From an uncultured bacterium (GTDB lineage Bacteria > Bacillota > Clostridia > Lachnospirales > Lachnospiraceae): DNA of 64,000 nucleotides. This document shows positions 1 to 64,000 of the stretch, one piece after another. Position 1 is the first letter of the stretch. Every line of letters starts with the position of its first letter. The DNA lies in NCBI GenBank assembly GCA_947647735.1, contig CANSLJ010000014.1, positions 1 through 64,000 on the forward strand, read 5' to 3'. A model generated the notes under the pieces. It was given only the letters and a program-made list of their open reading frames with translations, did not search any database and was not told the DNA's origin. The position numbers were made by a program, and so were the translations under genes.

Positions 1-31
1 GGAAGGGGTTTCGGCCTCTTCCTTTTATTTT
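1..31 (+). terminator. intrinsic terminator of a gene left of the window
   Basis: A GC-rich stem (GGAAG..GG with CC..CTTCC, loop around TTTCGG) is followed by a T-rich run at 22-32. It points rightwards, so it probably ends a plus-strand gene lying before the window. Confidence 0.6.
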
Positions 32-54
32 TGCCAACTATAATTTTACTTTAA

Positions 55-183
55 GGATGGAAATTAATTTCTTCGTCGCCACGCTCTCGCTTCGTAAAAA
101 GCGTAGCGGACACTAAGCTCGTGAAGAACCTCGCTAAGTGCCGACGCTTTTTAAGAGGCTCCTTAAGAAATTAATTTCCATCC
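55..183 (+). repeat. Family A nested palindrome, copy 1
   Basis: Perfect 19-bp terminal inverted repeats (55-73 and 165-183) enclose a second, core hairpin at about 96-152 whose stem ends in A and T runs. The interior is almost identical to the reverse complement of copy 4 (43764-43899). Between these two copies the core stem shows paired compensatory changes (G:C to A:T and T:A to C:G). It lies between the 3' end of the ABC permease and the window edge. The A/T-flanked core could also act as a bidirectional terminator. I know no name for this family. Confidence 0.85.
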
Positions 184-260
184 GGTCTGGGTATTGACTG
201 CATTTAAATAATATGCCATATGGTACTTTGACAGCCGATTTTTTAATTTACTATCCTTTT

Positions 261-2906
261 TTACTCCCCCTCCCGCAATCGTTCCACAATACTTCTCCTT
301 CCAATCCTTCGATATGCCATCACCGGCACCAGAACGGCTACCAGTATGAGCACCGGTATCATGATCACGAAAGGCAGGATCTGGAAGCGGTACTCGAAAA
401 ACAGGATCACATTGTTCAGTGCTTTGAGCACTAGCCATGATAAGACGCTGCCCAGAATAAAGCTGACAGCACCGGAAACCGCCACATAGCTGATGCCCTC
501 CCAGATCAATGTCTTTTGGAGCTGACTGCTGGTCATGCCGATGCTCTGGAGCATGGCAAATTCCCGTTTTCGGGAGATGATCTCCGTGATCATGGCGTTG
601 ATGAAGTTCAGGATACCGATAAATGCTATCACAACGGAGAGCGTAATGCCTATGGTCGCGATGACCATCACCATGTTTTCAAACTCTTTCCGCAAAGACT
701 CCTTCGTCACATAGCCCATCTCGGCATGTTCATCCGCATAGGACTTTACCGCCGCCTCGAACGCCTCCTGTTTTTCCTCCGCCACCTGATAGGATACCGC
801 AAAAAGACTCGCACTCTCACCTGTCTCTTCAAACTCTGACAAAGGCAGGATCATATCACAGCCGTTTGCCGTGTATCTGTGTATATTCATGCTGTAGGGA
901 ATCTCCACGATAGCCATCACCTGATAACTCTTCTCCTCCAGATCATTATATTCGACACCCACTATCTCTCCGGCCTCGTTTTTCATTTCCGTAAAGGAAG
1001 AATTTTCTGTATATCTGTCCACTGTCACGATATCTCCCGGATGGTAGACATGTTCCTCAGGTGGCAGCGTTTCATTCCCCAGTATCCGTGTCAGAAGGAT
1101 ATGATCCCCTTCCATAAATTTGTCAATATCCAGCGTTCCTTCCAGCACATTCAGCTTCGAAAGAAGTCCCTTTGTATACCCGTAAAAATATCCGTCAATC
1201 TCCTGCTCGCCCTGCAGCATCCTTTCCAGTTTTTCATCCTCATAGATTCCCCGCCGGAGCTTTTCTTCCGCATCCAGCTTCTCAAGCTGCTCCCGGGCTT
1301 TTTCATCGATCCGCAGAAAAGACCGGAAACCGATCCACATCTCCTCTCTGTCCTCGATGCCCTCCTGCGCATCCGCCAGCGCAAGAAATTCCGGCTCGAT
1401 ATCCAGGTCCCCGCTTCTCGGCGAGCCGGATGTGGTATTGATATTTCCCAGCAGGAAATCTCCCGCGATCCTCTGCTCCATAAACTGATCGATCCTAAAG
1501 CTCCCCACTGCCGTCATGACAACCGCAAGAAGAATAATACTGAGAGACATCGCTGTTATCACCGCTGCCGTCGTGCGTTTGTTTCTGCCGAGATTGGACA
1601 CTGCCATGGAAACCGCCTGAAATTTCCCTTTATCCCTGTACTTTTTCCTCTTTCTTCCATATACCGCGCTGCCGCCCTCCTCCGTATACCGCAGCGCCTC
1701 GATGGGGGATACGCTTCCGGCTATCCTCCCCGGTTTCCTGCTGCTCAGATAAACTGTGAGCGCGGAAAATCCGGCGCCGCATATCAATATCCACGGACTG
1801 CATTCCAGAGAGATCTCCATTCCCTGATAGTCTCCCACACTGAGCATAAAGGGCAGTATCAGCCTGCCGATCCCGAAACCGCCGGCAAGTCCTATGGGGA
1901 TGCCGATCACGGAGAGCACAAGCACCTGGCGACGCACCAGCCTCCTTAACTGCCTTTTTGTTGTGCCGATGGTTTTCAGTAGTCCATAAAATCTGATATC
2001 GCTGATGACGGATATCTGAAAAATATTGTAAATGATCAGATAGCCGGTGAGCAGAATGACAAGGACCGCAGTTATCAGGACAATGACCGCGAAGGGATCC
2101 GCCCCCTCCACACGACTGCTCATATACGCCCAGTTTACGCCATATGCCAGCTCCGTGTCCGGTTCATAGCCCGCATTCCTGATCACCGTCTGTATTTTTT
2201 CCTCCAGATCGGAAGCTTTGTCAAAAAACAGATTTCCGTTTATGAGCCCCGCACCGTTGTCCTCCGGATGTTCTTCCTTCCACCTCACAAAATCCGCTTC
2301 TGTCCGGGAGCCCTTAAGCGCCTCCCAGTAACTTTCAGACACAAACAATTCACTGGCATGGGAGATGGCATCCCCCCGATACCAGCCGCACAGGGTAAAT
2401 TCCTCCTCGATCTCCTCCCCCATAAAGGAAAAGCGCAGCGGTATCGTCTCCCCCAGCGCACAGGGCAGTCCCAGTTCCTCCAGCACAAAGGAGTCCGCGA
2501 TGATCTCATTTTCCTCTGTGGGCATATGTCCTTCTTCCAGCTCGATAAACATATCTGATAAGGTACTCTCATCCGGTGTAAAACGGAGTTCCGCCTGATG
2601 TTTGATGAGATTATCCACCCTGCTGATCAGGATCGTATAATTGCTTTCCTGTACCATCGGATCCGCGATCACCCTCTCGTACTGCTCCACTGTAACCGCC
2701 TTTAATCCCGCATGGGCCCTGCCGCCCACCTCCCGCATGGTATTTTCCTGCGCCATCTGCATGGCGCCGCCTGTCAGGGAAAAAACCGCTGTAAACAAAA
2801 CGCCTGTCAGCACGATGGCAAGCACTGCAAAGAGATTCCGCATCCGGTTGCTCCGAAGGCTCCTGCCCGACAGCCTGCGGATCGATGCGCCGTTATTGTT
2901 TCTCAT
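261..2906 (-). CDS. ABC transporter permease, FtsX/MacB type
   Basis: Large membrane protein (881 aa) with eight hydrophobic segments: one at about residues 22-45, a group of three at about 270-400, one at about 450-475, and three in the last 150 residues. Between them lie two long extracytoplasmic regions. This is the duplicated FtsX arrangement of exporters for antimicrobial peptides or lipids (BceB/MacB-like). It overlaps the ATPase gene by 4 nt, so the two are translationally coupled. The two-component system just upstream suggests a substrate-sensing detoxification module of Bce type. The substrate cannot be read from the sequence. Confidence 0.9.
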   Translation of the reverse strand: MRNNNGASIRRLSGRSLRSNRMRNLFAVLAIVLTGVLFTAVFSLTGGAMQMAQENTMREVGGRAHAGLKAVTVEQYERVIADPMVQESNYTILISRVDNLIKHQAELRFTPDESTLSDMFIELEEGHMPTEENEIIADSFVLEELGLPCALGETIPLRFSFMGEEIEEEFTLCGWYRGDAISHASELFVSESYWEALKGSRTEADFVRWKEEHPEDNGAGLINGNLFFDKASDLEEKIQTVIRNAGYEPDTELAYGVNWAYMSSRVEGADPFAVIVLITAVLVILLTGYLIIYNIFQISVISDIRFYGLLKTIGTTKRQLRRLVRRQVLVLSVIGIPIGLAGGFGIGRLILPFMLSVGDYQGMEISLECSPWILICGAGFSALTVYLSSRKPGRIAGSVSPIEALRYTEEGGSAVYGRKRKKYRDKGKFQAVSMAVSNLGRNKRTTAAVITAMSLSIILLAVVMTAVGSFRIDQFMEQRIAGDFLLGNINTTSGSPRSGDLDIEPEFLALADAQEGIEDREEMWIGFRSFLRIDEKAREQLEKLDAEEKLRRGIYEDEKLERMLQGEQEIDGYFYGYTKGLLSKLNVLEGTLDIDKFMEGDHILLTRILGNETLPPEEHVYHPGDIVTVDRYTENSSFTEMKNEAGEIVGVEYNDLEEKSYQVMAIVEIPYSMNIHRYTANGCDMILPLSEFEETGESASLFAVSYQVAEEKQEAFEAAVKSYADEHAEMGYVTKESLRKEFENMVMVIATIGITLSVVIAFIGILNFINAMITEIISRKREFAMLQSIGMTSSQLQKTLIWEGISYVAVSGAVSFILGSVLSWLVLKALNNVILFFEYRFQILPFVIMIPVLILVAVLVPVMAYRRIGRRSIVERLREGE

Positions 2907-3667
2907 ATGCGCACCTCCCTGCCTGTCTCCCCTGCTTCTTCCATATCTTCCTCATGCCGGGTAAAGCTTCTCCCGCCGGGAACGCCTGCCCTGTTTGCAT
3001 AGTCATTGACGATCCTTCCATCCTCAATACGGATGATCCTGTCGCTTAGCTGTGCCAGCGCCTCATTATGTGTGATCATCACGATCGTCTGGTGGAACTG
3101 TTCGCTGGTCAGCTTCAAAAGCCCCAGCACCTCCTGTGTTGTCCTGGAATCCAGATTTCCGGTAGGCTCATCCGCCAGAATGATCGCCGGTTTCGTCACA
3201 AGGGCGCGGGCGATCGCAACCCGCTGCTGCTGCCCGCCGGAAAGCTGTCCCGGCAGAGCGTCCAGCTTGTTCTCCAGCCCTAACGTCTGTACGATCTGAT
3301 CCATAAACTTTTTATCCGCCCTCCTGCCGTCCAGCTCCATCGGCAGCACGATATTCTCATAGACGCTTAAGATGGGCACCAGATTATAGCTCTGAAAGAT
3401 AAAACCGATCTGACGCCTGCGGAAGATCGTCAGGTCGTTCTCGTTCAGCTCGAAAATCTTTTTCCCCGCCACCGTCACCGTACCGGATGTGGCATAATCC
3501 AGTCCTCCCAGCATATGGAGCAGCGTGGATTTCCCCGAGCCGGAAGTTCCCACCACCGTGGCAAACTCCCCCTCCTCTATGCTCAGATCCACGCCGTCCA
3601 GAGCCCTCACCTCAATATCGCCCTTTCCATAATATTTTTTCAAATTGTGTGTTTCCAGAATTTTCAT
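2903..3667 (-). CDS. ABC transporter ATP-binding protein, LolD/MacB family
   Basis: ATPase of 254 aa that powers the FtsX-type permease encoded immediately downstream. Walker [10 protein letters not shown] is at residues 40-48, the signature LSGGQQQR at about 142-149, and Walker B ends in ILADEPT, followed by the D-loop and the switch His in MITHNE. The length is typical of the family. The ATG start follows a GGAGG sequence. The last 25 residues, after the canonical domain, are charged and of unknown role. The gene is separated from the upstream kinase gene by Family A copy 2, so it may have its own promoter between 3668 and 3780. Confidence 0.93.
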
Positions 3668-3781
3668 ATAGATATGATGCCTCCTGCTATTTTTGATTTT
3701 ATTCTACCAGATGCATCTTACAATCCCCTGACAGGAGTACGAAAAAAATGTGACAATTTTGTAAGAACTGAAAGCCAGCCA

Positions 3782-3941
3782 TGCCAACGAGGGTAATATA
3801 TCCTGTGAAAGACTGTAGAAAAACGCCGGTACTTAGCGAGGTCCCTCACGAGCTTAGTACCCGCTGCGTTTTTCTCCGGCTCTGTTCCTCAAGAGCCTGG
3901 GGAATGCGCGTCTTTCACAGGATATATTACCCTCGTTGGCA
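3782..3941 (-). repeat. Family A nested palindrome, copy 2
   Basis: The longest arms of the family: a perfect 31-bp inverted repeat (3782-3812 and 3911-3941). The core hairpin at about 3817-3873 reads in the minus direction and is flanked by A and T runs. An extra small hairpin replaces the conserved segment between arm and core. The right arm overlaps the 3' end of the histidine kinase gene and supplies its stop codon. The element separates the two-component genes from the ABC exporter genes. Confidence 0.85.
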
Positions 3942-4925
3942 CTCCCCGCTTTCCCCTTCATTCAACAAAAACACCGAAAACCTGCTCCCCGCCCCGACTT
4001 CGGAATCCACCGTAATATACCCCTTCTCACACCTTAAGATCAGCTGTGCCAGATACAGCCCGAGCCCGCTCCCCTCCTGCTGCTCCACCTCTTTCCCGCG
4101 GTAAAACCGCTGAAAGATCAGAGGAAACTCACTTTTCGGAATACCGATCCCCTCATCCGCTATCGTAACCTTTGTGTAAAGCTCCATTCTGGACAGTGTA
4201 ATTTTTATACTTCCTTCTTCAGGGGAATATTTGACGGCATTTTCCAGAATATTCACCATCGCCTCCGCCGTCCATTTCGGATTATGATACAGGGCAAAGT
4301 CCTCAAATTCCTCCGTGATGATCCCGATCTTTTTCGCGGACGCCTGTGCATACACAGAGCTGACAGCCTTCGCGATCGTCTCCTTGATCCCGGTGTATCC
4401 CGCCGAAAACCGGATCATGCCGTTTTCCAGCCGGGAAGCCTTTAACAGATCCGCCATCAGCCACTGCAGCTTGTCCGCCTGATTTCTCGTATGGGCAAGA
4501 AATTCCTCCCTGCGTTCCTTCGACAGGGCAGGATCCTGCAGTAACTCCGTATTCATGATAATATTGGCAAGAGGTGTCTTGAGCTGATGCGAAAGATCCG
4601 AGATCAGCTCCATCACCTGATCCTTCTCCCCCACCGCCTGCCTCTGTTTAAACCGCGCATCCGCCAGAATACGCTGCAGCTGGCTCACGATCCGTGATTC
4701 TCTTGTCTCCAGCGTATCCGAATAAGCGATAGTATGCCCGCCTTCCGTCTTCCCCCGACAAAGTGCCCAATCTCCGTCCGCCTCCGCCGCACTTTCCCAG
4801 AAGCTGTCCAGAATATCGTCCATTTTCTTCCACTGCCGCAGAAAGTAAACTTCACGCCCGATAAGCACCGCAAGACACAGCAAAAGACATACCGCAAGTA
4901 ACCATATGACTGTCTCCGCTCTCAT
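3927..4925 (-). CDS. sensor histidine kinase
   Basis: Membrane sensor kinase of about 332 aa with one N-terminal hydrophobic segment. It has a HisKA H-box (LSHQLKTPLANI), an N-box (NILENAVKYSP), a G1 motif (DEGIGIP) and a G2 motif (GSGLGLYL). It should phosphorylate the response regulator encoded just upstream. I chose the ATG at 4925, which overlaps the regulator stop (TGATG) and sits 7-8 nt after GGGAGG. An in-frame start at 4940 would add five residues. The last four codons and the stop lie inside the right arm of Family A copy 2, so the C-terminal end was shaped by that element. The small sensor region suggests BceS-like signalling through the ABC transporter (inference). Confidence 0.9.
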   Translation of the reverse strand: MRAETVIWLLAVCLLLCLAVLIGREVYFLRQWKKMDDILDSFWESAAEADGDWALCRGKTEGGHTIAYSDTLETRESRIVSQLQRILADARFKQRQAVGEKDQVMELISDLSHQLKTPLANIIMNTELLQDPALSKERREEFLAHTRNQADKLQWLMADLLKASRLENGMIRFSAGYTGIKETIAKAVSSVYAQASAKKIGIITEEFEDFALYHNPKWTAEAMVNILENAVKYSPEEGSIKITLSRMELYTKVTIADEGIGIPKSEFPLIFQRFYRGKEVEQQEGSGLGLYLAQLILRCEKGYITVDSEVGAGSRFSVFLLNEGESGECQRG

Positions 4926-5611
4926 CAGGCTTCCTCCCACAGATAACCGATCCCCTGGATCGTGCGGATGCGGTCTTTTCCAAGTTTTTTGCGCAGACGG
5001 CTGATATTGACAGAGAGCGTATTCTCCTCCACAAAATTCCCATCCCCGTCCCAGATCCGCTGCAGGATCTGTTCCTTCAACAGCGCCTGATTTTTGTGCT
5101 CCATAAAATACTGCAGCAGCCTGAATTCCGTCATACTCAAATCCAGCTCTTCCCCACCTGCCGATGCGCGAAATGTTTTCAGATCCAGCACAATATCTCC
5201 GGAGACCAGACTCCGTTCCCCTGGTTCCGCACCCTGCGCCGCAGATTTCCGCTGCAGGATATTCCGCAGCCTGACCTTCAAAACGGCAAGCGAAAAGGGC
5301 TTTGTCATATAATCATCCGCCCCGCTCGTCAGCCCCATAATCTCATCGGTCTCCAGATCCCGCGCCGTCAGCATCAATACGGCGGTGTCCGCTCCTTCTC
5401 CCGGCATCTGTCTTATCCTTTCACAAAAGGCGATACCGTCCCCGTCCGGCAGATTCAGATCCAAAATAACAGCGTCCGGTTTTTCCTTTCCGAAAAGCGT
5501 CTCACCCTCCTGCAGTGTCCATGCGTTCAGCATCTCATATCCCTCCTGCTCCAGCGCATAGGATATGCCGCGGTTTAATCCCGTATCGTCTTCTATGATC
5601 AATACTTTCAT
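4925..5611 (-). CDS. response regulator, OmpR/PhoB family
   Basis: DNA-binding regulator of 228 aa. The receiver domain occupies residues 1-120, with the acidic pocket EDD at 7-9, the phosphoacceptor D51 in VILDLNLP, and the conserved Lys in MTKPFS. A winged-helix domain fills the rest, with the typical segment VEENTLSVNISRLRKKL near the C-terminus. It is the first gene of a pair with the kinase (1-nt overlap). Likely targets are the downstream ABC exporter genes (inference from context). Confidence 0.93.
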   Translation of the reverse strand: MKVLIIEDDTGLNRGISYALEQEGYEMLNAWTLQEGETLFGKEKPDAVILDLNLPDGDGIAFCERIRQMPGEGADTAVLMLTARDLETDEIMGLTSGADDYMTKPFSLAVLKVRLRNILQRKSAAQGAEPGERSLVSGDIVLDLKTFRASAGGEELDLSMTEFRLLQYFMEHKNQALLKEQILQRIWDGDGNFVEENTLSVNISRLRKKLGKDRIRTIQGIGYLWEEA

Positions 5612-5678
5612 GTCGTTTGTCCTCTTCCTTTATTTTTATTCATAGTATACCAATACCATATTTATCTGCAAACAAAAA

Positions 5679-5716
5679 ATAAGCACTCTGTATTCTTTTT
5701 CTTACAGAATGCTTAT
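5679..5716 (-). terminator. intrinsic terminator after the HAD/PTS operon
   Basis: On the minus strand a stem of about 14 bp with one mismatch (5703-5716 pairing with 5679-5692) is followed by a T run (complement of the A run at 5673-5678). It lies 30 nt past the HAD gene stop. Confidence 0.8.
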
Positions 5717-5746
5717 CCCGTTTTCCAGTTTAAAGACAGATCGCCG

Positions 5747-6580
5747 CTATATCAGCCCCATCTTCAGAAACTCATAATAAAGCCCGTCCTCCTCCACACT
5801 CTTGCAGATCCTGTCCGCCATCTTCTTGAGCTCCCTGCAGGCATTTCCCATTGCCACGCTGATGCCCGCATACTGCATCATCTCATAATCGTTCATACTG
5901 TCCCCGAAGGCGATGGTGTCATCCCGGCTCATGCCGAAATACTCACAGATCCGCTCCATGCCCCTGCCCTTGTCGATCCCCCTCGGTATGATCTCCCCGT
6001 TAAAACAGGAGGAACTGTCCCCGTAAGGATGCACCACACAGACAAAACTCTCCTCCAGATACGGTTTTATCTTTTCCACCCTCTCCAGAGATGTGCTGGT
6101 AAAGCAGATCTTGTAGGCTCCCTTTTTCGGATACTGCCCATAGGGGCGGATCGGAATGCCGGCTTCTATCTCTTTCTGCATCCGGATCAGTTCCGAATTG
6201 CCGGGATCTGCCGAGGCATTTTTCAGCAGTTCTTCCATCTGGGGATCCGTGTAGATCCCCTCCTGATTCTCGATCCTGCAGTACATGCCGTGCCCGTGGA
6301 ACAACGCGAGGCACTCCTGTATGGTCTCCTCCGGGAGCAGATGGTCAAAAAGCACCTGCCCCGCCACTTCCACATGTCCGCCTGCGCTGGAGATGATCCC
6401 GTCAAAACCTACCTCCCGGATATCCTCCCCGATGATAGGCATATTCCGCCCTGTACAGAGAAATACCTTATGCCCCTTCGCCCTCGCGCCGCGGACCGCC
6501 TTTACCGTCTGGGGCGACGGTTTTGCCATCGCCGAGATCAATGTGCCGTCAATATCCAAAAAGACCAGTTTTCTGTTCAT
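5747..6580 (-). CDS. HAD-superfamily hydrolase, Cof type
   Basis: Sugar-phosphate-type phosphatase, 277 aa. Motif I is LDIDGTLI (nucleophile D9, acid/base D11) and motif IV is GDSMNDYEM near the C-terminus. The large alpha/beta cap between them is the Cof/IIB type. The ATG at 6580 follows AGAGG, and the 26 extra in-frame residues upstream do not match the family. The gene is 13 nt downstream of the PTS permease gene and so probably dephosphorylates a sugar phosphate made by it, or protects against sugar-phosphate stress (inference). Confidence 0.88.
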   Translation of the reverse strand: MNRKLVFLDIDGTLISAMAKPSPQTVKAVRGARAKGHKVFLCTGRNMPIIGEDIREVGFDGIISSAGGHVEVAGQVLFDHLLPEETIQECLALFHGHGMYCRIENQEGIYTDPQMEELLKNASADPGNSELIRMQKEIEAGIPIRPYGQYPKKGAYKICFTSTSLERVEKIKPYLEESFVCVVHPYGDSSSCFNGEIIPRGIDKGRGMERICEYFGMSRDDTIAFGDSMNDYEMMQYAGISVAMGNACRELKKMADRICKSVEEDGLYYEFLKMGLI

Positions 6581-6593
6581 ATCTACCTCTGAT

Positions 6594-8570
6594 TTATGCC
6601 TTCCGCAAAATACATGCTTCCTTATTATTGTCAATCTCACCGGGAGCCGTCTTCTCAAGCGCTTTTCCCTCCGGCATATCCGTAAAGATCATCGGGATCG
6701 TCGTCTTATACCCCGCTTTTTCAATCTCTTCCTTCTCAAATTCGATCAGGAGCTGTCCTTTCTTTACGATATCCCCGTCCTTTACATGGGCCGTAAAATG
6801 TTTCCCCTGCAGATTTACCGTATCGATGCCGATATGGATCAGAAGTTCCGTCCCGTATCTGCTGGCAAAGCAGACCGCATGCTTTGTATCAAAAACACTC
6901 AGTACCGTACCGTCCGCCGGCGCGTACACCTTTCCTTCCGCCGGCCTTACGGCAACACCGTCGCCCAGAACTTTGCTGGCAAAAGTTTCATCCTCCACCT
7001 CTTCCATGGGAATGAGCTGCCCCTTCGCGTGAGCGTAGAAGGCTTCCTTCTCCGGCGCTTCCGGCAGCGTTTCCGCCGCCTCCTGTGTCCCGGCGTTTCC
7101 TCCGTCCTCAGACGCCGCCCCGGACACATCCCCGGCAGGCTTCTTCTCATCCGGCGCATCCGGTACCTTATCCATAAATTTCCCTAACACCAGTGTCATG
7201 ATGAAACCGCCTGCCAGTGCGATCACATGGGCGATCACATAATTCACATAACCGTTTCCGGCGGGATCTGCCAGTGCGATACCCGGCACAACCGTCGTGC
7301 CGAAGCCAACCGCCGCCAGATTCGTAAAGTATACCACAATACCGCCCATCGCGCCACCGATACAGCCGCCGATGATCGGGAAGCGGTACCGCAGGTTGAT
7401 ACCGAACAGTGCCGGTTCCGTAATGCCAAACAGTACGGAAACAAAGCTGGAAATGCACAGTTCGCGCACTTTCACGCTCTTTTTATGTCTTACCAGATAA
7501 CCGAGTACCGCGCCGCCCTGTGCGATGATCGCAACGGACATCAGCGGATTTAAGAAGTTCCTTCCCGTATCGGCAAGAAGCTGTGCCTCGATGGCGCCGA
7601 AAATATGATGCAGGCCGGTGATGACCACAAGCTGCTGCAGCCCCGAGAACACCGCATAGCCGAACACGCCCAGATTCTGTGTCATCCATACCAGCGCGTT
7701 GGTGATGCCGGAGGAAAGCCCTCTTCCCACAGGCCCGATCACCGTGAACAAAAGCAGCGCGCCCACCAGCGTGGTCAGCAGCGGAGATACAAGGAGCCGC
7801 ACCACCTCCGGCACTTTCTTCTCAAAGAAATCATCCAGCTTCGCCGTCACAAAACCCATCAGCAGGGCGACTATGATACCGCCCTGGAAACCGACAAGCT
7901 GTACGCCCAGGCCGAATATATGTAAAGTTGTGACTTCCGCCGTCCCCTGTGCCGCCGCATAAGCGTCTGTCAGGGAACCGCTCAACATGATACAGCCCAT
8001 CACGATACCGAGGATCGGGCGCCCGCCGAACCGCTTGCAGGCGCTGTATGCAACCGCCAGAGGCAGAAAGCCGAAGATGGCGCCGGAAGCAATGTTGATC
8101 AGCGTATTGATACCGGACAGGGTTTCATTCGCCCTCACAAAATCCATATTGCCGAGAACGCCGGAAAGCCCCGTAAGGAGCGCCGCCGCAAGGATGCCCG
8201 GCATAATGTCCACAAACACATCCGACAGCGCCTTGATCACACGCTGCAGCGGATTCATCTTCTGATTCGCCACAGTCTTTAAGTCGCTGAGGCTCATATT
8301 TTTCATATTGTTGGCTTCCGCAAACACCTCATACACATCGTTCACCAGGCCGGCGCCGAAGATGATCTGCACCTGATCCCCCGCCACAAACACACCTTTG
8401 GCGAGGTCCACCTCCTCCATCGCTTTTAAATCCGCTATATCATTGTCTTTCAATACGATCCTGAGCCTTGTGGCACAGTGCGCCACACCCTGGATGTTAT
8501 CTTTTCCGCCTGACAGTCGTGTCAGTTCCGCGGATATCTTCTCATACCTTTGCCGCTTATTCGCATCCAT
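6594..8570 (-). CDS. PTS beta-glucoside-type permease IIBCA
   Basis: Phosphoenolpyruvate-dependent sugar importer of 658 aa with fused EIIB, EIIC and EIIA. EIIB carries the phospho-Cys C32 in HCATRLR. EIIC has about ten hydrophobic segments with the conserved FGITEPALFGIN. A low-complexity Ala/Glu linker follows, then a glucose-type EIIA with the active His in LLIHIGIDTV. The best family matches are beta-glucoside, sucrose or trehalose transporters. No glycosidase is adjacent, so the substrate is open. A CCGG-centred operator overlaps the -10 of its promoter (8638-8651). Confidence 0.92.
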   Translation of the reverse strand: MDANKRQRYEKISAELTRLSGGKDNIQGVAHCATRLRIVLKDNDIADLKAMEEVDLAKGVFVAGDQVQIIFGAGLVNDVYEVFAEANNMKNMSLSDLKTVANQKMNPLQRVIKALSDVFVDIMPGILAAALLTGLSGVLGNMDFVRANETLSGINTLINIASGAIFGFLPLAVAYSACKRFGGRPILGIVMGCIMLSGSLTDAYAAAQGTAEVTTLHIFGLGVQLVGFQGGIIVALLMGFVTAKLDDFFEKKVPEVVRLLVSPLLTTLVGALLLFTVIGPVGRGLSSGITNALVWMTQNLGVFGYAVFSGLQQLVVITGLHHIFGAIEAQLLADTGRNFLNPLMSVAIIAQGGAVLGYLVRHKKSVKVRELCISSFVSVLFGITEPALFGINLRYRFPIIGGCIGGAMGGIVVYFTNLAAVGFGTTVVPGIALADPAGNGYVNYVIAHVIALAGGFIMTLVLGKFMDKVPDAPDEKKPAGDVSGAASEDGGNAGTQEAAETLPEAPEKEAFYAHAKGQLIPMEEVEDETFASKVLGDGVAVRPAEGKVYAPADGTVLSVFDTKHAVCFASRYGTELLIHIGIDTVNLQGKHFTAHVKDGDIVKKGQLLIEFEKEEIEKAGYKTTIPMIFTDMPEGKALEKTAPGEIDNNKEACILRKA

Positions 8571-8637
8571 TCTGATGCTCCTCCTCTATCTCATATTCTC
8601 TTTCATTCTTTCCTGTCAGGGATCCCTTGCATTTCCT

Positions 8638-8651
8638 ATTATAACCGGTTA
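8638..8651 (-). promoter_or_regulatory. PTS promoter -10 overlapped by a CCGG-type operator
   Basis: On the minus strand TATAAT (8643-8638) is overlapped by the perfect palindrome TAACCGGTTA (8642-8651), about 67 nt before the PTS start. The same TAACCGGT words form the operator before the sucrose-type PTS and its LacI gene at 43.6-43.95 kb, so one LacI-family repressor may control both (inference). No convincing -35 is visible. Confidence 0.5.
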
Positions 8652-8739
8652 AAATGAAAAATATATGGAGATTTGTGACCTGCACATTCCGATTTGTGAC
8701 AGAGTGCGCAAACCTCCCCCTTTCACGAAGGAGGCGCCC

Positions 8740-9567
8740 ATGCAGGACTATATCTTTTCCAATGACTTTACCAGAAATATCGACGCCATGATCTACACCT
8801 GCGGCTATGAAAACTGCAGGCCCGGACACAGCTACGGCCCGGTCATGCGAAACGGCTACCTTGTGCACTATATACTGGAAGGCTCCGGTATCTACAAGGC
8901 GAGGGGAAAACTCTTCCGCCTGAAAAAAGACGACGCCTTTTTGATCTGTCCCGGAGAACTGATCTACTATAAGGCGGACGAAAAAACACCCTGGAGCTAT
9001 ACCTGGATCGGTATGCAGGGTGTGAAGGTAAAAAGTTATCTGGAGAGGACCTCCCTCCCGGAAAGCCTTGTGTTTCATTATGACTGGGACGACCGGATGC
9101 GCCTGTGCCACGAAAAGATGTTTGAGGCGGATAAACTGCCGAAGGACAAAGACCTTCAGATGAACAGCATTATGTATGAGTATCTCTTTCTCCTCGCGCA
9201 GAAATTCCCGAACGCCTCCACCGCTCTGCCCGAGAAGAAAAATTCCTACGTGGAGGAGGCGCTGAGCTTTATCGAAAGCTCCTACTGCGATCCCGTCACC
9301 GTGCAGGATATCGCCGACCATCTGACCTTAAACCGCTCCTATCTCCACCGGATCTTCAAGGCGGCCACCGGCATGTCTCTGCAGGATTACCTGCTGGATT
9401 ACCGCATCCGGCAGGCATGTATCCTCCTGCGCACCACAGATCTCTCCATCCGGGTCATCGCCCACTCGGTGAGTTTTGCAGATCCGCTGTATTTTTCGCG
9501 GCTCTTTCACCAGAAGAAAGGTGTCAGCCCAAGCGAGTACCGGAAGAAGGGCTCTGATCTCTCCTGA
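8740..9567 (+). CDS. AraC-family regulator with cupin sensor domain
   Basis: Transcription factor of 275 aa transcribed divergently from the PTS gene. An N-terminal cupin-like sugar-sensing domain occupies about residues 1-150. Two helix-turn-helix motifs fill the C-terminal 100 residues, ending with the AraC signature region (SFADPLYFSRLFHQKKGVSP). The start at 8740 sits 6 nt after GGAGG; the longer in-frame form lacks family support. It probably activates the divergent PTS or the convergent MFS gene in response to a sugar (inference). Confidence 0.88.
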   Translation: MQDYIFSNDFTRNIDAMIYTCGYENCRPGHSYGPVMRNGYLVHYILEGSGIYKARGKLFRLKKDDAFLICPGELIYYKADEKTPWSYTWIGMQGVKVKSYLERTSLPESLVFHYDWDDRMRLCHEKMFEADKLPKDKDLQMNSIMYEYLFLLAQKFPNASTALPEKKNSYVEEALSFIESSYCDPVTVQDIADHLTLNRSYLHRIFKAATGMSLQDYLLDYRIRQACILLRTTDLSIRVIAHSVSFADPLYFSRLFHQKKGVSPSEYRKKGSDLS

Positions 9568-9577
9568 TCGATCCAAA

Positions 9578-9611
9578 ACAGACAGGAGAAGGATCCTTTC
9601 CACCTGTCTGT
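9578..9611. terminator. bidirectional terminator between AraC and MFS genes
   Basis: A 9-bp perfect stem (ACAGACAGG with CCTGTCTGT) lies in the 53-nt gap between two convergent genes, with a T-rich flank on the plus side and an A-rich flank on the other. Confidence 0.65.
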
Positions 9612-9620
9612 CTTCTTATA

Positions 9621-10805
9621 TCACATCACCGTCTTCCGTGGTTTTATACTCAAAATACATACCATCAACAGCACCGGGAACACAGCCGCCGCCAGAATCC
9701 CTTTCTTCAGATCCTCCGAAAACAGCCCGGCGACATACCCCACCAGCGTAGGCCCGCCGGAGCATCCCAGATCTCCGCCCAGCGCCAGCAGCGCAAACAT
9801 CGCTGTCCCGCCCTTTTTCAGCCGCGCCGAAGCCTTGCTGAAAGAACCCGGCCACATGATCCCCACGGACAGCCCGCAGATACCGCAGCCGAGCAGAGAC
9901 AGTACCGGGGACGGCACAAGGGAGATCATTAAATAGGAAAGAATGCAGAGCGCGCCGCTTCCCAGCATGAACTTATCCAGATCGATCTTATCCCCGAACT
10001 TCCCGTAAAATGCCCTTGCAAATCCCATCAGGACAGCAAACGCCATAGGCCCCGCCAGATCCCCCACTGTCTTGCTGACGCCCAGCCCTTTTTCGGCAAA
10101 AGTGGAGGCCCACTGGCTCACCGCCTGCTCACTGGCTCCGGCACAGACCATCATGATCAGCAGAACCCAGAACACCTTTTCCCGGAACAGCTCTGCCATG
10201 GACATACCGCTCTCGCCCTCCTCCATCAGAGAAGCGATCGGCGTCCTCAGGAAAACGACACCGTTGACAACAGGGATCAGCATCCATACAAAAGCCAGCA
10301 CCTTCCAGTTCCCGATCCCGAAAACCTTAAAGAACAATGTGGAGACCGCCACAACACCCACATGCCCCCAGCAGTAGAAAGAATGAAGCAGGCTCATCGC
10401 CTTCTCCTTGTTATCCGTGGGACAGCTCTCCATAATCGGACTGATCAGCACCTCGATCAGACCGCCGCCTATGGCATACAGCGTCACCGCGATTATAAGC
10501 CCGCTGAACGCTGTCGGCATCATATCCGGCAGCACCGTCAGTCCCAACAGCCCCGCCGCCGAGAAAACATGGGCCGCCACAATGGACACCCGGTACCCGA
10601 TCTTATCCACCAGCCCGGCAGACAGAAGATCCACCAGGAGCTGCACGCCGAAATTAAAGGTAATCAGCATCGTGATCTGACTGAGCGGAATCCCATAACT
10701 CTTCTCAAACGTCAAAAACAAAAGCGGCACAAAATTATTGACGATCGCCTGCACGATATATCCGACAAAGCAGGCATAGATCGTCTTCTGGTATGTATTT
10801 TTCAC
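9621..10805 (-). CDS. MFS transporter
   Basis: Integral membrane protein of 394 aa with about twelve hydrophobic segments and a central cytoplasmic loop, the fold of the major facilitator superfamily. The sequence resembles sugar/fucose-permease-like MFS proteins. The start is a GTG preceded by GAGG. It is convergent with the AraC gene, and its leader contains a long stem-loop (10848-10921). The substrate is unknown. Confidence 0.85.
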   Translation of the reverse strand: MKNTYQKTIYACFVGYIVQAIVNNFVPLLFLTFEKSYGIPLSQITMLITFNFGVQLLVDLLSAGLVDKIGYRVSIVAAHVFSAAGLLGLTVLPDMMPTAFSGLIIAVTLYAIGGGLIEVLISPIMESCPTDNKEKAMSLLHSFYCWGHVGVVAVSTLFFKVFGIGNWKVLAFVWMLIPVVNGVVFLRTPIASLMEEGESGMSMAELFREKVFWVLLIMMVCAGASEQAVSQWASTFAEKGLGVSKTVGDLAGPMAFAVLMGFARAFYGKFGDKIDLDKFMLGSGALCILSYLMISLVPSPVLSLLGCGICGLSVGIMWPGSFSKASARLKKGGTAMFALLALGGDLGCSGGPTLVGYVAGLFSEDLKKGILAAAVFPVLLMVCILSIKPRKTVM

Positions 10806-10847
10806 TACAAAAAATCCTCATTTCTGCATATTCTACTTATTCTATGT

Positions 10848-10921
10848 AAAAACCGCATTTTTCGTGCGCACAAATTTTACCTGTCACTTTCCAAACACTC
10901 CATACATCTGTGCGGTTTTTT
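10848..10921 (-). terminator. long-loop hairpin in the MFS leader
   Basis: AAAAACCGCA (10848-10857) pairs perfectly with TGCGGTTTTT (10911-10920) around a 53-nt loop. On the minus strand the stem ends in a T run 42 nt before the MFS start codon. It may be a leader attenuator for the MFS gene or a second terminator after the ABC operon; the sequence does not decide this. The rest of the 10806-11128 gap holds only this hairpin and the terminator at 11074. Confidence 0.45.
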
Positions 10922-11073
10922 CATCATCGCCGCCCATTGTATCACATCTTTCTTTCAAAATGCAATACCAACAACGCAGCTCAGAGAGAGAACTCCCTGA
11001 ATCAACATGAATCAATCCTGCCCACAAAAAAAGTTCCACAGTCTCCCCCTTAAGAAAACCATGAAACTTTTAT

Positions 11074-11111
11074 CGGCAGCGGTTCTTACCCCCACATAAT
11101 CCCCGCTGCCG
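11074..11111 (-). terminator. terminator of the ABC sugar importer operon
   Basis: A perfect 9-bp stem (CGGCAGCGG with CCGCTGCCG) lies 17 nt after the stop of the last permease gene. On the minus strand it is followed by an A/T-rich tail. Confidence 0.6.
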
Positions 11112-11128
11112 GGAACCTTGCTTAACTG

Positions 11129-11992
11129 TTATCCTTTTACGGCGCCTGCGACCATACCCTTGATGATCTGTTTGCTGAAAGCAAAATACAGAACCACGAT
11201 AGGCGACATGGTGATCAGCATGGCAGCCATCTGTTTCGGATAATCCGATGCGAACTGTCCCTTGAACTGTGTCAGCGCAAGCGGAACGGTCTGCAGATGT
11301 ACATCCTTGATGAGTACCAGCGCGAAGGAAAACTCATTCCAGCAGCTGAATACCTGAATGATCGCAATGGTGATCAGGATCGGCTTACAAATCGGCAGGA
11401 TGATATGCCACAATGTATGGGAAAAACTGCTGCCGTCGATCGCCGCCGCTTCCTCCAGGGAAACCGGAATCCCCTTGACATACCCCTCCATCAGGAATAT
11501 CCCCATCGGCAACCCGAAGGAAACATAGGGAAAGAGCAATGTAAACCACTGATTTGACATATTGCAGTTCTTAAACACCACATAGATCGGAACCAGCAGG
11601 GAATGGATTGGGATCAGCATTCCCATCAGGAACATCATATAGAGAAGCCTGTTTCCCTTGAAGGAAACCCTGGCAAGGATATATCCCACGATAAAGCTGA
11701 ACAGTACGATCAGGATAATGGACAACCCTGTTGTTCTCACGCTGTTCCACATGGATTCCCCCAGATGATAGTCTGAATTGGATAAAATACGTATGTAGTT
11801 GATCAATGTCGGTTCTTTCGGCAATCCGATGATGTTGGCGTTAAACGCCCTCTTTTCCTTCAGGGACGAATAGATCATCCATATGATAGGAAAGATACAG
11901 CTCAATGAAAACAGGATCAGTATACCGTTCATCAAAACAGAAAGCACGCCTTTCTGAACCGGATGTGTCATTTTCTTTTCCTTCATGGTCAT
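11129..11992 (-). CDS. carbohydrate ABC transporter permease, MalG family
   Basis: Inner-membrane component of a CUT1-type oligosaccharide importer, 287 aa, six hydrophobic segments. The EAA loop that docks the ATPase reads EEAAAIDGSSFSHTLWHIILP. The family usually ends with a short GAVKG tail, as seen here. It overlaps the upstream permease by 4 nt (ATGA), with AAGGAGG before the start. No ATPase (MsmK-like) is encoded nearby, so a shared ATPase elsewhere is expected, as is common in Bacillota. Confidence 0.93.
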   Translation of the reverse strand: MTMKEKKMTHPVQKGVLSVLMNGILILFSLSCIFPIIWMIYSSLKEKRAFNANIIGLPKEPTLINYIRILSNSDYHLGESMWNSVRTTGLSIILIVLFSFIVGYILARVSFKGNRLLYMMFLMGMLIPIHSLLVPIYVVFKNCNMSNQWFTLLFPYVSFGLPMGIFLMEGYVKGIPVSLEEAAAIDGSSFSHTLWHIILPICKPILITIAIIQVFSCWNEFSFALVLIKDVHLQTVPLALTQFKGQFASDYPKQMAAMLITMSPIVVLYFAFSKQIIKGMVAGAVKG

Positions 11993-12882
11993 GCCTCCTT
12001 CTCTCTTGTGATATACTTGATCAACGCCTGAGAACCGCCGATCACGATCAGGGACAGTACGAAGATCCCTACGGAAATGCAGCTTCCGTAACCCATGTTA
12101 CTCTGGTTGAAGGAAACCTGATAACCGTACATCGCCATAACCATAGAAGCTGTTCCCGGACCGCCCTTTGTCATAACAAAGATATTGTCGAATGCTTTCA
12201 TATTTCCGGCGATACATAACGTGATACATACCAACATCGTATTTTTGATCAGAGGAAGGGTGATGTAGATCGCCCTCTGCACACCGTTCGCTCCGTCGAT
12301 CTCCGCACTTTCAAAAACCTCTGTGTCGATCGAAGAGATTGCTGAAAGCATGATGATCATATAATAACCGATAAACTGCCAGATCAGAGGGATCGATACC
12401 AGCATCATGACCAGTTTCGGCTCATTCAGCCATACCTTACACAGATCATCCCGTCCTATGCTCTTCAAAAACCAGTTCAGGACGCCGTACTGGTTGTGGT
12501 AGATCATATTCCAGATCAGGCCGATACAGACAGCGGAGATGGTGCTCGGGAAAAAGCCGAAAGTCCTGTGCATTCCTTTTAACTTTACAAGCTTGGAGTT
12601 GATCATCATCACAAGGATAAAAGCGATGCCGATCTGTCCGATGATACAGGCGACAACCAGGTAAATATTATGTCCGAATGCCTCCCAGAACGTGCTGTCA
12701 TGAAACAGCGTCACATAGTTGGTGAGCCCGGTAAACGTTTTGACAGGACCGCCCTTCCACTCAAAAAAGCTGTATACAAATGCTGTAACAAGCGGAACAA
12801 ACACGGTGAAGACAAACATGGCAACCGGCACCAGAAGGTACAGTAAAATTGTACTTTTTTTGGGTTTGATAGAATTTAACAT
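11989..12882 (-). CDS. carbohydrate ABC transporter permease, MalF/UgpA family
   Basis: First permease of the importer, 297 aa, six hydrophobic segments. The EAA loop reads ESAEIDGANGVQRAIYITLP. The ATG at 12882 follows a GGGGGA sequence; a TTG in frame 30 nt upstream is less likely. A stable stem-loop (12910-12947) separates it from the binding-protein gene. It pairs with the MalG-type permease and the lipoprotein to import a glucan or mannan-type oligosaccharide (inference from the GH genes next door). Confidence 0.93.
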   Translation of the reverse strand: MLNSIKPKKSTILLYLLVPVAMFVFTVFVPLVTAFVYSFFEWKGGPVKTFTGLTNYVTLFHDSTFWEAFGHNIYLVVACIIGQIGIAFILVMMINSKLVKLKGMHRTFGFFPSTISAVCIGLIWNMIYHNQYGVLNWFLKSIGRDDLCKVWLNEPKLVMMLVSIPLIWQFIGYYMIIMLSAISSIDTEVFESAEIDGANGVQRAIYITLPLIKNTMLVCITLCIAGNMKAFDNIFVMTKGGPGTASMVMAMYGYQVSFNQSNMGYGSCISVGIFVLSLIVIGGSQALIKYITREKEA

Positions 12883-12909
12883 GGCAAGGTCCCCCTTTTG
12901 ATTGCCACG

Positions 12910-12947
12910 CAAACCGTTCTGCCCACCTGATGCGGCAGAACGGTTTG
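12910..12947 (-). other. intercistronic stem-loop between binding protein and permease genes
   Basis: A perfect 14-bp stem (12910-12923 with 12934-12947) around a 10-nt loop. In the minus direction of the operon no T run follows, so it is not a standard terminator there. Similar hairpins after binding-protein genes protect the upstream message and lower permease expression (established for the malE-malF type of operon; here inferred). Confidence 0.65.
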
Positions 12948-12987
12948 TGCATTTTTTTATTTGATTACTATTTTCTTACTTCGTGGA

Positions 12988-14424
12988 TCAATAGTTTGCT
13001 TCATATGCAGCCTGTGCATTAGCAGCTACTTCTTCCGGTGTGATATCACCATTCATCAGTGTCTGCAGATCAGTATTCAAAACATCCCATACAGCATTTG
13101 TGATATAGGAATCATAAATTTCGCAGGTTTCTGTATCTACATAAGACCAGTTATAGAAATCCTGTGTGATCTGATCAAAACCGCTAAGGTCTACATCAGC
13201 AACTTTTGTCAGTCCGCCCAATGCGTAGTTCTCAGCTACATAGCTTGCAAACGCGGGACCTGTAATGTACTCTGCAAGATCGATCGCTGCCGCCAGTTTA
13301 TCGGGATCTTCCGCCACCTTAGCATTGATTGCTACTGCATAACCGAGGCCGATATTCTGAGAGTTGGGTGCCTGTGTTGCATCTGCAGGCTGCGGAAGAA
13401 CTGCAAAGCCCATGTTGTTGAATTTCTCTTCGTTATCCGCCTGAAGTGCTGCCCAGATGTAGGATTCGTCCCAGTTACCGCCGATGAATGCTGCCGCATC
13501 GCCAGAGATGTAATATTCACGGGCATCTTCATTTGTTACTGCATTAAAGTCTTCGTTGAAGATTTCTGTTTCTGTAAAGAGACGCTGTGTTTCTGCCAAA
13601 GCTTTCACAAACTCTTCATCCGTAAATGCCGCGCCGCCTTTTGCTACCAGACTCATGAACCAGTCAGGACCTGTGTAACGATTTCCGAGTGTGGACAGGA
13701 AATCGGAATTAGCCTGCCATTTACCGCCGTTACCGAATGCAACCGGAATGATACCCTGGCCATTGAAATATTCAGCAGCTTTTTCCACATCTTCCCATGT
13801 AGAAGGGAATGCATCGAAACCAGCCTCTTTCCACATAGCCTTGTCATAGATCACAACAGTACATGTACCACCTGTCAGTGCGGGATAACCGTATATCTTG
13901 CCATCAACTGTGAAAGGTGCAAAATATGCCTGATTGTAATCTGCTGCATAAGGAGAAGATTCGATATCTGCTGTCAGATCATAAACCAATCCCTGACTTG
14001 CCCAGTCAATACTGTTCATGCCCTGCAGAAGGAAAACATCCGGCAGATCGTTTGCCGCTGCAAGAGTAGCGATCTGTGTCTTATATTCCGCGTTAGCCAG
14101 TACATTCTGTGTCAATGTGATATCGGGATGTGCTTCATCCCACTGTGCAAGGACAGTACGGAAACCGTCAGAACCACCATTGCCTTCGGATTCTTCCGAG
14201 GTGGAATAATGCATGATCTCCAGTTCGCCTGCAAAAGCAAGATCACCGGATGCCTCTGCGGGTGCCGCAGGCTCTTCGCTTTCATCTGCCCCCCCAGCTT
14301 CCTCTGCCGGAGCCTCTGTCTGCGGCTCGTCAGCCGGAGCCTCTGCTGCGCTGTTACCACATCCTGCAAGCAGGCTTGCTGTCAGAACGCTGCAAAGCAA
14401 TACGCTGAGTAATTTTTTCTTCAT
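12988..14424 (-). CDS. extracellular sugar-binding lipoprotein of the ABC importer
   Basis: Solute-binding protein family 1, 478 aa. The lipoprotein signal has a lipobox LLAGC with the lipid-attached Cys at about residue 22. A Glu/Ala/Pro-rich flexible linker of about 40 residues precedes the periplasmic-type binding fold. It captures the oligosaccharide outside the membrane for the two downstream permeases. GGGAGG lies before the ATG. Codon use in this gene avoids rare codons more than its neighbours do, consistent with high expression. Confidence 0.93.
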
Positions 14425-14511
14425 TCTTAATTCCTCCCTTTCTTGAAATGAAATAAATTGTGTTTTGCATCTATTTTTATGAGAAAATAAATTTTCTTTT
14501 CTCTAAATGCC

Positions 14512-15522
14512 TTATAGTTTTTTAACCGACTCTCCAGAAAATACTTTTCCTGGTACAATAATCTGTTCCGCGATCGTCGTCTTGGGATTTTCAATCAGGC
14601 TGATCAACTTCTTGGCCGCTTCCCTGCCCAGACGTTCTGTGTCCTGAACAATGGTAGTCAGTCTTGGCTTAAATTGCATTGCTATACCGATTCCGTCATA
14701 TCCTGCTATGGAAACATCATCTGGTATCTTCAGCCCTCTCTCGCTGATTGCGTTAATCCCACCAAAGCAGGAAAAATCATCTGGGTATACAATACAAGTA
14801 GGTGGTTCCTTCAGATCCAACAGTTTCTCCGTCTCCACATAGGTTTCTTTTGTATCACGGTATGGCGCCTCTCTGACATATTCAGGTGGTATATCCACCC
14901 CCAACTCCTCACAGGTTTTGTAAAAAGATGAAAGTCGGTTTTGAGTAACTGTCGAATCAGCACCATGTATGTATGCAATGCGTCGGTGTCCCATCTCATA
15001 GATGTAATGAACCAAATCCCGCATCCCTTTCACATTATCGGAAACAATCGTGCTTCTGTTGTTGAACAGATGATCGATCGTCACTACCGGCAGACTGCTT
15101 TTTACCAATTCACCTACCTGAGGATCATCGAAATCAACACAGGCTATCACCACTCCGTCAAATCCTCTATATCTGGCATGTTCCAGATAAGACATTTTAT
15201 TGGGACGGTTTTTACAGCTATTGATAAAAGTGATATCATATCCTTTTTCCTCTGCCGCATTTTTAAAGCTTTCCAATACATGAGAAAAATAATCATGTGT
15301 CAAACCGCTTCTACTCTCATCAGTAAAAAGTACTCCAAGATTATAGGTTCGGTTGGTCTTCAATGCCTTGGCTGCAGAATTAGGAAAATACCCCATCTCC
15401 TTTGCCACCTGCCTAATATATTCTCTGGTTTCTTCTTTAATATCAGGCTGCCCGTTCAATGCCTTGCTGACAGTTGCAATGGAAACCCCGCAGGCTGCAG
15501 AAACATCTTTCATTGATACCAT
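14512..15522 (-). CDS. LacI-family transcriptional repressor
   Basis: Sugar-responsive repressor, about 336 aa. The N-terminal helix-turn-helix reads MKDVSAACGVSIATVSKAL, followed by a hinge helix (NSAAKALKTNRT) and a periplasmic-binding-like ligand domain. I chose the ATG at 15522, with GGAGGG 10 nt before it; ATG 15540 has no such site. It lies upstream of the ABC importer genes and divergent from the GH94/GH2 genes, so it should control both. A CG-centred operator-like site lies at about 16023-16034. Confidence 0.9.
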   Translation of the reverse strand: MVSMKDVSAACGVSIATVSKALNGQPDIKEETREYIRQVAKEMGYFPNSAAKALKTNRTYNLGVLFTDESRSGLTHDYFSHVLESFKNAAEEKGYDITFINSCKNRPNKMSYLEHARYRGFDGVVIACVDFDDPQVGELVKSSLPVVTIDHLFNNRSTIVSDNVKGMRDLVHYIYEMGHRRIAYIHGADSTVTQNRLSSFYKTCEELGVDIPPEYVREAPYRDTKETYVETEKLLDLKEPPTCIVYPDDFSCFGGINAISERGLKIPDDVSIAGYDGIGIAMQFKPRLTTIVQDTERLGREAAKKLISLIENPKTTIAEQIIVPGKVFSGESVKKL

Positions 15523-15975
15523 CTTCACAATGCCCTCCATTCATAAGCTCTGACTGATTTCCCTCTTCAACATTTTCTTAGCTTTATTACAGAGGAGCAA
15601 TCGCTGCAAAAAAAATTGTTTAATTCTTTTTAATTCAAATTAACTTAAATAGTCACATTCAATTCATTTTCATTCTTATTTTGTTCGCCTACTCACTTAA
15701 TCGTTTTCGTATTTTTAGTCTATATCACTTTTTATAATTTTGCAACAGTTTTTCTTTTCTTTTTATGCGTTTTTTACATTTTTAGTAATTTTCTACATAT
15801 TTTTCATATCATTTTTATGTATTTTTTCCAGTTAAATTTTTATCAGTATTCAAAAACCTTTTTCCCTTTCCATTTTTCATCTATCAAATTTCTCTCTCAA
15901 ATTCTTCTTTTGATCGCTGTGTCAAAAAATTAACTTTCTTTTTATAAAATAATGTAAATTTGCACTATTTTTTTG

Positions 15976-16034
15976 TTGCATTAAGTCTTCAGTTTATGTA
16001 TAATTCGGAATATGAAGTTTACTTAAACGTTTTC
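15976..16034 (+). promoter_or_regulatory. promoter and LacI-type operator for the GH94-GH2 operon
   Basis: TTGCAT (15976-15981), a 17-nt spacer and TATAAT (15999-16004) form a near-consensus promoter. Just downstream, TTAAACGTTTTC (16023-16034) is centred on AACGTT, the usual CG-centred LacI-family half-site arrangement, placed where a bound repressor would block the start. The rest of the 559-nt gap (15523-15975) is very AT-rich, without other recognisable signals. Confidence 0.65.
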
Positions 16035-16081
16035 TAAATCCGAGTATCCCACAAAAAACTGCATTTGTAAAGGAGAGAATT

Positions 16082-18526
16082 ATGAAATTTGGTTATTTCG
16101 ATGATATCAACCGTGAATATGTGATCACTACCCCGAAAACACCGCTTCCCTGGATCAACTATCTGGGATGCAATGACTTCTTCGGCCTGATCTCCAATAC
16201 CTGTGGCGGCTACAGCTTCTATAAGGATGCAAAACTGCTGCGCCTTACCCGCTACCGCTATAACGATGTCCCCGCCGACAGAAACGGCAGATACTTCTAC
16301 ATCAGGGACGAAGATACCATATGGAATCCCGGATGGCAGCCTGTGAAGACCGAACTGGATGCCTACGAGTGCCGCCACGGCATCGGCTACAGCCGCTTTA
16401 TCTCCTCCAAAAACAATGTGGAAGCCGATCTGCTCGCTTTCGTGCCGATGAACGATACCTGCGAGATCCATTCTCTGCGGATCACCAACCATTCTTCCGC
16501 CCCCAGGACACTCTCTGTCTTTTCTTATATAGAATGGTGTCTCTGGAATGCGGACGATGACAGCCGGAACTTCCAGCGCAATTATAATACCGGCGAAGTG
16601 GAAGTCGCGGGGAGCACCATCTTCCATAAGACAGAATACAGGGAACGCCGCAACCATTATGCTGTTTATTCCGTAAACAGCGAGATAGCCGGCTTTGACA
16701 CCGACAGGGAATCCTTCCTCGGCGCCTACAGGGGGGCTGATGATCCTCAGGTTGTGGAACAGGATGCCAGCACAAATTCCATCGCTCACGGCTGGTCACC
16801 GATTGCCTCCCATCAGTTAAGATTTACGCTCTCCCCGGGAGAATCCAGATCCTTCATCTTTGTGCTGGGATATGTGGAAAATCCCGAGGATGAGAAATGG
16901 GAGTCCCGCGGTATCATCAACAAAAAGCCCGCTTACGCGATGCTGGAGCGTTATCAGACAGATGATGATGTGGAGAGGGCGTTTACAGAGTTAAAGAAAT
17001 ACTGGGAGAGCCTGCTGGCGAAATATTCCGTGAAGTCTTCCAACGAGAAAGTCGACCGCATGGTCAATATCTGGAATCAGTATCAGTGTATGGTGACCTT
17101 CAATATGTCCCGCTCCGCCTCCTATTATGAATCCGGCATCGGCAGAGGTATGGGTTTTCGGGATTCCTGCCAGGACCTCCTCGGTTTTGTGCATCTGATC
17201 CCTGACCGGGCAAGGGAGAGGATCATTGATATCGCCTCCACCCAGTTTCAGGATGGCAGCGCTTATCATCAGTACCAGCCTCTCACTAAAAAGGGGAACT
17301 CCGATATCGGAAGCGGTTTTAATGACGATCCCCTCTGGCTGATCGCCGGAACAAGCGCTTATGTCAAGGAAACCGGCGATCTTTCCATATTAACACAGCA
17401 GGTTCCTTTTGACAGTGATGCTGATACGGCTGTGCCGTTGATGGAGCATCTGAAACGTTCTTTTGACTATATCATAAACCATAAAGGCCCCCATGATCTT
17501 CCGCTGATCGGCCGCGCCGACTGGAACGACTGCCTGAATCTGAACTGTTTTTCCGCACATCCCGGAGAATCTTTCCAGACTTTCGGTCCCAGCGAAGGAC
17601 CTGTGGCTGAATCCGTATTTATCGGCGGCATGTTTGTAAAATACGGGGAGGAATACGCCCGACTCTGCGAACTGCTCGGCGATCAGGCGGAAGCAGACAG
17701 GGCCCGGGAGGAAGTAAAGGTCATGAATGCCGCCGTGCTGAAGGACGGCTGGGACGGCGACTGGTTTATCAGGGCTTACGACGCCTACAGCAATAAGATC
17801 GGCTCCAGGGAATGCGAGGAGGGACAGATCTATATTGAACCTCAGGGGTTCTGCGTGCTTGCAGGCATCGGTGTGGAGGAAGGGCTTGCCAAAAAGGCGC
17901 TGGATTCCGTGAAGGAAAAACTGGATACCGAATACGGTGTGATGATCCTGCAGCCCGCCTACACCAGATATCATTTAGAGCTCGGGGAAATTTCCTCCTA
18001 TCCGCCCGGATATAAGGAAAATGCCGGCATATTCTGTCATAATAATCCCTGGATCTCCATCGCTGAGACCGTGATCGGAAGGGGGGAGAGGGCTTTTGAA
18101 GTATACCGGAAGACCTGCCCGGCTTATGTGGAGGATATCAGCGAGATCCACAGGACAGAACCCTATGTTTACTCCCAGATGGTTGCCGGCGCCGACGCCC
18201 ATCTGCCCGGGGAAGCGAAAAACAGCTGGCTCACCGGCACCGCCGCGTGGACCTTCGTCAATATTTCCCAGTACATACTGGGCGTATATCCCACCCATGA
18301 GGGACTCGGCGTCGATCCCTGTGTTCCCGGAGATTTCGGCGCTTTTGAAATCACCAGAAAATTCAGGGAGGGCACCTATCATATCAGGGTCGTAAATCCT
18401 GACCATGTACAGAAAGGGGTAAAGAGCATCTCAGTGGACGGTGCCCCGGTGGAGGGATGCGTGATCCCTTATGTGAAGGGGAAGGAACATTATGAGGTTC
18501 TCGTTACGATGGGCGCCATAAAATAA
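16082..18526 (+). CDS. cellobiose phosphorylase, GH94
   Basis: Cytoplasmic enzyme of 814 aa that phosphorolyses cellobiose to glucose 1-phosphate and glucose. The sequence closely follows characterised clostridial cellobiose phosphorylases, both at the N-terminus ([12 protein letters not shown]) and at [20 protein letters not shown]. The catalytic acid is in ADWNDCLNL (D483 by my count), and the phosphate-site region [10 protein letters not shown] is present. The length is standard. AAGGAG lies before the ATG. It is the first gene of an operon with the GH2 enzyme, facing the ABC importer, so imported beta-1,4-disaccharide can be split without spending ATP. Confidence 0.95.
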
Positions 18527-18580
18527 CATACGATATTTTGAATCTTTGTATCTGCCACCAGAAAAATATGGAGAAAATAC

Positions 18581-21046
18581 ATGCAAAAATATACTTTAAA
18601 TGGAGAATGGAACTTTAAGATCATCGGCAGAGACGCGGATCTTCTGCCGGAAGACGGTATCGAGGCGCAGATTCCCGGCTCTGTCTACAGTGCGCTGCTG
18701 GCAAAGGAACTGATCCCCGATCCCTATTACCGCGACAACGAGTTAAAACTCCTGCCGCTGATGGAAAATGATTTTTCCTTTGAGCGAAACTTTGTACCGG
18801 AGGAGGCACTTTTTTCCTGCGATAAAGTAGTCCTGCGGTTTGACGGGATCGATACCCTCGCCGATATTTATTTAAACGGAACGCATCTGGGCAGCGCCTG
18901 CAATATGCACCGCATCTGGGAGTTTGATATCCTGCCGCTTCTGCGGAAAGAGGAAAACAGCCTGAAAGTGGTGCTGCACTCTCCCACTCTATATATCAAA
19001 GAGGAGAACAAAAAGGTTTACACCGGCGGTTCCACAGACGCTATGGAAGGCTTTCCCCACCTCAGAAAAGCCCACTGCATGTTCGGCTGGGACTGGGGTC
19101 CGAGGCTTCCGGATGCCGGTATCTTCCGGGAGGTTTCCCTGCTCGGCATCCGGCAGGGACGGATCGATTCCGTTTATATCACACAGCAGCATGCGCCGGA
19201 TCTGGTAACGCTGGATCTCGACATAGCACTGGAACTCTTAAACATAACAGATGTCATCCGTCTGGAGGTCGAAGTAACTTCTCCCTCCGGGCAGATCCTG
19301 AAAAAAGAATTTTCTTCTGATGAAGAATACTGTTTTGTTGAAATAGAAGATCCCATGCTCTGGTATCCAAGAGGGTACGGCAGCCAACCGCTGTATCAGG
19401 TAAAAGTCACCGCATGCTCCGCCGGCGGGGACGTGCTGGATGTATGGGAAAGACGGGTCGGGCTGCGCACCTGCACCGTCAATATGGAACCCGATGAATG
19501 GGGACGGCGCTTTGCCCATGAGATCAACGGTATTCTGATCTTTGCCATGGGCGCGGACTATATTCCGGAGGACAACCTGCTCTCGAGAACCTCAAAGGAG
19601 CGGACCGAAAAACTGCTGAAAGACGCTGTGGCAGCCAACCACAACTGTATCCGTGTCTGGGGCGGCGGCTACTACCCCGACGACTGGTTTTATGATATCT
19701 GTGATGAATTAGGGCTCCTGGTATGGCAGGACTTTATGTTCGCCTGCGCTTCCTATGAACTGGATGATGCCTTTGAGGAAAATATAACACAGGAGATCAT
19801 CGATAATGTGCGGCGGATCCGGCACCATGCCTGCCTCGGGCTCTGGTGCGGCAACAATGAGATGGAAAGCCAGACGATCCAGGAGGACTGGCACCCTTCC
19901 ATCAAGCAGAAATACGACTATATCAAGCTGTTTGAATATATCATTCCGAAAATTTTAAAGGAGGAAGACCCGGCTGCCTTTTACTGGCCTTCCAGTCCTT
20001 CCTCCGGCGGAAATTATGACAATCCCTGTGATGAGAACAGCGGCGATACCCACTACTGGGATGTATGGCACGGAAATAAGCCCTTCACGGAATACCGGAA
20101 ATTCCATTTCCGCTATCTTTCCGAGTTCGGTTTCCAGTCCTTCCCCTGCTTAAAGACCGTGGAGAGCTTTACGCTACCGTCCGAGCGGAATATCTTTTCC
20201 CGCACCATGGAAATGCACCAGAGAAACTGTGCCGCCAACGGAAAGATCCTGAATTATCTATCTGCCAACTATCTGTTTCCGAAGGATTTTGAGAGTATGC
20301 TCTACACTTCCCAGCTTATGCAGGCGGACGCCATCCGCTACGGTGTGGAACATTTCCGGCGGCACAGGGGACGCTGTATGGGTACCGTAGTCTGGCAGCT
20401 CAACGACATCTGGCCGGTGGCTTCCTGGGCAGGCATCGATTACTACGGCAGATGGAAGGCGCTTCATTACGCGGAAAAGAAAATGTTTGCGCCTGTGCTG
20501 ATCTCCTGCGAGGAGATCGGGGAACTGAGCGAGCGGCCTTTCTGTGTGGCAGAACCCGCCCCGATCGAAAAGAGCGCAAGGCTGCATGTCGCCAATGAGA
20601 CGTTGAAAGAAATAACGGGCGTTGTTCACTGGCAGCTCTGCGAACCTGACAGTTCTGTTCTGGAAAGCGGCAGCGAGCCGGTAAGCGTTCCCGCTTTGGA
20701 CGGTGTATGGCTTGATAAACTGGATTTCTCCTCCTACAACGAGCAGACCATGCATCTGAGCTACCGGTTCTGCATGGACAATGCGGTTGTATCGGAGGGA
20801 AGCTGCCTGTTTACGCCGCCAAAGCACTATGCTTTCCGTGATCCTCACCTGTCTCTGACAAGGGAGGGAAATACTTTGAGCATATCGGCTGACGCTTATG
20901 CGAAGAATGTGCTGATCGAGGGGATCGACGGGGATGTGAGGCTTTCTGATAATTTCTTTGATATGGAGGCAGGTGTGCGGCAGGTTGAGATTGTGGAGGG
21001 GGATGCCGGCGCGTTTTCCTGCAGGTCGGTTTATGATATTGCTTAG
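18581..21046 (+). CDS. beta-mannosidase, GH2
   Basis: Cytoplasmic exo-beta-mannosidase of 821 aa. The N-terminal sugar-binding domain (LNGEWNF) is followed by HCMFGWDWGPRLPD, typical of GH2 mannosidases. The acid/base Glu is in WCGNNE (E427) and the nucleophile in LSEFG (E515). It has no signal peptide. It lies 54 nt after the cellobiose phosphorylase gene, in one operon. Together with GH94 it suggests that the imported sugar contains both beta-1,4-glucose and beta-mannose units, for example glucomannan oligosaccharides (inference). Confidence 0.93.
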   Translation: MQKYTLNGEWNFKIIGRDADLLPEDGIEAQIPGSVYSALLAKELIPDPYYRDNELKLLPLMENDFSFERNFVPEEALFSCDKVVLRFDGIDTLADIYLNGTHLGSACNMHRIWEFDILPLLRKEENSLKVVLHSPTLYIKEENKKVYTGGSTDAMEGFPHLRKAHCMFGWDWGPRLPDAGIFREVSLLGIRQGRIDSVYITQQHAPDLVTLDLDIALELLNITDVIRLEVEVTSPSGQILKKEFSSDEEYCFVEIEDPMLWYPRGYGSQPLYQVKVTACSAGGDVLDVWERRVGLRTCTVNMEPDEWGRRFAHEINGILIFAMGADYIPEDNLLSRTSKERTEKLLKDAVAANHNCIRVWGGGYYPDDWFYDICDELGLLVWQDFMFACASYELDDAFEENITQEIIDNVRRIRHHACLGLWCGNNEMESQTIQEDWHPSIKQKYDYIKLFEYIIPKILKEEDPAAFYWPSSPSSGGNYDNPCDENSGDTHYWDVWHGNKPFTEYRKFHFRYLSEFGFQSFPCLKTVESFTLPSERNIFSRTMEMHQRNCAANGKILNYLSANYLFPKDFESMLYTSQLMQADAIRYGVEHFRRHRGRCMGTVVWQLNDIWPVASWAGIDYYGRWKALHYAEKKMFAPVLISCEEIGELSERPFCVAEPAPIEKSARLHVANETLKEITGVVHWQLCEPDSSVLESGSEPVSVPALDGVWLDKLDFSSYNEQTMHLSYRFCMDNAVVSEGSCLFTPPKHYAFRDPHLSLTREGNTLSISADAYAKNVLIEGIDGDVRLSDNFFDMEAGVRQVEIVEGDAGAFSCRSVYDIA

Positions 21047-21076
21047 GAGTGGAAAAGGGGGTTGTGGCAAGGGGAC

Positions 21077-21205
21077 GCCGGGATGAAAATATCCCTGCCG
21101 CAACCCGCTTCCGCTTCGAGCTAAACGCAGCGGTACTAGGTTCGAAAATACCTCACCAAGTACCGGCGTTTAGCAGAGTTGCTGCAAGGATATTTTCATC
21201 CCGGC
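21077..21205 (+). repeat. Family A nested palindrome, copy 3
   Basis: Perfect 18-bp outer arms (21077-21094 and 21188-21205), with an imperfect continuation into the Cys-rich-looking CAACCC/GTTG segment. The core hairpin at about 21119-21175 lacks the A/T runs of copies 1, 2 and 4. The arms resemble those of copy 5 (AAAATATCC). It lies 30 nt after the GH2 stop, between convergent genes. Confidence 0.85.
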
Positions 21206-21280
21206 TGGGTTCTATACGGCATATAACCATATTCTCACCCTTTATCTGCCATTATATTGATTAGTATATAATTTATTCTC

Positions 21281-22708
21281 TCAATTTTCTCCCAGCATTT
21301 TATCAAGTTTTCTTCTTACATGGATATAGGCGGGGATCAGGAAGGCGTCTGCAAGGATCCATGCGAGGGGGCTGGCGAGGCAGGCTCCGGTGAAGCCGAG
21401 GGCGGGTACCAGAAAGAGGCCCGCAAGTCCTCTTGCCACCATCTCGCATACGCCGGCGAGCACCGCGAAGGCGCTGAATCCTACTCCCTGTATCAAAAAG
21501 CGGATGATGTTGACAAAGGCAAGGGGAATGTAGAAAGCGCTCATCGTCAACAGCATCTGTCTTGCGCCGTCCATGATCTCCGCTCCGCCGTCACTCACAA
21601 ACAGGCTTACGAAGTTGTCTCCGAAGAAAAACAGCACCGCAAAGGCAAGCAGCGCATAGCCTATCCCCAGAATACTGCAGGAGCGCAGCCCCATTCCCAA
21701 CCTGTCAAGCTTCTTTGCTCCCACGTTTTGTCCGCCGTAGGTTGCCATGGTGGAGCCCATCGCGTCAAAAGGGCAGGCGAAAAACATGCTGACCTTGCCC
21801 GCCGCCGTAACCGCGGCAACCGCCACGGAGCCCAGAGAGTTTACAGACGTCTGCAGGATAACGGAGCCGATGGCTGTGATGGAATACTGCAGTCCCATGG
21901 GCACACCCATGCCGCAGAGCGTTTTCATATGGCTGGGATTGATCTTCCACTCTTCCCTGGATATCTCCAGAATATCAAATTTTTTCTTCATATAAAACAG
22001 GCACAGCACACCGGAGATCAACTGGGACACTACCGTCGCAATCGCCGCTCCCGCTATTCCCATCCGAAATGTCAGAATGCACAGAAGGTCCAGCCCGATA
22101 TTCAGTACGGATGAAAGCAGCAGAAACATCAGGGGCGTTTTGGAATCCCCCATGGAACGGATGATCCCCGACAGCAGATTGTACAGGTAGGATGCCGGAA
22201 TTCCCCAGAAAATGATCAGTATGTAAATGTAGGCATATTCAAAGATATCCTCCGGCGTGTTCATCCATGTGAGGATATTCCTGCATAAAAGCACCACGGC
22301 TGCCGTCATCACCACCGCAAAAAGCCCGGACAGCCACACACTGTTCGCGATAAACTGACGCATCCCCACATAATCCTTCGCCCCGAATTTATGTGCCACA
22401 GGAATGGCGAAGCCGTTGCACACGCCCATACAGAAACCTATGATCATAAAATTGAGGGAGCCTGTGGAGCCCACGCCGGCAAGAGCCTTCACCCCGAGAA
22501 ACTGCCCCACGATGACCGTATCCACCACGCTGTAAAACTGCTGAAATAAAAACCCGAATAAAAGCGGCACCGCAAATCCCAGGATCAGCTTCATGGGCGA
22601 TCCTGTTGTCATATCTTTTGTTGAACTTCTACTTGTACCCACTTTTTTATCTCTCCGGAATAATACGGTTCTGCGGTCTATAGCGGGCATATGTATTCTT
22701 TTTATCAT
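21281..22708 (-). CDS. MATE-family multidrug exporter
   Basis: Cation-coupled efflux protein, 475 aa, with twelve hydrophobic segments in two related halves. Typical MATE segments include the one starting FGFLFQQFYSVVDTVIVG near the N-terminus and a weaker repeat in the second half. The start at 22708 follows GGGAGGTG. The 32 residues before the first conserved segment are basic and unusual, and ATG 22612 is an alternative start. It stands alone. The substrate is not predictable. Confidence 0.9.
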   Translation of the reverse strand: MIKRIHMPAIDRRTVLFRRDKKVGTSRSSTKDMTTGSPMKLILGFAVPLLFGFLFQQFYSVVDTVIVGQFLGVKALAGVGSTGSLNFMIIGFCMGVCNGFAIPVAHKFGAKDYVGMRQFIANSVWLSGLFAVVMTAAVVLLCRNILTWMNTPEDIFEYAYIYILIIFWGIPASYLYNLLSGIIRSMGDSKTPLMFLLLSSVLNIGLDLLCILTFRMGIAGAAIATVVSQLISGVLCLFYMKKKFDILEISREEWKINPSHMKTLCGMGVPMGLQYSITAIGSVILQTSVNSLGSVAVAAVTAAGKVSMFFACPFDAMGSTMATYGGQNVGAKKLDRLGMGLRSCSILGIGYALLAFAVLFFFGDNFVSLFVSDGGAEIMDGARQMLLTMSAFYIPLAFVNIIRFLIQGVGFSAFAVLAGVCEMVARGLAGLFLVPALGFTGACLASPLAWILADAFLIPAYIHVRRKLDKMLGEN

Positions 22709-22856
22709 AAACCTTCACCTCCCGGCATTTACTGCCATAAAAAACGGACGGTATCCTTATTACACCATCCTTATCCTAATCCATTCTTTATCTTCTCTGA
22801 AACCACATAAAAATATATCACATTTTCCAAAAAAGAAAAGTATCATTTCTCACAAA

Positions 22857-22881
22857 AAAAGCAGAAATTTTTCCTGCTTTC
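22857..22881 (-). terminator. terminator of the AAA/DUF4143 gene
   Basis: On the minus strand a stem AAAGCAG/CTGCTTT is followed by eight Ts. It lies about 35 nt after the stop of the ATPase gene at 22915. Confidence 0.75.
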
Positions 22882-22914
22882 TTGTGATTTAAACTCAAAA
22901 CCATGTTGTGCTCT

Positions 22915-24282
22915 TTATCTTTTCTTCTCTGCCTGCGCCTCTCCATTCCCGACCGTCCTCAAATACCGCTTCAACAAAAACGCGCAAAAATAAGGAAACG
23001 TGTAGATCCCGTTATCATACCCGATATTCCCGCCGGTAAACTTGATTCCGTAATGAATATCCTCATACTTGTCAGAACCGATCAATGTCCTTAAAGATTT
23101 TGCTCTGCCGTTCGTCGCCTTTACCTCGATCGGGATCAGGTCCCTCGCTGTCCGCACGAAAAAATCCTCCTCCAGCGTGGAATCTTCCCGCTTGTAATAA
23201 TACAAGCCATAGCCGCTCTTTGTCAGTGCCTCTCCCACCACGTTCTCATAGAGTGCTCCTTTATATACTCCCAGATTCCGGTTTGCCCTCAGGTCATCCT
23301 GTGCTTCCTCATCCAGCATGGCTACCAAAAGCCCGCTGTCCGCAAAATAGATTTTATATTTTGTTTCATCAAAATTACCTTTCAGCGGCAGTTCCGGATA
23401 ATTCATACAATAGCAGACATTGACCATCCCCGCATCGGAAAGCCACTCTATACATCCCCGGTAATCCTTGAACCTTGCCCCCGGCGCCACTTTGGAAATC
23501 TGGAATTTTTTATTGTCCTTCGCAAGCTGTAACGGGATCTGACGGAAAACATTCAATATCCTTGTCTGATCCAACCCGCCTGCATACTTCCTGACATCCT
23601 CCTCATAGTCCGCAAGGAGCTGTCTCTGTATCTGCAGGGAACCTTCAAAGGTTCCCTTCGCAATATATTCTCTGAGCACCGCGGGCATACCGCCCAAAAT
23701 ACAAAAATCCAGAAACAATCCATAACCGACGGATAATTCCACATCATTAAATGCCCTGAGGCTCACCATATGATCCAACAGTTCCTGTACAAAAAAATCC
23801 TCATATCCTTTTGCCCACAAAAATTCCTCAAAATCAAAAGAATACATTTCATAGTCCTCTTTGTATCCCACACTGTTGCTTTCTATCCTGCTGTAATGAA
23901 TTCCCAGCATGGAACCGCTGCAGATCACATCATACCGCCCGTCCTGGTAAAAAAATTTCAGCGCTGTGGCGATCTCCGGAAACTCCTGCAGTTCATCAAA
24001 AAAAATCAGCGTTTTCCCCTCCGTAAACCGCTTCGCCGGATCCATACGGGAAATATTTTTTATCACATCCGCTGTTTTATAACCGTCCGCAGTGATCAGC
24101 TTATATTTCGGCTCTTCCACAAAGTTGATCTCAACAACGTTTTCATAATACGCCGCCCCGAACCTTCTGATAGACTCCGTTTTTCCCACCTGTCTCGGTC
24201 CTTTTATGATCAATGGCTTTCTGTCCTGTTCATCTTTCCACGCTTTTAAAAAATCATCTATCTTTCTTTTCAGATAAATCAT
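22915..24282 (-). CDS. AAA_14/DUF4143 ATPase
   Basis: Protein of 455 aa with an N-terminal AAA domain (P-loop GPRQVGKTES at residues 28-37, Walker B LIFFDELQE) and a C-terminal DUF4143 domain ending in a predicted PD-(D/E)XK-like core (IPIEVKAT). The role of this very common family is not established. Single genes of this type are often sporadically distributed. AGGAGG precedes the ATG. Three identical direct repeats lie upstream at 24347-24430 and may be an operator. Confidence 0.9.
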   Translation of the reverse strand: MIYLKRKIDDFLKAWKDEQDRKPLIIKGPRQVGKTESIRRFGAAYYENVVEINFVEEPKYKLITADGYKTADVIKNISRMDPAKRFTEGKTLIFFDELQEFPEIATALKFFYQDGRYDVICSGSMLGIHYSRIESNSVGYKEDYEMYSFDFEEFLWAKGYEDFFVQELLDHMVSLRAFNDVELSVGYGLFLDFCILGGMPAVLREYIAKGTFEGSLQIQRQLLADYEEDVRKYAGGLDQTRILNVFRQIPLQLAKDNKKFQISKVAPGARFKDYRGCIEWLSDAGMVNVCYCMNYPELPLKGNFDETKYKIYFADSGLLVAMLDEEAQDDLRANRNLGVYKGALYENVVGEALTKSGYGLYYYKREDSTLEEDFFVRTARDLIPIEVKATNGRAKSLRTLIGSDKYEDIHYGIKFTGGNIGYDNGIYTFPYFCAFLLKRYLRTVGNGEAQAEKKR

Positions 24283-24346
24283 ACTGATGCCTCCTGACGT
24301 TTCTGACATTAGTATATGACAAAACAGGTAAAAATACAATGAGATT

Positions 24347-24430
24347 ACAAAAAAATGAGGGAATTATATTATACTTTTACAAAAAAATGAGGGAATTATT
24401 CAAATTAATCCACAAAAAATAAGGGAATTA
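24347..24430. repeat. three 19-20-bp direct repeats upstream of the DUF4143 gene
   Basis: Units starting at 24347, 24379 and 24412 share ACAAAAAATGAGGGAATTA, with one substitution in the third. They are spaced 32 and 33 bp apart, about three helical turns. They lie 65-150 nt before the start of the AAA/DUF4143 gene, in its promoter region. This is the layout of a repressor or iteron-like binding array. There is no CRISPR-like spacer structure. Confidence 0.75.
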
Positions 24431-24455
24431 TTTTCCGGTATTAACAAATCATTTT

Positions 24456-24485
24456 AAGGCAGGACGATCCTCATCATCCTGCCTT
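24456..24485 (-). terminator. hairpin after bioA
   Basis: A perfect 9-bp stem (AAGGCAGGA with TCCTGCCTT), 53 nt after the bioA stop. The following T run is weak on the minus strand. Confidence 0.5.
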
Positions 24486-24538
24486 AATCTGTCTTCCCGT
24501 ATTTCGAACCGGAGCTTCCTCACATCCGATACCTGTAA

Positions 24539-25747
24539 TCAGTCTCCCCGTTTCCCAAACCACGCCTTCATCGCATCCAGCACCTGCACCAGTTCTTCCT
24601 CCGAGATAACATAGGGCACCATCGCATACATGCAGTTGAGGAACGGCCTGCTGAACACGCCTCTCTCATAGGCAAACTGCTGATATCCTTTCAGCGTATC
24701 CGCATCCTTCACCTCCACACAGACACAGCCGCCCATGATCCGCACTTCCCTTATCCGCTCATCGGAAAATCCCGCCATCTCGCGCCTTGTGATCTCCTCG
24801 ATCCGGCAGATCTTTGCCATGTAATCTTCCTGTTCAAAGAGCTCAATCGACTTCAGCGCCACGCTGCATGCCAGCGCATTCCCCATAAATGTGGGACCAT
24901 GCATCAGCGCCTTCTCGGGCTCATCGCCGTAAAAACCATCATACACCTTCTGATTCGCCACTGTCACCGCATGTCCGATATAACCGCCGGTCAGTGCCTT
25001 TCCCAGCACAAGAATATCCGGCAGTACCTTATCCGCCACAAAACGGTTCCCTGTCCGCCCGAATCCTGTTGCCACCTCATCAAAGATCAGCAGAACCCCG
25101 TACCTGTCGCAGAGCTCCCTCGCCCGCACAAGGAAAGAGAGATCATACATCCGCATACCCCCGGCTCCCTGCAGCAGAGGCTCCACGATAAAACAGTTCA
25201 GTTCCCGATGATGCTTCTCAAAAGCCTCCTCCAGTGCCAGGATCTCCGTGGGAATATGGATCACATCCTTTTTCTCCCCGTAGGCTTCCAGAATAAAATG
25301 ATAATCCTCATCATCCCCCACTTCCATGGTCTTAAACGTATCTCCGTGATAGGCATGGGTGAGGGAAAGCACCTTCGTCCGCTCCATCTCCCCGCGATTC
25401 ACATAATATTGCAGTGCCATTTTCAGCGCCACTTCCACGGCTACGCTCCCCGAATCGGAAAAAAAGCTGTAATTCAGATCTCCCGGCAGAAAACTCTGCA
25501 GTTTATCCGAAAGCCTCTGCACCGGCTCATGTGTCAGCCCGCCCAGCATCACATGGGAAAAAATATCCGCCTGTGACTTGATCGCCTCGGTCAGCACCGG
25601 ATGCTTATACCCGTGGATCACGCTCCACCAGGAGGAGACCGAATCGATCATCTCCCTCTCCGGCGTCCTCAACCAGACACCCTTTGCATCTATGATCCTG
25701 TAAGGATCTTTCATTGTTTTCATTTGCTGATATGGATACCAGATCAT
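24539..25747 (-). CDS. bioA: adenosylmethionine-8-amino-7-oxononanoate aminotransferase
   Basis: Pyridoxal-phosphate enzyme of biotin synthesis (402 aa) that converts KAPA to DAPA with S-adenosylmethionine as amino donor. The class III aminotransferase motif LLIFDEVATGFGRTG is present, and the PLP lysine is in VLGKALTGG. The N-terminal WYPYQQM and DSVSSWWSVIHGY are typical of BioA. It is the last gene of bioY-bioB-bioD-bioA. The bioD-bioA gap is completely filled by a Family B element (25769-25865) placed directly before the Shine-Dalgarno, so bioA translation may be separately controlled. Confidence 0.95.
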   Translation of the reverse strand: MIWYPYQQMKTMKDPYRIIDAKGVWLRTPEREMIDSVSSWWSVIHGYKHPVLTEAIKSQADIFSHVMLGGLTHEPVQRLSDKLQSFLPGDLNYSFFSDSGSVAVEVALKMALQYYVNRGEMERTKVLSLTHAYHGDTFKTMEVGDDEDYHFILEAYGEKKDVIHIPTEILALEEAFEKHHRELNCFIVEPLLQGAGGMRMYDLSFLVRARELCDRYGVLLIFDEVATGFGRTGNRFVADKVLPDILVLGKALTGGYIGHAVTVANQKVYDGFYGDEPEKALMHGPTFMGNALACSVALKSIELFEQEDYMAKICRIEEITRREMAGFSDERIREVRIMGGCVCVEVKDADTLKGYQQFAYERGVFSRPFLNCMYAMVPYVISEEELVQVLDAMKAWFGKRGD

Positions 25748-25768
25748 ACGCCAATCCCCCTTCTATTC

Positions 25769-25865
25769 CAGTCCCGCATCATCCCTCCCAGCACCAGATA
25801 AGCAGAGAAATTTGCGGTCGCTTACACGCCCACAAATTCTCTGGGCACTGTACGGGATGATGCTG
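25769..25865 (-). ncRNA. Family B structured element before bioA
   Basis: On the coding (minus) strand: CAG, 9-nt arm (25862-25854), GTA, CAGTGCCCAGAG, a variable hairpin, TCTCTGC, GGTGCTG, GGA, complementary 9-nt arm (25785-25777), CGGGA, CTG. It shares all the fixed words with the tandem pair at 33409-33611, while the 9-bp outer helix is wholly different but still perfectly paired. It begins 1 nt after the bioD stop. Its end is 21 nt before the bioA ATG, with GAATAGAAGGGGG following directly. A cis-acting RNA or a palindromic mobile element are both possible. I recognise no known class. Confidence 0.65.
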
Positions 25866-25866
25866 A

Positions 25867-26550
25867 TTATTCATACAACGCCGCCAGCTTCTCGACCTCA
25901 ATATCCAGCTCCCCGCTGCTATCCTCCACGCAGGCGATCACCGGCAGTTTTGTCCTGTATTCGCACATCCGCAGATTATCCTCCTCCATCTGATCCCCCG
26001 GATGAAAATGGTTGAAGATGATCCCCTTCACCGGCAGGTCTTTCGCCCTCATATACTCCACTGTCAGTACCACGCTGTTTATCGTGCCCAGCCCTGCATC
26101 CGCCACGATCAGGCTCGATAATCCCAGCTCTTTTATCACGTCCTCCAGCCAGAGTTCCCTCTCATCAAAACAAATCGGACACAAAATCCCTCCGCTTCCC
26201 TCCATCGTCACAAAATCATACTTCTGACAGGCCTCCGAAAACCCTCTCTTCACCTCTTCCATCATCACTGGATCTCCTTCTATCCTCGATGCAAGATGAG
26301 GAGACACAGCCGTCTCGTAAATATAAGGGCACATTTCCTCAAGAGACTGAGAAATCCCCGAAACATTCTTTACCCAGAGGGCATCCCCCGGGATCAGCTT
26401 CCCGTCCGCCCCCCGTTCGTTTCCGCTCATTGCCGCCTTGTAATAAGCGGCGCTCAGACCGCTCTCCTTCAGTTTTTTCACGATCAGACCTGTCACAAAG
26501 GTTTTCCCCACGTCCGTTCCTGTTCCTGTGATAAAAATTTTTTTACTCAT
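25867..26550 (-). CDS. bioD: dethiobiotin synthetase
   Basis: ATP-dependent enzyme that closes the ureido ring of dethiobiotin from DAPA and CO2. The protein has 227 aa, the usual length. P-loop GTGTDVGKT is at residues 9-17. MEGSGGILCP is the conserved substrate and metal-binding segment. The ATG at 26550 is used; the longer form adds ten unmatched residues. The gene overlaps the end of bioB by 8 nt, consistent with translational coupling. Confidence 0.95.
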   Translation of the reverse strand: MSKKIFITGTGTDVGKTFVTGLIVKKLKESGLSAAYYKAAMSGNERGADGKLIPGDALWVKNVSGISQSLEEMCPYIYETAVSPHLASRIEGDPVMMEEVKRGFSEACQKYDFVTMEGSGGILCPICFDERELWLEDVIKELGLSSLIVADAGLGTINSVVLTVEYMRAKDLPVKGIIFNHFHPGDQMEEDNLRMCEYRTKLPVIACVEDSSGELDIEVEKLAALYE

Positions 26551-27553
26551 TGCAAAGCCTCGCCTCAAATCCCAACTCATGAATCAATGCCATATCCGTT
26601 TCCACCGTGATTCCCGCCGTTGTCAGCATATCTCCGGAGATTGCCGCATTGGCGCCGCTCAGAAAGCATGCCTTTCCTTTATCCCCCACCAGGCCTCTTC
26701 CGCCCGCCAGCCGGATCGACGCATCCGGGATCAGAAACCGGAAAACCGCCACACACCGGCACGCTTCGTCATTGGTCAGGGGTTTCCGCTTTTCATAGGG
26801 CGTACCCGGAATCGGATTCAACAGGTTTACCGGAATGGACTTCACGCCCAGCTCCCGCGCTGTCAGCACCATATCGATCCGGTCCTCCATCGTCTCCCCG
26901 AGTCCCAGAATCCCCCCGGAACAGATCGACAATCCCGCTCTTTTCGCCGCCTTCAGCGTCTCGATCTTCTCCTCGTATGTATGGGTGGTACAGACCTCGG
27001 GAAAGTACCTTGCCGAAGATTCCAGATTACAGTGCACTCTCGACGCCCCCGCCTCCCTGACCTTGCGGAACTGTTCCTCATCCAACAGGCCGAAAGAAAC
27101 ACAGACTTCTATAGATGTTTCCTCCCTGATCTTTCGTATGCTCTCACATACCTGATCCACTTCTTTCTCCGAGAGCCGCCTGCCGGAAGTCACAATGGAA
27201 TACCGCAGAACCCCCTGCTCTTCATTATGTTTTGCGCCCTCCACCAGCTCTTTTGTGGAGAGCAACGGATAGGTTTCCTCGCACGCCGTATGATAATGTG
27301 CGCTCTGGGCACAGTATTTACAGTCCTCCGAGCACCTGCCGCACTTCCCGTTGACGATCGTACAGATATCGAAACCGTTCCCGCAGATTTTTTTCCGGAT
27401 CTCATCCGCCGCCTCCTGCAGTTCAGAGAGAGGTTCCTCCAGAAGCTGCAAAGCTTCCTGCTTCTCTATCTGCTCTCCCCGTAAAACTTTTTCCTTCATT
27501 CTCTCCGTAAAACTCATGTCCTCATTCATCCCATCCTTACTCAAAACATTCAT
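26543..27553 (-). CDS. bioB: biotin synthase
   Basis: Radical SAM enzyme (about 336 aa) that inserts sulfur into dethiobiotin. The cluster-binding motif CSEDCKYC (C-x3-C-x2-C) is followed by the second-cluster and substrate residues expected of BioB. The start is uncertain. ATG 27553 has no clear ribosome site, ATG 27529 (MNEDMS) follows AAGGATGG, and a GTG at 27559 is also in frame. It lies 40 nt downstream of bioY, in the same operon. Confidence 0.93.
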   Translation of the reverse strand: MNVLSKDGMNEDMSFTERMKEKVLRGEQIEKQEALQLLEEPLSELQEAADEIRKKICGNGFDICTIVNGKCGRCSEDCKYCAQSAHYHTACEETYPLLSTKELVEGAKHNEEQGVLRYSIVTSGRRLSEKEVDQVCESIRKIREETSIEVCVSFGLLDEEQFRKVREAGASRVHCNLESSARYFPEVCTTHTYEEKIETLKAAKRAGLSICSGGILGLGETMEDRIDMVLTARELGVKSIPVNLLNPIPGTPYEKRKPLTNDEACRCVAVFRFLIPDASIRLAGGRGLVGDKGKACFLSGANAAISGDMLTTAGITVETDMALIHELGFEARLCNE

Positions 27554-27592
27554 CGGCACTATACGTTTTTTAACACGCTCCTGCCCGTGTCC

Positions 27593-28144
27593 TCACATCC
27601 GCATGATCGCCGGCCTCACCCGCTTCGCCAGCCCCGCCGCCAGAAAACAAAGACAGATATCCCCCGGCACCACCATCAGAAAGCAATACAGGATCAAAGG
27701 CCATATCCCGATCGGCGTGCCGATGACAAAATTGCAGATCACATAGTAATACACCATCCCGATTCCATAGACAATGGCAAGCCCGGCAAAATTCGCGATA
27801 AGGATCTTTCCGAAACTCAGCTTTTCCAGCTTCTCCACCATCTTCCCGGTCACATAGCTTCCCAGAATAAATCCCAGAATGTACCCGAAACTCGGCTTCA
27901 GCACATACCAGAATCCGCCGCCCTCCGCAAAGACCGGAAGTCCCACAAGCCCCAGCACCGCATACGCTCCCACGCTGATCGCACCGAGCTTTCCGCCCAG
28001 CAAAAGCCCTGCCAGCATCGTAAACAAAACCTGCAGCGTAAACGGAACCACCGGAACCGGTATCTTGATAAAAGCGCCCACTGCTGTCAGCGCCGTAAAC
28101 AGACTGCACATTGCCATTTTCTGAATTCTGCTCTTTTGTTCCAT
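27593..28144 (-). CDS. bioY: biotin transporter BioY
   Basis: Substrate-binding membrane component of the ECF-type biotin importer, 183 aa, about six hydrophobic segments. The family motif (PVPFTLQVLF, then PVFAEGGG) is present. The ATG at 28144 follows GGAAGTGGAG. It heads the biotin operon behind a BirA operator, so import and synthesis are repressed together when biotin is sufficient. The ATPase and EcfT parts are not nearby. In some bacteria BioY works with shared ECF modules. Confidence 0.93.
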   Translation of the reverse strand: MEQKSRIQKMAMCSLFTALTAVGAFIKIPVPVVPFTLQVLFTMLAGLLLGGKLGAISVGAYAVLGLVGLPVFAEGGGFWYVLKPSFGYILGFILGSYVTGKMVEKLEKLSFGKILIANFAGLAIVYGIGMVYYYVICNFVIGTPIGIWPLILYCFLMVVPGDICLCFLAAGLAKRVRPAIMRM

Positions 28145-28224
28145 ATTTTTTCTCCACTTCCTGTCCTGCCTGCAAAACCGGACATATCCTTTTCCCGTAA
28201 TCCAAAATATCAAAAAAAAAGCAG

Positions 28225-28257
28225 ATTGTCAACCATATATTATTTTTGGTTTACAAT
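28225..28257 (-). promoter_or_regulatory. BirA (biotin repressor) operator
   Basis: ATTGTCAACC and GGTTTACAAT form a 9-of-10 inverted repeat with a 13-nt centre. This matches the known BirA box (TTGTAAACC/GGTTTACAA type) and lies about 80 nt before bioY. It should repress the operon when biotinyl-AMP is bound to BirA. Confidence 0.85.
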
Positions 28258-28298
28258 CCACTTATCGATTTGATGAAATTGAACTTCCTGAACATCCC

Positions 28299-28991
28299 TC
28301 ACATAAATCCCGCAAAAACATTCGCCCCGATCACCGTCAAAATCCCCGATACCACAATGGACAGGCTGCTCATCGCTCCTTCCACAGCCCCCATCTCCAT
28401 CGCCTTCGCCGTGCCCACCGCATGGGAAGCCGTACCTATGGCGATCCCCTTCGCAACAGGCTCCTCAATCCTAAACACCTTGCAGACCGTCTCCGCGATC
28501 ATATTGCCCAGCACCCCGGTAACGATGATGACCGCCACCGTGACCGGCACAAAGCCCCCCAGCTCCTCCGACACGCCCATGCCGATCGCCGTGGTGATGG
28601 ACTTTGGCAGCATCGTCACATAGGACGCATGATCCAGCTTAAATAAAAACGCCAGAACCAGAATACTGCACAGGCTCGTAAGTACCCCAGAAACGATCCC
28701 CGCCAGCACCGCCCTGTAATTCTTTTTCAGCAGCTCAAACTGCTCATACAACGGCACCGCAAGGCAGACCGTAGCCGGGGTCAGCAGAAAGCTGATATAC
28801 TTCGCCCCTTCGTTATACACCTTATAATCGATCCGGCACACCAGCAAAAACAATATCGTGATCACGATGGCGATCAACAGCGGATTAAAAACCGGCAGCT
28901 TCCATTTCTTTTTTAACGACAACCCTATCCCATAGGAGATCAGCGTGATGAGTACCCCGAAAAACACGGATGTCTCAAAAAATCCATTCAT
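28299..28991 (-). CDS. lrgB: LrgB/CidB-family membrane protein
   Basis: Membrane protein of 230 aa with about six to seven hydrophobic segments, including the family segment SITTAIGMGVSEELGG and the C-terminal GIAIGTASHAVGTAKA. LrgAB and CidAB systems influence murein hydrolase export, cell lysis and, in some species, pyruvate uptake. It lies 4 nt downstream of the lrgA-like gene. In other Firmicutes LytSR controls this operon. An Agr/LytTR-type pair lies 5 kb away here, without proven link. Confidence 0.92.
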   Translation of the reverse strand: MNGFFETSVFFGVLITLISYGIGLSLKKKWKLPVFNPLLIAIVITILFLLVCRIDYKVYNEGAKYISFLLTPATVCLAVPLYEQFELLKKNYRAVLAGIVSGVLTSLCSILVLAFLFKLDHASYVTMLPKSITTAIGMGVSEELGGFVPVTVAVIIVTGVLGNMIAETVCKVFRIEEPVAKGIAIGTASHAVGTAKAMEMGAVEGAMSSLSIVVSGILTVIGANVFAGFM

Positions 28992-28995
28992 ATCC

Positions 28996-29361
28996 TCACC
29001 CTCTCCCTTCTTTTTTCTCAGAGCGCCGCATCACAGACTGCACCACTCTCCCTGCCACCGCCATGACCAGTACCGTGGATACCGCCGTGATCACCAGATA
29101 GGGAACCCATGCAGTTTTGATGATCTCCCAGGAATCGATCAACCCCACCGCCGCCGGGATAAACATGATCGGCATGATCTCGATCAGAAAGCTGCTTGTC
29201 TCCTTCACCGCAGATACCTGGATCACCTTACACTCCAGACATAAAAATAGAAGCACAATGCCGTATATGCTCGCCGGAACCGGCAGCGGCAGTACTTCAT
29301 GCAGTATCTCCCCGATAAAAGAGATGAGCAGTATCATTCCAAATTGTTTTACATATTTCAA
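28996..29361 (-). CDS. lrgA: LrgA/CidA-family holin-like protein
   Basis: Small membrane protein of 121 aa with four hydrophobic segments. The family motif LPLPVPASIYGIVLLFL is near the N-terminus, with FIPAAVGLID in the third segment. It starts at a TTG preceded by GGGGGGAA; no in-frame ATG is available. It forms a two-gene operon with lrgB. Confidence 0.9.
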   Translation of the reverse strand: MKYVKQFGMILLISFIGEILHEVLPLPVPASIYGIVLLFLCLECKVIQVSAVKETSSFLIEIMPIMFIPAAVGLIDSWEIIKTAWVPYLVITAVSTVLVMAVAGRVVQSVMRRSEKKEGRG

Positions 29362-29437
29362 ATCATTCCCCCCTTTGCAATAAATGGTATCAGTTCAACT
29401 TATCACGCATTATCTTTCCCGTCAATCATAAAAATTC

Positions 29438-30334
29438 TCAGAATACATCCCATAAATGTACTGTCCTTCCCGTCCTCTTCCTGTACTCTTTCGGAGAATA
29501 ACCGGTCATTTTTATGAACTGCCGGTTGAAATTGGAGAGATTGCCATACCCGCATTCAAAGGCTACATCCGAAACCTTTTTTTCTGTGGAGGAAAGCATC
29601 TCACAGGCGGCATTGATGCGCAGTTGTATCAGATATTCCACGGCACTGACACCGGTCGATCTTTTAAAACAGTTCATAAAATAACTTTTACTGAGATGCG
29701 TGGTCCCGGCAAGCTCTGACACCGTAATATTTTTCTTATAATTCCCCATCATATACTCCAGTGCGGGACGTATGATCTCGCAATAGTCAACTTCTCCATC
29801 TTCCCGGCGGACACACTCCTTATCCGTCTCCAGCATCCAGAACAATCTCATCAGCTCGCTTTTTAACAGCAGATCGGCATGGGCAATGCCGCCGTCCGCA
29901 CAGGAAAAGATCTGTTCCACGTATGACTTCACAGGCGCATAATTCTCCGCCTCGCCGGAAACCATTGTACGGATCCTGACAGTACCGCTCATCAGAGGAC
30001 GAACAGACTCCGCCGCACACCGGTCGCCCGCGCCTGCTCCCAGCATTGACGGATGAAATACAAATGCCCGATAGATCAGATCGCTTTCCGGCGCCGGATA
30101 AGCCCCGTGCAGCATATTGGGCAGTATGATAAATATATCTCCTTTTACAGCCTGATGCCTGTCGCTCCCGCATATAAATTCTCCCGCCCCCTGCAGAACA
30201 TAATTTATCTCAAATTCACTGTGCCAGTGTATAGGCACATTCGCAAAATCATACGGAATCCGGCATTCATAATAACTGTATGGTATATAGGCCGTACTAT
30301 GTTGCTTTCTCTCTTCTGTGTCTTTTCCCGGCAT
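29438..30334 (-). CDS. AraC-family regulator, cupin N-domain
   Basis: Regulator of 298 aa divergent from the GH31 gene. A cupin sensor with metal-type histidines (PIHWHSEFEIN) lies at about residues 30-110. The C-terminal AraC DNA-binding domain contains VAFECGYGNLSNFNRQFIKMTGYSP. The ATG at 30334 follows GGGAGAGG; the longer ATG at 30367 lacks a site. It is likely to activate the GH31 gene in response to a xylose- or glucose-containing sugar (inference). Confidence 0.88.
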   Translation of the reverse strand: MPGKDTEERKQHSTAYIPYSYYECRIPYDFANVPIHWHSEFEINYVLQGAGEFICGSDRHQAVKGDIFIILPNMLHGAYPAPESDLIYRAFVFHPSMLGAGAGDRCAAESVRPLMSGTVRIRTMVSGEAENYAPVKSYVEQIFSCADGGIAHADLLLKSELMRLFWMLETDKECVRREDGEVDYCEIIRPALEYMMGNYKKNITVSELAGTTHLSKSYFMNCFKRSTGVSAVEYLIQLRINAACEMLSSTEKKVSDVAFECGYGNLSNFNRQFIKMTGYSPKEYRKRTGRTVHLWDVF

Positions 30335-30458
30335 GACGCCTCTCCCTTCTCTTAAAAGTATTATCATATCATTTATTCATACTATTCGAATAGATTTTCC
30401 CGGACAATAATAGTATCATATCATCACATGGATATTTATACAAGATAGGAGGCCTTTT

Positions 30459-32483
30459 ATGAAATTTGAAAACGACAACGGCGCACTGGTATTCCATCAT
30501 CTGGGAGAGCATGTCAGGATCGAGGCTTGGGGACCGGATTCTCTTCGTGTGCGGGCAGGGATGCTGCATAAATTCACCGGAAATGACTGGGCTCTGACGG
30601 AAACAGTAAACAATTCCGGTACAAACATCACCATCGCCGAAGAAGATCATTACAGGGGAGACGGCACATTTGATAAAAAGGAAATCGCTTCCATTACAAA
30701 TGGCCGGGTAAAGGCAGTTGTTAATTTTGCAGGCATCATCTCCTTCTACAAAGATGATCAGCTCATCCTGCGCGAATACTTCCGCAACTATGATGGAACG
30801 CTTTCAAGGGAAAGCCGCTGTCTGAAAATAACCGGACGTGAATGGAAAGGAATCATCGGCGGTTCCGAATATGCGTTGAACGTAAAATTCGAGAGCAACA
30901 AAGGCGAAAAGATATTCGGCATGGGACAATATCAGCAGAACTGCATGGACATGAAAGGCTGTGTACTGGAACTGGCACAGCGCAATTCCCAGATTTCTGT
31001 TCCCTTTGCCGTATCTTCCCTGGGTTACGGATTTTTATGGAACAATCCGGCCATAGGGCGTGTGACCTTCGGCAAAAACTACTATGAATGGATCGCAAAC
31101 TCCACCAGGGAAATGGACTATTGGATCACCGCCGCGGATACGCCAAAACAAATATTAAATAATTACACTTCCGTAACTGGACATGCCGGAATGTTTCCGG
31201 AGGATCTGATGGGATTATGGCAGTGCAAGCTGCGCTACAGAACGCAGGACGAAGTGTTGAGCGTTGCCCGGCAGTACCAGAAGGAGGGCATCCATATCGA
31301 CCAGATCGTCATCGACTTTTTCCACTGGACCCTGCAGGGCGACTGGAAGTTTGACAAAACATACTGGCCTGATCCGAAAGCAATGGTAGATGAACTCCAC
31401 TCCATGGACATCAAGGTGATCGTATCCGTATGGCCTTCCGTGGACCGCCGAAGCGAAAACTTCCTGCCAATGATGGAAAAGGGACTCCTGATCCAGACAG
31501 AGAGAGGAGCTGCGCAGACTTACGACTATCAGGGGGACTGCGTGGAGATCGACGTTTTTAATCCTGAGACAAGAAAATATGTGTGGGAAGTCTGTAAGAA
31601 AAACTACTACGACTATGGTATAGACGCATTCTGGCTGGACAATTCCGAACCGGACTACGGTGTATACGACTTTGACAACTACCGCTACTGCGACGGGCCT
31701 GCCCTTGCCCTCAGCAATATCTACCCCCAGCTCTTCTCCCGTACCTTCTACGATGAGATGAGCAAAGACAAAAACTTTTCTGCCGTCAACTTGCTGCGCT
31801 GTGCTTGGGCCGGTTCCCAGAAATACGGCAACGTGATCTGGTCCGGCGATGTGCCCAGCACCTTTGAAGCTTTTGCGGATCAGCTCCAGTGCGGACTGAA
31901 CATGGGACTGGCGGGGATTCCCTGGTGGACGACGGATATCGGCGGCTTTATGACCGATGATGTAAACGATCCCGATTTCAGGCAGCTCCTCATCCGCTGG
32001 TATCAATTTGCGGTATATTCTCCCGTACTGCGTATGCACGGAGACAGGGGTCCTTATAACATCCCGCCGCTGGACGAACGCGACTGGGGCGGCGGCTATC
32101 TGCATACCGGACAGCCCAATGAATTATGGAGTTACGGCGAAGATAATTATGCTATCATGAAGAAATATTATGATGTGCGCATCTCCATGCATGACTATAT
32201 CAAGAGCCTGTTTGAGGAAGCCGGCACAAACGGCTCCCCGCTGCTCCGCGCCATGTTCTATGAATTTCCCGGGGATGAAATATGCTGGGAACTGCAGGAT
32301 CAGTATATGTTCGGCGACAGATATCTGGCGGCGCCGATCCTCCATCTGAATGAATTTAAGCGGGATGTTTATTTACCGGAAGGACGCTGGATGCTGACCT
32401 CCACCGGGGAAATCTATGAGGGCAGCCGCGTTGTCAGCGTGGCTGCACCCATTGATTATATGCCAGTGTTTGAGAGAATGTAG
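30459..32483 (+). CDS. alpha-glycosidase, GH31 (alpha-xylosidase-like)
   Basis: Cytoplasmic retaining alpha-glycosidase of 674 aa without a signal peptide. The nucleophile is in FWLDNSEPD (D394) and the acid/base in WSGDVPSTF (D464). Further along, the conserved GGFM and RMHGDRGP segments fit GH31. The overall sequence looks closest to bacterial alpha-xylosidases, but alpha-glucosidase activity cannot be excluded. AGGAGG precedes the ATG. It is the only gene of its transcription unit and is followed by a strong terminator. Confidence 0.9.
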   Translation: MKFENDNGALVFHHLGEHVRIEAWGPDSLRVRAGMLHKFTGNDWALTETVNNSGTNITIAEEDHYRGDGTFDKKEIASITNGRVKAVVNFAGIISFYKDDQLILREYFRNYDGTLSRESRCLKITGREWKGIIGGSEYALNVKFESNKGEKIFGMGQYQQNCMDMKGCVLELAQRNSQISVPFAVSSLGYGFLWNNPAIGRVTFGKNYYEWIANSTREMDYWITAADTPKQILNNYTSVTGHAGMFPEDLMGLWQCKLRYRTQDEVLSVARQYQKEGIHIDQIVIDFFHWTLQGDWKFDKTYWPDPKAMVDELHSMDIKVIVSVWPSVDRRSENFLPMMEKGLLIQTERGAAQTYDYQGDCVEIDVFNPETRKYVWEVCKKNYYDYGIDAFWLDNSEPDYGVYDFDNYRYCDGPALALSNIYPQLFSRTFYDEMSKDKNFSAVNLLRCAWAGSQKYGNVIWSGDVPSTFEAFADQLQCGLNMGLAGIPWWTTDIGGFMTDDVNDPDFRQLLIRWYQFAVYSPVLRMHGDRGPYNIPPLDERDWGGGYLHTGQPNELWSYGEDNYAIMKKYYDVRISMHDYIKSLFEEAGTNGSPLLRAMFYEFPGDEICWELQDQYMFGDRYLAAPILHLNEFKRDVYLPEGRWMLTSTGEIYEGSRVVSVAAPIDYMPVFERM

Positions 32484-32550
32484 GTGTTTTACAGCAAATC
32501 GGAAATAAATGACTCTTGAAAAACACCTTCTGTCATAAACAGCCTCAAAA

Positions 32551-32588
32551 AAGCAGCCTCACCTACCAGAGTCAGGCTGCTTTTTTTC
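32551..32588. terminator. bidirectional terminator between GH31 and coiled-coil genes
   Basis: A perfect 10-bp stem (AAAGCAGCCT with AGGCTGCTTT) is flanked by an A run on the left and seven Ts on the right, in the gap between convergent genes. Confidence 0.88.
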
Positions 32589-32618
32589 ACACTTTATCTG
32601 TTCTGAAACATCCCTGTT

Positions 32619-33392
32619 TTACAGCCTGACGTCCACATAGATCCCCGGCATTTTTTCGGCATTCTTCTCCGCCTTTTCCTCAGCGTTTTCCCCCTCGTCC
32701 ATTTTCCCGCTGCGCAGATCCGTCTCTCTTGTTCCGTTCTCCGGCTCTGCTCCTGCTGCTTCTTCCTTCCTGGCCTGCAGATCCGTCTTTTCCGCTCCGC
32801 TCTTCTGTTCAGTTTCCGATGCCTCCCGGAGCCTTCGGCCGGCTTCCTTCAGCGTCTCCTGTCCCAAAGCCTCCGCTTTTGACGCCCGCTCTCTTATCCC
32901 GGCAAGCTGTGCTTGTTTTGCCTCCACGGCAGTGCCTCCTCCATCCTGCTTGATCTCGGCCTCCAGAACATTGGCCCTGCCTTCCAGGCTTTCGGCTGTG
33001 CTGTGCTGTATCTTTGCCTGTTTCAAGGACGCATCCGAGGAAATCACAGCCTGCATTCCAGCCGATGACATCTCGGCTCCCTGTCCCTGTTCTTTCTGTT
33101 TTCCAGCTGATGTGCTTTCACGGGACGCCCGCTTCTCCTCCTGCTCCTGTCTTTTTACCTCCATCTGATGCTGTCTGAGCTGCATTCTCAGATCGCTGAT
33201 CTCCTTCTGGATCTCCTGTCTCCTTTTCATTTTTTCTTCGCCGCTCAGTTCTCCATTCGCAGAAATCTCCTGCAGCTGTTTCTGCGCATCCGTGATCCGC
33301 TTCTGGATATTCCTGCTCTCCGCATCCATCGCTATCCCTGCTCCCGCAGATGCCGGCTGAGAAGTGCCTGCACTGATACCATTGATGTTCAT
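32619..33392 (-). CDS. coiled-coil protein of unknown function
   Basis: Very charged, Glu/Lys/Gln-rich protein of 257 aa. It is predicted to be largely alpha-helical, with heptad-like spacing at about residues 25-90 and 140-200. It has no signal peptide, no membrane segment and no cysteine. The N-terminus (MNINGIS..) and the early coiled coil resemble FlxA-like small proteins of Lachnospiraceae (weak recognition). GGAGG precedes the ATG. Its entire leader consists of two tandem Family B elements, suggesting RNA-level control. I do not assign a function. Confidence 0.75.
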   Translation of the reverse strand: MNINGISAGTSQPASAGAGIAMDAESRNIQKRITDAQKQLQEISANGELSGEEKMKRRQEIQKEISDLRMQLRQHQMEVKRQEQEEKRASRESTSAGKQKEQGQGAEMSSAGMQAVISSDASLKQAKIQHSTAESLEGRANVLEAEIKQDGGGTAVEAKQAQLAGIRERASKAEALGQETLKEAGRRLREASETEQKSGAEKTDLQARKEEAAGAEPENGTRETDLRSGKMDEGENAEEKAEKNAEKMPGIYVDVRL

Positions 33393-33408
33393 TTTGTTTC
33401 CTCCATTC

Positions 33409-33611
33409 CAGTTCCGTAACCGAGCTCTCAGTACCCTTTTCCCGCAGAGAAAATCCTGTCTGTTTCACAGCCAGTCTCTCCTCTGGGGCACTGATCGCTC
33501 GGTTACTGTTTCCAGTTCCGTAACCGAGCTCCCAGTACCCTTTTCCCGCAGAGAAGATCCTGTCTGTTTCACAGCCAGTCTCTCCTCTGGGCACTGATCG
33601 CTCGGTTACTG
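33409..33611 (-). ncRNA. tandem pair of Family B structured elements
   Basis: Two units, 33409-33508 and 33513-33611, differ by a few bases and are joined by GAAA. Each reads on the minus strand CAG, arm TAACCGAGC, GAT, CAGTGCCC, AGAG, inner hairpin, TCTCTGC, GGTACTG, complementary arm, CGGAA, CTG. Fixed words match the bioA element (25769-25865). A possible -10 TATTAT at 33630-33625 would start the transcript just before the first unit. The last unit ends 16 nt before the ATG, directly followed by GAATGGAGG. The rest of the 33393-33722 gap holds no gene. Confidence 0.65.
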
Positions 33612-33722
33612 TTTCCAGTTTCGTATAATATGAATTTCTTCATATCTCATTTCGGAAGCCATAAAACAGAACTGAACCGTTATGTAGCGAAGCGCCCTTT
33701 TTCGGTTGTGAAGCGCAGGAAA

Positions 33723-35099
33723 TCATGATCCGTTCCGCATTAACATAACCGTCAGCTTAAATGTCTCACTATCCTGCACTATATCAATATCGCCATAATA
33801 CTTCTGTGCCGCCCTCCGGATATTCACAAGCCCGAACCCATGGTCCGCCCCCGTCTTTGTCGTGGGCGGCAGGCCGTTTTCCCTATCTATATTCCTTATC
33901 CCCGCCGCACTGTTTTCGATCTCGATCATACAGGCATTTCCGGCAGGGTAGGAGGAGACCGAAACACGGGCATCCCTGCACTCTCCCGCCGCTTCCAGTG
34001 CATTATCCAGCGCATTGTTCAGGATAACGCCGACATCGAACGCACTCACCCCCGCACCCTCCGGAAAATGAAACCGGTTCTCAAAGACGATCCCCCGCTC
34101 CTGCGCCTCTTTCTGCTTCTCCCGCAGGATCACATCCGTGACCGGATTGCCGCTCCTCATATCCGGCAGCACTGTGCTCACCTGCTCCTTCAACTGCCTG
34201 AGATACTTTCCCGCCTCCTCGTTCTCCCCGCACAATCTCTCCAGCGTCATCACATGATTTCTCATATCATGCTTCAGACTGCGGATATCAAGGTATAGTT
34301 TTTCCACTTCACTGATATGCTTCTTCATATCTGCGGTCTGCCCTGCCAGCACCGCATCTTCCTTCTCCCGCCTCTGGCTTTCCTTGATGCGCTGCCATAA
34401 AACAATAACGGTCAGCACCGCAGCGAAAGCGGTCAGCATATAAAGTCCCTGAAACCAGCTGTAACTGCCGTGCCTGTGCCATATATATTGATCAGTATCT
34501 TTTTCATATGCATTGACCGCAAACTGAAATATTCCCTGGCCTGCGATGATGGAAAACAGCGGTGTCAGCGTCAGCGCAAGCTCTCCCTTTGTCATGTTTT
34601 CCATTTTGTATCTGTACTCTCTGTGAATGATCCTGATACAAAGTGCCATGACAATACAATGCATCGCAAGATTCATCGCTTCCATCACGATATACAATAT
34701 AAACTGTACAATAACATTACCCGGCGCGCCGGAAAATAAAAGCAGCATATCATACAATGTTTCCCAGGGTGCCAGCATGATCCCCCAGGCAGCATAGATC
34801 AGCAGATAAAATGCCACAGCCAGAAAGATCTTCTGCTCCCCGCTGCGCCGGTCTATGAGATAGATCCCCCAAAATGCCGCTGCCACGCCGACAGTATGAG
34901 CAGTCATCCCGCCTATCTCTCCCGGCCATGCCATCTGTATCAGCATGGGAACCGCATAACTTCCCCACACCAGCGTCATATGTTTTTTATTTTCCAGAAA
35001 AGGCTTCACAAAACTGCACAAAAAGCATGCCCTGATAACGATCATACCCGCCAGCGACATATTGGAAACCAGATCCCAGTAAAAATCCCAATCCGTCAT
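33723..35099 (-). CDS. sensor kinase with GHKL domain, AgrC-like
   Basis: Membrane sensor of 458 aa with about six N-terminal hydrophobic segments (residues 15-225), then a coiled linker. The H-box is LKHDMRNHVMTL, the N-box NNALDNALEAAG, and the G-box region DHGFGLVNI. This is the AgrC/LytS-like HPK10 type that phosphorylates a LytTR regulator, here encoded immediately upstream with a 4-nt overlap. No AgrB/AgrD peptide genes are visible, so the signal is unknown. Confidence 0.9.
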   Translation of the reverse strand: MTDWDFYWDLVSNMSLAGMIVIRACFLCSFVKPFLENKKHMTLVWGSYAVPMLIQMAWPGEIGGMTAHTVGVAAAFWGIYLIDRRSGEQKIFLAVAFYLLIYAAWGIMLAPWETLYDMLLLFSGAPGNVIVQFILYIVMEAMNLAMHCIVMALCIRIIHREYRYKMENMTKGELALTLTPLFSIIAGQGIFQFAVNAYEKDTDQYIWHRHGSYSWFQGLYMLTAFAAVLTVIVLWQRIKESQRREKEDAVLAGQTADMKKHISEVEKLYLDIRSLKHDMRNHVMTLERLCGENEEAGKYLRQLKEQVSTVLPDMRSGNPVTDVILREKQKEAQERGIVFENRFHFPEGAGVSAFDVGVILNNALDNALEAAGECRDARVSVSSYPAGNACMIEIENSAAGIRNIDRENGLPPTTKTGADHGFGLVNIRRAAQKYYGDIDIVQDSETFKLTVMLMRNGS

Positions 35100-35809
35100 A
35101 TCCGCCCGCCGCTCCCCGTTCTTTGATTATATTTCAGATAGCTTTTCACAAACACCGCATAATTCTTCTTTGATATCGGCACCGTTCCTTTTTCCAGTGT
35201 GATCTCTGCCGCATTATACTTCACTACATACTGGAAATTCACAAGGAATGCTCTGTGAGGCCTGAAAAAATCTTCTCCAGCCAGCCTCTCCAAATCCGAA
35301 AGTTTCCCGTAATACTCGATATCCTCCGCCGCCTTGTGTATCACAACCTTCCTGTTAAAAACCTCCGCATATATAATGTCTCTCAGCCGAATCTTGATAT
35401 GGCTTCCGCCCGACTGGATCATAAGATGCCGTTCTTCTTTCTCCTCCCGGCATGCTTCATACTGCGCCGCCGCACTTCGCAGCACCGACGCAAACTTATC
35501 CTCCGAAAAAGGCTTTACCAGATAATGGAATGCCCCCACGTCAAAAGCTTGAAAAACATACTCCTCCAGCGCAGTCACAAAAATGATGATCAGCCCTTTA
35601 TTCCGCTCCCGAAGCCTCCCCGCCGTCTCCATCCCGTCCAGCCCCGGCATCTGGATATCCAGAAACAAAATATCCGCTTTCTTCTCTGATGCCAAAAGCT
35701 CCTGCCCGGAGGCATACAGAAAAACCTCTGCCTCCGGGCAGAAGCTTTTCACTCTCTCCGCCATTATTTCCCGCACATTCCTCTCATCGTCACATATCGC
35801 TATCCGCAT
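35096..35809 (-). CDS. LytTR-family response regulator
   Basis: Regulator of 237 aa. The receiver domain has the acidic pair DD at residues 7-8, phosphoacceptor D51 in LFLDIQMPG and the conserved Lys in LVKPFS. A LytTR DNA-binding domain follows, with the typical FFRPHRAFLVN. The ATG at 35809 is chosen; 18 upstream in-frame residues are basic and not conserved. Partner of the GHKL kinase. Targets are unknown. Confidence 0.9.
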   Translation of the reverse strand: MRIAICDDERNVREIMAERVKSFCPEAEVFLYASGQELLASEKKADILFLDIQMPGLDGMETAGRLRERNKGLIIIFVTALEEYVFQAFDVGAFHYLVKPFSEDKFASVLRSAAAQYEACREEKEERHLMIQSGGSHIKIRLRDIIYAEVFNRKVVIHKAAEDIEYYGKLSDLERLAGEDFFRPHRAFLVNFQYVVKYNAAEITLEKGTVPISKKNYAVFVKSYLKYNQRTGSGGRI

Positions 35810-35987
35810 CTTATCCCTGCCGCCCCTTCCCCTCAGGGCTCTTTCCTCCTGCTTTTGTCGCATTCAAATGCTTTCCTTATTATTGATCCAGTGAAAAATT
35901 CTCCCGCACAGATTTTTACTTCTGCTTTTGTTTCCTCAAAATATACAGACTCATTCATTTCCACTTATACTTACATATCGAAAAAAA

Positions 35988-36055
35988 CAACATCCGGTAG
36001 AAGCCGAATGTTGTGAAAAGGATGTTTTTTGTCGCAAAAAGCGGGCAAGCCCGCT
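35988..36055 (-). terminator. two tandem terminators after the ArsP_2 gene
   Basis: On the minus strand the stem AGCGGGC/GCCCGCT (36055-36040) with a T run is followed by a second stem ending ATGTTG at 35988-36013 with seven Ts. They follow the 36118 gene. A further AAGCAAAG/CTTTGCTT stem lies at about 36068-36093. The remainder of 35810-36117 shows nothing else. Confidence 0.75.
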
Positions 36056-36117
36056 TGCGAGATTTGCTCAAGCAAAGTAGACTTTGCTTTGAACTCGAAA
36101 ATCCGAAGCGTTTCCCT

Positions 36118-36963
36118 CTAGAATAATTCCAGCAGGATCCCCGCCAGAACCCCGGCGCCGTACAGGATTCCCACAATTTTCGCATTCTCCTTCCTGTCCG
36201 CATTCATGCGCAGAAGCACCAGAACCCCCATTCCGGAACCCACCAGCAGTCCTGCCATGGCGGCTCCAAACCCCAGCGCCCCTCTCAGATAAAGCTGCGT
36301 GATCAATACTGATGAAGCACAGTTGGGAATCAGCCCGATCAGCGCTGTCAGCATAACGCCCAGTATCGGATTTCCCTGCATATGGAACGCCAGCGTATCA
36401 ACATCCGCAAATATGAAAACTATATTTAAAAGAAGGGTTACAAGAAACAAAAACAGGACGATCGTGCCTGTATGGTGCAGCGCCGACCGGAAGATACCTG
36501 ATTCGCATCCGCAATGTTCCTTTTTGCACAACTCCTGCATTTCAGGTTCCTGCACCGCCGATTCCTTTTTCCACAGGCCGGATAACAGATCCACCAAAAA
36601 GCCGACTGCCAGCCCGACGCCGAATTTCACCCCCAGAATATGCAAAATGACTCTGGGGCTTACCCCTTCTGAAATAAAGATCGGCAGCATCTCATCGGAA
36701 GTGGCAAGAAAAACAGCGATCAATGTGCCCCTGCTGATCAGCCTTGCGGCATACAGATTGGCTGCTGCCGCAGAGAATCCGCACTGGGGAAGCAGCCCTG
36801 CCCCGGCGCCGCAGAGCGGTCCCAGCCTGCCCGCTTTCCGGATCAGCCTCTGTGTCTGATCCGCCGCCTTATGTTCCAGATACTCCATCACCAGATAGGT
36901 GATCAGCAAAAGCGGGATCAGCTTCAGCACATCCACCGCGGCATCTGTTATCGCATCTATCAT
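36118..36963 (-). CDS. putative heavy-metal exporter, ArsP_2 family
   Basis: Integral membrane protein of 281 aa with about eight to ten hydrophobic segments. Two internally related motifs, GAGLLPQCGFSAAAANLYA and LIPNCASSVLITQLYLRGA, mark the inverted-repeat fold of the ArsP_2/DUF2899 group, proposed to export arsenic compounds or manganese-like metals. A central Cys-rich loop (CKKEHCGCE) could bind metal. AGGAGG precedes the ATG. It stands alone. The substrate is not proven. Confidence 0.82.
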   Translation of the reverse strand: MIDAITDAAVDVLKLIPLLLITYLVMEYLEHKAADQTQRLIRKAGRLGPLCGAGAGLLPQCGFSAAAANLYAARLISRGTLIAVFLATSDEMLPIFISEGVSPRVILHILGVKFGVGLAVGFLVDLLSGLWKKESAVQEPEMQELCKKEHCGCESGIFRSALHHTGTIVLFLFLVTLLLNIVFIFADVDTLAFHMQGNPILGVMLTALIGLIPNCASSVLITQLYLRGALGFGAAMAGLLVGSGMGVLVLLRMNADRKENAKIVGILYGAGVLAGILLELF

Positions 36964-37090
36964 CCAATATATCCTCCTGTCACCGATTTAAGATAACAGT
37001 ATAGCACAGCGGATATGATTATTCAAACAGGATATTTCTCCACATGATCTCTTTTTTCCTCTTTTCTCCTTCATGCATCAGAAGCTTCTT

Positions 37091-37513
37091 TCACCGCAGA
37101 AGCGCCATGCTCCCTGTCAGCTTGTTGACCTTCTTTTTGGCTCCGCAGATGGCAACGCCAAAATAAGCCAGATCTGTTTCCTGAACATCTTTCATCTTAT
37201 CAATAAACTCATCATACGTCTTACATCCCTGTGCCAGATCCGAGAAATCCACCACCGTCAATTCCGAAAACTCCGGCTCGTACAGCCTTTCCCGGATCGA
37301 CCGGATCAGCTCTGCATTTCCTTTCAGAACCGGCACCGGAAATTCGATAATACCCGAATGTTCATTGCCGTCTTTGTCACATACATCTCTCCCTACTACC
37401 TCCGGCATCCGCTTCCCCAGCGTGATCCCCATGATCGCCGCCGTATTCGCGATCATACCAGTCGGCAGATCTTCATCGATCACCATAACACATTTTTCAT
37501 TTTCAAAATTCAT
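37091..37513 (-). CDS. DUF2000 protein
   Basis: Small protein of 140 aa matching the DUF2000 family: N-terminal CVMVIDEDLPTGMIANTAA, middle GIIEFPVPVLKG, and a C-terminal half with YDEFIDKM. These proteins are believed to adopt a peptidyl-tRNA-hydrolase-like fold; no activity is established. The ATG at 37513 begins the conserved part. It is the last gene after an AraC regulator and a GNAT-like gene (gap 61 nt). Confidence 0.88.
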   Translation of the reverse strand: MNFENEKCVMVIDEDLPTGMIANTAAIMGITLGKRMPEVVGRDVCDKDGNEHSGIIEFPVPVLKGNAELIRSIRERLYEPEFSELTVVDFSDLAQGCKTYDEFIDKMKDVQETDLAYFGVAICGAKKKVNKLTGSMALLR

Positions 37514-37574
37514 GACTGTACCTCCCGTTGCATCATCATTTAATATATTATCTATATTTATAAATATCTTACGA

Positions 37575-38006
37575 TCAATCTTCTGTTTTTTGATAAACCT
37601 GATAAGCGTAAGCTCTGCAAAAACCTGCCTGTCTGTACTCTTCCGGCAGATCCTCCACCCCCGGGATATCGACCACCGTTTGTTCCACTCTTTTATCTCC
37701 CGCACCGCATATCCCGACCACTCCGCACCTGCATACCCCATATCCGCAGTCCTCCAGCACCGCGCTCAGATAATAATTGGTATGTTCCACGATACGGAAT
37801 ACACAACCCATCCCGTCCTGCCTGGCAATTTCCTCACATCTCCGTATTTTTTCAGGCGTATCATCTCTGGCGAATTTATAATACAACGGATAAATGCAGA
37901 GATTCCCGCCCGCTTTTTTCAATATCCATCCCTGACAGATCTGTGTCTCCTGCTCCGGAAACATGCTGATGATCTGCTCCTCCAGCTTTATTGCAGGCTC
38001 ATTCAT
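37575..38006 (-). CDS. N-terminal domain of a GNAT-type acetyltransferase, stand-alone
   Basis: Protein of 143 aa. It matches the N-terminal half of a group of GNAT proteins: a start like LEEQ..PEQETQICQGWIL, then PLYYKF, then FRIVEHTNYYLSAVLEDCGY. The C-terminal acetyl-CoA-binding half is absent; the gene ends with a normal stop and the following DNA is another gene. It could be a truncated remnant or a genuine single-domain protein. It overlaps the AraC gene by 8 nt. Confidence 0.65.
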   Translation of the reverse strand: MNEPAIKLEEQIISMFPEQETQICQGWILKKAGGNLCIYPLYYKFARDDTPEKIRRCEEIARQDGMGCVFRIVEHTNYYLSAVLEDCGYGVCRCGVVGICGAGDKRVEQTVVDIPGVEDLPEEYRQAGFCRAYAYQVYQKTED

Positions 38007-38892
38007 TCTGTTTTACTCCCTCCGTTTCTGACTGAAGGCATCCATATTCTGCGTTTTCCACCCGTATCTGCCTCTTCTCCCGTCCGTAGAATATCTCCCC
38101 GTAGCTCCCCGGCGTCAGCCCGATAAACCGGTTGAAATAATTTGTAAAATGGCTCTGGTCTGAAAATCCGGTCCTGATCGCCGCCTCCAGGGGCTCTGCC
38201 CCTTCCGCCAGCAGTTTTTTTGCCTCCCCGATACGAATCGTCTCCAGATACCGGTACGGCGTGACGCCTTTGGACTTTGTAAAAGCCCGCAACAGCGTTG
38301 ATCTGCTGAGCCCCGCATAGCGGCAGAGCTGATCCAGATAAATGCGCTCCGAAAAATGCGCCTCCATATATTTACAGGCTTTTTCAATCTCCTCTCTGCA
38401 CTCCAAAATACAATGTTCAAAAGGCTTCCCATACTTTTCGATCAACCGCGAGATCAAAAGCAGTAACGCCTCCTCCTTCCCGAAACCGCCCGTTCCTTTC
38501 ATCACCATCCTGTGAAGCCTCCCCAGATAGCACCCTGCTTCCTCATCCTCTATCACATGCTCCGAAAATCCCGGCAGCTCCCGCTTCCCCGTCACTTCCT
38601 CCACCAGATCCAGCATAACATCCTTCGCGATATTGATGCCGCGATAGTCAAAACTCCCGCCGTCACTCTGCACGCAGCCGTGATTGTCCCCGGGATTGAA
38701 CAGTACGATACTGCCCTTCCTGATCAAATACTCCTTATTCCAACAGGAAAGTACGCGCATCCCGCCCTCCACAAACCCTATCACATAATATTCGTGAAAA
38801 TGGTTCGGAAACGCCTGCATGATCCCCTCAAAGCGATAGGCTTCTATCCGCAATTCCTCATCATAGACAACTGTTTTTCTTTCTTTTTTCAT
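37999..38892 (-). CDS. AraC-family regulator
   Basis: Regulator of 297 aa with a cupin N-domain (NHFHEYYVIGFVEGG) and a C-terminal AraC domain (TGFSDQSHFTNYFNRFIGLTP). This variant is often found next to LysE-type exporters and DUF2000 genes; here only the DUF2000 gene is present. AAAGGAG precedes the ATG. First gene of a three-gene operon. Confidence 0.9.
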   Translation of the reverse strand: MKKERKTVVYDEELRIEAYRFEGIMQAFPNHFHEYYVIGFVEGGMRVLSCWNKEYLIRKGSIVLFNPGDNHGCVQSDGGSFDYRGINIAKDVMLDLVEEVTGKRELPGFSEHVIEDEEAGCYLGRLHRMVMKGTGGFGKEEALLLLISRLIEKYGKPFEHCILECREEIEKACKYMEAHFSERIYLDQLCRYAGLSRSTLLRAFTKSKGVTPYRYLETIRIGEAKKLLAEGAEPLEAAIRTGFSDQSHFTNYFNRFIGLTPGSYGEIFYGREKRQIRVENAEYGCLQSETEGVKQNE

Positions 38893-39026
38893 GTGGATCT
38901 CCTTTTTGTTATCAATATTCTATCGCTTATTTTTTCTGACGTCTTGTAAAATATCTTCATTTTTAACCTTCCATCTGCCCAAACGATGATACCACGTTCA
39001 ACAGGCTATCCTCGTATATATCGAGA

Positions 39027-39059
39027 AAAGCCCCGCCGGACATTCCAACCGGCAGGGCT
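39027..39059 (-). terminator. terminator of the DUF4869-ATPase operon
   Basis: Near-perfect 12-bp stem AAGCCCTGCCGG/CCGGCGGGGCTT with TTTTC following on the minus strand, 53 nt after the ATPase stop. Confidence 0.85.
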
Positions 39060-39111
39060 TCCTTTTCTTAGCATCTGTTATTCTCACTATATAATTTATG
39101 TCATCTTCCAC

Positions 39112-40080
39112 CTATCTCAAATCAATCCCTTTCATCACCGCCAAAATCCTATCTGAAACTTTTTCCTGCAGATAAGCCGGATTTAACTGTCTCTTCGCAT
39201 ATTTTAAATAACTGTCCTGTGTGCTTTGAACCAGCTTTGTTGTAAAATACCGCTCCCAGCTAAAATATTTTTCGCTCTCAATATGATTCTCCGGATGCTC
39301 CAGTATTTCTGCAACACTGCCATCCTCTATCAGCCCGGATTTCAAAATCAGCCACTCAAAAGATTCCGGCAGGTAAAGAACTATATTGGGATGATTCTTG
39401 ATGAGCCTCATCAACTTTTCCATTTCGGAACCGAATGCCGCGCCATCCGCTATCACTAAAGTTTTCTCATCCGGGCTCTTTACAATAACTGTAAAAATAT
39501 TAGATTTTCCATGTGCACTGAAACAGGCGATCCGTCCATTCTCCCTACAGACATTCTCAAAAAATTGAAATCCGGCATTGGAATCTTCCGTTATCACTCT
39601 CTCAGGTTTTACTGCCTGATCATAATCTGACACCTGATATAAACGGTAAAACTCGTTGTAAGTGCGCTTTAAAGTCCCGTACTTTCCGGAATTGCGGATG
39701 CCATAAATTTCATCTACACTATACGGAAGCGATGGAACGCCCTCTCTCGTCACAATAACATAATAGTTATCCGTATCACTGATCGCAGAGGCAAAATCAT
39801 CACTCATAACAAACTCATTTCCCTCATCTATAAAAACAATGCTATCCTGTATCATGGAAAGCTGTCCGCTCCATGTACGCCCTTCCAGCACGGCACACTC
39901 CTTATCACAGGTAAGTTCTACGCCGCTTGCCTCCCCATTCTCATAATGTTCGCGTACCATATCAATAAGTGCCGTTTTCCCGGTTGCGCTGTCCCCGCGA
40001 ATCATGGTAATATTTCTTCTGATTTCAAAATCGTATCGAATGCGCTTGTTTTGTACGATGATCCTATGCATTCCTTTCAT
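39112..40080 (-). CDS. P-loop ATPase paired with a DUF4869 protein
   Basis: Protein of 322 aa. Walker A GDSATGKTA is at residues 29-37 and Walker B SIVFIDE at 80-86. The C-terminal half includes TLVIADGAAFGSEMEKL, reminiscent of a Toprim-like acidic strand but not convincing. It has no membrane segment. The ATG at 40080 follows GAGGTGG; a GTG in frame 9 nt upstream is less likely. It lies 12 nt after the DUF4869 gene. Such pairs occur in clostridial genomes, but I know no experimentally shown role. Confidence 0.75.
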   Translation of the reverse strand: MKGMHRIIVQNKRIRYDFEIRRNITMIRGDSATGKTALIDMVREHYENGEASGVELTCDKECAVLEGRTWSGQLSMIQDSIVFIDEGNEFVMSDDFASAISDTDNYYVIVTREGVPSLPYSVDEIYGIRNSGKYGTLKRTYNEFYRLYQVSDYDQAVKPERVITEDSNAGFQFFENVCRENGRIACFSAHGKSNIFTVIVKSPDEKTLVIADGAAFGSEMEKLMRLIKNHPNIVLYLPESFEWLILKSGLIEDGSVAEILEHPENHIESEKYFSWERYFTTKLVQSTQDSYLKYAKRQLNPAYLQEKVSDRILAVMKGIDLR

Positions 40081-40092
40081 ATTCGCCACCTC

Positions 40093-40530
40093 TTACACAT
40101 ATAAACCGGCAATGGGCACCAGTTCCCTCATGCTGTGGACGATCTGATTCGTATTCAAAATACAGATATCAAACGTACCCTCTCCGAAGTCCATCAGATG
40201 CCGCAGGTTAATTGTCAGTTCATCCATCCTGGCCAGCCTCAATATCCATCCGGCGCAATTATCTCCACAGGCAGAAGCATTAAACACTTTAGAACGCTCA
40301 TTCTTCATCAGTATCAATGTTTTTACACCCCCTGAAAGGGAAACAGGAGGGATCTTTCCCATAACAGGACTGTCAATCACGGCACTATCCAAAACTATGG
40401 ACTTATCTACATCCAGTATCATCTCCCTTGCAACAGGATCGGTGATCCATTCATCTTCATATACATTTTTAAAATACACCGACGTATTAAAAACAGCTTC
40501 CGGCATATTTCCATAATAAATATTGAGCAT
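40093..40530 (-). CDS. DUF4869 protein
   Basis: Protein of 145 aa recognised as DUF4869 from MLNIYYGNMPEA, SVYFKNVYEDEWITDP, GGVKTLILMKN, FNASACGDNCA and NLRHLMDFGEG. It has no signal peptide or membrane segment. The ATG at 40530 gives the usual family start and best spacing from GGGAGG; ATG 40536 is two codons upstream. It is cotranscribed with the P-loop ATPase (12-nt gap). Function unknown. Confidence 0.85.
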   Translation of the reverse strand: MLNIYYGNMPEAVFNTSVYFKNVYEDEWITDPVAREMILDVDKSIVLDSAVIDSPVMGKIPPVSLSGGVKTLILMKNERSKVFNASACGDNCAGWILRLARMDELTINLRHLMDFGEGTFDICILNTNQIVHSMRELVPIAGLYV

Positions 40531-40631
40531 TCCCATGCACCTCCCTGATCAATCAACTCCCCTTAAATCCCAATCCATATATCATTATAACACAGGGCAT
40601 GCAATTCTAAAATCGAATTATAATTATTTTT

Positions 40632-40667
40632 AAAGCCCTGCTGAATATGATATCCTGCAGGGCTTTT
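40632..40667. terminator. bidirectional hairpin between DUF4869 and PTS operons
   Basis: A perfect 10-bp stem AAAGCCCTGC/GCAGGGCTTT with T-rich flanks on both strands. It lies 70 nt after the PTS stop and ahead of the DUF4869 promoter region. Confidence 0.85.
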
Positions 40668-40736
40668 CACCTATCATTTATTAAATTTCATTCTTCTCGC
40701 TAACGCTCATTATATAATATCTTTATATACCGCACC

Positions 40737-42650
40737 TCACGCCTCCACAGCGATCACTCTCTCCATCTGCTTCACTGCGCCGGTCTTCACAACCTCGCAC
40801 TTCTGATACTCATCACTGTTTGTCAGAAGTACCGCGACCGTTGTGCTAAATCCTGCAGCCTTGATCTTCTCAATATCAAACTCGATCAGCTTCTGGCCTT
40901 TTTTCACCTTTTCTCCTTCAGCCACCAGAAGTTTAAAACCATCGCCGTTCATCTTCACCGTGTCCACGCCCACATGGATCAGAAGCTCCATCGCGCCGGG
41001 GCCTGTGATGCCCACCGCATGACAGGTGTCTGTCACAGAAGATATTTCTCCGTCATAAGGCGCAACGACCTCACCGGTCTCCGGTTCGATTCCCACACCA
41101 TCTCCCAAAACCCCTGACGCAAAAGTCTCATCCGGAATACTTTCTCTGGGGATCACATTTCCCTGCACCGGCGCATAGATCACCGTCTCCGCACTCTCTG
41201 AAACTGCTTCTGCTGTTTCTGCCGCAACTGCCGTCTCTTTCTGCTCCGGCTCCTTCTTCGCCTGAGGCTCCTCATCCTTGTAGCCGAACATCCATGTCAG
41301 CACGAACGCAACGCCAACCGAGATCACCATCATCAAAATATACTGCACCGGCATGCTCAGACAGAGCAGGACACCGAACAGTCCCGTCACGCCGGTTCCG
41401 CTTGCTCCAAGCTGTGTGATGGATGCAAACAGCGCACCGCAGGCTCCGCCGATACAACCGCAGATAAAGGGTTTAAAATAGCGCATGTTCACACCGAAGA
41501 TAGCCGGTTCCGTGATACCCATGAAGGCACTGAATGCGGAGGGAAGCGCCATTGATTTTGTCTTTTTGTTCTTTGTCTTCAATGCCACCGCCAGTGTCGC
41601 CGCGCCCTGTGCCAGATTTGCCGCGGATGCCAGAGGCAGCCAGTATGTAACGCCGTACTTCGCAAGCTGTCCCACGTCGATGATCGTGTACATATGGTGG
41701 ATGCCGGCAACCACCGTCGGCGCGTAAAAAGCACCCATGATAAAACTTCCTATGCCAAGGGGCAGCGCGATCAGCCACTGGATACCGTCGATGATGCTGT
41801 TCTCGATCACGACAAACACAGGACCGATAATGGAATAGGTCAGATAGCCTGTCACAAATACGCTCACCAGAGGCGTCACAAACAGATCGAACATCTCCGG
41901 TACAACCTTGTGGAGGCGCTTCTCGATAAAGCACATCACCCACACGGCGATGATGACCGGGATAACATGCCCCTGATAACCGATCAGATCGATCTCATAC
42001 AGCCCGAACCACACGCTCTGCCTTACCTGAACGCCCTCCGTTGCCACCGTCCAGGCATTCTGCAGATTCGGATGGATCATCAGCATACCGATGACCGCAC
42101 CCAGATACGGGTTGCCGCCGAAAGCCTTCGCCGCGCTGTAGGCGATCAGGATCGGCAGGAAGGTATACGCCACATTGCTGAACAGGTTCGCAAAAACAAA
42201 GATGGAACCGCTTGTATCGATGGACAAAAATCCGTTATTCACCATGAAGTTCAAAGCTTCCATGATACCCATCAAAAAACCGCTGGCAACGATCGCCGGA
42301 ATGATCGGCACAAAGATATCGCCCAGAGTTTTGATCGCCCGCTTGAAAATATTCTGCTGCGCCGCAGCCGCCTGCTTTACCTCCGCCTTTGTGGCAGCCG
42401 ACAGACCGGAAACCTGCAAAAACTCATCGTACACTTTATTGACTGTTCCTGTTCCAAGAATGATCTGAAGCTGTCCGGATGCAAAAAACACACCTTTCAC
42501 GCCCTCGATCTCTTCCACAGCCTTGCTGTCACACTTTTCATTGTCCCCTATCACCAGACGCAGACGTGTCGCACAATGTGCTGCGGAAACCAGATTTTCT
42601 TTTTTTCCTACTTTGTCGTAGATCTCTTCCGCGACTTTCCTGTAATCCAT
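40737..42650 (-). CDS. PTS sucrose-type permease IIBCA
   Basis: Sugar phosphotransferase importer of 637 aa. EIIB carries phospho-Cys C26 (HCATRLR), and EIIC has about ten membrane segments with the conserved FMGITEPAIFGVN. A Glu/Ala linker is followed by a glucose-type EIIA with the active His in LLIHVGVDTV. The EIIC sequence is closest to sucrose (ScrA-like) transporters, but no sucrose-6-phosphate hydrolase is present here. The ATG at 42650 follows GAGGAAG. It lies 110 nt after the MBL gene, probably in one operon under the CCGG-type operator. Confidence 0.92.
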   Translation of the reverse strand: MDYRKVAEEIYDKVGKKENLVSAAHCATRLRLVIGDNEKCDSKAVEEIEGVKGVFFASGQLQIILGTGTVNKVYDEFLQVSGLSAATKAEVKQAAAAQQNIFKRAIKTLGDIFVPIIPAIVASGFLMGIMEALNFMVNNGFLSIDTSGSIFVFANLFSNVAYTFLPILIAYSAAKAFGGNPYLGAVIGMLMIHPNLQNAWTVATEGVQVRQSVWFGLYEIDLIGYQGHVIPVIIAVWVMCFIEKRLHKVVPEMFDLFVTPLVSVFVTGYLTYSIIGPVFVVIENSIIDGIQWLIALPLGIGSFIMGAFYAPTVVAGIHHMYTIIDVGQLAKYGVTYWLPLASAANLAQGAATLAVALKTKNKKTKSMALPSAFSAFMGITEPAIFGVNMRYFKPFICGCIGGACGALFASITQLGASGTGVTGLFGVLLCLSMPVQYILMMVISVGVAFVLTWMFGYKDEEPQAKKEPEQKETAVAAETAEAVSESAETVIYAPVQGNVIPRESIPDETFASGVLGDGVGIEPETGEVVAPYDGEISSVTDTCHAVGITGPGAMELLIHVGVDTVKMNGDGFKLLVAEGEKVKKGQKLIEFDIEKIKAAGFSTTVAVLLTNSDEYQKCEVVKTGAVKQMERVIAVEA

Positions 42651-42760
42651 ATCTTCCTCTCTTTCCATGCCGCTCGGCATTATTTTTATTTTCCGCCGCA
42701 GGTTCCTCTCCGGATAGCGCCACGGCCTGTTTTCACATCCGTATTTCTCAGACGATCCCG

Positions 42761-43594
42761 CTAAAATGATACCTTCATGCCATCATAGGAAGCGATCATC
42801 CCATGCTCCCCGGCGAATGCCTCCAGTTCCCCATGCGTCATCTTCCCGTTATGAGAAAAATGATTGATCACCTTCACCGTATCCTTGCCGATGCATCCCT
42901 TTTCCTCCAGCATCCCGGCAAATCTGATATCATCGAGCAGTCCCATATGATAACCGTCAATCTGTTTCATCCCCATCGTCGCATCCAGCGATATCAGATC
43001 GTATTTTCGGGAAAAAATACACTCCCAGGCTTCCCCGCTCAGGTTCATCCCCGTATCGTGCCCGTACAAAAGGCACTTCCCGTCTTTCTCGATAATGTAG
43101 ATGTAACAGGTCTCCCTCTTATCATGATCCGCAGGAACCGGGATGATATGATACCCCTCCGCCGTGAAATCTCCAAAAGGCGCAAGCCGCACAAACCGAA
43201 CCGCATCATCCAGCGGATGCACTTTAAACCGGTCGATCAGCACCGCATCATAAAACGCCTTCTCCACAGCCTCATTCCCGTACACATACAGCATCCCCTT
43301 CGCCTGATGCCCGAAATGCTCATGTCGATGGATCAGCTCAACAGGAAAAAAATGATCCATATGGGAATGCGTCACCAGCAGATGATTGATCTCCCCGAGC
43401 TTCAGGGAATAACGCAGGGCATGCGTGTAAGTATCCGGCGGAAGATCTATCAAAATCCTCCCGTCTATGATCGACTGTGTTCTCGTGCGGAGTTCCTTTC
43501 CTCCCGTCTCCCTCGCCCGCCTGCAGATATCACAATCACAGAATAACGCCGGCAACCCTTCCGCCGCTGCCGTTCCGAGATATTGTATCTCCAT
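42761..43594 (-). CDS. MBL-fold metallohydrolase, PhnP-like
   Basis: Enzyme of 277 aa with the metal-binding motif HSHMDH (residues 76-81), further ligands in ADHDK and YGHDTG, and a Cys pair CDCDIC near the N-terminus as in PhnP-like phosphodiesterases. It is the first gene of the unit that includes the PTS permease, so it may act on a cyclic sugar phosphate (inference). AGGAGGG precedes the ATG. Confidence 0.85.
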   Translation of the reverse strand: MEIQYLGTAAAEGLPALFCDCDICRRARETGGKELRTRTQSIIDGRILIDLPPDTYTHALRYSLKLGEINHLLVTHSHMDHFFPVELIHRHEHFGHQAKGMLYVYGNEAVEKAFYDAVLIDRFKVHPLDDAVRFVRLAPFGDFTAEGYHIIPVPADHDKRETCYIYIIEKDGKCLLYGHDTGMNLSGEAWECIFSRKYDLISLDATMGMKQIDGYHMGLLDDIRFAGMLEEKGCIGKDTVKVINHFSHNGKMTHGELEAFAGEHGMIASYDGMKVSF

Positions 43595-43660
43595 AGTTCC
43601 CTCCCTCCTGTCTTTTTCTATATTATTTTACTTCTCTCATATACCATATCGCACTTTTGA

Positions 43661-43694
43661 TTACCGGTTATGTAACCGATTAAGTAACCGGTAA
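43661..43694 (-). promoter_or_regulatory. LacI-type operator before the MBL-PTS operon
   Basis: TTACCGGTTA and TAACCGGTAA form a perfect 10-bp inverted repeat with a third copy of the word TAACCG in the centre. It lies directly after the -10 of the minus-strand promoter (43699-43727) and near the divergent LacI gene. Confidence 0.8.
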
Positions 43695-43698
43695 CTTT

Positions 43699-43727
43699 AT
43701 GCTATCACGACATCCACTATCTGTCAA
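43699..43727 (-). promoter_or_regulatory. promoter of the MBL-PTS operon
   Basis: On the minus strand TTGACA (43727-43722), a 17-nt spacer and TAGCAT (43704-43699). The operator at 43661-43694 begins at the expected transcription start. Confidence 0.75.
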
Positions 43728-43763
43728 TATTTTTTATTAATTTTTTGTTATAACGAATACGCA

Positions 43764-43899
43764 GACTGTGTGGAAATTAATTTCTTAAGGAGCCTCTTAA
43801 AAAACGCCGGCACTTAGCGAGGTCCTTTCGAGCTTAGTGTCCGCTGCGTTTTTTACGAAGCGAGAGCGCGGCGACGAAGAAATTAATTTCCACACAGTC
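43764..43899 (-). repeat. Family A nested palindrome, copy 4
   Basis: Perfect 23-bp outer arms (43764-43786 and 43877-43899) containing AAATTAATTT as in copy 1. The A/T-flanked core hairpin is at about 43797-43854, reading in the minus direction. It lies between the MBL-PTS promoter and the LacI gene. The remaining part of the 43595-44042 gap holds the operators and promoter listed separately. Confidence 0.85.
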
Positions 43900-43930
43900 G
43901 GACGGTTCACCAATCCCCCCATAAAATAAG

Positions 43931-43950
43931 AACCGGTCACATAACCAGTT
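43931..43950 (+). promoter_or_regulatory. second CCGG-type operator, before the LacI gene
   Basis: AACCGGTCACATAACCAGTT is a near-palindrome and matches ACCGGTTATGTAACCG of the operator at 43661. It suits autorepression of the LacI gene 93 nt downstream. Confidence 0.65.
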
Positions 43951-44042
43951 CCTGTTTCAGATTGATTTTCCCTCCCCATACTGCTATACTAAAGCCAGTA
44001 CCCCCCTGTTCACCGTTCTATCAAATTGTAAGAGGAAATAAC

Positions 44043-45068
44043 ATGACGCAGAAAAAAGTAACATTTGACGATATCGCCAGATATACCAACTTCTCAAAGA
44101 CAACCATCTCCCGGTATTTCAACGATCCGGACTCCCTCACCGTAAAAAATCAGGACATCATCGCAAAGGCGCTGGTGGATCTGAATTATCAGGAAAACAA
44201 GCTGGCAAAAGTCCTTGCCAACGGCAAAAGCGAATTTATCGGCATCATCGTTCCCAACCTGTATCTGGACTATTACGCCGAAATGCTGAACCAGATCCTG
44301 AACACTTACGAGGACTTCGGTTACAAATTCCTCGTCTTTGTCAGCAAGAACAGCGAAGAGACGGAGCGAAGATATATTCAGGAGCTCCTCGCCTATAAGA
44401 TCGAGGGCATGATCATCTTAAGCCACACGATCTCCTCCAGAGAGCTTGCCTCCTACGATATCCCCATTGTCACCATCGAGCGGGAAGATGCGTATGTAAA
44501 CAGTGTAAACACCGACAATTACATGGGTGCCGTGCAGGCAACCAGCCTGCTGTATAAAAACGACTGTGATATCCTGGTGCATATCAATTCCGTCGTCCGG
44601 AAGGAAGTGCCCGCCTATGGGCGCATTCAGGGCTTTCAGGATATCTGCAGGGAGCACAACCTCCAAAACGAGCTGATCCTCAGGGATCTCGGACACTCCC
44701 ATCAGGAGATCCACCGCTCCATGCTGGAGATCTACGAATATCTGAATAAAAAATATCCGCATCAGAAAAAGGGACTGTTTATGGCAAATGATACCCATGC
44801 CAACAGCATGCTGAACATCATCTTCCGGGATCACGGAACCTGGCCGGACGAATACCGCATCATCGGTTTCGATGACTCCCCCATCGCGGCACAGGCGATC
44901 ATCCCCACCAGCAGCGTGGGACAGCAGATCGATAAAATAGCATACGAAGCGGTGGAACTGCTGGTATCGCTGATGAGCGAGCGGAAAAAACGCCGCCCTA
45001 AGCCTCAGACGGAACTGATCCATAAGAATGTGACGCCCATACTGGTCAGAAGGGAAACGACAGGGTGA
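44043..45068 (+). CDS. LacI-family repressor, sucrose-operon type
   Basis: Repressor of 341 aa. The helix-turn-helix VTFDDIARYTNFSKTTISRY is at residues 6-25, followed by the hinge NKLAKVLANGKS and a ligand-binding domain ending in PTSSVGQQIDKIAYEAVELL. It resembles the ScrR/PTS-associated group in which the ligand may be a sugar phosphate. GAGGAAA precedes the ATG. It is divergent from MBL-PTS, with operators between, and so is the probable repressor of that operon and of itself. Confidence 0.9.
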   Translation: MTQKKVTFDDIARYTNFSKTTISRYFNDPDSLTVKNQDIIAKALVDLNYQENKLAKVLANGKSEFIGIIVPNLYLDYYAEMLNQILNTYEDFGYKFLVFVSKNSEETERRYIQELLAYKIEGMIILSHTISSRELASYDIPIVTIEREDAYVNSVNTDNYMGAVQATSLLYKNDCDILVHINSVVRKEVPAYGRIQGFQDICREHNLQNELILRDLGHSHQEIHRSMLEIYEYLNKKYPHQKKGLFMANDTHANSMLNIIFRDHGTWPDEYRIIGFDDSPIAAQAIIPTSSVGQQIDKIAYEAVELLVSLMSERKKRRPKPQTELIHKNVTPILVRRETTG

Positions 45069-45077
45069 CACCTGTCG

Positions 45078-45971
45078 TTAACCGACCGCATTCCTCTTCT
45101 CCGCTATCCCAAACCGGATATAATGCTGATAATAGAGCGGCAGATCATCCCCGAACGCCCTTCTCAGATCCGCATACCTCGCCTTATACGCCCGCACATC
45201 AAAGGTATCGATCGCCTGCCTTCCCTCCCGCATGCCAAAAACAATAAAATGCTGAAATAACGCCGCCGCATTATCGCCAAACGCCGCCCGCAGATCCTTA
45301 TACCTGTCACTATAATACGCTGCATCAAACACCGGCGCATAATCCAGACCGCCATATCGATATACAGCCATTTCTTCTACCGGATAGAGTTCCTCATACC
45401 ACAAACTCATATCCGTATATCCTGCAACACCGGGAACCCTAACCCTGCTGCTGTACTGCCATCCTGCCTCGCCCACATCGGGGCGGAGCCTGCCATCCAC
45501 TTCCCCGGTATCCGGCTCCGGATATCTTGCGATCCAGTATTTTGCGGGCAGGCCGCCGCACACATTCTGATACCAGTCAAAACTGCAATAAATATTGCAC
45601 TCCTGCCCTCCAGACCGGACAACCTCCATCCATACCTCCGCTATCCGCCTCACCCCCGCCGGGCCCAGCTCCCGCTGCTTATCATATTCCAGATCCAGCC
45701 ATACGCCAAGTTCCGGCTTTCTGCCTGCAAGAACCTGTAAAACCTCTCCTGCCTCTCTTTTTGCCTCCGCCTCCGAAAGCGCATAGCTGTATCTGTACAC
45801 CCCTTTCACAAGCCCGCGGGAAAGACATTCGTTATAGTTGTATTCAAAACTGGAATCGATGCTGTTTTTATCCATGATCCTGAGGATTGCCCCCATAACG
45901 CCTGAAGCCTTCACCTTCCCCCAATCCGGCCTTCCCTGATAGGCGGAAACATCAATTACTTTTTGTGCCAC
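45078..45971 (-). CDS. GH25 lysozyme with two C-terminal repeats
   Basis: Muramidase of 297 aa. The GH25 domain spans residues 3-200, with catalytic acids D7 (VIDVSAYQG) and D93/E95 (WLDLEYD). Two repeats of about 37 residues follow (FDAAYYSDRYKDLRAAFGD and FDVRAYKARYADLRRAFGD, each ending in a QH..FG motif), a probable wall-binding unit. There is no signal peptide, so export or a role in lysis needs another route. It starts at a GTG after AAGGAAG. Convergent with the LacI gene. Confidence 0.88.
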   Translation of the reverse strand: MAQKVIDVSAYQGRPDWGKVKASGVMGAILRIMDKNSIDSSFEYNYNECLSRGLVKGVYRYSYALSEAEAKREAGEVLQVLAGRKPELGVWLDLEYDKQRELGPAGVRRIAEVWMEVVRSGGQECNIYCSFDWYQNVCGGLPAKYWIARYPEPDTGEVDGRLRPDVGEAGWQYSSRVRVPGVAGYTDMSLWYEELYPVEEMAVYRYGGLDYAPVFDAAYYSDRYKDLRAAFGDNAAALFQHFIVFGMREGRQAIDTFDVRAYKARYADLRRAFGDDLPLYYQHYIRFGIAEKRNAVG

Positions 45972-46105
45972 TTTGACTTCCTTTGCTGAAAATATTTTTC
46001 TTGCTTTATTTTATGCGTGTAGGGATATTTGTGCGAATTTTCCCGAATAGAGTCATCTGAAATGCCAAATGTATAAATTCCCGTCCACCGCCCATAATAA
46101 CAATC

Positions 46106-46720
46106 ATGAAACGGATTCCAAAACACATCGGCATTATCCCGGACGGCAACAGACGCTGGGCAAAACAAAACGGATTAAAGAAAGAAGACGGCTACGCCTA
46201 TGGGTTAGAGCCCGGTTTAAGGCTCCTGAGAGCGGCGAAAAACTGTGGTATACAGGAACTAACCCTCTACGGCTTTACAGTGGATAATTGCAAGCGCCCG
46301 AAAGAACAGGTCAGTGCTTTCTCAAAAGCATGCGTCCGGGCCGCTGAAATGATCCGGCAGGAAAACGCGGAATTGTACGTATTCGGCAATACAGCCTCCC
46401 GCTGTTTTCCCGCCGAACTGCTCCCTTTTGCAAACCATGAGCGACGGCAGGCATGCAGTGAAGGAACCATAAAAGTAAATCTTCTCACAAACTACGGCTG
46501 GGAGTGGGACATGAAAAACGGCTGGGCATCCAGTGATATCCCGCGGATCGATCTGGTGATCCGCTGGGGCGGAATGTGCCGTCTGTCCGGTTTCCTGCCT
46601 ATTCAGACCGTCTATTCCGATTTTTATATCGTAAAAGAACTGTGGCCGGATTTTCAGGAACAGCAGTTCATGGACGCATTGCAGTGGTACCAAAAACAGG
46701 ACGTCACGCTGGGAGGATAG
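46106..46720 (+). CDS. short undecaprenyl diphosphate synthase-like prenyltransferase
   Basis: Cis-prenyltransferase-like protein of 204 aa, about 30-40 residues shorter than UppS. The catalytic IIPDGNRRWAK (D13) and C-terminal DLVIRWGGMCRLSGFL and LWPDF are present. Several conserved positions differ (IRWGGM for IRTGGE, GY for GH). It may make a different chain length or serve a side pathway. No Shine-Dalgarno is visible before the ATG; a TATAAA lies about 30 nt upstream. The housekeeping UppS is expected elsewhere. Confidence 0.8.
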   Translation: MKRIPKHIGIIPDGNRRWAKQNGLKKEDGYAYGLEPGLRLLRAAKNCGIQELTLYGFTVDNCKRPKEQVSAFSKACVRAAEMIRQENAELYVFGNTASRCFPAELLPFANHERRQACSEGTIKVNLLTNYGWEWDMKNGWASSDIPRIDLVIRWGGMCRLSGFLPIQTVYSDFYIVKELWPDFQEQQFMDALQWYQKQDVTLGG

Positions 46721-46735
46721 CAGGATCTTCCATCC

Positions 46736-47203
46736 TCAATATCCTTTACACACATCCACCCACTCCACATACCCGGAATACTGCTCCAGCTCCGGGATCG
46801 TGAGTTCTATCGCACTGTTTGCACTCCCGCAGGCGGGAAAAACTGTCGTAAAGCGTTTCAGCGACGCATCAAGGTATACCCTCACGCCCTCCTTTACCGC
46901 AAACGGACATACACCGCCCACCGCATGCCCCACAAGCGTTTCTGCCTCCTCCGGCGAGAGCATCTTTGCCTTCTTTCCAAACTGTGCTTTATACTTGGGA
47001 TTGTCAATCTTCGCATCCCCCGCTGCCACGATCAGCAGCACCTGATCTCCCGCCATAAAGGAAAGCGTCTTCGCTATCCTCGCCGGTTCACAGTGCAGCG
47101 CCGCAGCCGCCAGCTCCACCGTGGCGCTGGATACGTCAAATTCCTGAATCCGCTCTTCCATGCCGTATTCTCTGAAATATTCCTTTACTTTTTCGATCGC
47201 CAT
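46736..47203 (-). CDS. YbaK/ProX-type aminoacyl-tRNA deacylase
   Basis: Trans-editing protein of 155 aa that hydrolyses mischarged tRNA (Cys/Ala-tRNA-Pro type). The conserved features are IAKTLSFM with the catalytic-type Lys, GVCPFAVKEGV, and a core ending with SANSAIELT. The ATG at 47203 follows AGGAGAA; the longer frame adds 15 unmatched residues. It stands alone. Confidence 0.88.
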   Translation of the reverse strand: MAIEKVKEYFREYGMEERIQEFDVSSATVELAAAALHCEPARIAKTLSFMAGDQVLLIVAAGDAKIDNPKYKAQFGKKAKMLSPEEAETLVGHAVGGVCPFAVKEGVRVYLDASLKRFTTVFPACGSANSAIELTIPELEQYSGYVEWVDVCKGY

Positions 47204-47396
47204 TCTTCGTTCTCCTGTCATCATAATATCATTTCTTCTATTTTCCAATTCATATCATTTATCGGAAAAATAAGCAAAATTCATAACACAGAAATTATCA
47301 TCATTGCACGACTTCTTCGATTGTGCTACTATGGATATGGACAGCACCACAGAACCTCTTGTTCCTCTGTGCTACCGTTCAGGTGGAGGGATTTTT

Positions 47397-49064
47397 ATGG
47401 AACACTCAAAATATATCAATAAAAAAGAAAGTCTGCCCGAACCGGCTGACCGGGAACGTATGGCGATGGATCTTATTCATGCTTCTTTAGATTCCGGACC
47501 GTGGAGCATGGAATTTAATGAAGAAGGTGAAATGATCTCCTGTATCTGGACAGATACCTTCCGGCACATGCTGGGCTATAAGAGCACGAAGGATTTTCCC
47601 GACGTACTGGAATCCTGGTCCGATCTACTCCATGAAGAGGATAAACCCCATGTCATGCACGAATATTGGGATACTGTGAAAGATTATACCGGCGTCAAGA
47701 CTTATGACGTGGAGTACCGCCTGCTGACCAGAAATAATGGATGGAGATGGTTCCATGCCGCCGGCAGGCTCTCCCGCCGGGAAGACGGATCTCCCATTGC
47801 CTTCTATGGCCTTTTTATTGACATTGATGAGAAGAAAAAAATGGAAGCTCAGCTGCAGCGGCAGACGGCAGAACTGCAGGAAGCCCTGGCAGCGGCACAA
47901 TACGCCAATCAGGCCAAAACCACTTTTCTCAACAATATATCCCACGACATCCGAACGCCGCTGAACGCGATCATCGGCTTTACAAATCTTGCGCTGGAGA
48001 GCCGCGACTCGGACACCCAGAGAGAATACCTGAATAATATCTCCGTTTCTTCCAGACATCTTCTGAGTCTGATCAACGGCATTCTTGAGTTATCCAAAAT
48101 CGAAAACGGGAAAGTTGAGCTGACAGAGGAGCTGGTCAATGTCCATGAAATTTATCGGAATCTGGAAACAATGCTCCGCATCGATCTGGAGGAAAGACAT
48201 CTCTCCTTTACGATGGATCTGAATATCCGGCACACACACCTGTATATGGATACGACACACTACTCACAGATATTTTTAAATATCATCAGCAACTCCATCA
48301 AATATACGCCGATGGACGGCATGATCGCAGTCTCCTGCAGGGAGTGTCCCGCTGATACGCCGGACAGCTGTGTTCTGGAAACCGTAATACAAGATAACGG
48401 GATCGGTATGTCAAGCGAGTTTTTAACCCGCGCCTATGAAACCTTTTCCAGAGAGCGCACTTCCACCGTCAGCGGCGTGCAGGGGACAGGGCTGGGACTG
48501 GCTATTGTAAAGAACCTTGTTGATCTGATGCAGGGTACGATTTCTATGGAAAGCCAGCCGGACCACGGGACAAAAGTAACGATCCGTACGCCCCATCGTC
48601 TTGGCGATCCCTCCGAGATATCCATCCGGAAAAAATCTGATGAGACAGATTACAGCATCCTTTCAGATAAGCGCATTTTACTGGCAGAGGATCTTGATGT
48701 CAACGCAATTATTGCGACAAAACTCCTCTCCGACAGGGGATGCCTTGTGGAGAGAGCAAAAGACGGTATAGAATGTGTGGACATGATGCAAAAAGCGGAC
48801 GCCGGATATTATGACCTGATACTGATGGACATCCAGATGCCGAACATGAACGGCTACAGCGCCGCTCAGTCCATCCGCGCTCTGGAAGACCGAAAAAAAG
48901 CCGCCATCCCGATCCTGGCAATGACGGCAAATGCCTTTCCGGAGGACTTCGATAAAACGATCAGATCCGGCATGAACGGCCATATCGCAAAACCGCTGGA
49001 AAAAGAGAAAATGTTCCGGACGATTGCGGAGGCTTTGCTCGAAAAACCCCCGCAGGACATGTAA
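47397..49064 (+). CDS. hybrid sensor kinase: PAS, HisKA, HATPase, receiver
   Basis: Soluble-looking hybrid kinase of 555 aa without membrane segments. The PAS domain (about residues 30-145) ends in GLFIDIDEKKK. It is followed by a coiled linker, the H-box FLNNISHDIRTPLNAI, N-box NIISNSIKYTP, G1 DNGIGMS and G2 GTGLGLAI. The C-terminal receiver has its phosphoacceptor in LILMDIQMPNMNG. The ATG at 47397 follows GGTGGAGGG. No partner regulator is adjacent. Confidence 0.92.
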   Translation: MEHSKYINKKESLPEPADRERMAMDLIHASLDSGPWSMEFNEEGEMISCIWTDTFRHMLGYKSTKDFPDVLESWSDLLHEEDKPHVMHEYWDTVKDYTGVKTYDVEYRLLTRNNGWRWFHAAGRLSRREDGSPIAFYGLFIDIDEKKKMEAQLQRQTAELQEALAAAQYANQAKTTFLNNISHDIRTPLNAIIGFTNLALESRDSDTQREYLNNISVSSRHLLSLINGILELSKIENGKVELTEELVNVHEIYRNLETMLRIDLEERHLSFTMDLNIRHTHLYMDTTHYSQIFLNIISNSIKYTPMDGMIAVSCRECPADTPDSCVLETVIQDNGIGMSSEFLTRAYETFSRERTSTVSGVQGTGLGLAIVKNLVDLMQGTISMESQPDHGTKVTIRTPHRLGDPSEISIRKKSDETDYSILSDKRILLAEDLDVNAIIATKLLSDRGCLVERAKDGIECVDMMQKADAGYYDLILMDIQMPNMNGYSAAQSIRALEDRKKAAIPILAMTANAFPEDFDKTIRSGMNGHIAKPLEKEKMFRTIAEALLEKPPQDM

Positions 49065-49114
49065 CGCCATGTGAAAACGATATTCTGTTTTCATTCTCCC
49101 GGACGCACCGCCGG

Positions 49115-49936
49115 TCAGGACGTAGGCTTTCTGAGCGGACAGTCCGACATGCTGACTTTGTCTTTCAGCACGTTCAGCCCGCAGTCAACCAGATAATCCT
49201 GCAGGATCGGCATGGACTGGGAGGATGTGGGCCCGATGATGATCTCCCCGATCAGTTCCGACATATGGAGCCCAAGCCTTCCGCACATCCTGTTCAGGTC
49301 AAGCGGATAATACTTTTTGATCCGCCCCGCCGATACATGATACCTCGGCTCCACCGCAAAGTCATTCAGGATAAACGGAGAGATCACCAGCCTGCGCTCT
49401 TTCTCCCGCGCAAAGGAGGGATGCTTAAAAGCCGCCGACTGTATCCACGCATCGTTCATAAGCCCTCGCAGTTTCTGCTGTATTTCCGAAGACTCTTTCC
49501 CCTCCATCATCAGCTCGTAAAACGCTCCCACAAGCCGATGTTCCCGCATATCTTTCTGATAATACACGGTCTGCAATGAAACGGCTCCGCCTGTCATCTT
49601 CTGCATCAGATTTTCATGAAACGCAATGCAGACGCCCTGCCCCAGATGCCCGTATCGCTCCCACTGGGCGGCGTCATCTCTGTATTTGGAAAAGCAGGCG
49701 GCATACGCCGAATAGTGAAATTCCTCCTCCAGCTCCCTGCGGAACAGATCCTCTATGACACGGCTTTTCTCTTCCTCGCCGTCTGCGCGCAGTTTCTCCA
49801 TGACCGCATGGCAGATGCCGTTCATAAAAAACCTCATCTCGGAAGCGTCATTCATATTCAGAATATTATTCAATCTCAGTTCCGCGCAGCGGATGATACC
49901 GTCAAGCGCCGCAAAGTCAGTGTAATGATACAGCAT
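49115..49936 (-). CDS. DUF2971 protein
   Basis: Protein of 273 aa recognised as DUF2971 by the start LYHYTDFAALDGIIRCAEL, the following NILNMNDASEM, the central AACFSKYRDDAAQWERYG and the GVCIAFHE segment. The N-terminal LYHYT word recalls ADP-ribosyltransferase-like folds, but no activity is established. The ATG at 49936 follows GGAGG; upstream in-frame residues are not conserved. Convergent with the hybrid kinase. Confidence 0.85.
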   Translation of the reverse strand: MLYHYTDFAALDGIIRCAELRLNNILNMNDASEMRFFMNGICHAVMEKLRADGEEEKSRVIEDLFRRELEEEFHYSAYAACFSKYRDDAAQWERYGHLGQGVCIAFHENLMQKMTGGAVSLQTVYYQKDMREHRLVGAFYELMMEGKESSEIQQKLRGLMNDAWIQSAAFKHPSFAREKERRLVISPFILNDFAVEPRYHVSAGRIKKYYPLDLNRMCGRLGLHMSELIGEIIIGPTSSQSMPILQDYLVDCGLNVLKDKVSMSDCPLRKPTS

Positions 49937-50070
49937 GATCTTACCTCCATAGGACAGGTTGGAAATATATATTTTACTGCATAAACTCCCTCTATTCACC
50001 ATCATAACATCTGACGTTATCCATCACAATAAAAAGTTTTTCGCTTTTTCTCCCCACAACTTTCCTCCAG

Positions 50071-50126
50071 GTAAGTAACTTACATAAATGTAGGTACTTG
50101 TAAGTAATTTGGTGTAATGTTATAAT
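50071..50126 (+). promoter_or_regulatory. promoter and repeat operator before the flavin reductase gene
   Basis: TTGTAA (50098-50103), 17 nt, TATAAT (50121-50126). Overlapping it are GTAAGTAACTTAC (palindromic, 50071-50083), GTAGGTACTT and GTAAGTAA, the kind of array bound by redox-responsive HxlR/MarR-type repressors (inference). The rest of the 49937-50210 gap shows nothing. Confidence 0.6.
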
Positions 50127-50210
50127 CCTGCCATAAACGAAAGCGTAATGCAATAAACCGCAGAATTGTGCATCAAAAAATTTTGTGGATCAGAAAAAAG
50201 GAGGTTAAAA

Positions 50211-50783
50211 ATGAAAAAAGATTTAGGATTGGTTCAGGCGGTTTACCCGATGCCCGTTCTGATGGTCGCGGCATACGATGAAAAGGAAAAGGTCAATGTG
50301 ATGAATGTCGCATGGGGACAGATCTGCGATAGCGATAAGATCATTCTCTTTATCGGCGAAGGTAAGAAAACATGGCTCAATATCAAGGCAAGCAAAGCTT
50401 TTACTGTTTCACTTGCCGATGAAGAGCATGTTGATGTGGCAGACTTTTTCGGTATTGCTTCCGGAAATAAAATTGATGATAAGTTTGAGCGGACAGGATA
50501 TCATGCTGTAAAAAGCGATAAAGTCCATGCCCCCATCATCGAGGAATTCCCGGTTGTCATGGAATGCGAACTTCTTGAGTTCCTTGAGACCGAACATGTT
50601 TCCGGCATCGTGGGAAAGATCGTCAATGTGAAAGCGGAGGAAAAAGTGCTCGGCGAAAACGGGAAGGTAGATCCTGTAAAATTAAAAGCTCTTACTTTCG
50701 ATCAGTTCCAGCATGGTTATTATTCTACCGGTGAAAAAGTTGCAACTGCGTGGAATGCCGGTATGGCTCTGATGAAGAAGTAG
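50211..50783 (+). CDS. flavin reductase-like FMN-binding protein
   Basis: Split-barrel flavoprotein of 190 aa (flavoredoxin/flavin reductase-like group). The family pattern is seen in MPVLMVAAYDE..NVMNVAWG near the N-terminus, FTVSLAD, and ADFFGIASGNKIDDKF. It has no signal peptide. It probably binds FMN and reduces small substrates in redox defence. AAAGGAGG precedes the ATG. Strong terminator 20 nt after the stop. Confidence 0.9.
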   Translation: MKKDLGLVQAVYPMPVLMVAAYDEKEKVNVMNVAWGQICDSDKIILFIGEGKKTWLNIKASKAFTVSLADEEHVDVADFFGIASGNKIDDKFERTGYHAVKSDKVHAPIIEEFPVVMECELLEFLETEHVSGIVGKIVNVKAEEKVLGENGKVDPVKLKALTFDQFQHGYYSTGEKVATAWNAGMALMKK

Positions 50784-50802
50784 TTTTCTTTTTTAAATAA
50801 CC

Positions 50803-50833
50803 GCTGCCGGCATATACCGGCAGCATTGTTTTT
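50803..50833 (+). terminator. terminator of the flavin reductase gene
   Basis: A perfect 8-bp stem GCTGCCGG/CCGGCAGC and a T run. Its tail also holds TTGTTT (50826-50831), 17 nt before TATAAT (50849-50854), a likely promoter for the next gene. Confidence 0.9.
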
Positions 50834-50917
50834 GTGCGAGAAAAGATTTATAATGACGATAACATACTGAATTATATCCGACAACTTGATCAAATACAAG
50901 AATCGAAAGGAACCGAT

Positions 50918-51493
50918 ATGACGAAAATAACTGTCTGTTTTCCGGGCATAGGATACCACTGCGATAAACCGCTTCTCTATTACAGCAGGCACCTCGCCTC
51001 CAGCCTTGGATATGGAAATTCCAGAAATGTGACCTATGTATATAACGCAGGAAATATCCGCGGTAATGATAAAAAAATGAAAGAAGCGTACGAAGCATTA
51101 TTTTTGCAGGTCGAAGCCGCTCTTTCAGATACCGTCTGGAATGAATATGATGATATCCTCTTTATTTCCAAGAGCATCGGGACGATCATTGCCGCTTCCT
51201 ATGCGGAGAAATATGCATTAAACCGTGCGAAACACATTTTATATACGCCTCTGGCGCAGACTTATCTTTTCGCACCTGACAATGCTGTCAGTTTCATAGG
51301 AACTGCCGATCCCTGGAGCAATATCGATGAGATCATCCGTCTTTCAGCAGAAAACCACATCCCGCTGGCTACATATGAAGGATGTAATCATTCCCTTGAA
51401 TGCGGTGATGCTTTAAAAAATATTGAAATCTTAAAAGATGTGATGCGGCGGACAAAAGATTTTATTGAAAAAGAAGCTTTCTTTTTGCTGTAA
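50918..51493 (+). CDS. small alpha/beta-hydrolase-like protein
   Basis: Protein of 191 aa with an alpha/beta-hydrolase layout: a first strand VCFPGIGY, a nucleophile elbow SKSIGT (S86), an acidic residue in GTADPW and a His in GCNHSLE near the end. It has no signal peptide. The ATG at 50918 follows AAAGGA. Substrate unknown. Own promoter at 50826-50854. Confidence 0.75.
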   Translation: MTKITVCFPGIGYHCDKPLLYYSRHLASSLGYGNSRNVTYVYNAGNIRGNDKKMKEAYEALFLQVEAALSDTVWNEYDDILFISKSIGTIIAASYAEKYALNRAKHILYTPLAQTYLFAPDNAVSFIGTADPWSNIDEIIRLSAENHIPLATYEGCNHSLECGDALKNIEILKDVMRRTKDFIEKEAFFLL

Positions 51494-51513
51494 GGCGATG
51501 ACATAATTTTGAT

Positions 51514-51642
51514 TCATTTCATCCAGCTTGAGAAACATCTTGTTTCATCACAGCCCCTATCCATAACAAAAGTGGCTTTATCAAACAAGGCTTTACCTCC
51601 TTTACTGTTTGTGCGTTTGGCGAACCTACACTTATTATAGCA
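51514..51642 (-). pseudogene. possible transposase remnant
   Basis: A short open stretch on the minus strand encodes FDKATFVMDRGCDETRCF before a stop. This resembles the (V/I)MDRGYD segment around a catalytic Asp of IS4/IS1634-type transposases. No other parts of a transposase or terminal repeats are visible, so the assignment is weak. Confidence 0.25.
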
Positions 51643-51668
51643 AAGGAGGTTTTTACTTAAAGCTAGTT

Positions 51669-51698
51669 GGGGACACACCTGCATAGCAGGCGGTCCCC
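51669..51698 (-). terminator. hairpin after the DUF378 gene
   Basis: GGGGAC pairs with GTCCCC around an inner CCTGC/GCAGG stem, 9 nt beyond the DUF378 stop. Confidence 0.5.
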
Positions 51699-51707
51699 GA
51701 TCTTCTC

Positions 51708-51914
51708 TTATTCGTAGGTTGTTTCGCCCGTTCTTCCGTAAAATGTCAGAAGATACAGCCCGCATATACCTACCACTGCGTAAATCGTCCGCGCAATCCA
51801 GCCAATCCCAAATATGGATTCCACCAGATTAAATCTGAAAAATCCTATGAGGCCCCAGTTTACAGCCCCGATGATGCCGATTGTGAGCGCTATTATATTC
51901 AATGTTTTACTCAT
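51708..51914 (-). CDS. DUF378 small membrane protein
   Basis: Protein of 68 aa with two hydrophobic segments. The family core IGAVNWGLIGFFRFNLVE is near the N-terminus and is followed by ARTIYAVVGICGLYLL. The ATG at 51914 follows GGGGAGG. Inner-membrane location is expected. Function unknown. Confidence 0.88.
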   Translation of the reverse strand: MSKTLNIIALTIGIIGAVNWGLIGFFRFNLVESIFGIGWIARTIYAVVGICGLYLLTFYGRTGETTYE

Positions 51915-52057
51915 CCTGATACCTCCCCTTTGCATTTCATTTGACACATGACATGTCACTATTAAAATTCCCTTGAGGCACAGGATTTATTCTTTTTTGT
52001 TCCGCTTAACAATAATAAGTAATTTCCCCAAAATATTCATATCACTTATTTATTATT

Positions 52058-52477
52058 TCATTTAAAAATCAAATTAAGTATTTCTTTAATGATTCTTGAA
52101 GAATATTCCTCATACATCGTATTACTGTAAACATTATTCACCGAATCATTTTTAGTAAGTTCTATCTCTTCCCAACAATCAGAAAAATCCTTAACCCATT
52201 TTACCTCCCTTCCGTAGCCCATGCTATTCCCATTTTGAAAATAAAACTCTTTAATATTTTTCCCGATAATAAATCCTATTGCCTTAATAGTAATTTTCTC
52301 TTTTGATCTGGGAGAAAATGATTTTATATAAACAATATCTCCTATTTTTGCACGTCGTAACATTTCATATAAAGTTGTTGCATCGCTTTTTTCATAGCCT
52401 ATACAAAAGCATTTTTTATCAATAAAATCTTTTGCTACATCTTCATCATAATACGCACCCACTCCATATACTGCCAT
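52058..52477 (-). CDS. EVE/PUA-like small protein
   Basis: Protein of 139 aa. The pattern VYGVGAYYDEDVAKDFIDKK, GYEKSDA, LRRAKIGDIVYIKS and IKAIGFIIG resembles the EVE-like (PUA-fold) nucleic-acid-binding domain often fused to restriction McrB-type ATPases; here it stands alone. The gene is clearly more AT-rich than its neighbours, suggesting recent acquisition. The ATG at 52477 follows GGAGGAAAAGG. Assignment is by pattern only. Confidence 0.55.
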   Translation of the reverse strand: MAVYGVGAYYDEDVAKDFIDKKCFCIGYEKSDATTLYEMLRRAKIGDIVYIKSFSPRSKEKITIKAIGFIIGKNIKEFYFQNGNSMGYGREVKWVKDFSDCWEEIELTKNDSVNNVYSNTMYEEYSSRIIKEILNLIFK

Positions 52478-52544
52478 ATCCTTTTCCTCCATAAACCAAT
52501 CATTTTATCGCTCCTAAAATTTTACTATTTTCAGCAAAACAAAA

Positions 52545-52583
52545 ATGCCAAGAAATATGATAAAATCACCATTTCCTTAGCAT
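52545..52583 (-). terminator. terminator after tRNA-Glu
   Basis: On the minus strand a stem with two bulges (ATGC..AAGGAAAT with ATTTCTT..GCAT) is followed by TTTTTGTTTTG, 30 nt after the tRNA. Confidence 0.7.
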
Positions 52584-52612
52584 CCTTAGGGTTGGGCTGT
52601 TAAAAACAGTCG

Positions 52613-52684
52613 CAGCTGATAGGGGAATCGAACCCCTGTTTCCGCCGTGAGAGGGCGGCGTCTTGACCGCTTGACCAATCAGCC
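52613..52684 (-). tRNA. tRNA-Glu (anticodon CTC)
   Basis: A 72-nt cloverleaf. Acceptor GGCTGAT pairs with ATCAGCT (first pair G-U). The D-arm loop is TTGGTCAAGCGGT. The anticodon stem CCGCC/GGCGG holds the loop CTCTCAC with anticodon CTC. The T-arm is AGGGG TTCGATT CCCCT. The CCA end is not encoded. It lies downstream of polC in the same direction. Confidence 0.92.
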
Positions 52685-52687
52685 ATT

Positions 52688-52756
52688 TTGCAATCTTTCT
52701 GTTGTGCAGTTCTGCACTGCACTTGCTATTCTATTACATATTCGGAAAGATTGCAA
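52688..52756. repeat. inverted repeat between polC and tRNA-Glu
   Basis: TTGCAATCTTTC and GAAAGATTGCAA form a perfect 12-bp inverted repeat enclosing a second stem GTGCAG/CTGCAC. It ends 3 nt before the tRNA 5' end, so it could fold as a tRNA leader or as the polC 3' end. It is not a member of Families A or B. Confidence 0.7.
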
Positions 52757-52785
52757 GCTTTTTTTTCATTTTTTTTAAATTATTT

Positions 52786-55700
52786 TTATCCCACCTTCAC
52801 AAAATCAAACAGACTGATCTGATTGCTCTCCGGAAGATCCCCCAGTATCCCCAGTGCCGATAACTGATCCGTCAGCGTTTTTCCCACCTTGGCACGTTCC
52901 CTGAAGTCCTCCTTCGATAAAAAGGTTCCCTGCTTTGCCGCCTCACAGATGGCGTAAGCCGCTTTCTCTCCCAGTCCGTCGATACTGTTGAAGGACGGCA
53001 GAAGTTTCCCGTCAATGATCTGGAACAGCCTTGCGTCGGACTTGTACAGATCGATCGGCAGAAACTCAAATCCCCGGGCATACATCTCCTGCACAATCTT
53101 CATATCACGCATGGAATCCTGCTCCTTCTTGGAAAGCTGATCCTTCCCCCGCTTTTTATATTCATTCAATATGCTCTCCAGATGCGCCTTTCCCTGACAC
53201 ATGATCTCATAGGAAAAAGCGGAAGCCCTGATACTGAAAAATGCCGCGTAATAGGCAAGCGGATGATAAACCTTGCAGTAAGCGATACGCCACGCCATCA
53301 TCACATAAGCCGCCGCATGGGCTTTCGGAAACATGTACTTGATCTTCTTGCAGGACCAGATATACCAGTCCGGCACATTGTTTTCCTTCATGGCTTCCTC
53401 CCACTCCGGCCTCAACCCTTTCCCTTTTCGCACGCTCTCCATGATCTTGAAGGAAAGTGCCGGATCAAGTCCCATATGGATCAGATAGATCATAATATCG
53501 TCTCGACAGCAGATCGCCGTGGAGATCGTCGCCTTCCCCTCCTCGATCAGCGTCTGGGCATTCCCCAGCCACACGTCCGTCCCGTGTCCCAGGCCGGAGA
53601 TCCGGATCAGATCCGAGAAATGCTGAGGTTTTGTGTCCAGCAGCATCTGAATGACAAACTCCGTTCCAAACTCCGGAATCCCCAGAGAACCCACAGGGCA
53701 CCCGCCGATATCCTCCGATGTAATGCTCAGCGCCTCGGTGGATGTAAACAGGCTCATCACCGCCTTGTCATCCAGAGGGATCGTTGTGGGATCGAGTCCC
53801 GTCAGATCCTGCAGCATACGGATCATGGTGGGATCATCGTGCCCCAGTATATCCAGCTTCAACAGGTTATGGTCAATGGAATGATAGTCAAAATGGGTCG
53901 TCACGATATCCGTCGTCATATCGTTTGCCGGGTGCTGCACCGGCGTAAAGGAATTGATATCCTCCCCCACCGGCAGCACGACGATACCGCCCGGATGCTG
54001 TCCCGTACTTCTTCTGATACCGGTGCACCCCTGCACGATCCTGTCTATCTCACAGTTCCGCTTATGGATCTCATGTTCCTCATAATAGTTTTTCACATAG
54101 CCGAAAGCCGTTTTATCCGCCATCGTCGCTATGGTGCCGGCACGATAAGTCTGCCCGTGGCCAAAGATCACCTCCGTATATTTGTGCGCCTTACTCTGAT
54201 ATTCCCCTGAAAAATTCAGATCGATATCCGGCTCCTTATCCCCCATAAAACCAAGGAATGTCTCGAAGGGAATATCAAACCCGTCCTTGACCAGCATCTC
54301 TCCGCATTTCGGACATACCTTGTCCGGCATGTCGCAACCGGAACCGCCCACAAAGGCTTTCACTTCCTCCGAATCAAAATCATAGTAGAAACAATGGGGA
54401 CATCTGTAATGCGGGCTCAGCGAATTTACCTCCGTGATCCCCGCAAGGAACGCCACAAAGGAAGAACCCACAGAACCTCTCGAGCCTACCAGATACCCGT
54501 CCTCCACAGACTTCCACACCAGCTTCTGGGCAATGATATACATCACCGCAAACCCGTTGCTGATAATGGAATTCAGTTCTTTTTTCAGCCTCGCCTCCAC
54601 GATCTCGGGCAGTGTTTCGCCATACAGTTCATGGGCTTTATCATAACAGATCCGCGTCAGTGTCTTATCCGAATCGGGAATGATCGGCGGACACTTATCA
54701 GGACGCACCGGAGACATGGTATCCACCATATCCGCGATCAGGTTTGTGTTCGTGATCACGATCTCCTCCGCCTTATCGCTCCCCAGATACTGGAATTCCT
54801 CCAGCATCTCCTCCGTGGTGCGCAGATAGAGCGGAGCCTGATTGTCCGCATTCTCGTATTTTCTCGCCGCCATGATAATCCGGCGATAGATCTCATCCTC
54901 CGGATCAAGAAAATGCACGTCGCAGGTCGCCACAACCGGCTTATGGAAGGTCTCTCCCAGCTCCACCACCTTCCGGTTTAGATTCCTGATATCCTCCTCG
55001 GAATGGACATTCTCGATCCGCTCCGACTCGATCATAAACTCATTATTGGACAGCGGCTGTATCTCCAGATAGTCATAAAAATTAACGATCCGCGCCAGCT
55101 CCGTCTCCTCTCTTCCATCCAGCAGCGCCTTGTACAGCTCTCCCGCCTCACAGGCGCTGCCGATGATCAGTCCCTCCCGGTATTTCTGCAGCTCGCTCTT
55201 CGGGATTCTCGGCCTTCTGCTGTAATAATCCAGATGAGACTTGCTGACAAGGGTATACAGGTTCGTCCTCCCCACGTTATTTTTTGCCAGGATGATCACA
55301 TGATAGGTCGCCATCTTTTTGATGATCTCCGGGTTCGAGCGCCCTGCCTCCGTGAGCTGCGCAAGGCTTTCTATCCCACGCTCCGCAAGCATCTTCAAAA
55401 AGGCAAGATACATCTGTGCGGTACACTCCGCATCGTCCACCGCGCGGTGATGGTTTTCCAGCGAGAGATGCAGCGTCTTCGCCACCGCATCCAGCGTATG
55501 CTTCGCCTGCCCCGGCAGTAAGAGCCTGGCGATCCCCATCGTATCCAGATAGGTGAACTCCCTCATAATTCCCAGCCTTCTGGCATTTTCCTTGATAAAG
55601 CTCATATCAAATCCGGCGTTGTGGGCTGCCAGCACGGCTCCTCCGCAGAACGCCAGAAACTCGGGCAGCACGGTTTCCACCGTGGGGGCATCCTCCACCA

Positions 55701-57354
55701 TGGCGTCATTGATGCTGGTAAGCTGCTCGATCCGGAAAGGAATCGGCCGCTCCGGATTCACAAAAGCGGAAAACCGCTCCACGATCTTTCCTTCCTTTAC
55801 CTTCACCGCTCCGATCTCTATGATCCGGTCGTTTACCGGTGAAAAACCGGTTGTCTCTATGTCAAAGACAACGATCTCGTCGGACAAAAGCTGCCCTTTA
55901 TCCTCGCTGACAACGGGATTCAGGTCATCCACCAGATAGCCCTCCACACCGTAGATCACTTTAAAGAAATCAAACTTATCCGGCTCCGCCTCCCCTGCCG
56001 CCTTCCGTTTTTCCTTCTCCGCCTTCCACAGATCCTCCCACACATGGTTGGCGTCCGGGAAGGACTGCAGTACACCGTGGTCAGTGATGGCGATGGCAGG
56101 CATGCCCCACTGATAGGCGCGCTTCACGATATCCTTCACCTCGGACACGCCGTCCATATCACTCATCTTCGTATGACAGTGCAGCTCCACACGCTTCCGG
56201 ATGCTGTTATCCATCCGCCGGACTGTGAAATCGGGAATCTTTTTAATGCCGATGATAGAAGACAGGCCCAGCTCATGGTCGAACTTATCCATCATGGCAA
56301 CACCCTTGATCTTCAGGAAATTACCTTTCTGCAAAAAGCCCTTGATCTCATCCACCTGCTCCGTCTTCACAAATATCTTCACGCCGATGGTGTCCGTCAG
56401 ATCCGTGACCGTAAAGATCATGATGGTCTTTTCTATCTTGGCGATCTCCCTCTCATCATAGGAGAGCACTTTCCCACGGATGATCACCTCGCCGATCTCG
56501 TCGGTAATACTTTCGATCGGGATATGATCCCCCTCGAAATCCCTGCCGAAAATAACATCCGGATTTTCGGAACGCTTCAGCGGGCGGAACGCATCTCTGT
56601 CCTGCTTTCTGCCGCCCTGCATACGATTTCTGCCCCCGGATTCCTTCAAGACGCCGCCGGATGCGGCAGACGTTTTTCCCTGCCGGATGCCGCCTGCCTC
56701 TTCTGCCTGAGCACCGCCCGCTCTCTCTGAAAATGCCTGATCTCCCTCTGCGGAAAAGCCTTCCCTGTCTCCGCTTCCTCTTGTCATGGAAACAATTTCC
56801 GCGACCTTGTTCTCGATCTTCTGTTCCTGTTCCGCCTTGTGCTTTCGCTCTTTCTTCTCCCGGTATGCAGTCTCGATCTGCACCTCAAAACCACAGCGTT
56901 CCTGAAATATCTTTTCCAGTATCCTCACCAGTTCCTTCTCTTTTTCTCTGGCAAGCACGGACTCTTCCAGCACCAGCTTTATATTTTTTTCATCCGGATA
57001 GGATATCTCAGCATTCTTAAAGAAACTGTACTCGAGGGGAGACATCTCCCGCAGTTCCTGCAGTATGCTCTTTTGATAGACTTCCATCAGTTTCTCTGGC
57101 GTGTACAGGGAGGAGAGATGGAATCGCTCGTATATTTTGATGACTGTATTCGCATAGGGAAACAGCTGATTTTTTATCTCCCGCTCCAGCGCCCAGATCT
57201 TATCCTTTTCTATCAGATGTTCGCTGCCGATGTAGATCCGCAGATATTTTCTGTCCTTCGGCGCCGAGATCCGCTCTACCTGCACTTTTTCAAGCAGGGC
57301 TTTCAGGTCGCCTTTTAACTGCAGGGTCGGGAATACTTCTTCAAATGGTTTCAT
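52786..57354 (-). CDS. polC: DNA polymerase III alpha subunit, PolC type
   Basis: Replicative polymerase of low-GC Gram-positives, 1522 aa. Order: N-terminal region, OB fold (about 290-370), first part of PHP (RVELHCHTKMSDMDG), inserted DnaQ-like 3'-5' exonuclease (VVFDIETTGFSP), rest of PHP, polymerase core (VGSRGSVGSSFVAFLAG; catalytic PDIDLNFSGEYQ), zinc site CPHC..CPKCG, and the fingers/OB tail. The ATG at 57354 has GGAG 8-11 nt before it. It lies downstream of ispG, with Family A copy 5 between, the end of which is 32 nt before this start. Confidence 0.97.
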   Translation of the reverse strand: MKPFEEVFPTLQLKGDLKALLEKVQVERISAPKDRKYLRIYIGSEHLIEKDKIWALEREIKNQLFPYANTVIKIYERFHLSSLYTPEKLMEVYQKSILQELREMSPLEYSFFKNAEISYPDEKNIKLVLEESVLAREKEKELVRILEKIFQERCGFEVQIETAYREKKERKHKAEQEQKIENKVAEIVSMTRGSGDREGFSAEGDQAFSERAGGAQAEEAGGIRQGKTSAASGGVLKESGGRNRMQGGRKQDRDAFRPLKRSENPDVIFGRDFEGDHIPIESITDEIGEVIIRGKVLSYDEREIAKIEKTIMIFTVTDLTDTIGVKIFVKTEQVDEIKGFLQKGNFLKIKGVAMMDKFDHELGLSSIIGIKKIPDFTVRRMDNSIRKRVELHCHTKMSDMDGVSEVKDIVKRAYQWGMPAIAITDHGVLQSFPDANHVWEDLWKAEKEKRKAAGEAEPDKFDFFKVIYGVEGYLVDDLNPVVSEDKGQLLSDEIVVFDIETTGFSPVNDRIIEIGAVKVKEGKIVERFSAFVNPERPIPFRIEQLTSINDAMVEDAPTVETVLPEFLAFCGGAVLAAHNAGFDMSFIKENARRLGIMREFTYLDTMGIARLLLPGQAKHTLDAVAKTLHLSLENHHRAVDDAECTAQMYLAFLKMLAERGIESLAQLTEAGRSNPEIIKKMATYHVIILAKNNVGRTNLYTLVSKSHLDYYSRRPRIPKSELQKYREGLIIGSACEAGELYKALLDGREETELARIVNFYDYLEIQPLSNNEFMIESERIENVHSEEDIRNLNRKVVELGETFHKPVVATCDVHFLDPEDEIYRRIIMAARKYENADNQAPLYLRTTEEMLEEFQYLGSDKAEEIVITNTNLIADMVDTMSPVRPDKCPPIIPDSDKTLTRICYDKAHELYGETLPEIVEARLKKELNSIISNGFAVMYIIAQKLVWKSVEDGYLVGSRGSVGSSFVAFLAGITEVNSLSPHYRCPHCFYYDFDSEEVKAFVGGSGCDMPDKVCPKCGEMLVKDGFDIPFETFLGFMGDKEPDIDLNFSGEYQSKAHKYTEVIFGHGQTYRAGTIATMADKTAFGYVKNYYEEHEIHKRNCEIDRIVQGCTGIRRSTGQHPGGIVVLPVGEDINSFTPVQHPANDMTTDIVTTHFDYHSIDHNLLKLDILGHDDPTMIRMLQDLTGLDPTTIPLDDKAVMSLFTSTEALSITSEDIGGCPVGSLGIPEFGTEFVIQMLLDTKPQHFSDLIRISGLGHGTDVWLGNAQTLIEEGKATISTAICCRDDIMIYLIHMGLDPALSFKIMESVRKGKGLRPEWEEAMKENNVPDWYIWSCKKIKYMFPKAHAAAYVMMAWRIAYCKVYHPLAYYAAFFSIRASAFSYEIMCQGKAHLESILNEYKKRGKDQLSKKEQDSMRDMKIVQEMYARGFEFLPIDLYKSDARLFQIIDGKLLPSFNSIDGLGEKAAYAICEAAKQGTFLSKEDFRERAKVGKTLTDQLSALGILGDLPESNQISLFDFVKVG

Positions 57355-57386
57355 GGTGTGCTCCAATTGTTGGTGTTGCCGGACGC

Positions 57387-57513
57387 CCGGAGGAAAATAT
57401 CCCTTCTGCAACCCGCTCTCGCTCCGGGCTAAACGCAGCGGACGCTAAGTTCGTGAGAAACCTCTCTAAGCGCCGGCGTTTAGCAGGGTTGCGTCAGGGA
57501 TATTTTCCTCCGG
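57387..57513 (+). repeat. Family A nested palindrome, copy 5
   Basis: Outer arms at 57387-57403 and 57497-57513 pair perfectly (CCGGAGGAAAATATCCC type) and continue imperfectly through CAACCC/GGGTTG. The core hairpin is at about 57430-57487, without A/T runs. It lies inside the ispG-polC intergenic region of a presumed single operon, on the strand opposite to the genes. Confidence 0.85.
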
Positions 57514-57555
57514 ACTGGTTATACAATGCTAAACATTTTTTTCAGGTCAAAATTT

Positions 57556-58614
57556 TTATCTCTTCCAGTTCAGCAGTTCCTGCCGCAAAGTTTCAAGCAG
57601 CTCCGCCTCCGGTACTTTGCGGATGATCTCGCCCTTCCTGATCAGGAGACCCTCCCCGATGCCGCCTGCGATGCCGATATCCGCCTCTTTGGCTTCCCCC
57701 GGGCCGTTGACTACGCAGCCCATCACAGCCACTTTGATATCCAGCGGGATATCTGCCGTCATTTTTTCCACTTCGTCCGCCAGCTTTATCAGATCGATCT
57801 TTGTTCGTCCGCAGGTAGGGCAGGACACCACCTCGATGCCGCCCTTCTTAAGCCCCAGCGTCCTCAGGATCAGCTTTGCGGATTTGATCTCCTCCACCGG
57901 ATCACCGGTCAGGGAAACGCGGATCGTATCGCCGATACCCTGATTTAAGATCAGAGCCAGCCCGATGGCGGACTTGATATTTCCGCTGTTCACCGTACCC
58001 GACTCGGTAATGCCCACATGCAGAGGATAGGGCGTTTTATCCGCCAGCAGTTCATGAGCCTTCACACACATCATCACATCCGAAGATTTGATACTTATGA
58101 CAAGGTTGTCATAATCCATATCCTCGATCATATGTACCTTATCCAGAGCGCTCTCCACAATGCCCTCCGCTGTCACACCCTTATATTTTTCCACCAGCTC
58201 CTTTTCCAGAGAACCGCTGTTCACGCCCACCCGGATAGGAATATTCCGCTCCTTCGCCGCAGATATGACCGCTTTCACATTCTCCCTGCTGCCGATATTG
58301 CCCGGATTGATGCGGATCTTGTCCGCACCGTTTTCCATCGCTGCGATAGCCATCTTATAGTCAAAATGGATATCCGCCACCAGCGGTATCCTGATCTGCT
58401 TTTTGATCTCCCCGAGCGCCTTTGCCGCCTCCGGAGTCGGAACGGTACAGCGGATGATCTCACAGCCCGCCGTCTCGAGCCGCCTGATCTGCTCCACTGT
58501 CGCCTCTATGTTTTCTGTCGGCGTATTGGTCATGGACTGTATAGCGATCGGACTCCCGCCGCCAATCACCTTTCCGCCGATATTGATCTTCTTTGTATGA
58601 TCCCTGTATCCCAT
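57556..58614 (-). CDS. ispG: 4-hydroxy-3-methylbut-2-enyl diphosphate synthase
   Basis: Iron-sulfur enzyme of the MEP isoprenoid pathway (352 aa). N-terminal SPIAIQSMTNT, middle GVNSGSLE, C-terminal cluster motif with SCPTCGRT and a third Cys in VMGCVVNGPGE. Length is as usual. In many Clostridia the order is dxr, rseP, ispG, polC; here ispG is preceded by a kinase/phosphatase pair instead of dxr and rseP. Confidence 0.96.
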   Translation of the reverse strand: MGYRDHTKKINIGGKVIGGGSPIAIQSMTNTPTENIEATVEQIRRLETAGCEIIRCTVPTPEAAKALGEIKKQIRIPLVADIHFDYKMAIAAMENGADKIRINPGNIGSRENVKAVISAAKERNIPIRVGVNSGSLEKELVEKYKGVTAEGIVESALDKVHMIEDMDYDNLVISIKSSDVMMCVKAHELLADKTPYPLHVGITESGTVNSGNIKSAIGLALILNQGIGDTIRVSLTGDPVEEIKSAKLILRTLGLKKGGIEVVSCPTCGRTKIDLIKLADEVEKMTADIPLDIKVAVMGCVVNGPGEAKEADIGIAGGIGEGLLIRKGEIIRKVPEAELLETLRQELLNWKR

Positions 58615-58644
58615 ATATCTGACCGCCTTTCTGCCTCTCTTCCT

Positions 58645-59748
58645 TTATACTTTATCACATTCAAAGCCTCTGCACCAGACAGATTTTTTCTGCTCCCATC
58701 CTTCCCTCTGCCTCCGGTAGATCCACTCCGCCGCCTTCAGCCAGAGATACCCGGCAAGAAAATGCCATCCCAACATCAAAGATTCCTCCCTGCGCCATAT
58801 AATATATACCGCCGCATATAAAAACATGTATTTCAGACAGAATTCCGCCTTCCGCACCAGTGCCACCGCCCTGCCTGCGTTTTTATATCGCTTCCAGTCC
58901 GCCAGAAAAGCCTCCGCCGTGGCATATCGCCTTTCTCTCTCCGGCCTTAAGCACCGCCTTACCGCCCGAAGCATCCCCTCCGGCATCCTATCCGCCTCCA
59001 CCGTCAGGCTTCCGGCACCCGCTCTGTTTTTCAGTTTCTCCTCCCCCTCCATCATCGCATATAACACGGCGCCCAGACCGTATAGATCCGCCCGCTCATC
59101 CACGGCTTTCCCCTCCCACTGCTCGGGAGCCGCATAGCCGAAGGTACCCACTCTCTTTTTCTGATATATGTTCCCTTCCCCGAGGCGCACCGCCGCCCCC
59201 ACATCCACAAGACGCAGGCTCTTATCCGGCTGCACCATAATATTCTCCGGTTTCAGATCCCGGTACAGCACTTTGGGATTTCTATTATGGAGCTGTCTCA
59301 AAAATTCCCCGAGCTGCAGCCCCCAGTCGTAGATCTGTTTCTCGGAAATCTGCCCATGGAGCGAGAGATATTCCTTTAAATTCTGCCCCTCCACATACTC
59401 CATGACAATAATACCGGCGCCATCCTCCTCTGTCCACGCGTCAAAAACCGCGGGCAGCATCCGGAAATTTTGTCTCTGCAACAGCGCCACTTCCTCCCGA
59501 AACTGCTCTGTCACCCGCTCTAACATCTTGATCGCCACAGGCCGTCCCAGACGCATATCTCTCGCCAGATATACCTTTCCCGTACCGCCTTCCCCGAGTA
59601 TCTCCTTTATCTCATATCTCTCAAACCAGATACATGCCTGACAGGTTCTCTCCCTAAAATCACTGTTTTTACTATTTTCAGCATTTTTACCGTTTCTGTC
59701 ATTTTTATTGTTTTCAGTGTCTCTTTTGCTTTCTATTTCTTTTTTCAT
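58645..59748 (-). CDS. Ser/Thr protein kinase with C-terminal membrane segments
   Basis: Eukaryotic-type kinase of 367 aa. An Asn/Lys-rich N-terminal tail (residues 10-30) precedes the kinase domain: glycine loop GEGGTG (52-57), lysine K74 in VAIK, catalytic LYRDLKPENI (D164), and DVG (182-184) in place of DFG. After the domain, two hydrophobic segments (about 303-350) anchor it to the membrane. There are no PASTA repeats. It is encoded 38 nt after a PP2C phosphatase gene, so the two probably act on the same targets. Confidence 0.9.
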   Translation of the reverse strand: MKKEIESKRDTENNKNDRNGKNAENSKNSDFRERTCQACIWFERYEIKEILGEGGTGKVYLARDMRLGRPVAIKMLERVTEQFREEVALLQRQNFRMLPAVFDAWTEEDGAGIIVMEYVEGQNLKEYLSLHGQISEKQIYDWGLQLGEFLRQLHNRNPKVLYRDLKPENIMVQPDKSLRLVDVGAAVRLGEGNIYQKKRVGTFGYAAPEQWEGKAVDERADLYGLGAVLYAMMEGEEKLKNRAGAGSLTVEADRMPEGMLRAVRRCLRPERERRYATAEAFLADWKRYKNAGRAVALVRKAEFCLKYMFLYAAVYIIWRREESLMLGWHFLAGYLWLKAAEWIYRRQREGWEQKKSVWCRGFECDKV

Positions 59749-59786
59749 TATCGTTTCCTTCTCCTGTTCTCCTTCTACTCACAGTT

Positions 59787-60578
59787 TTATACTGTTCTGA
59801 TTGTATGATTAACCTTCGCCGCCTGAAAGATCACCGCCGCCTGATTATCCCTCTCTCCGCGCTCTCTTCCCGCCTGCCCGAGCCTCCTCAGCCTTTTCTC
59901 AAGCTGCAGCTCCGTCAGTCCCTTTTGTCCGAAAAACAAAGATCCCCGCTCTTTTCCAAGGCTCTCCGCCATCTCCGACTGCTCCAGCCGCCTCCAGAAT
60001 CCGTCGCTGCAGACCAGGATCTTCTCCCCGCTCCGAAGACACCCCCTCTTTCTCTGCACCCCCTGCCAGGGAAAACTTCCGATACATCTGCGCAGCCCGT
60101 GCCTCCCGTAACTGTCGTCCCCTGTCAGCCTCCTGCACCCTTTTCCCAGCAGATATGCTCTGCTGTCCCCCGCGTGAAAAACCATATATTTCACAGCGCA
60201 CGGAAAAACAGGGCACCCAAAAAGATGCCCGCCCTGTAAAAGCACCATAGTCATGGTCGTCCCCAGGCCGATCCCGTGGCTCTTCCCGTAGCACAGAAGA
60301 TACCTGTTGCAGTCATACAGCATACTGACGCAATCCCGCTCCGTCCGCTTTCTGCCATGACGCTTTCTCACATGCCTCAAAAAATCGCGGTAAAACCAGT
60401 CCCGTATCCGCATCGTCACGTAACCGCTGGCATACTCTCCCTCCTTAAGCCCGCCGATACCGTCGCACACCGCGAGCAGCACCGCCTCCCGCTTTCCAAA
60501 CGCAGCCGCCTCCAAGACAAGCGCATCCTGCTGCATGGGCGCAAAATCCCCCTTGTCAAAATAAAATGCTGAAACCAT
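59787..60578 (-). CDS. PP2C-family protein phosphatase
   Basis: Metal-dependent Ser/Thr phosphatase of 263 aa. Motifs: VCDGIGG (metal Asp at 39), GTTMTM, HAGDSRAYL, VCSDGFW and RDNQAA at the C-terminus. The N-terminal DKG..QQDAL replaces the usual RxxNQD. Likely cytoplasmic. AAAGGAA precedes the ATG. Paired with the downstream membrane-anchored kinase. Confidence 0.88.
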   Translation of the reverse strand: MVSAFYFDKGDFAPMQQDALVLEAAAFGKREAVLLAVCDGIGGLKEGEYASGYVTMRIRDWFYRDFLRHVRKRHGRKRTERDCVSMLYDCNRYLLCYGKSHGIGLGTTMTMVLLQGGHLFGCPVFPCAVKYMVFHAGDSRAYLLGKGCRRLTGDDSYGRHGLRRCIGSFPWQGVQRKRGCLRSGEKILVCSDGFWRRLEQSEMAESLGKERGSLFFGQKGLTELQLEKRLRRLGQAGRERGERDNQAAVIFQAAKVNHTIRTV

Positions 60579-60772
60579 AGATTCCTTTCCGGTTCTGTGG
60601 AATTGCGCGAACGCCCATAACTGCCCGCCAGGCTTTCGTCCGCCATGAATTTTCCGGATACCCTGTCTTTCCAGATCAGGTTGATCCGCAATAACAAAAG
60701 AATGATAAATATTTTCAGATAAATAACAGATTTTTCAGATAGATCGATTATAACATGAAATGAAAAAAATAC

Positions 60773-60841
60773 AAGCGGTTTTTCCACACTCCGGTAATCC
60801 CGCCTGTATTTCCCCATATCTTCCGCGACATAAACCGCTTC
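60773..60841 (-). terminator. long-loop terminator after the sugar transporter gene
   Basis: AAGCGGTTT (60773-60781) pairs with AAACCGCTT (60833-60841) around a loop of about 51 nt. On the minus strand a T run follows, 10 nt after the transporter stop. Otherwise 60579-60850 holds only an A/T-rich stretch before the PP2C gene. Confidence 0.6.
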
Positions 60842-60850
60842 TATCTCTGC

Positions 60851-61852
60851 CTACGAAACATTATTTGCAGATAATAAGATCACACCGGCAACGAACAACA
60901 AAATACCGCCAAAAAGAATTCCTTTTGTTTTTTTACCGGTACCCTTAAATTCACCGTAGACCAGCCCCCAGATATAACTCCAGCAGTGATAGCTGTTGCC
61001 GATGACCGTAGCGATCGCCACACTGACCACCGGTGCAAAAACAGCATGTAAAACATTTCCGCCGAAATGACAGAATGCCGCAATAGATGCCAATGTAAAT
61101 AATCTGCCGAAGGGAATCAACGCCATAACGCCAGAGACAGATTCCTTTTCCCGATATAACAGGATCAGCGTAAACAATGAGGAACCTGCAAACGCGCCTA
61201 TGACCAATATACCCATACAGGTCAGGGCTGAAAAACCATCCGGATTTAAAGCGGAGCGAAGGCCAATGGAATTCGCCAGCGGATAAGAAGACATCAATAT
61301 CAGATTGATAAACGCCAGCAGCAGAATATCCTGTGTGCGGGACTGCTGTTTTTCACCCGGCCTTTTCTTTTCTCTGTCACGGCAGACTCCGGCATACTGA
61401 CACGTAATGGTTGCCAGGATCAACAGAACAGATGCGGCAAATAATGATACGACCGACACCCCCTCCGGAATTCCCGCAAATAATACCGATATGATCGTTC
61501 CTCCTAAAATGGCACAGGTGGCACTGACGGACGTAGAAAGGATCAAACCAATCCTTTTCACCACCGTCAGGTGCATCTGCATGGCGATGCCAAAGACAAC
61601 TCCACATCCCAAAATGGCCAACGTCAATCCCAGACTGCTTTTCATTTCAGCAAAAATGCCTGACGGGATCATTTGTTTTCCAAGAAAGCCGATCGCCGCC
61701 CACACGATGATAACAGATATGCCATACATGACACTGATAAATGCATGAACCGGAAAGTTCCCGAGATGCTTTACCGTCTGAAACCAGGACCCCCAGAGGA
61801 ACGTCACAAATATAATTCCGGCAATAGCAAGCTGTGCTGTCAAAATAACCAC
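60851..61852 (-). CDS. sugar permease of the GRP/RhaT drug-metabolite superfamily
   Basis: Integral membrane protein of about 330 aa with ten hydrophobic segments in two halves, resembling L-rhamnose or glucose/ribose permeases. The start is a GTG (61852) or the TTG at 61843, which is better spaced from GAGAGGTGG; no early ATG exists. It is the last gene after the iron alcohol dehydrogenase (12-nt gap). The substrate is unknown, perhaps ribose- or polyol-like given the neighbours (inference). Confidence 0.8.
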   Translation of the reverse strand: MVILTAQLAIAGIIFVTFLWGSWFQTVKHLGNFPVHAFISVMYGISVIIVWAAIGFLGKQMIPSGIFAEMKSSLGLTLAILGCGVVFGIAMQMHLTVVKRIGLILSTSVSATCAILGGTIISVLFAGIPEGVSVVSLFAASVLLILATITCQYAGVCRDREKKRPGEKQQSRTQDILLLAFINLILMSSYPLANSIGLRSALNPDGFSALTCMGILVIGAFAGSSLFTLILLYREKESVSGVMALIPFGRLFTLASIAAFCHFGGNVLHAVFAPVVSVAIATVIGNSYHCWSYIWGLVYGEFKGTGKKTKGILFGGILLFVAGVILLSANNVS

Positions 61853-61864
61853 CTCTCTTTCGCC

Positions 61865-63028
61865 CTATAGAGACTTCTGATAAATTTCCTTTACATCTCT
61901 GGCATCCATGGCCACAAATGCATTTTTAAGTCCCGCTCCGGCTCTCTCTGCCATCACATCGAATCTGCTCTCATCAATTCCTACTTCCCGCAGAGCGGCA
62001 GGCAGATCCATGGCTTTGAAATAGTCCGCCGTGGCCCTGATGGCCCTGTCCGCAATCTCCATCTCCGAAAGAGAAGGTTCTATTCCCCAGACATTCACGC
62101 CATACTCCACATACTTCCAGAGATTCTCCTTCCTCAACATATGACGCAGCCAATGCGGAACCAGGATCGCCAGGCCTTCGCCGTGAACGATGTCATAGTA
62201 AGCGCTGAGTTCATGCTCCATAGCATGACAGCTCCATCCCACAGGCGCGCCTTTGGCCAACAGGCCATTGATCGCCCAGCTTCCGGCCCACATGAGATTT
62301 GCACGAGCCTCGTAATCATCGGGGGTGTTGTAGGCGCGATGTCCATACTCCACACAGGTCTTGAGTACTGCCTCCGCAAAACGGCTCTGCAGATAAGCCC
62401 CCTTATTGTTGTTGAAATACACTTCCAGGACATGACTGATGATATCAGCCGTACCGGCTGCCGTATGTCTTTTGGAAACCGTGAATGTGTACTCGGGGTC
62501 CATGATGGCAACCTTTGGACGCATGCCGGGATTTGAGGGACCTGTCTTCTCCTGTGTCTCCATATTGCTGATGATGGCGCTGGTGTCCATCTCGCTGCCT
62601 GTTGCAGCCAGCGTGAGCACGGTGATCACGGGAAGTACCTCTCCGATGGGAACCTTACCGGTCACGATCCCCCACATATCGTCGCTGCCGGATCTTGCTC
62701 CCGCCGCGATCAGCTTTCCGCAGTCGATCACACTGCCGCCGCCCACCGGAAGGATCACATCGATATCGTTCTCCCGGCAGATCTTAACGCCCTCCTCCAC
62801 ACTGGTAACCCGGGGATTGGGATCTACTCCGCCAAGTTCCATAAATGAAATCCCGTTCTCATTCAAAATGTTCACGATCGTATCATACAGACCGATCTTC
62901 CTGATGCTTCCTCCACCGTAAACCAAAAGCACCCTGGAGCCGTAGGCTTTGATCTCGCCGCCAAGCTTGCTGATTTCCCCACGGCCAAAGAGCACCTTTG
63001 TGGGAATGTGGTACATAAAGTTCTGCAC
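61865..63028 (-). CDS. iron-containing alcohol dehydrogenase
   Basis: NAD(P)-dependent group III dehydrogenase of 387 aa, butanol dehydrogenase/YqhD type. Nucleotide site GGGSVIDCGK, metal ligands within TADIISHVLE and HAMEHELSAYYDIVHGEGLA. The length is standard. A GTG start follows AAGGAGG. It lies between the ADP-ribosylglycohydrolase and the sugar permease, in one operon. Confidence 0.93.
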   Translation of the reverse strand: MQNFMYHIPTKVLFGRGEISKLGGEIKAYGSRVLLVYGGGSIRKIGLYDTIVNILNENGISFMELGGVDPNPRVTSVEEGVKICRENDIDVILPVGGGSVIDCGKLIAAGARSGSDDMWGIVTGKVPIGEVLPVITVLTLAATGSEMDTSAIISNMETQEKTGPSNPGMRPKVAIMDPEYTFTVSKRHTAAGTADIISHVLEVYFNNNKGAYLQSRFAEAVLKTCVEYGHRAYNTPDDYEARANLMWAGSWAINGLLAKGAPVGWSCHAMEHELSAYYDIVHGEGLAILVPHWLRHMLRKENLWKYVEYGVNVWGIEPSLSEMEIADRAIRATADYFKAMDLPAALREVGIDESRFDVMAERAGAGLKNAFVAMDARDVKEIYQKSL

Positions 63029-63084
63029 TGAAATTTCCTCCTTCCATTATCTTTTGTCCGTATACCCGGCATTTTATTTCACGA

Positions 63085-64000
63085 TCACGCGATCATTTCG
63101 CTGATCTTTCCTGCCACACCTTCGATATCCATATCGTTTACGTCGGACAATAAGGGAAGGTGCCTCTCGGGAATACTGCCGGCACCTTTGAACGCACCTG
63201 CCACAGCACCTGCCAGAGTGCCGGTCGTGTCACTGTCGTTTCCTGCATTGACCGCAAGATATACAGATTTCATCACATCTCCGCCTGCTGCGGCAAGGAA
63301 GCCAAATACAGAGGGAACTGTCTCATTTGCATTGATTCCCGTGCCGATAATGTCAGTCATCTCGGTGACACATTTCTCGAAATCGTTCGAATATTTAACG
63401 CCGATCTCAACGGCCAGCTTAATTCTCTCCTCTATACTGGCTCCCGCCGCCTTTCGCGCTATATACATAGCCTTGTCGTATCCTTTCCGCGCACCGGTTA
63501 TTCCGGCTTCTATAACATCAGAAAGGGAAACTCCGTCTGTCATAGCTGTGGAGACGGCAGCCGCAATGGAAGCCGCGCCCGATAAAGCGATCACGTTATC
63601 ATGGGCCGGTCTGCACATCAAAATGGAATCGTCGATCGCTTTTTCCATGTTTCCCGGATTGAATAAGCCGCAGACCCAGGATTTCATAGCCGCGCCGTTT
63701 GTAAGATATCTATTGTCAACAGGCAGATCATCATAAGGCGTTCTTTCCTGCACGACACCCTCAAGTTTTTCAATCCCAACCGCTGAAGCACGATCGACCC
63801 TGGCTGTATAAATTGCGTATTTTTCATTATTCTTCAATTCAAAAAGTGCGTCGATCGCCGCCTTTTTTGTAACGCCGCCGGCTTTTACAAATTCCACCAG
63901 ACTGAGATACGATATCGCAAAATCATAGGAAACTGTTCCAGGCGTTATATTCTGCAGCGGAGAATCATACGGCATCTCTATATAATCGCGGACAAATTCC
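63085..64000 (-). CDS. ADP-ribosylglycohydrolase family protein, partial
   Basis: The frame is open to the window edge, so the N-terminus lies outside. About 305 residues are visible. The conserved metal site NAGNDSDTTGTLAGAVAGA is near the C-terminus. These enzymes remove ADP-ribose from targets or hydrolyse related glycosides. The operon with a sugar permease and a dehydrogenase suggests a catabolic role on a ribosyl compound (inference). An internal ATG at 63975 is unlikely to be the start, because the preceding codons (FVRDYIE) look like family sequence. Confidence 0.88.
   Translation of the reverse strand, partial: EFVRDYIEMPYDSPLQNITPGTVSYDFAISYLSLVEFVKAGGVTKKAAIDALFELKNNEKYAIYTARVDRASAVGIEKLEGVVQERTPYDDLPVDNRYLTNGAAMKSWVCGLFNPGNMEKAIDDSILMCRPAHDNVIALSGAASIAAAVSTAMTDGVSLSDVIEAGITGARKGYDKAMYIARKAAGASIEERIKLAVEIGVKYSNDFEKCVTEMTDIIGTGINANETVPSVFGFLAAAGGDVMKSVYLAVNAGNDSDTTGTLAGAVAGAFKGAGSIPERHLPLLSDVNDMDIEGVAGKISEMIA

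Follow-up and report, generated by a model that had tools for sequence, protein, structure and literature searches.

Hairpin repeats abutting Shine–Dalgarno sequences in Lachnospiraceae: a probable new family of non-autonomous mobile elements

INTRODUCTION

Small mobile intergenic repeats of bacteria, such as YPAL/RU-2, Correia, RUP, CIR and ERIC/RU-1, are ∼100–170 nt long, occur in many non-coding copies, give foldable transcripts, and have both filled and empty sites (PMC2229807, in the part consulted). That part describes TA-ended elements or dyad targets and contains no mention of Shine–Dalgarno, ribosome binding or start codon. REP and REPIN sequences, which are associated with RAYT, likewise form many small non-autonomous intergenic hairpins per genome (PMC3116915, in the part consulted). 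In the consulted part of a REP survey, Bacillota appears once and Lachnospir- or Clostridi- not at all (PMC12306157). The element described here resembles both groups in these respects. Titles and abstract openings in the literature, with thin coverage of subscription journals and preprints, yielded no account of it or of repeats that abut the Shine–Dalgarno (SD) element.

We analyzed a 64,000-nt stretch of DNA (the window) from an uncultured member of the Lachnospiraceae, together with the rest of its genome and related genomes. A first-pass annotation of the window had described three copies of an apparent structured RNA placed directly before ribosome binding sites, and had offered, as the alternative, a mobile palindrome that lands ahead of start codons.

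RESULTS

Three copies of one hairpin in the window

The window contains three copies of one ∼103-nt hairpin, all on the minus strand (25765-25865, 33405-33508 and 33509-33611). A model built from 15 copies (R1) matches these three alone in the window at E ≤ 0.01. Copy 1 lies in a bioB–bioD–bioA run. The features of the two loci are as follows.

25765-25865, minus strand: copy 1, a full hairpin element of 101 nt that lies between bioD and bioA; R1 91.8 bits, fold z –6.08
25854-25863, minus strand: copy 1, 5′ arm (10 nt) of outer helix P1; pairs with 25776-25785 and covaries across copies
25776-25785, minus strand: copy 1, 3′ arm of outer helix P1 (fold and covariation)
25844-25850, minus strand: copy 1, 5′ side of P2, CAGTGCC (fold and covariation)
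25789-25795, minus strand: copy 1, 3′ side of P2, GGTGCTG (fold and covariation)
25765-25775, minus strand: copy 1, conserved 3′ tail, GGGACTGGAAT; most of 30 aligned copies have GGAACTGGAAT (alignments)
25756-25760, minus strand: probable SD of bioA (GGGGG), 4 nt past copy 1 (sequence)
24539-25747, minus strand: bioA, downstream of copy 1 (TIGR00508, 478 bits)
25867-26580, minus strand: bioD, the gene preceding copy 1, with a stop codon that ends 1 nt ahead of the element (TIGR00347, 148 bits)
33405-33508, minus strand: copy 2, a full hairpin element of 104 nt and the one nearer the SD in a tandem pair; R1 101.5 bits, fold z –8.65
33509-33611, minus strand: copy 3, a full hairpin element of 103 nt and the upstream one of the tandem pair; R1 94.6 bits, fold z –7.60
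33612-33624, minus strand: 3′ tail left by an older copy, degenerate (ACGAAACTGGAAA) and adjoining copy 3 on its upstream side; absent at the same place in genomes G006 and G007
33400-33404, minus strand: SD (GGAGG) of the gene downstream of copies 2 and 3, present also in relatives that have no element (G006 and G007, ACAGGAGGAAAA)
32619-33392, minus strand: gene for a FlxA-like protein, downstream of copies 2 and 3 (PF14282, 46.6 bits)
33723-35099, minus strand: gene for a GHKL-type histidine kinase, upstream of copies 2 and 3 (PF14501, 71 bits)

The words, order, strand and pairing originally described are all present in these copies, and the arms, unlike between the two loci, are fully paired in each. 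The conserved part extends to CTGGAAT. With the bounds used here, which end 4 nt further 3′ than first drawn, the element stops 17 nt short of the ATG of bioA and 12 nt short of the one at 33392. Two points hold in part. All three copies are real, but copies 2 and 3 lie in tandem, as an 82-nt repeat whose units are 98% alike, and are therefore not independent evidence. Adjacency to a ribosome binding site is true of copy 2 but not of copy 3, and the G-run that follows copy 1 begins 4 nt after the element.

A covarying sense-strand fold

The unit runs from an A-run and CAG at the 5′ end through to CTGGAAT. Folding of its sense strand gives an outer helix, P1, which is variable (9–10 bp), then an internal loop, a conserved P2 in which CAGTGCM pairs with KGTRCTG, and an inner hairpin that is again variable. 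When each window copy, taken at nearly these bounds, was compared with 200 shuffles, z-scores of –6.08, –8.65 and –7.60 were obtained, and no shuffle equaled the native fold. Across the 30 best copies, 99.0% of cells in the two helices are paired, versus 78.1 ± 1.2% in shuffles, and double-sided changes occur in 14 of 17 pairs; these pairing statistics are drawn from model hits and hence biased towards paired copies. A statistic for further pair types was matched by 5 of 500 shuffles. The same 30 copies contain 39 G-U cells and no A-C cells, indicating that the folded strand is the sense strand. Consistently, the minimum free energy is lower for the sense than for the antisense strand in 173 of 176 elements. 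In a wider set aligned in fixed register, the outer arms are fully paired in 88 of 165 elements, with 11 A-C versus 36 G-U cells. The 9-nt arms are hypervariable (115 distinct among 165 elements). A REPIN has a spacer flanked by two conserved, inverted REP units; here the 7-bp P2 is a conserved inverted pair. Together with the positions reported below, the covariation bears out the early description of conserved joints and covarying helices, sense to the downstream gene.

Position relative to SD and start codons

Among 45 strong copies, 32 end 0–3 nt ahead of an SD-like word on the same strand. Five of the others are followed by another copy, seven have an SD further on, and one has no SD within 45 nt. 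For 40 of the 45, an ORF of ≥60 aa begins within 60 nt downstream, in 36 cases with an SD as well, while an antisense start with an SD was seen in none. Thus, rather than occurring equally on both strands and apart from start codons, the copies show a strand bias and a start-codon link (36/45 sense versus 0/45 antisense). Two of 74 matches (C5:32107 and C31:42641) have no visible start codon or array partner. At the other end, an A-run precedes CAG in 27 first or single copies of this genome; beyond that, only CAG and CTG were seen at the ends.

Copy number, arrays and decayed forms

The window's own genome holds at least 77 matches at E ≤ 1, three of which are reverse readings of others, and at least 45 at 60 bits or more. 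Since 150 of 1943 candidates were scored, these counts are lower bounds. As in MITE-like repeats, there are many dispersed non-coding copies of <200 nt in this genome. Two of them (C2:129695 and C22:42746) are 94% identical yet precede different genes. In the metagenome-assembled genome S30_Bin3, the copies at L131 and L195 are 95% identical, with downstream flanks 52% alike and upstream flanks 83% alike, the latter having a further hairpin unit in common. For 20 of the 45 strong copies, the sequence immediately upstream is the 3′ tail of another (complete or truncated) copy; in arrays, the truncated members lie upstream. Many truncated, internally deleted and tail-only forms are found beside SDs.

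Five of 250 family genomes are positive for the element at E ≤ 1e-4. The pattern search of genomes misses variants, as G205 and G277 were matched by the model and not by the pattern. As to a possible phage link, the tail-plus-SD pattern matched two stretches in a viral collection (raw count). As to an autonomous form with an ORF between the arms, three distant arm pairs were found in the fetched loci, but these look like chance pairings of an arm common in those genomes.

Filled and empty sites in relatives

Filled and empty sites between relatives, another property of MITE-like repeats, were found in comparisons at species level (80–90% identity). At three compared places, relatives that have no element still have the SD. 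In one, G006, which has no element, reads AAACATAA/AGGAGAATGATTATGG across the junction, versus CTGGAAT/AGGAGAATGATTATGG in G000 (array) and G003 (tail only). At the locus of copies 2 and 3, G006 and G007 read ACA/GGAGGAAAA, versus AAT/GGAGGAAAC in the window. Three C2 junctions are less clear-cut. The SD regions of the first and third give only a loose alignment; at the second, G005 and G008 are without the SD as well, which fits either gain or loss. This second junction is occupied in G000, G003, G006 and G007, with arms that differ but are paired. Like it, the first junction of another comparison is occupied in several species by differing paired arms, and in-place evolution under selection would fit this too. 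No target duplication was seen at the compared junctions, which are much diverged, nor was any insertion caught that differs between strains of a single species.

Downstream genes and the case for a regulatory RNA

Family searches named 15 of 44 downstream ORFs: bioA, argB, nusA, cmk, secD and purM; genes for a FlxA-like protein, an Rnf-Nqr subunit, a POR domain protein, an AAA-ATPase-like protein, DeoC and HpaB; and those for an aminotransferase, a 2-hydroxyacid dehydrogenase and a class II tRNA synthetase. They share no common pathway. Rfam at gathering scores returned a single tRNA in the whole window and nothing over the copies, and at E ≤ 10 over 25500-34000 it gave no match on them, in agreement with the first-pass annotation, which had recognized no known riboswitch. 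The Rfam scans were also blank over the copies with respect to attC-like integron sites. The unrelated genes named downstream and the dozens of copies speak against a riboswitch serving a single pathway. The initial reading as a functional RNA is supported as regards a covarying structure on the sense strand, but not as regards a riboswitch-type function.

A host-selected, cis-acting RNA with a large regulon, in which a protein or small RNA would bind the hairpin and its GGAACUGGAAU tail by the SD and so set the translation or stability of many operon genes together, is rather unlikely. Such an RNA would explain the sense orientation and near-constant distance to the SD, the strong covariation of the 30 best copies, in which G-U cells occur and A-C cells do not, and the one place filled in G000, G003, G006 and G007 with different but paired arms. 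However, the 15 named genes have no theme, presence varies among related species, many truncated, internally deleted and tail-only forms sit at SDs, and only 5 of 250 family genomes are positive at E ≤ 1e-4.

Upstream stop codons and gene direction

A sense stop codon lies within 200 nt upstream of 41 of the 45 strong copies, and within 5 nt of 14. In line with this, and with the great stability of the folds, the element might act between cistrons as an insulator or as a hairpin for mRNA stability; recombination would have spread it, and it would persist by protecting the upstream mRNA or uncoupling the two genes. Structure just past an upstream stop correlates with lower coupling, according to the consulted part of a review (PMC12548453). 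We consider this explanation quite improbable, as insulation alone leaves the dispersal, the arrays and the tight SD adjacency unexplained. Moreover, the co-directional excess is weak: the upstream neighbor is co-directional for 17 of 21 genes with the element versus 104 of 149 SD-bearing genes without, the baseline coming from crude gene calls on 264 kb of the genome's own sequence.

Search for a mobilizing enzyme

Matches to the reverse transcriptase domain RVT_1 (PF00078) are present in element-positive G000, G003, G005, G006 and G007 but not in positive G001, G008, G021 and G205 (19 draft genomes). A target-primed retroelement is rejected on these grounds, as the enzyme is not in every positive genome and does not track the element. 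We also regard as very improbable a REPIN-like element, for which a Y1 transposase (IS200/IS605, RAYT) would recognize the hairpin on one strand and move it as single-stranded DNA. Many strand-specific hairpins are typical of such systems (PMC3116915, in the part consulted), and PF01797 has strong matches in positive G003, G006 and G007. Among 18 draft genomes, however, positive G001, G005 and G021 have no match to it, G000 has only a fragment (model positions 2–45), and negative G004, G011 and G036 have strong ones, so that Y1 does not track the element, whose arms are moreover hypervariable. The drafts are incomplete, and absence of a Y1 gene is accordingly not certain.

DISCUSSION

The dozens of copies, their presence or absence among relatives, the arrays, the truncated and deleted forms, the alike copies at different genes and the lack of a common function among the 15 named genes support the alternative raised at the outset, a palindromic mobile element before start codons, at least as well as a functional RNA. 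We consider it probable that the element is a mobile, non-autonomous hairpin repeat of a new family, with a habit of inserting next to the SD and a selected sense-strand fold. Such an element would be spreading, or have spread until recently, within genomes of a few Lachnospiraceae genera. It would insert or survive essentially just 5′ of a native SD, in the sense direction and mostly in short gaps between co-directional genes. Once folded, the ∼100-nt insert would no longer stand in the way between the stop codon on one side and the SD on the other; the SD would stay free and close to the stop codon, frames would remain intact, and operon expression would tolerate the insert. Copies unable to fold may be selected against, or may fail to be mobilized. 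New arrivals would land at the SD, older copies being displaced upstream to decay, if the order in arrays reflects the order of arrival. We infer that the element moves, that selection on RNA or single-stranded DNA keeps its pairing, and that it has an effect on translation.

A more specific form of this idea, conceivable though on the unlikely side, is that the SD itself serves as the insertion site. A sense-strand intermediate of RNA or single-stranded DNA would have its constant CUGGAAU 3′ end joined to the 5′ edge of AGGAGG. This would account for the constancy of the 3′ end, for 5′ truncation to varying extents, and for arrays in which the intact copy lies at the SD. If so, other hairpin repeats found there (e.g. 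the GTCGCGCAGCGACTT unit) would share the machinery, and the SD would be a strand-specific safe harbor ahead of most genes.

If the broader reading, a family of mobile repeats, is correct, the ribosome binding site is a safe harbor of a bacterial repeat family, and dozens of genes, including argB, deoC and purM, are translated from SDs that directly follow a ∼100-nt hairpin. Two questions then become testable: how the element arrives at the SD, and how ribosomes handle a strong hairpin that separates a stop codon from the SD after it. Such a family would also show that covariation, sense orientation and a place before the start codon do not suffice as proof of a riboswitch.

Compared with known systems, the element has the covarying sense-strand structure directly ahead of the SD that is seen in riboswitches and other cis-regulatory leaders. 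Unlike these, it occurs in dozens of copies per genome, before unrelated genes and often within gene runs, and its window copies match no Rfam family. It differs from the small mobile repeats in its sense orientation, closeness to the SD, hypervariable paired arms and lack of any visible target duplication, and from REP and REPIN sequences in that its arm sequences are not conserved and Y1 does not track it in 18 genomes. Mitochondrial GC clusters, double-hairpin elements and translational bypassing elements are mobile hairpins that are tolerated since their RNA folds away. Those, however, belong to organelle genomes, some within reading frames, whereas the element described here lies between genes, at bacterial SDs.

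Structure of the element and its copies in the window

Family B is a hairpin repeat of ~103 nt that runs from CAG to CTGGAAT, sense to the downstream gene. The three minus-strand hairpin copies noted in the first-pass annotation are all present:

25765-25865, minus strand: copy 1, between bioD and bioA, with bioB further upstream
33405-33508, minus strand: copy 2, in the gap between the gene for a GHKL histidine kinase and one for a FlxA-like protein
33509-33611, minus strand: copy 3, in tandem with copy 2 in the same intergenic gap

Copies 2 and 3 are 98% alike across an 82-nt repeat. Each window copy is predicted to fold into a 10-bp outer helix (P1), an internal loop, a conserved inner helix (P2; CAGTGCM paired with KGTRCTG) and an inner hairpin whose 3' side includes an unpaired stretch. 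A conserved tail, CGGAACTGGAAT, lies 3' of the hairpin. Comparison with shuffles makes chance folding unlikely for all three copies.

Copy number and distribution

With one copy as query, blastn brought up further loci in the genome that the window comes from (G000; 63 contigs totalling 4.1 Mb, 86.6% complete), and 15 copies were used to make an alignment (A2) and a covariance model (R1). At E ≤ 1, R1 gave at least 77 matches in G000 (150 scored of 1943 candidates). Three were reverse readings of other matches, leaving 74, of which 45 reach at least 60 bits (strong copies). We then scanned 61 genomes of relatives with R1 (65 candidates scored per genome, E ≤ 0.001). Seven of nine genus members, including G000, had 11 to at least 65 matches each, and G021, from another genus of the family, had at least 65; no match was found at this threshold in the remaining genus members, G002 and G004, or in the other 51 genomes. 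The family-wide covariance search that the first-pass annotation had called for did turn up further copies, with 5 of 250 Lachnospiraceae genomes (4 of 249 genera) positive at E ≤ 1e-4 (16 candidates scored per genome). A pattern combining the tail with a Shine–Dalgarno sequence (SD) occurred 20 times in G000, 17 in G007, 13 in G021 and once in each of four others among 397 genomes, versus two occurrences in all for a reversed control pattern. Scanning the named sequence collection gave at least 114 stretches; record titles of those listed read Lachnospiraceae, Clostridia or bacteria, and include Acetatifactor muris DSM 23669. Some genera named there we take to be Lachnospiraceae. By our reading of the record names, most stretches come from rodent guts.

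Position relative to genes

Strand bias and a link to start codons, whose absence the first-pass annotation had named as a refutation, are both evident. For 40 of the 45 strong copies, an ORF of 60 aa or more has its start codon no more than 60 nt downstream in the sense direction, a count that takes in a few array members with a chance ORF (e.g. C14:33509, C22:58437, on G000 contigs). An SD accompanies 36 of these starts; on the antisense strand, none of the 45 has a start codon with SD. A sense-ORF stop codon lies within 200 nt upstream of 41 (within 5 nt in 14). Corresponding numbers for all 74 matches are 62 with a downstream start, 54 with SD, 67 with an upstream stop and none with an antisense start plus SD. 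In a second count, an SD-like word begins 0 to 3 nt after the end of 32 strong copies. Another copy comes next in five, and in seven the SD is more distant (4 nt away for window copy 1, beyond a second tail or another repeat for the others); one has no SD-like word within 45 nt. The 12 startless matches, read by eye, comprise five array members or remnants, three that precede another small repeat, two that precede short ORFs (57 and 50 codons), and two without array partner (C5:32107 and C31:42641).

For relatives, 134 of 161 model matches were examined, 27 weak or cut rows being omitted, and 74 of the 134 contain the search pattern with its SD and are thus uninformative on position. The remaining 60 comprise 28 with start and SD, 22 array members and 10 read by eye. 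Among these 10, five proved to be array members as well and two lie ahead of another copy; the others lead into another repeat, a run of N, and a start codon whose SD is weak (one each).

Covariation and the folded strand

Among the 30 best own copies, a set picked by the model and hence favored for pairing, standard pairs account for 99.0% of the 509 cells in 17 pairs (shuffles, 78.1 ± 1.2). Changes on both sides occur at 14 of the 17 pairs in this model-picked set, which bears out the conserved joints and covarying helices noted earlier. The covariation score was 0.615 versus 0.213, with slid versions at or below 0.078, and further pair types numbered 32, attained by 5 of 500 shuffles. There were 39 G-U cells (25 at one P2 position) and no A-C cells, so the sequences point to the sense strand as the one folded, as RNA or single-stranded DNA. 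In a wider set, arms were readable in 165 of 176 elements, with 115 distinct 9-nt arms. A fixed register gives full pairing in 88 of them; the cells were 1303 Watson–Crick, 36 G-U, 11 A-C and 135 other, including register shifts. The fold was better on the sense than the antisense strand for 173 of the 176.

Arm change can outpace flank change. At C22:57532, the variant GGTACTGGAATAGAGGT is common to G000 and G006, and the arms are unrelated yet paired. A copy common to G005 and G008 (L116 versus L123) shows several 3'-arm differences and is unpaired there in G008. In two own copies (C35:12639-12736 and C1:170896-170974), the outer part is a nearly perfect palindrome that has lost its asymmetric loops, as expected from quasi-palindrome correction.

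Filled and empty sites

To see whether the SD is native, we compared same-genus genomes at the two window loci and at five junctions on G000 contigs C2 and C22. Three cases are clear. Neither G006 nor G007 has the element at the place of the window pair; both show ACAGGAGGAAAA ahead of the ATG, against AAT|GGAGGAAAC in the window. In G003 this place holds an unrelated hairpin repeat ending exactly at TAGGAGGAAAA. At the C22 deoC junction, G006 carries another insert and no element (AAACATAA|AGGAGAATGATTATGG); the reading is CTGGAAT|AGGAGAATGATTATGG in G000, which has an array, and in G003, which has the tail alone. At C22:57532, the empty genomes G001 and G007 have AGGAGGTGCAGAG, and G000 and G006 are filled with AGAGGT. 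A tail-only site in another lineage gives a like picture, reading AATAATGAAAC|AGGGAGGTATG at L149 versus CTGGAAT|AGGGAGGTATG at L237. Less clear are the first and third C2 junctions, where an SD is present in empty relatives but alignment of the regions is loose. The second is filled in G000, G003, G006 and G007; both element and SD are missing from G005 and G008, G004 has an element-free gap with AAGGAG, and in G002 the genes nearly overlap. To judge from these sequences, gain and loss would fit alike. The bioD-bioA gap, which holds copy 1 in the window, lacks the element in G004, the sole relative compared, and has instead ~25-nt direct repeats, CAGGAATGAACTGAAAAATAA-like (L305, about 1334-1447).

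Signs of possible movement, arrays and neighboring repeats

Copies at C2:129695 and C22:42746 are 94% identical and precede different genes. In MAG S30_Bin3, nine copies from 10 loci share 77-95% pairwise identity, and their downstream flanks are 42-61% alike (raw, uncontrolled values; three more loci of this MAG, L208, L214 and L234, outside the count). Five upstream flanks are more alike because they have a further hairpin unit in common.

Another copy's tail, complete or truncated, lies directly 5' of 20 of the 45 strong own copies. In arrays read by eye, truncation is frequent among upstream copies, and the SD-proximal copy is usually intact. Arrival of new copies at the SD would produce this order, as would tandem duplication with later decay. 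Reduced forms (outer hairpin alone, or tail alone) stand at SDs too.

Other repeats were seen nearby. A second dispersed hairpin repeat, ~130-150 nt (window 56-182, plus strand, and 43772-43891, minus strand; L238 18726-18874; L240 2754-2901), has many copies in G000 and related genomes. The outermost arms of both window copies are particular to each locus but complementary to one another (17 and 21 nt by eye), which gives the impression of a repeat seated inside the loop of a pre-existing palindrome. A short hairpin unit ending GTCGCGCAGCGACTT (L307 1207 and 1328, minus-strand numbering; L155, L162, L164, L195, L196, L199, L208) stands directly before a family B copy (five) or an SD (two) in 7 of 10 places, with two more by eye; the SD-adjacent site is common to unrelated hairpins. 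A third small repeat, with ACGAGCAAAAAGCGGAGCGTTTGCGAGT (L052, L086, L093, and L248 from 7276), follows family B tails and can itself precede a GGAACTGGAAT-like tail and SD.

Interpretation and comparison with known repeats

We favor, with some reserve, reading family B as a mobile, non-autonomous hairpin whose site abuts the SD; since only some junctions show a clearly native SD, our confidence goes no higher. A host regulon seems unlikely. Family search named 15 of 44 listed downstream ORFs (bioA, argB, nusA, cmk, secD, purM, FlxA-like, Rnf-Nqr subunit, POR domain, AAA-ATPase-like, DeoC, HpaB, aminotransferase, 2-hydroxyacid dehydrogenase and class II tRNA synthetase), and no pathway is common to the 15.

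For a mobile hairpin, a folded sense strand would be needed for mobilization, tolerance, or both. Judging from measured distances, the folded insert would leave ~25 to 35 nt outside the hairpin between stop and start in the tightest cases, and the next SD would thereby stay close to the terminating ribosome; this effect on the ribosome we infer. One review associates structure just after a stop codon with lower coupling (PMC12548453), so the insert may also weaken translational coupling. Neither Y1 transposases nor reverse transcriptases track element presence across these draft genomes, whose gaps limit both results, though several positive genomes have each. One weak RVT_1 match in the own genome (G000:C35:4865-5395) lies within a 1011-aa open frame, perhaps a retron or defense-type reverse transcriptase.

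Family B is a real family, new as far as our searches reach, and probably a small mobile hairpin repeat with an unusual site rule. No description of it turned up in the literature searched, which lies mostly outside subscription journals. Two kinds come closest. REPINs (PMC3116915) differ in their link to a transposase, which we did not see for family B; the small mobile intergenic repeats of bacteria (PMC2229807) behave as family B does.
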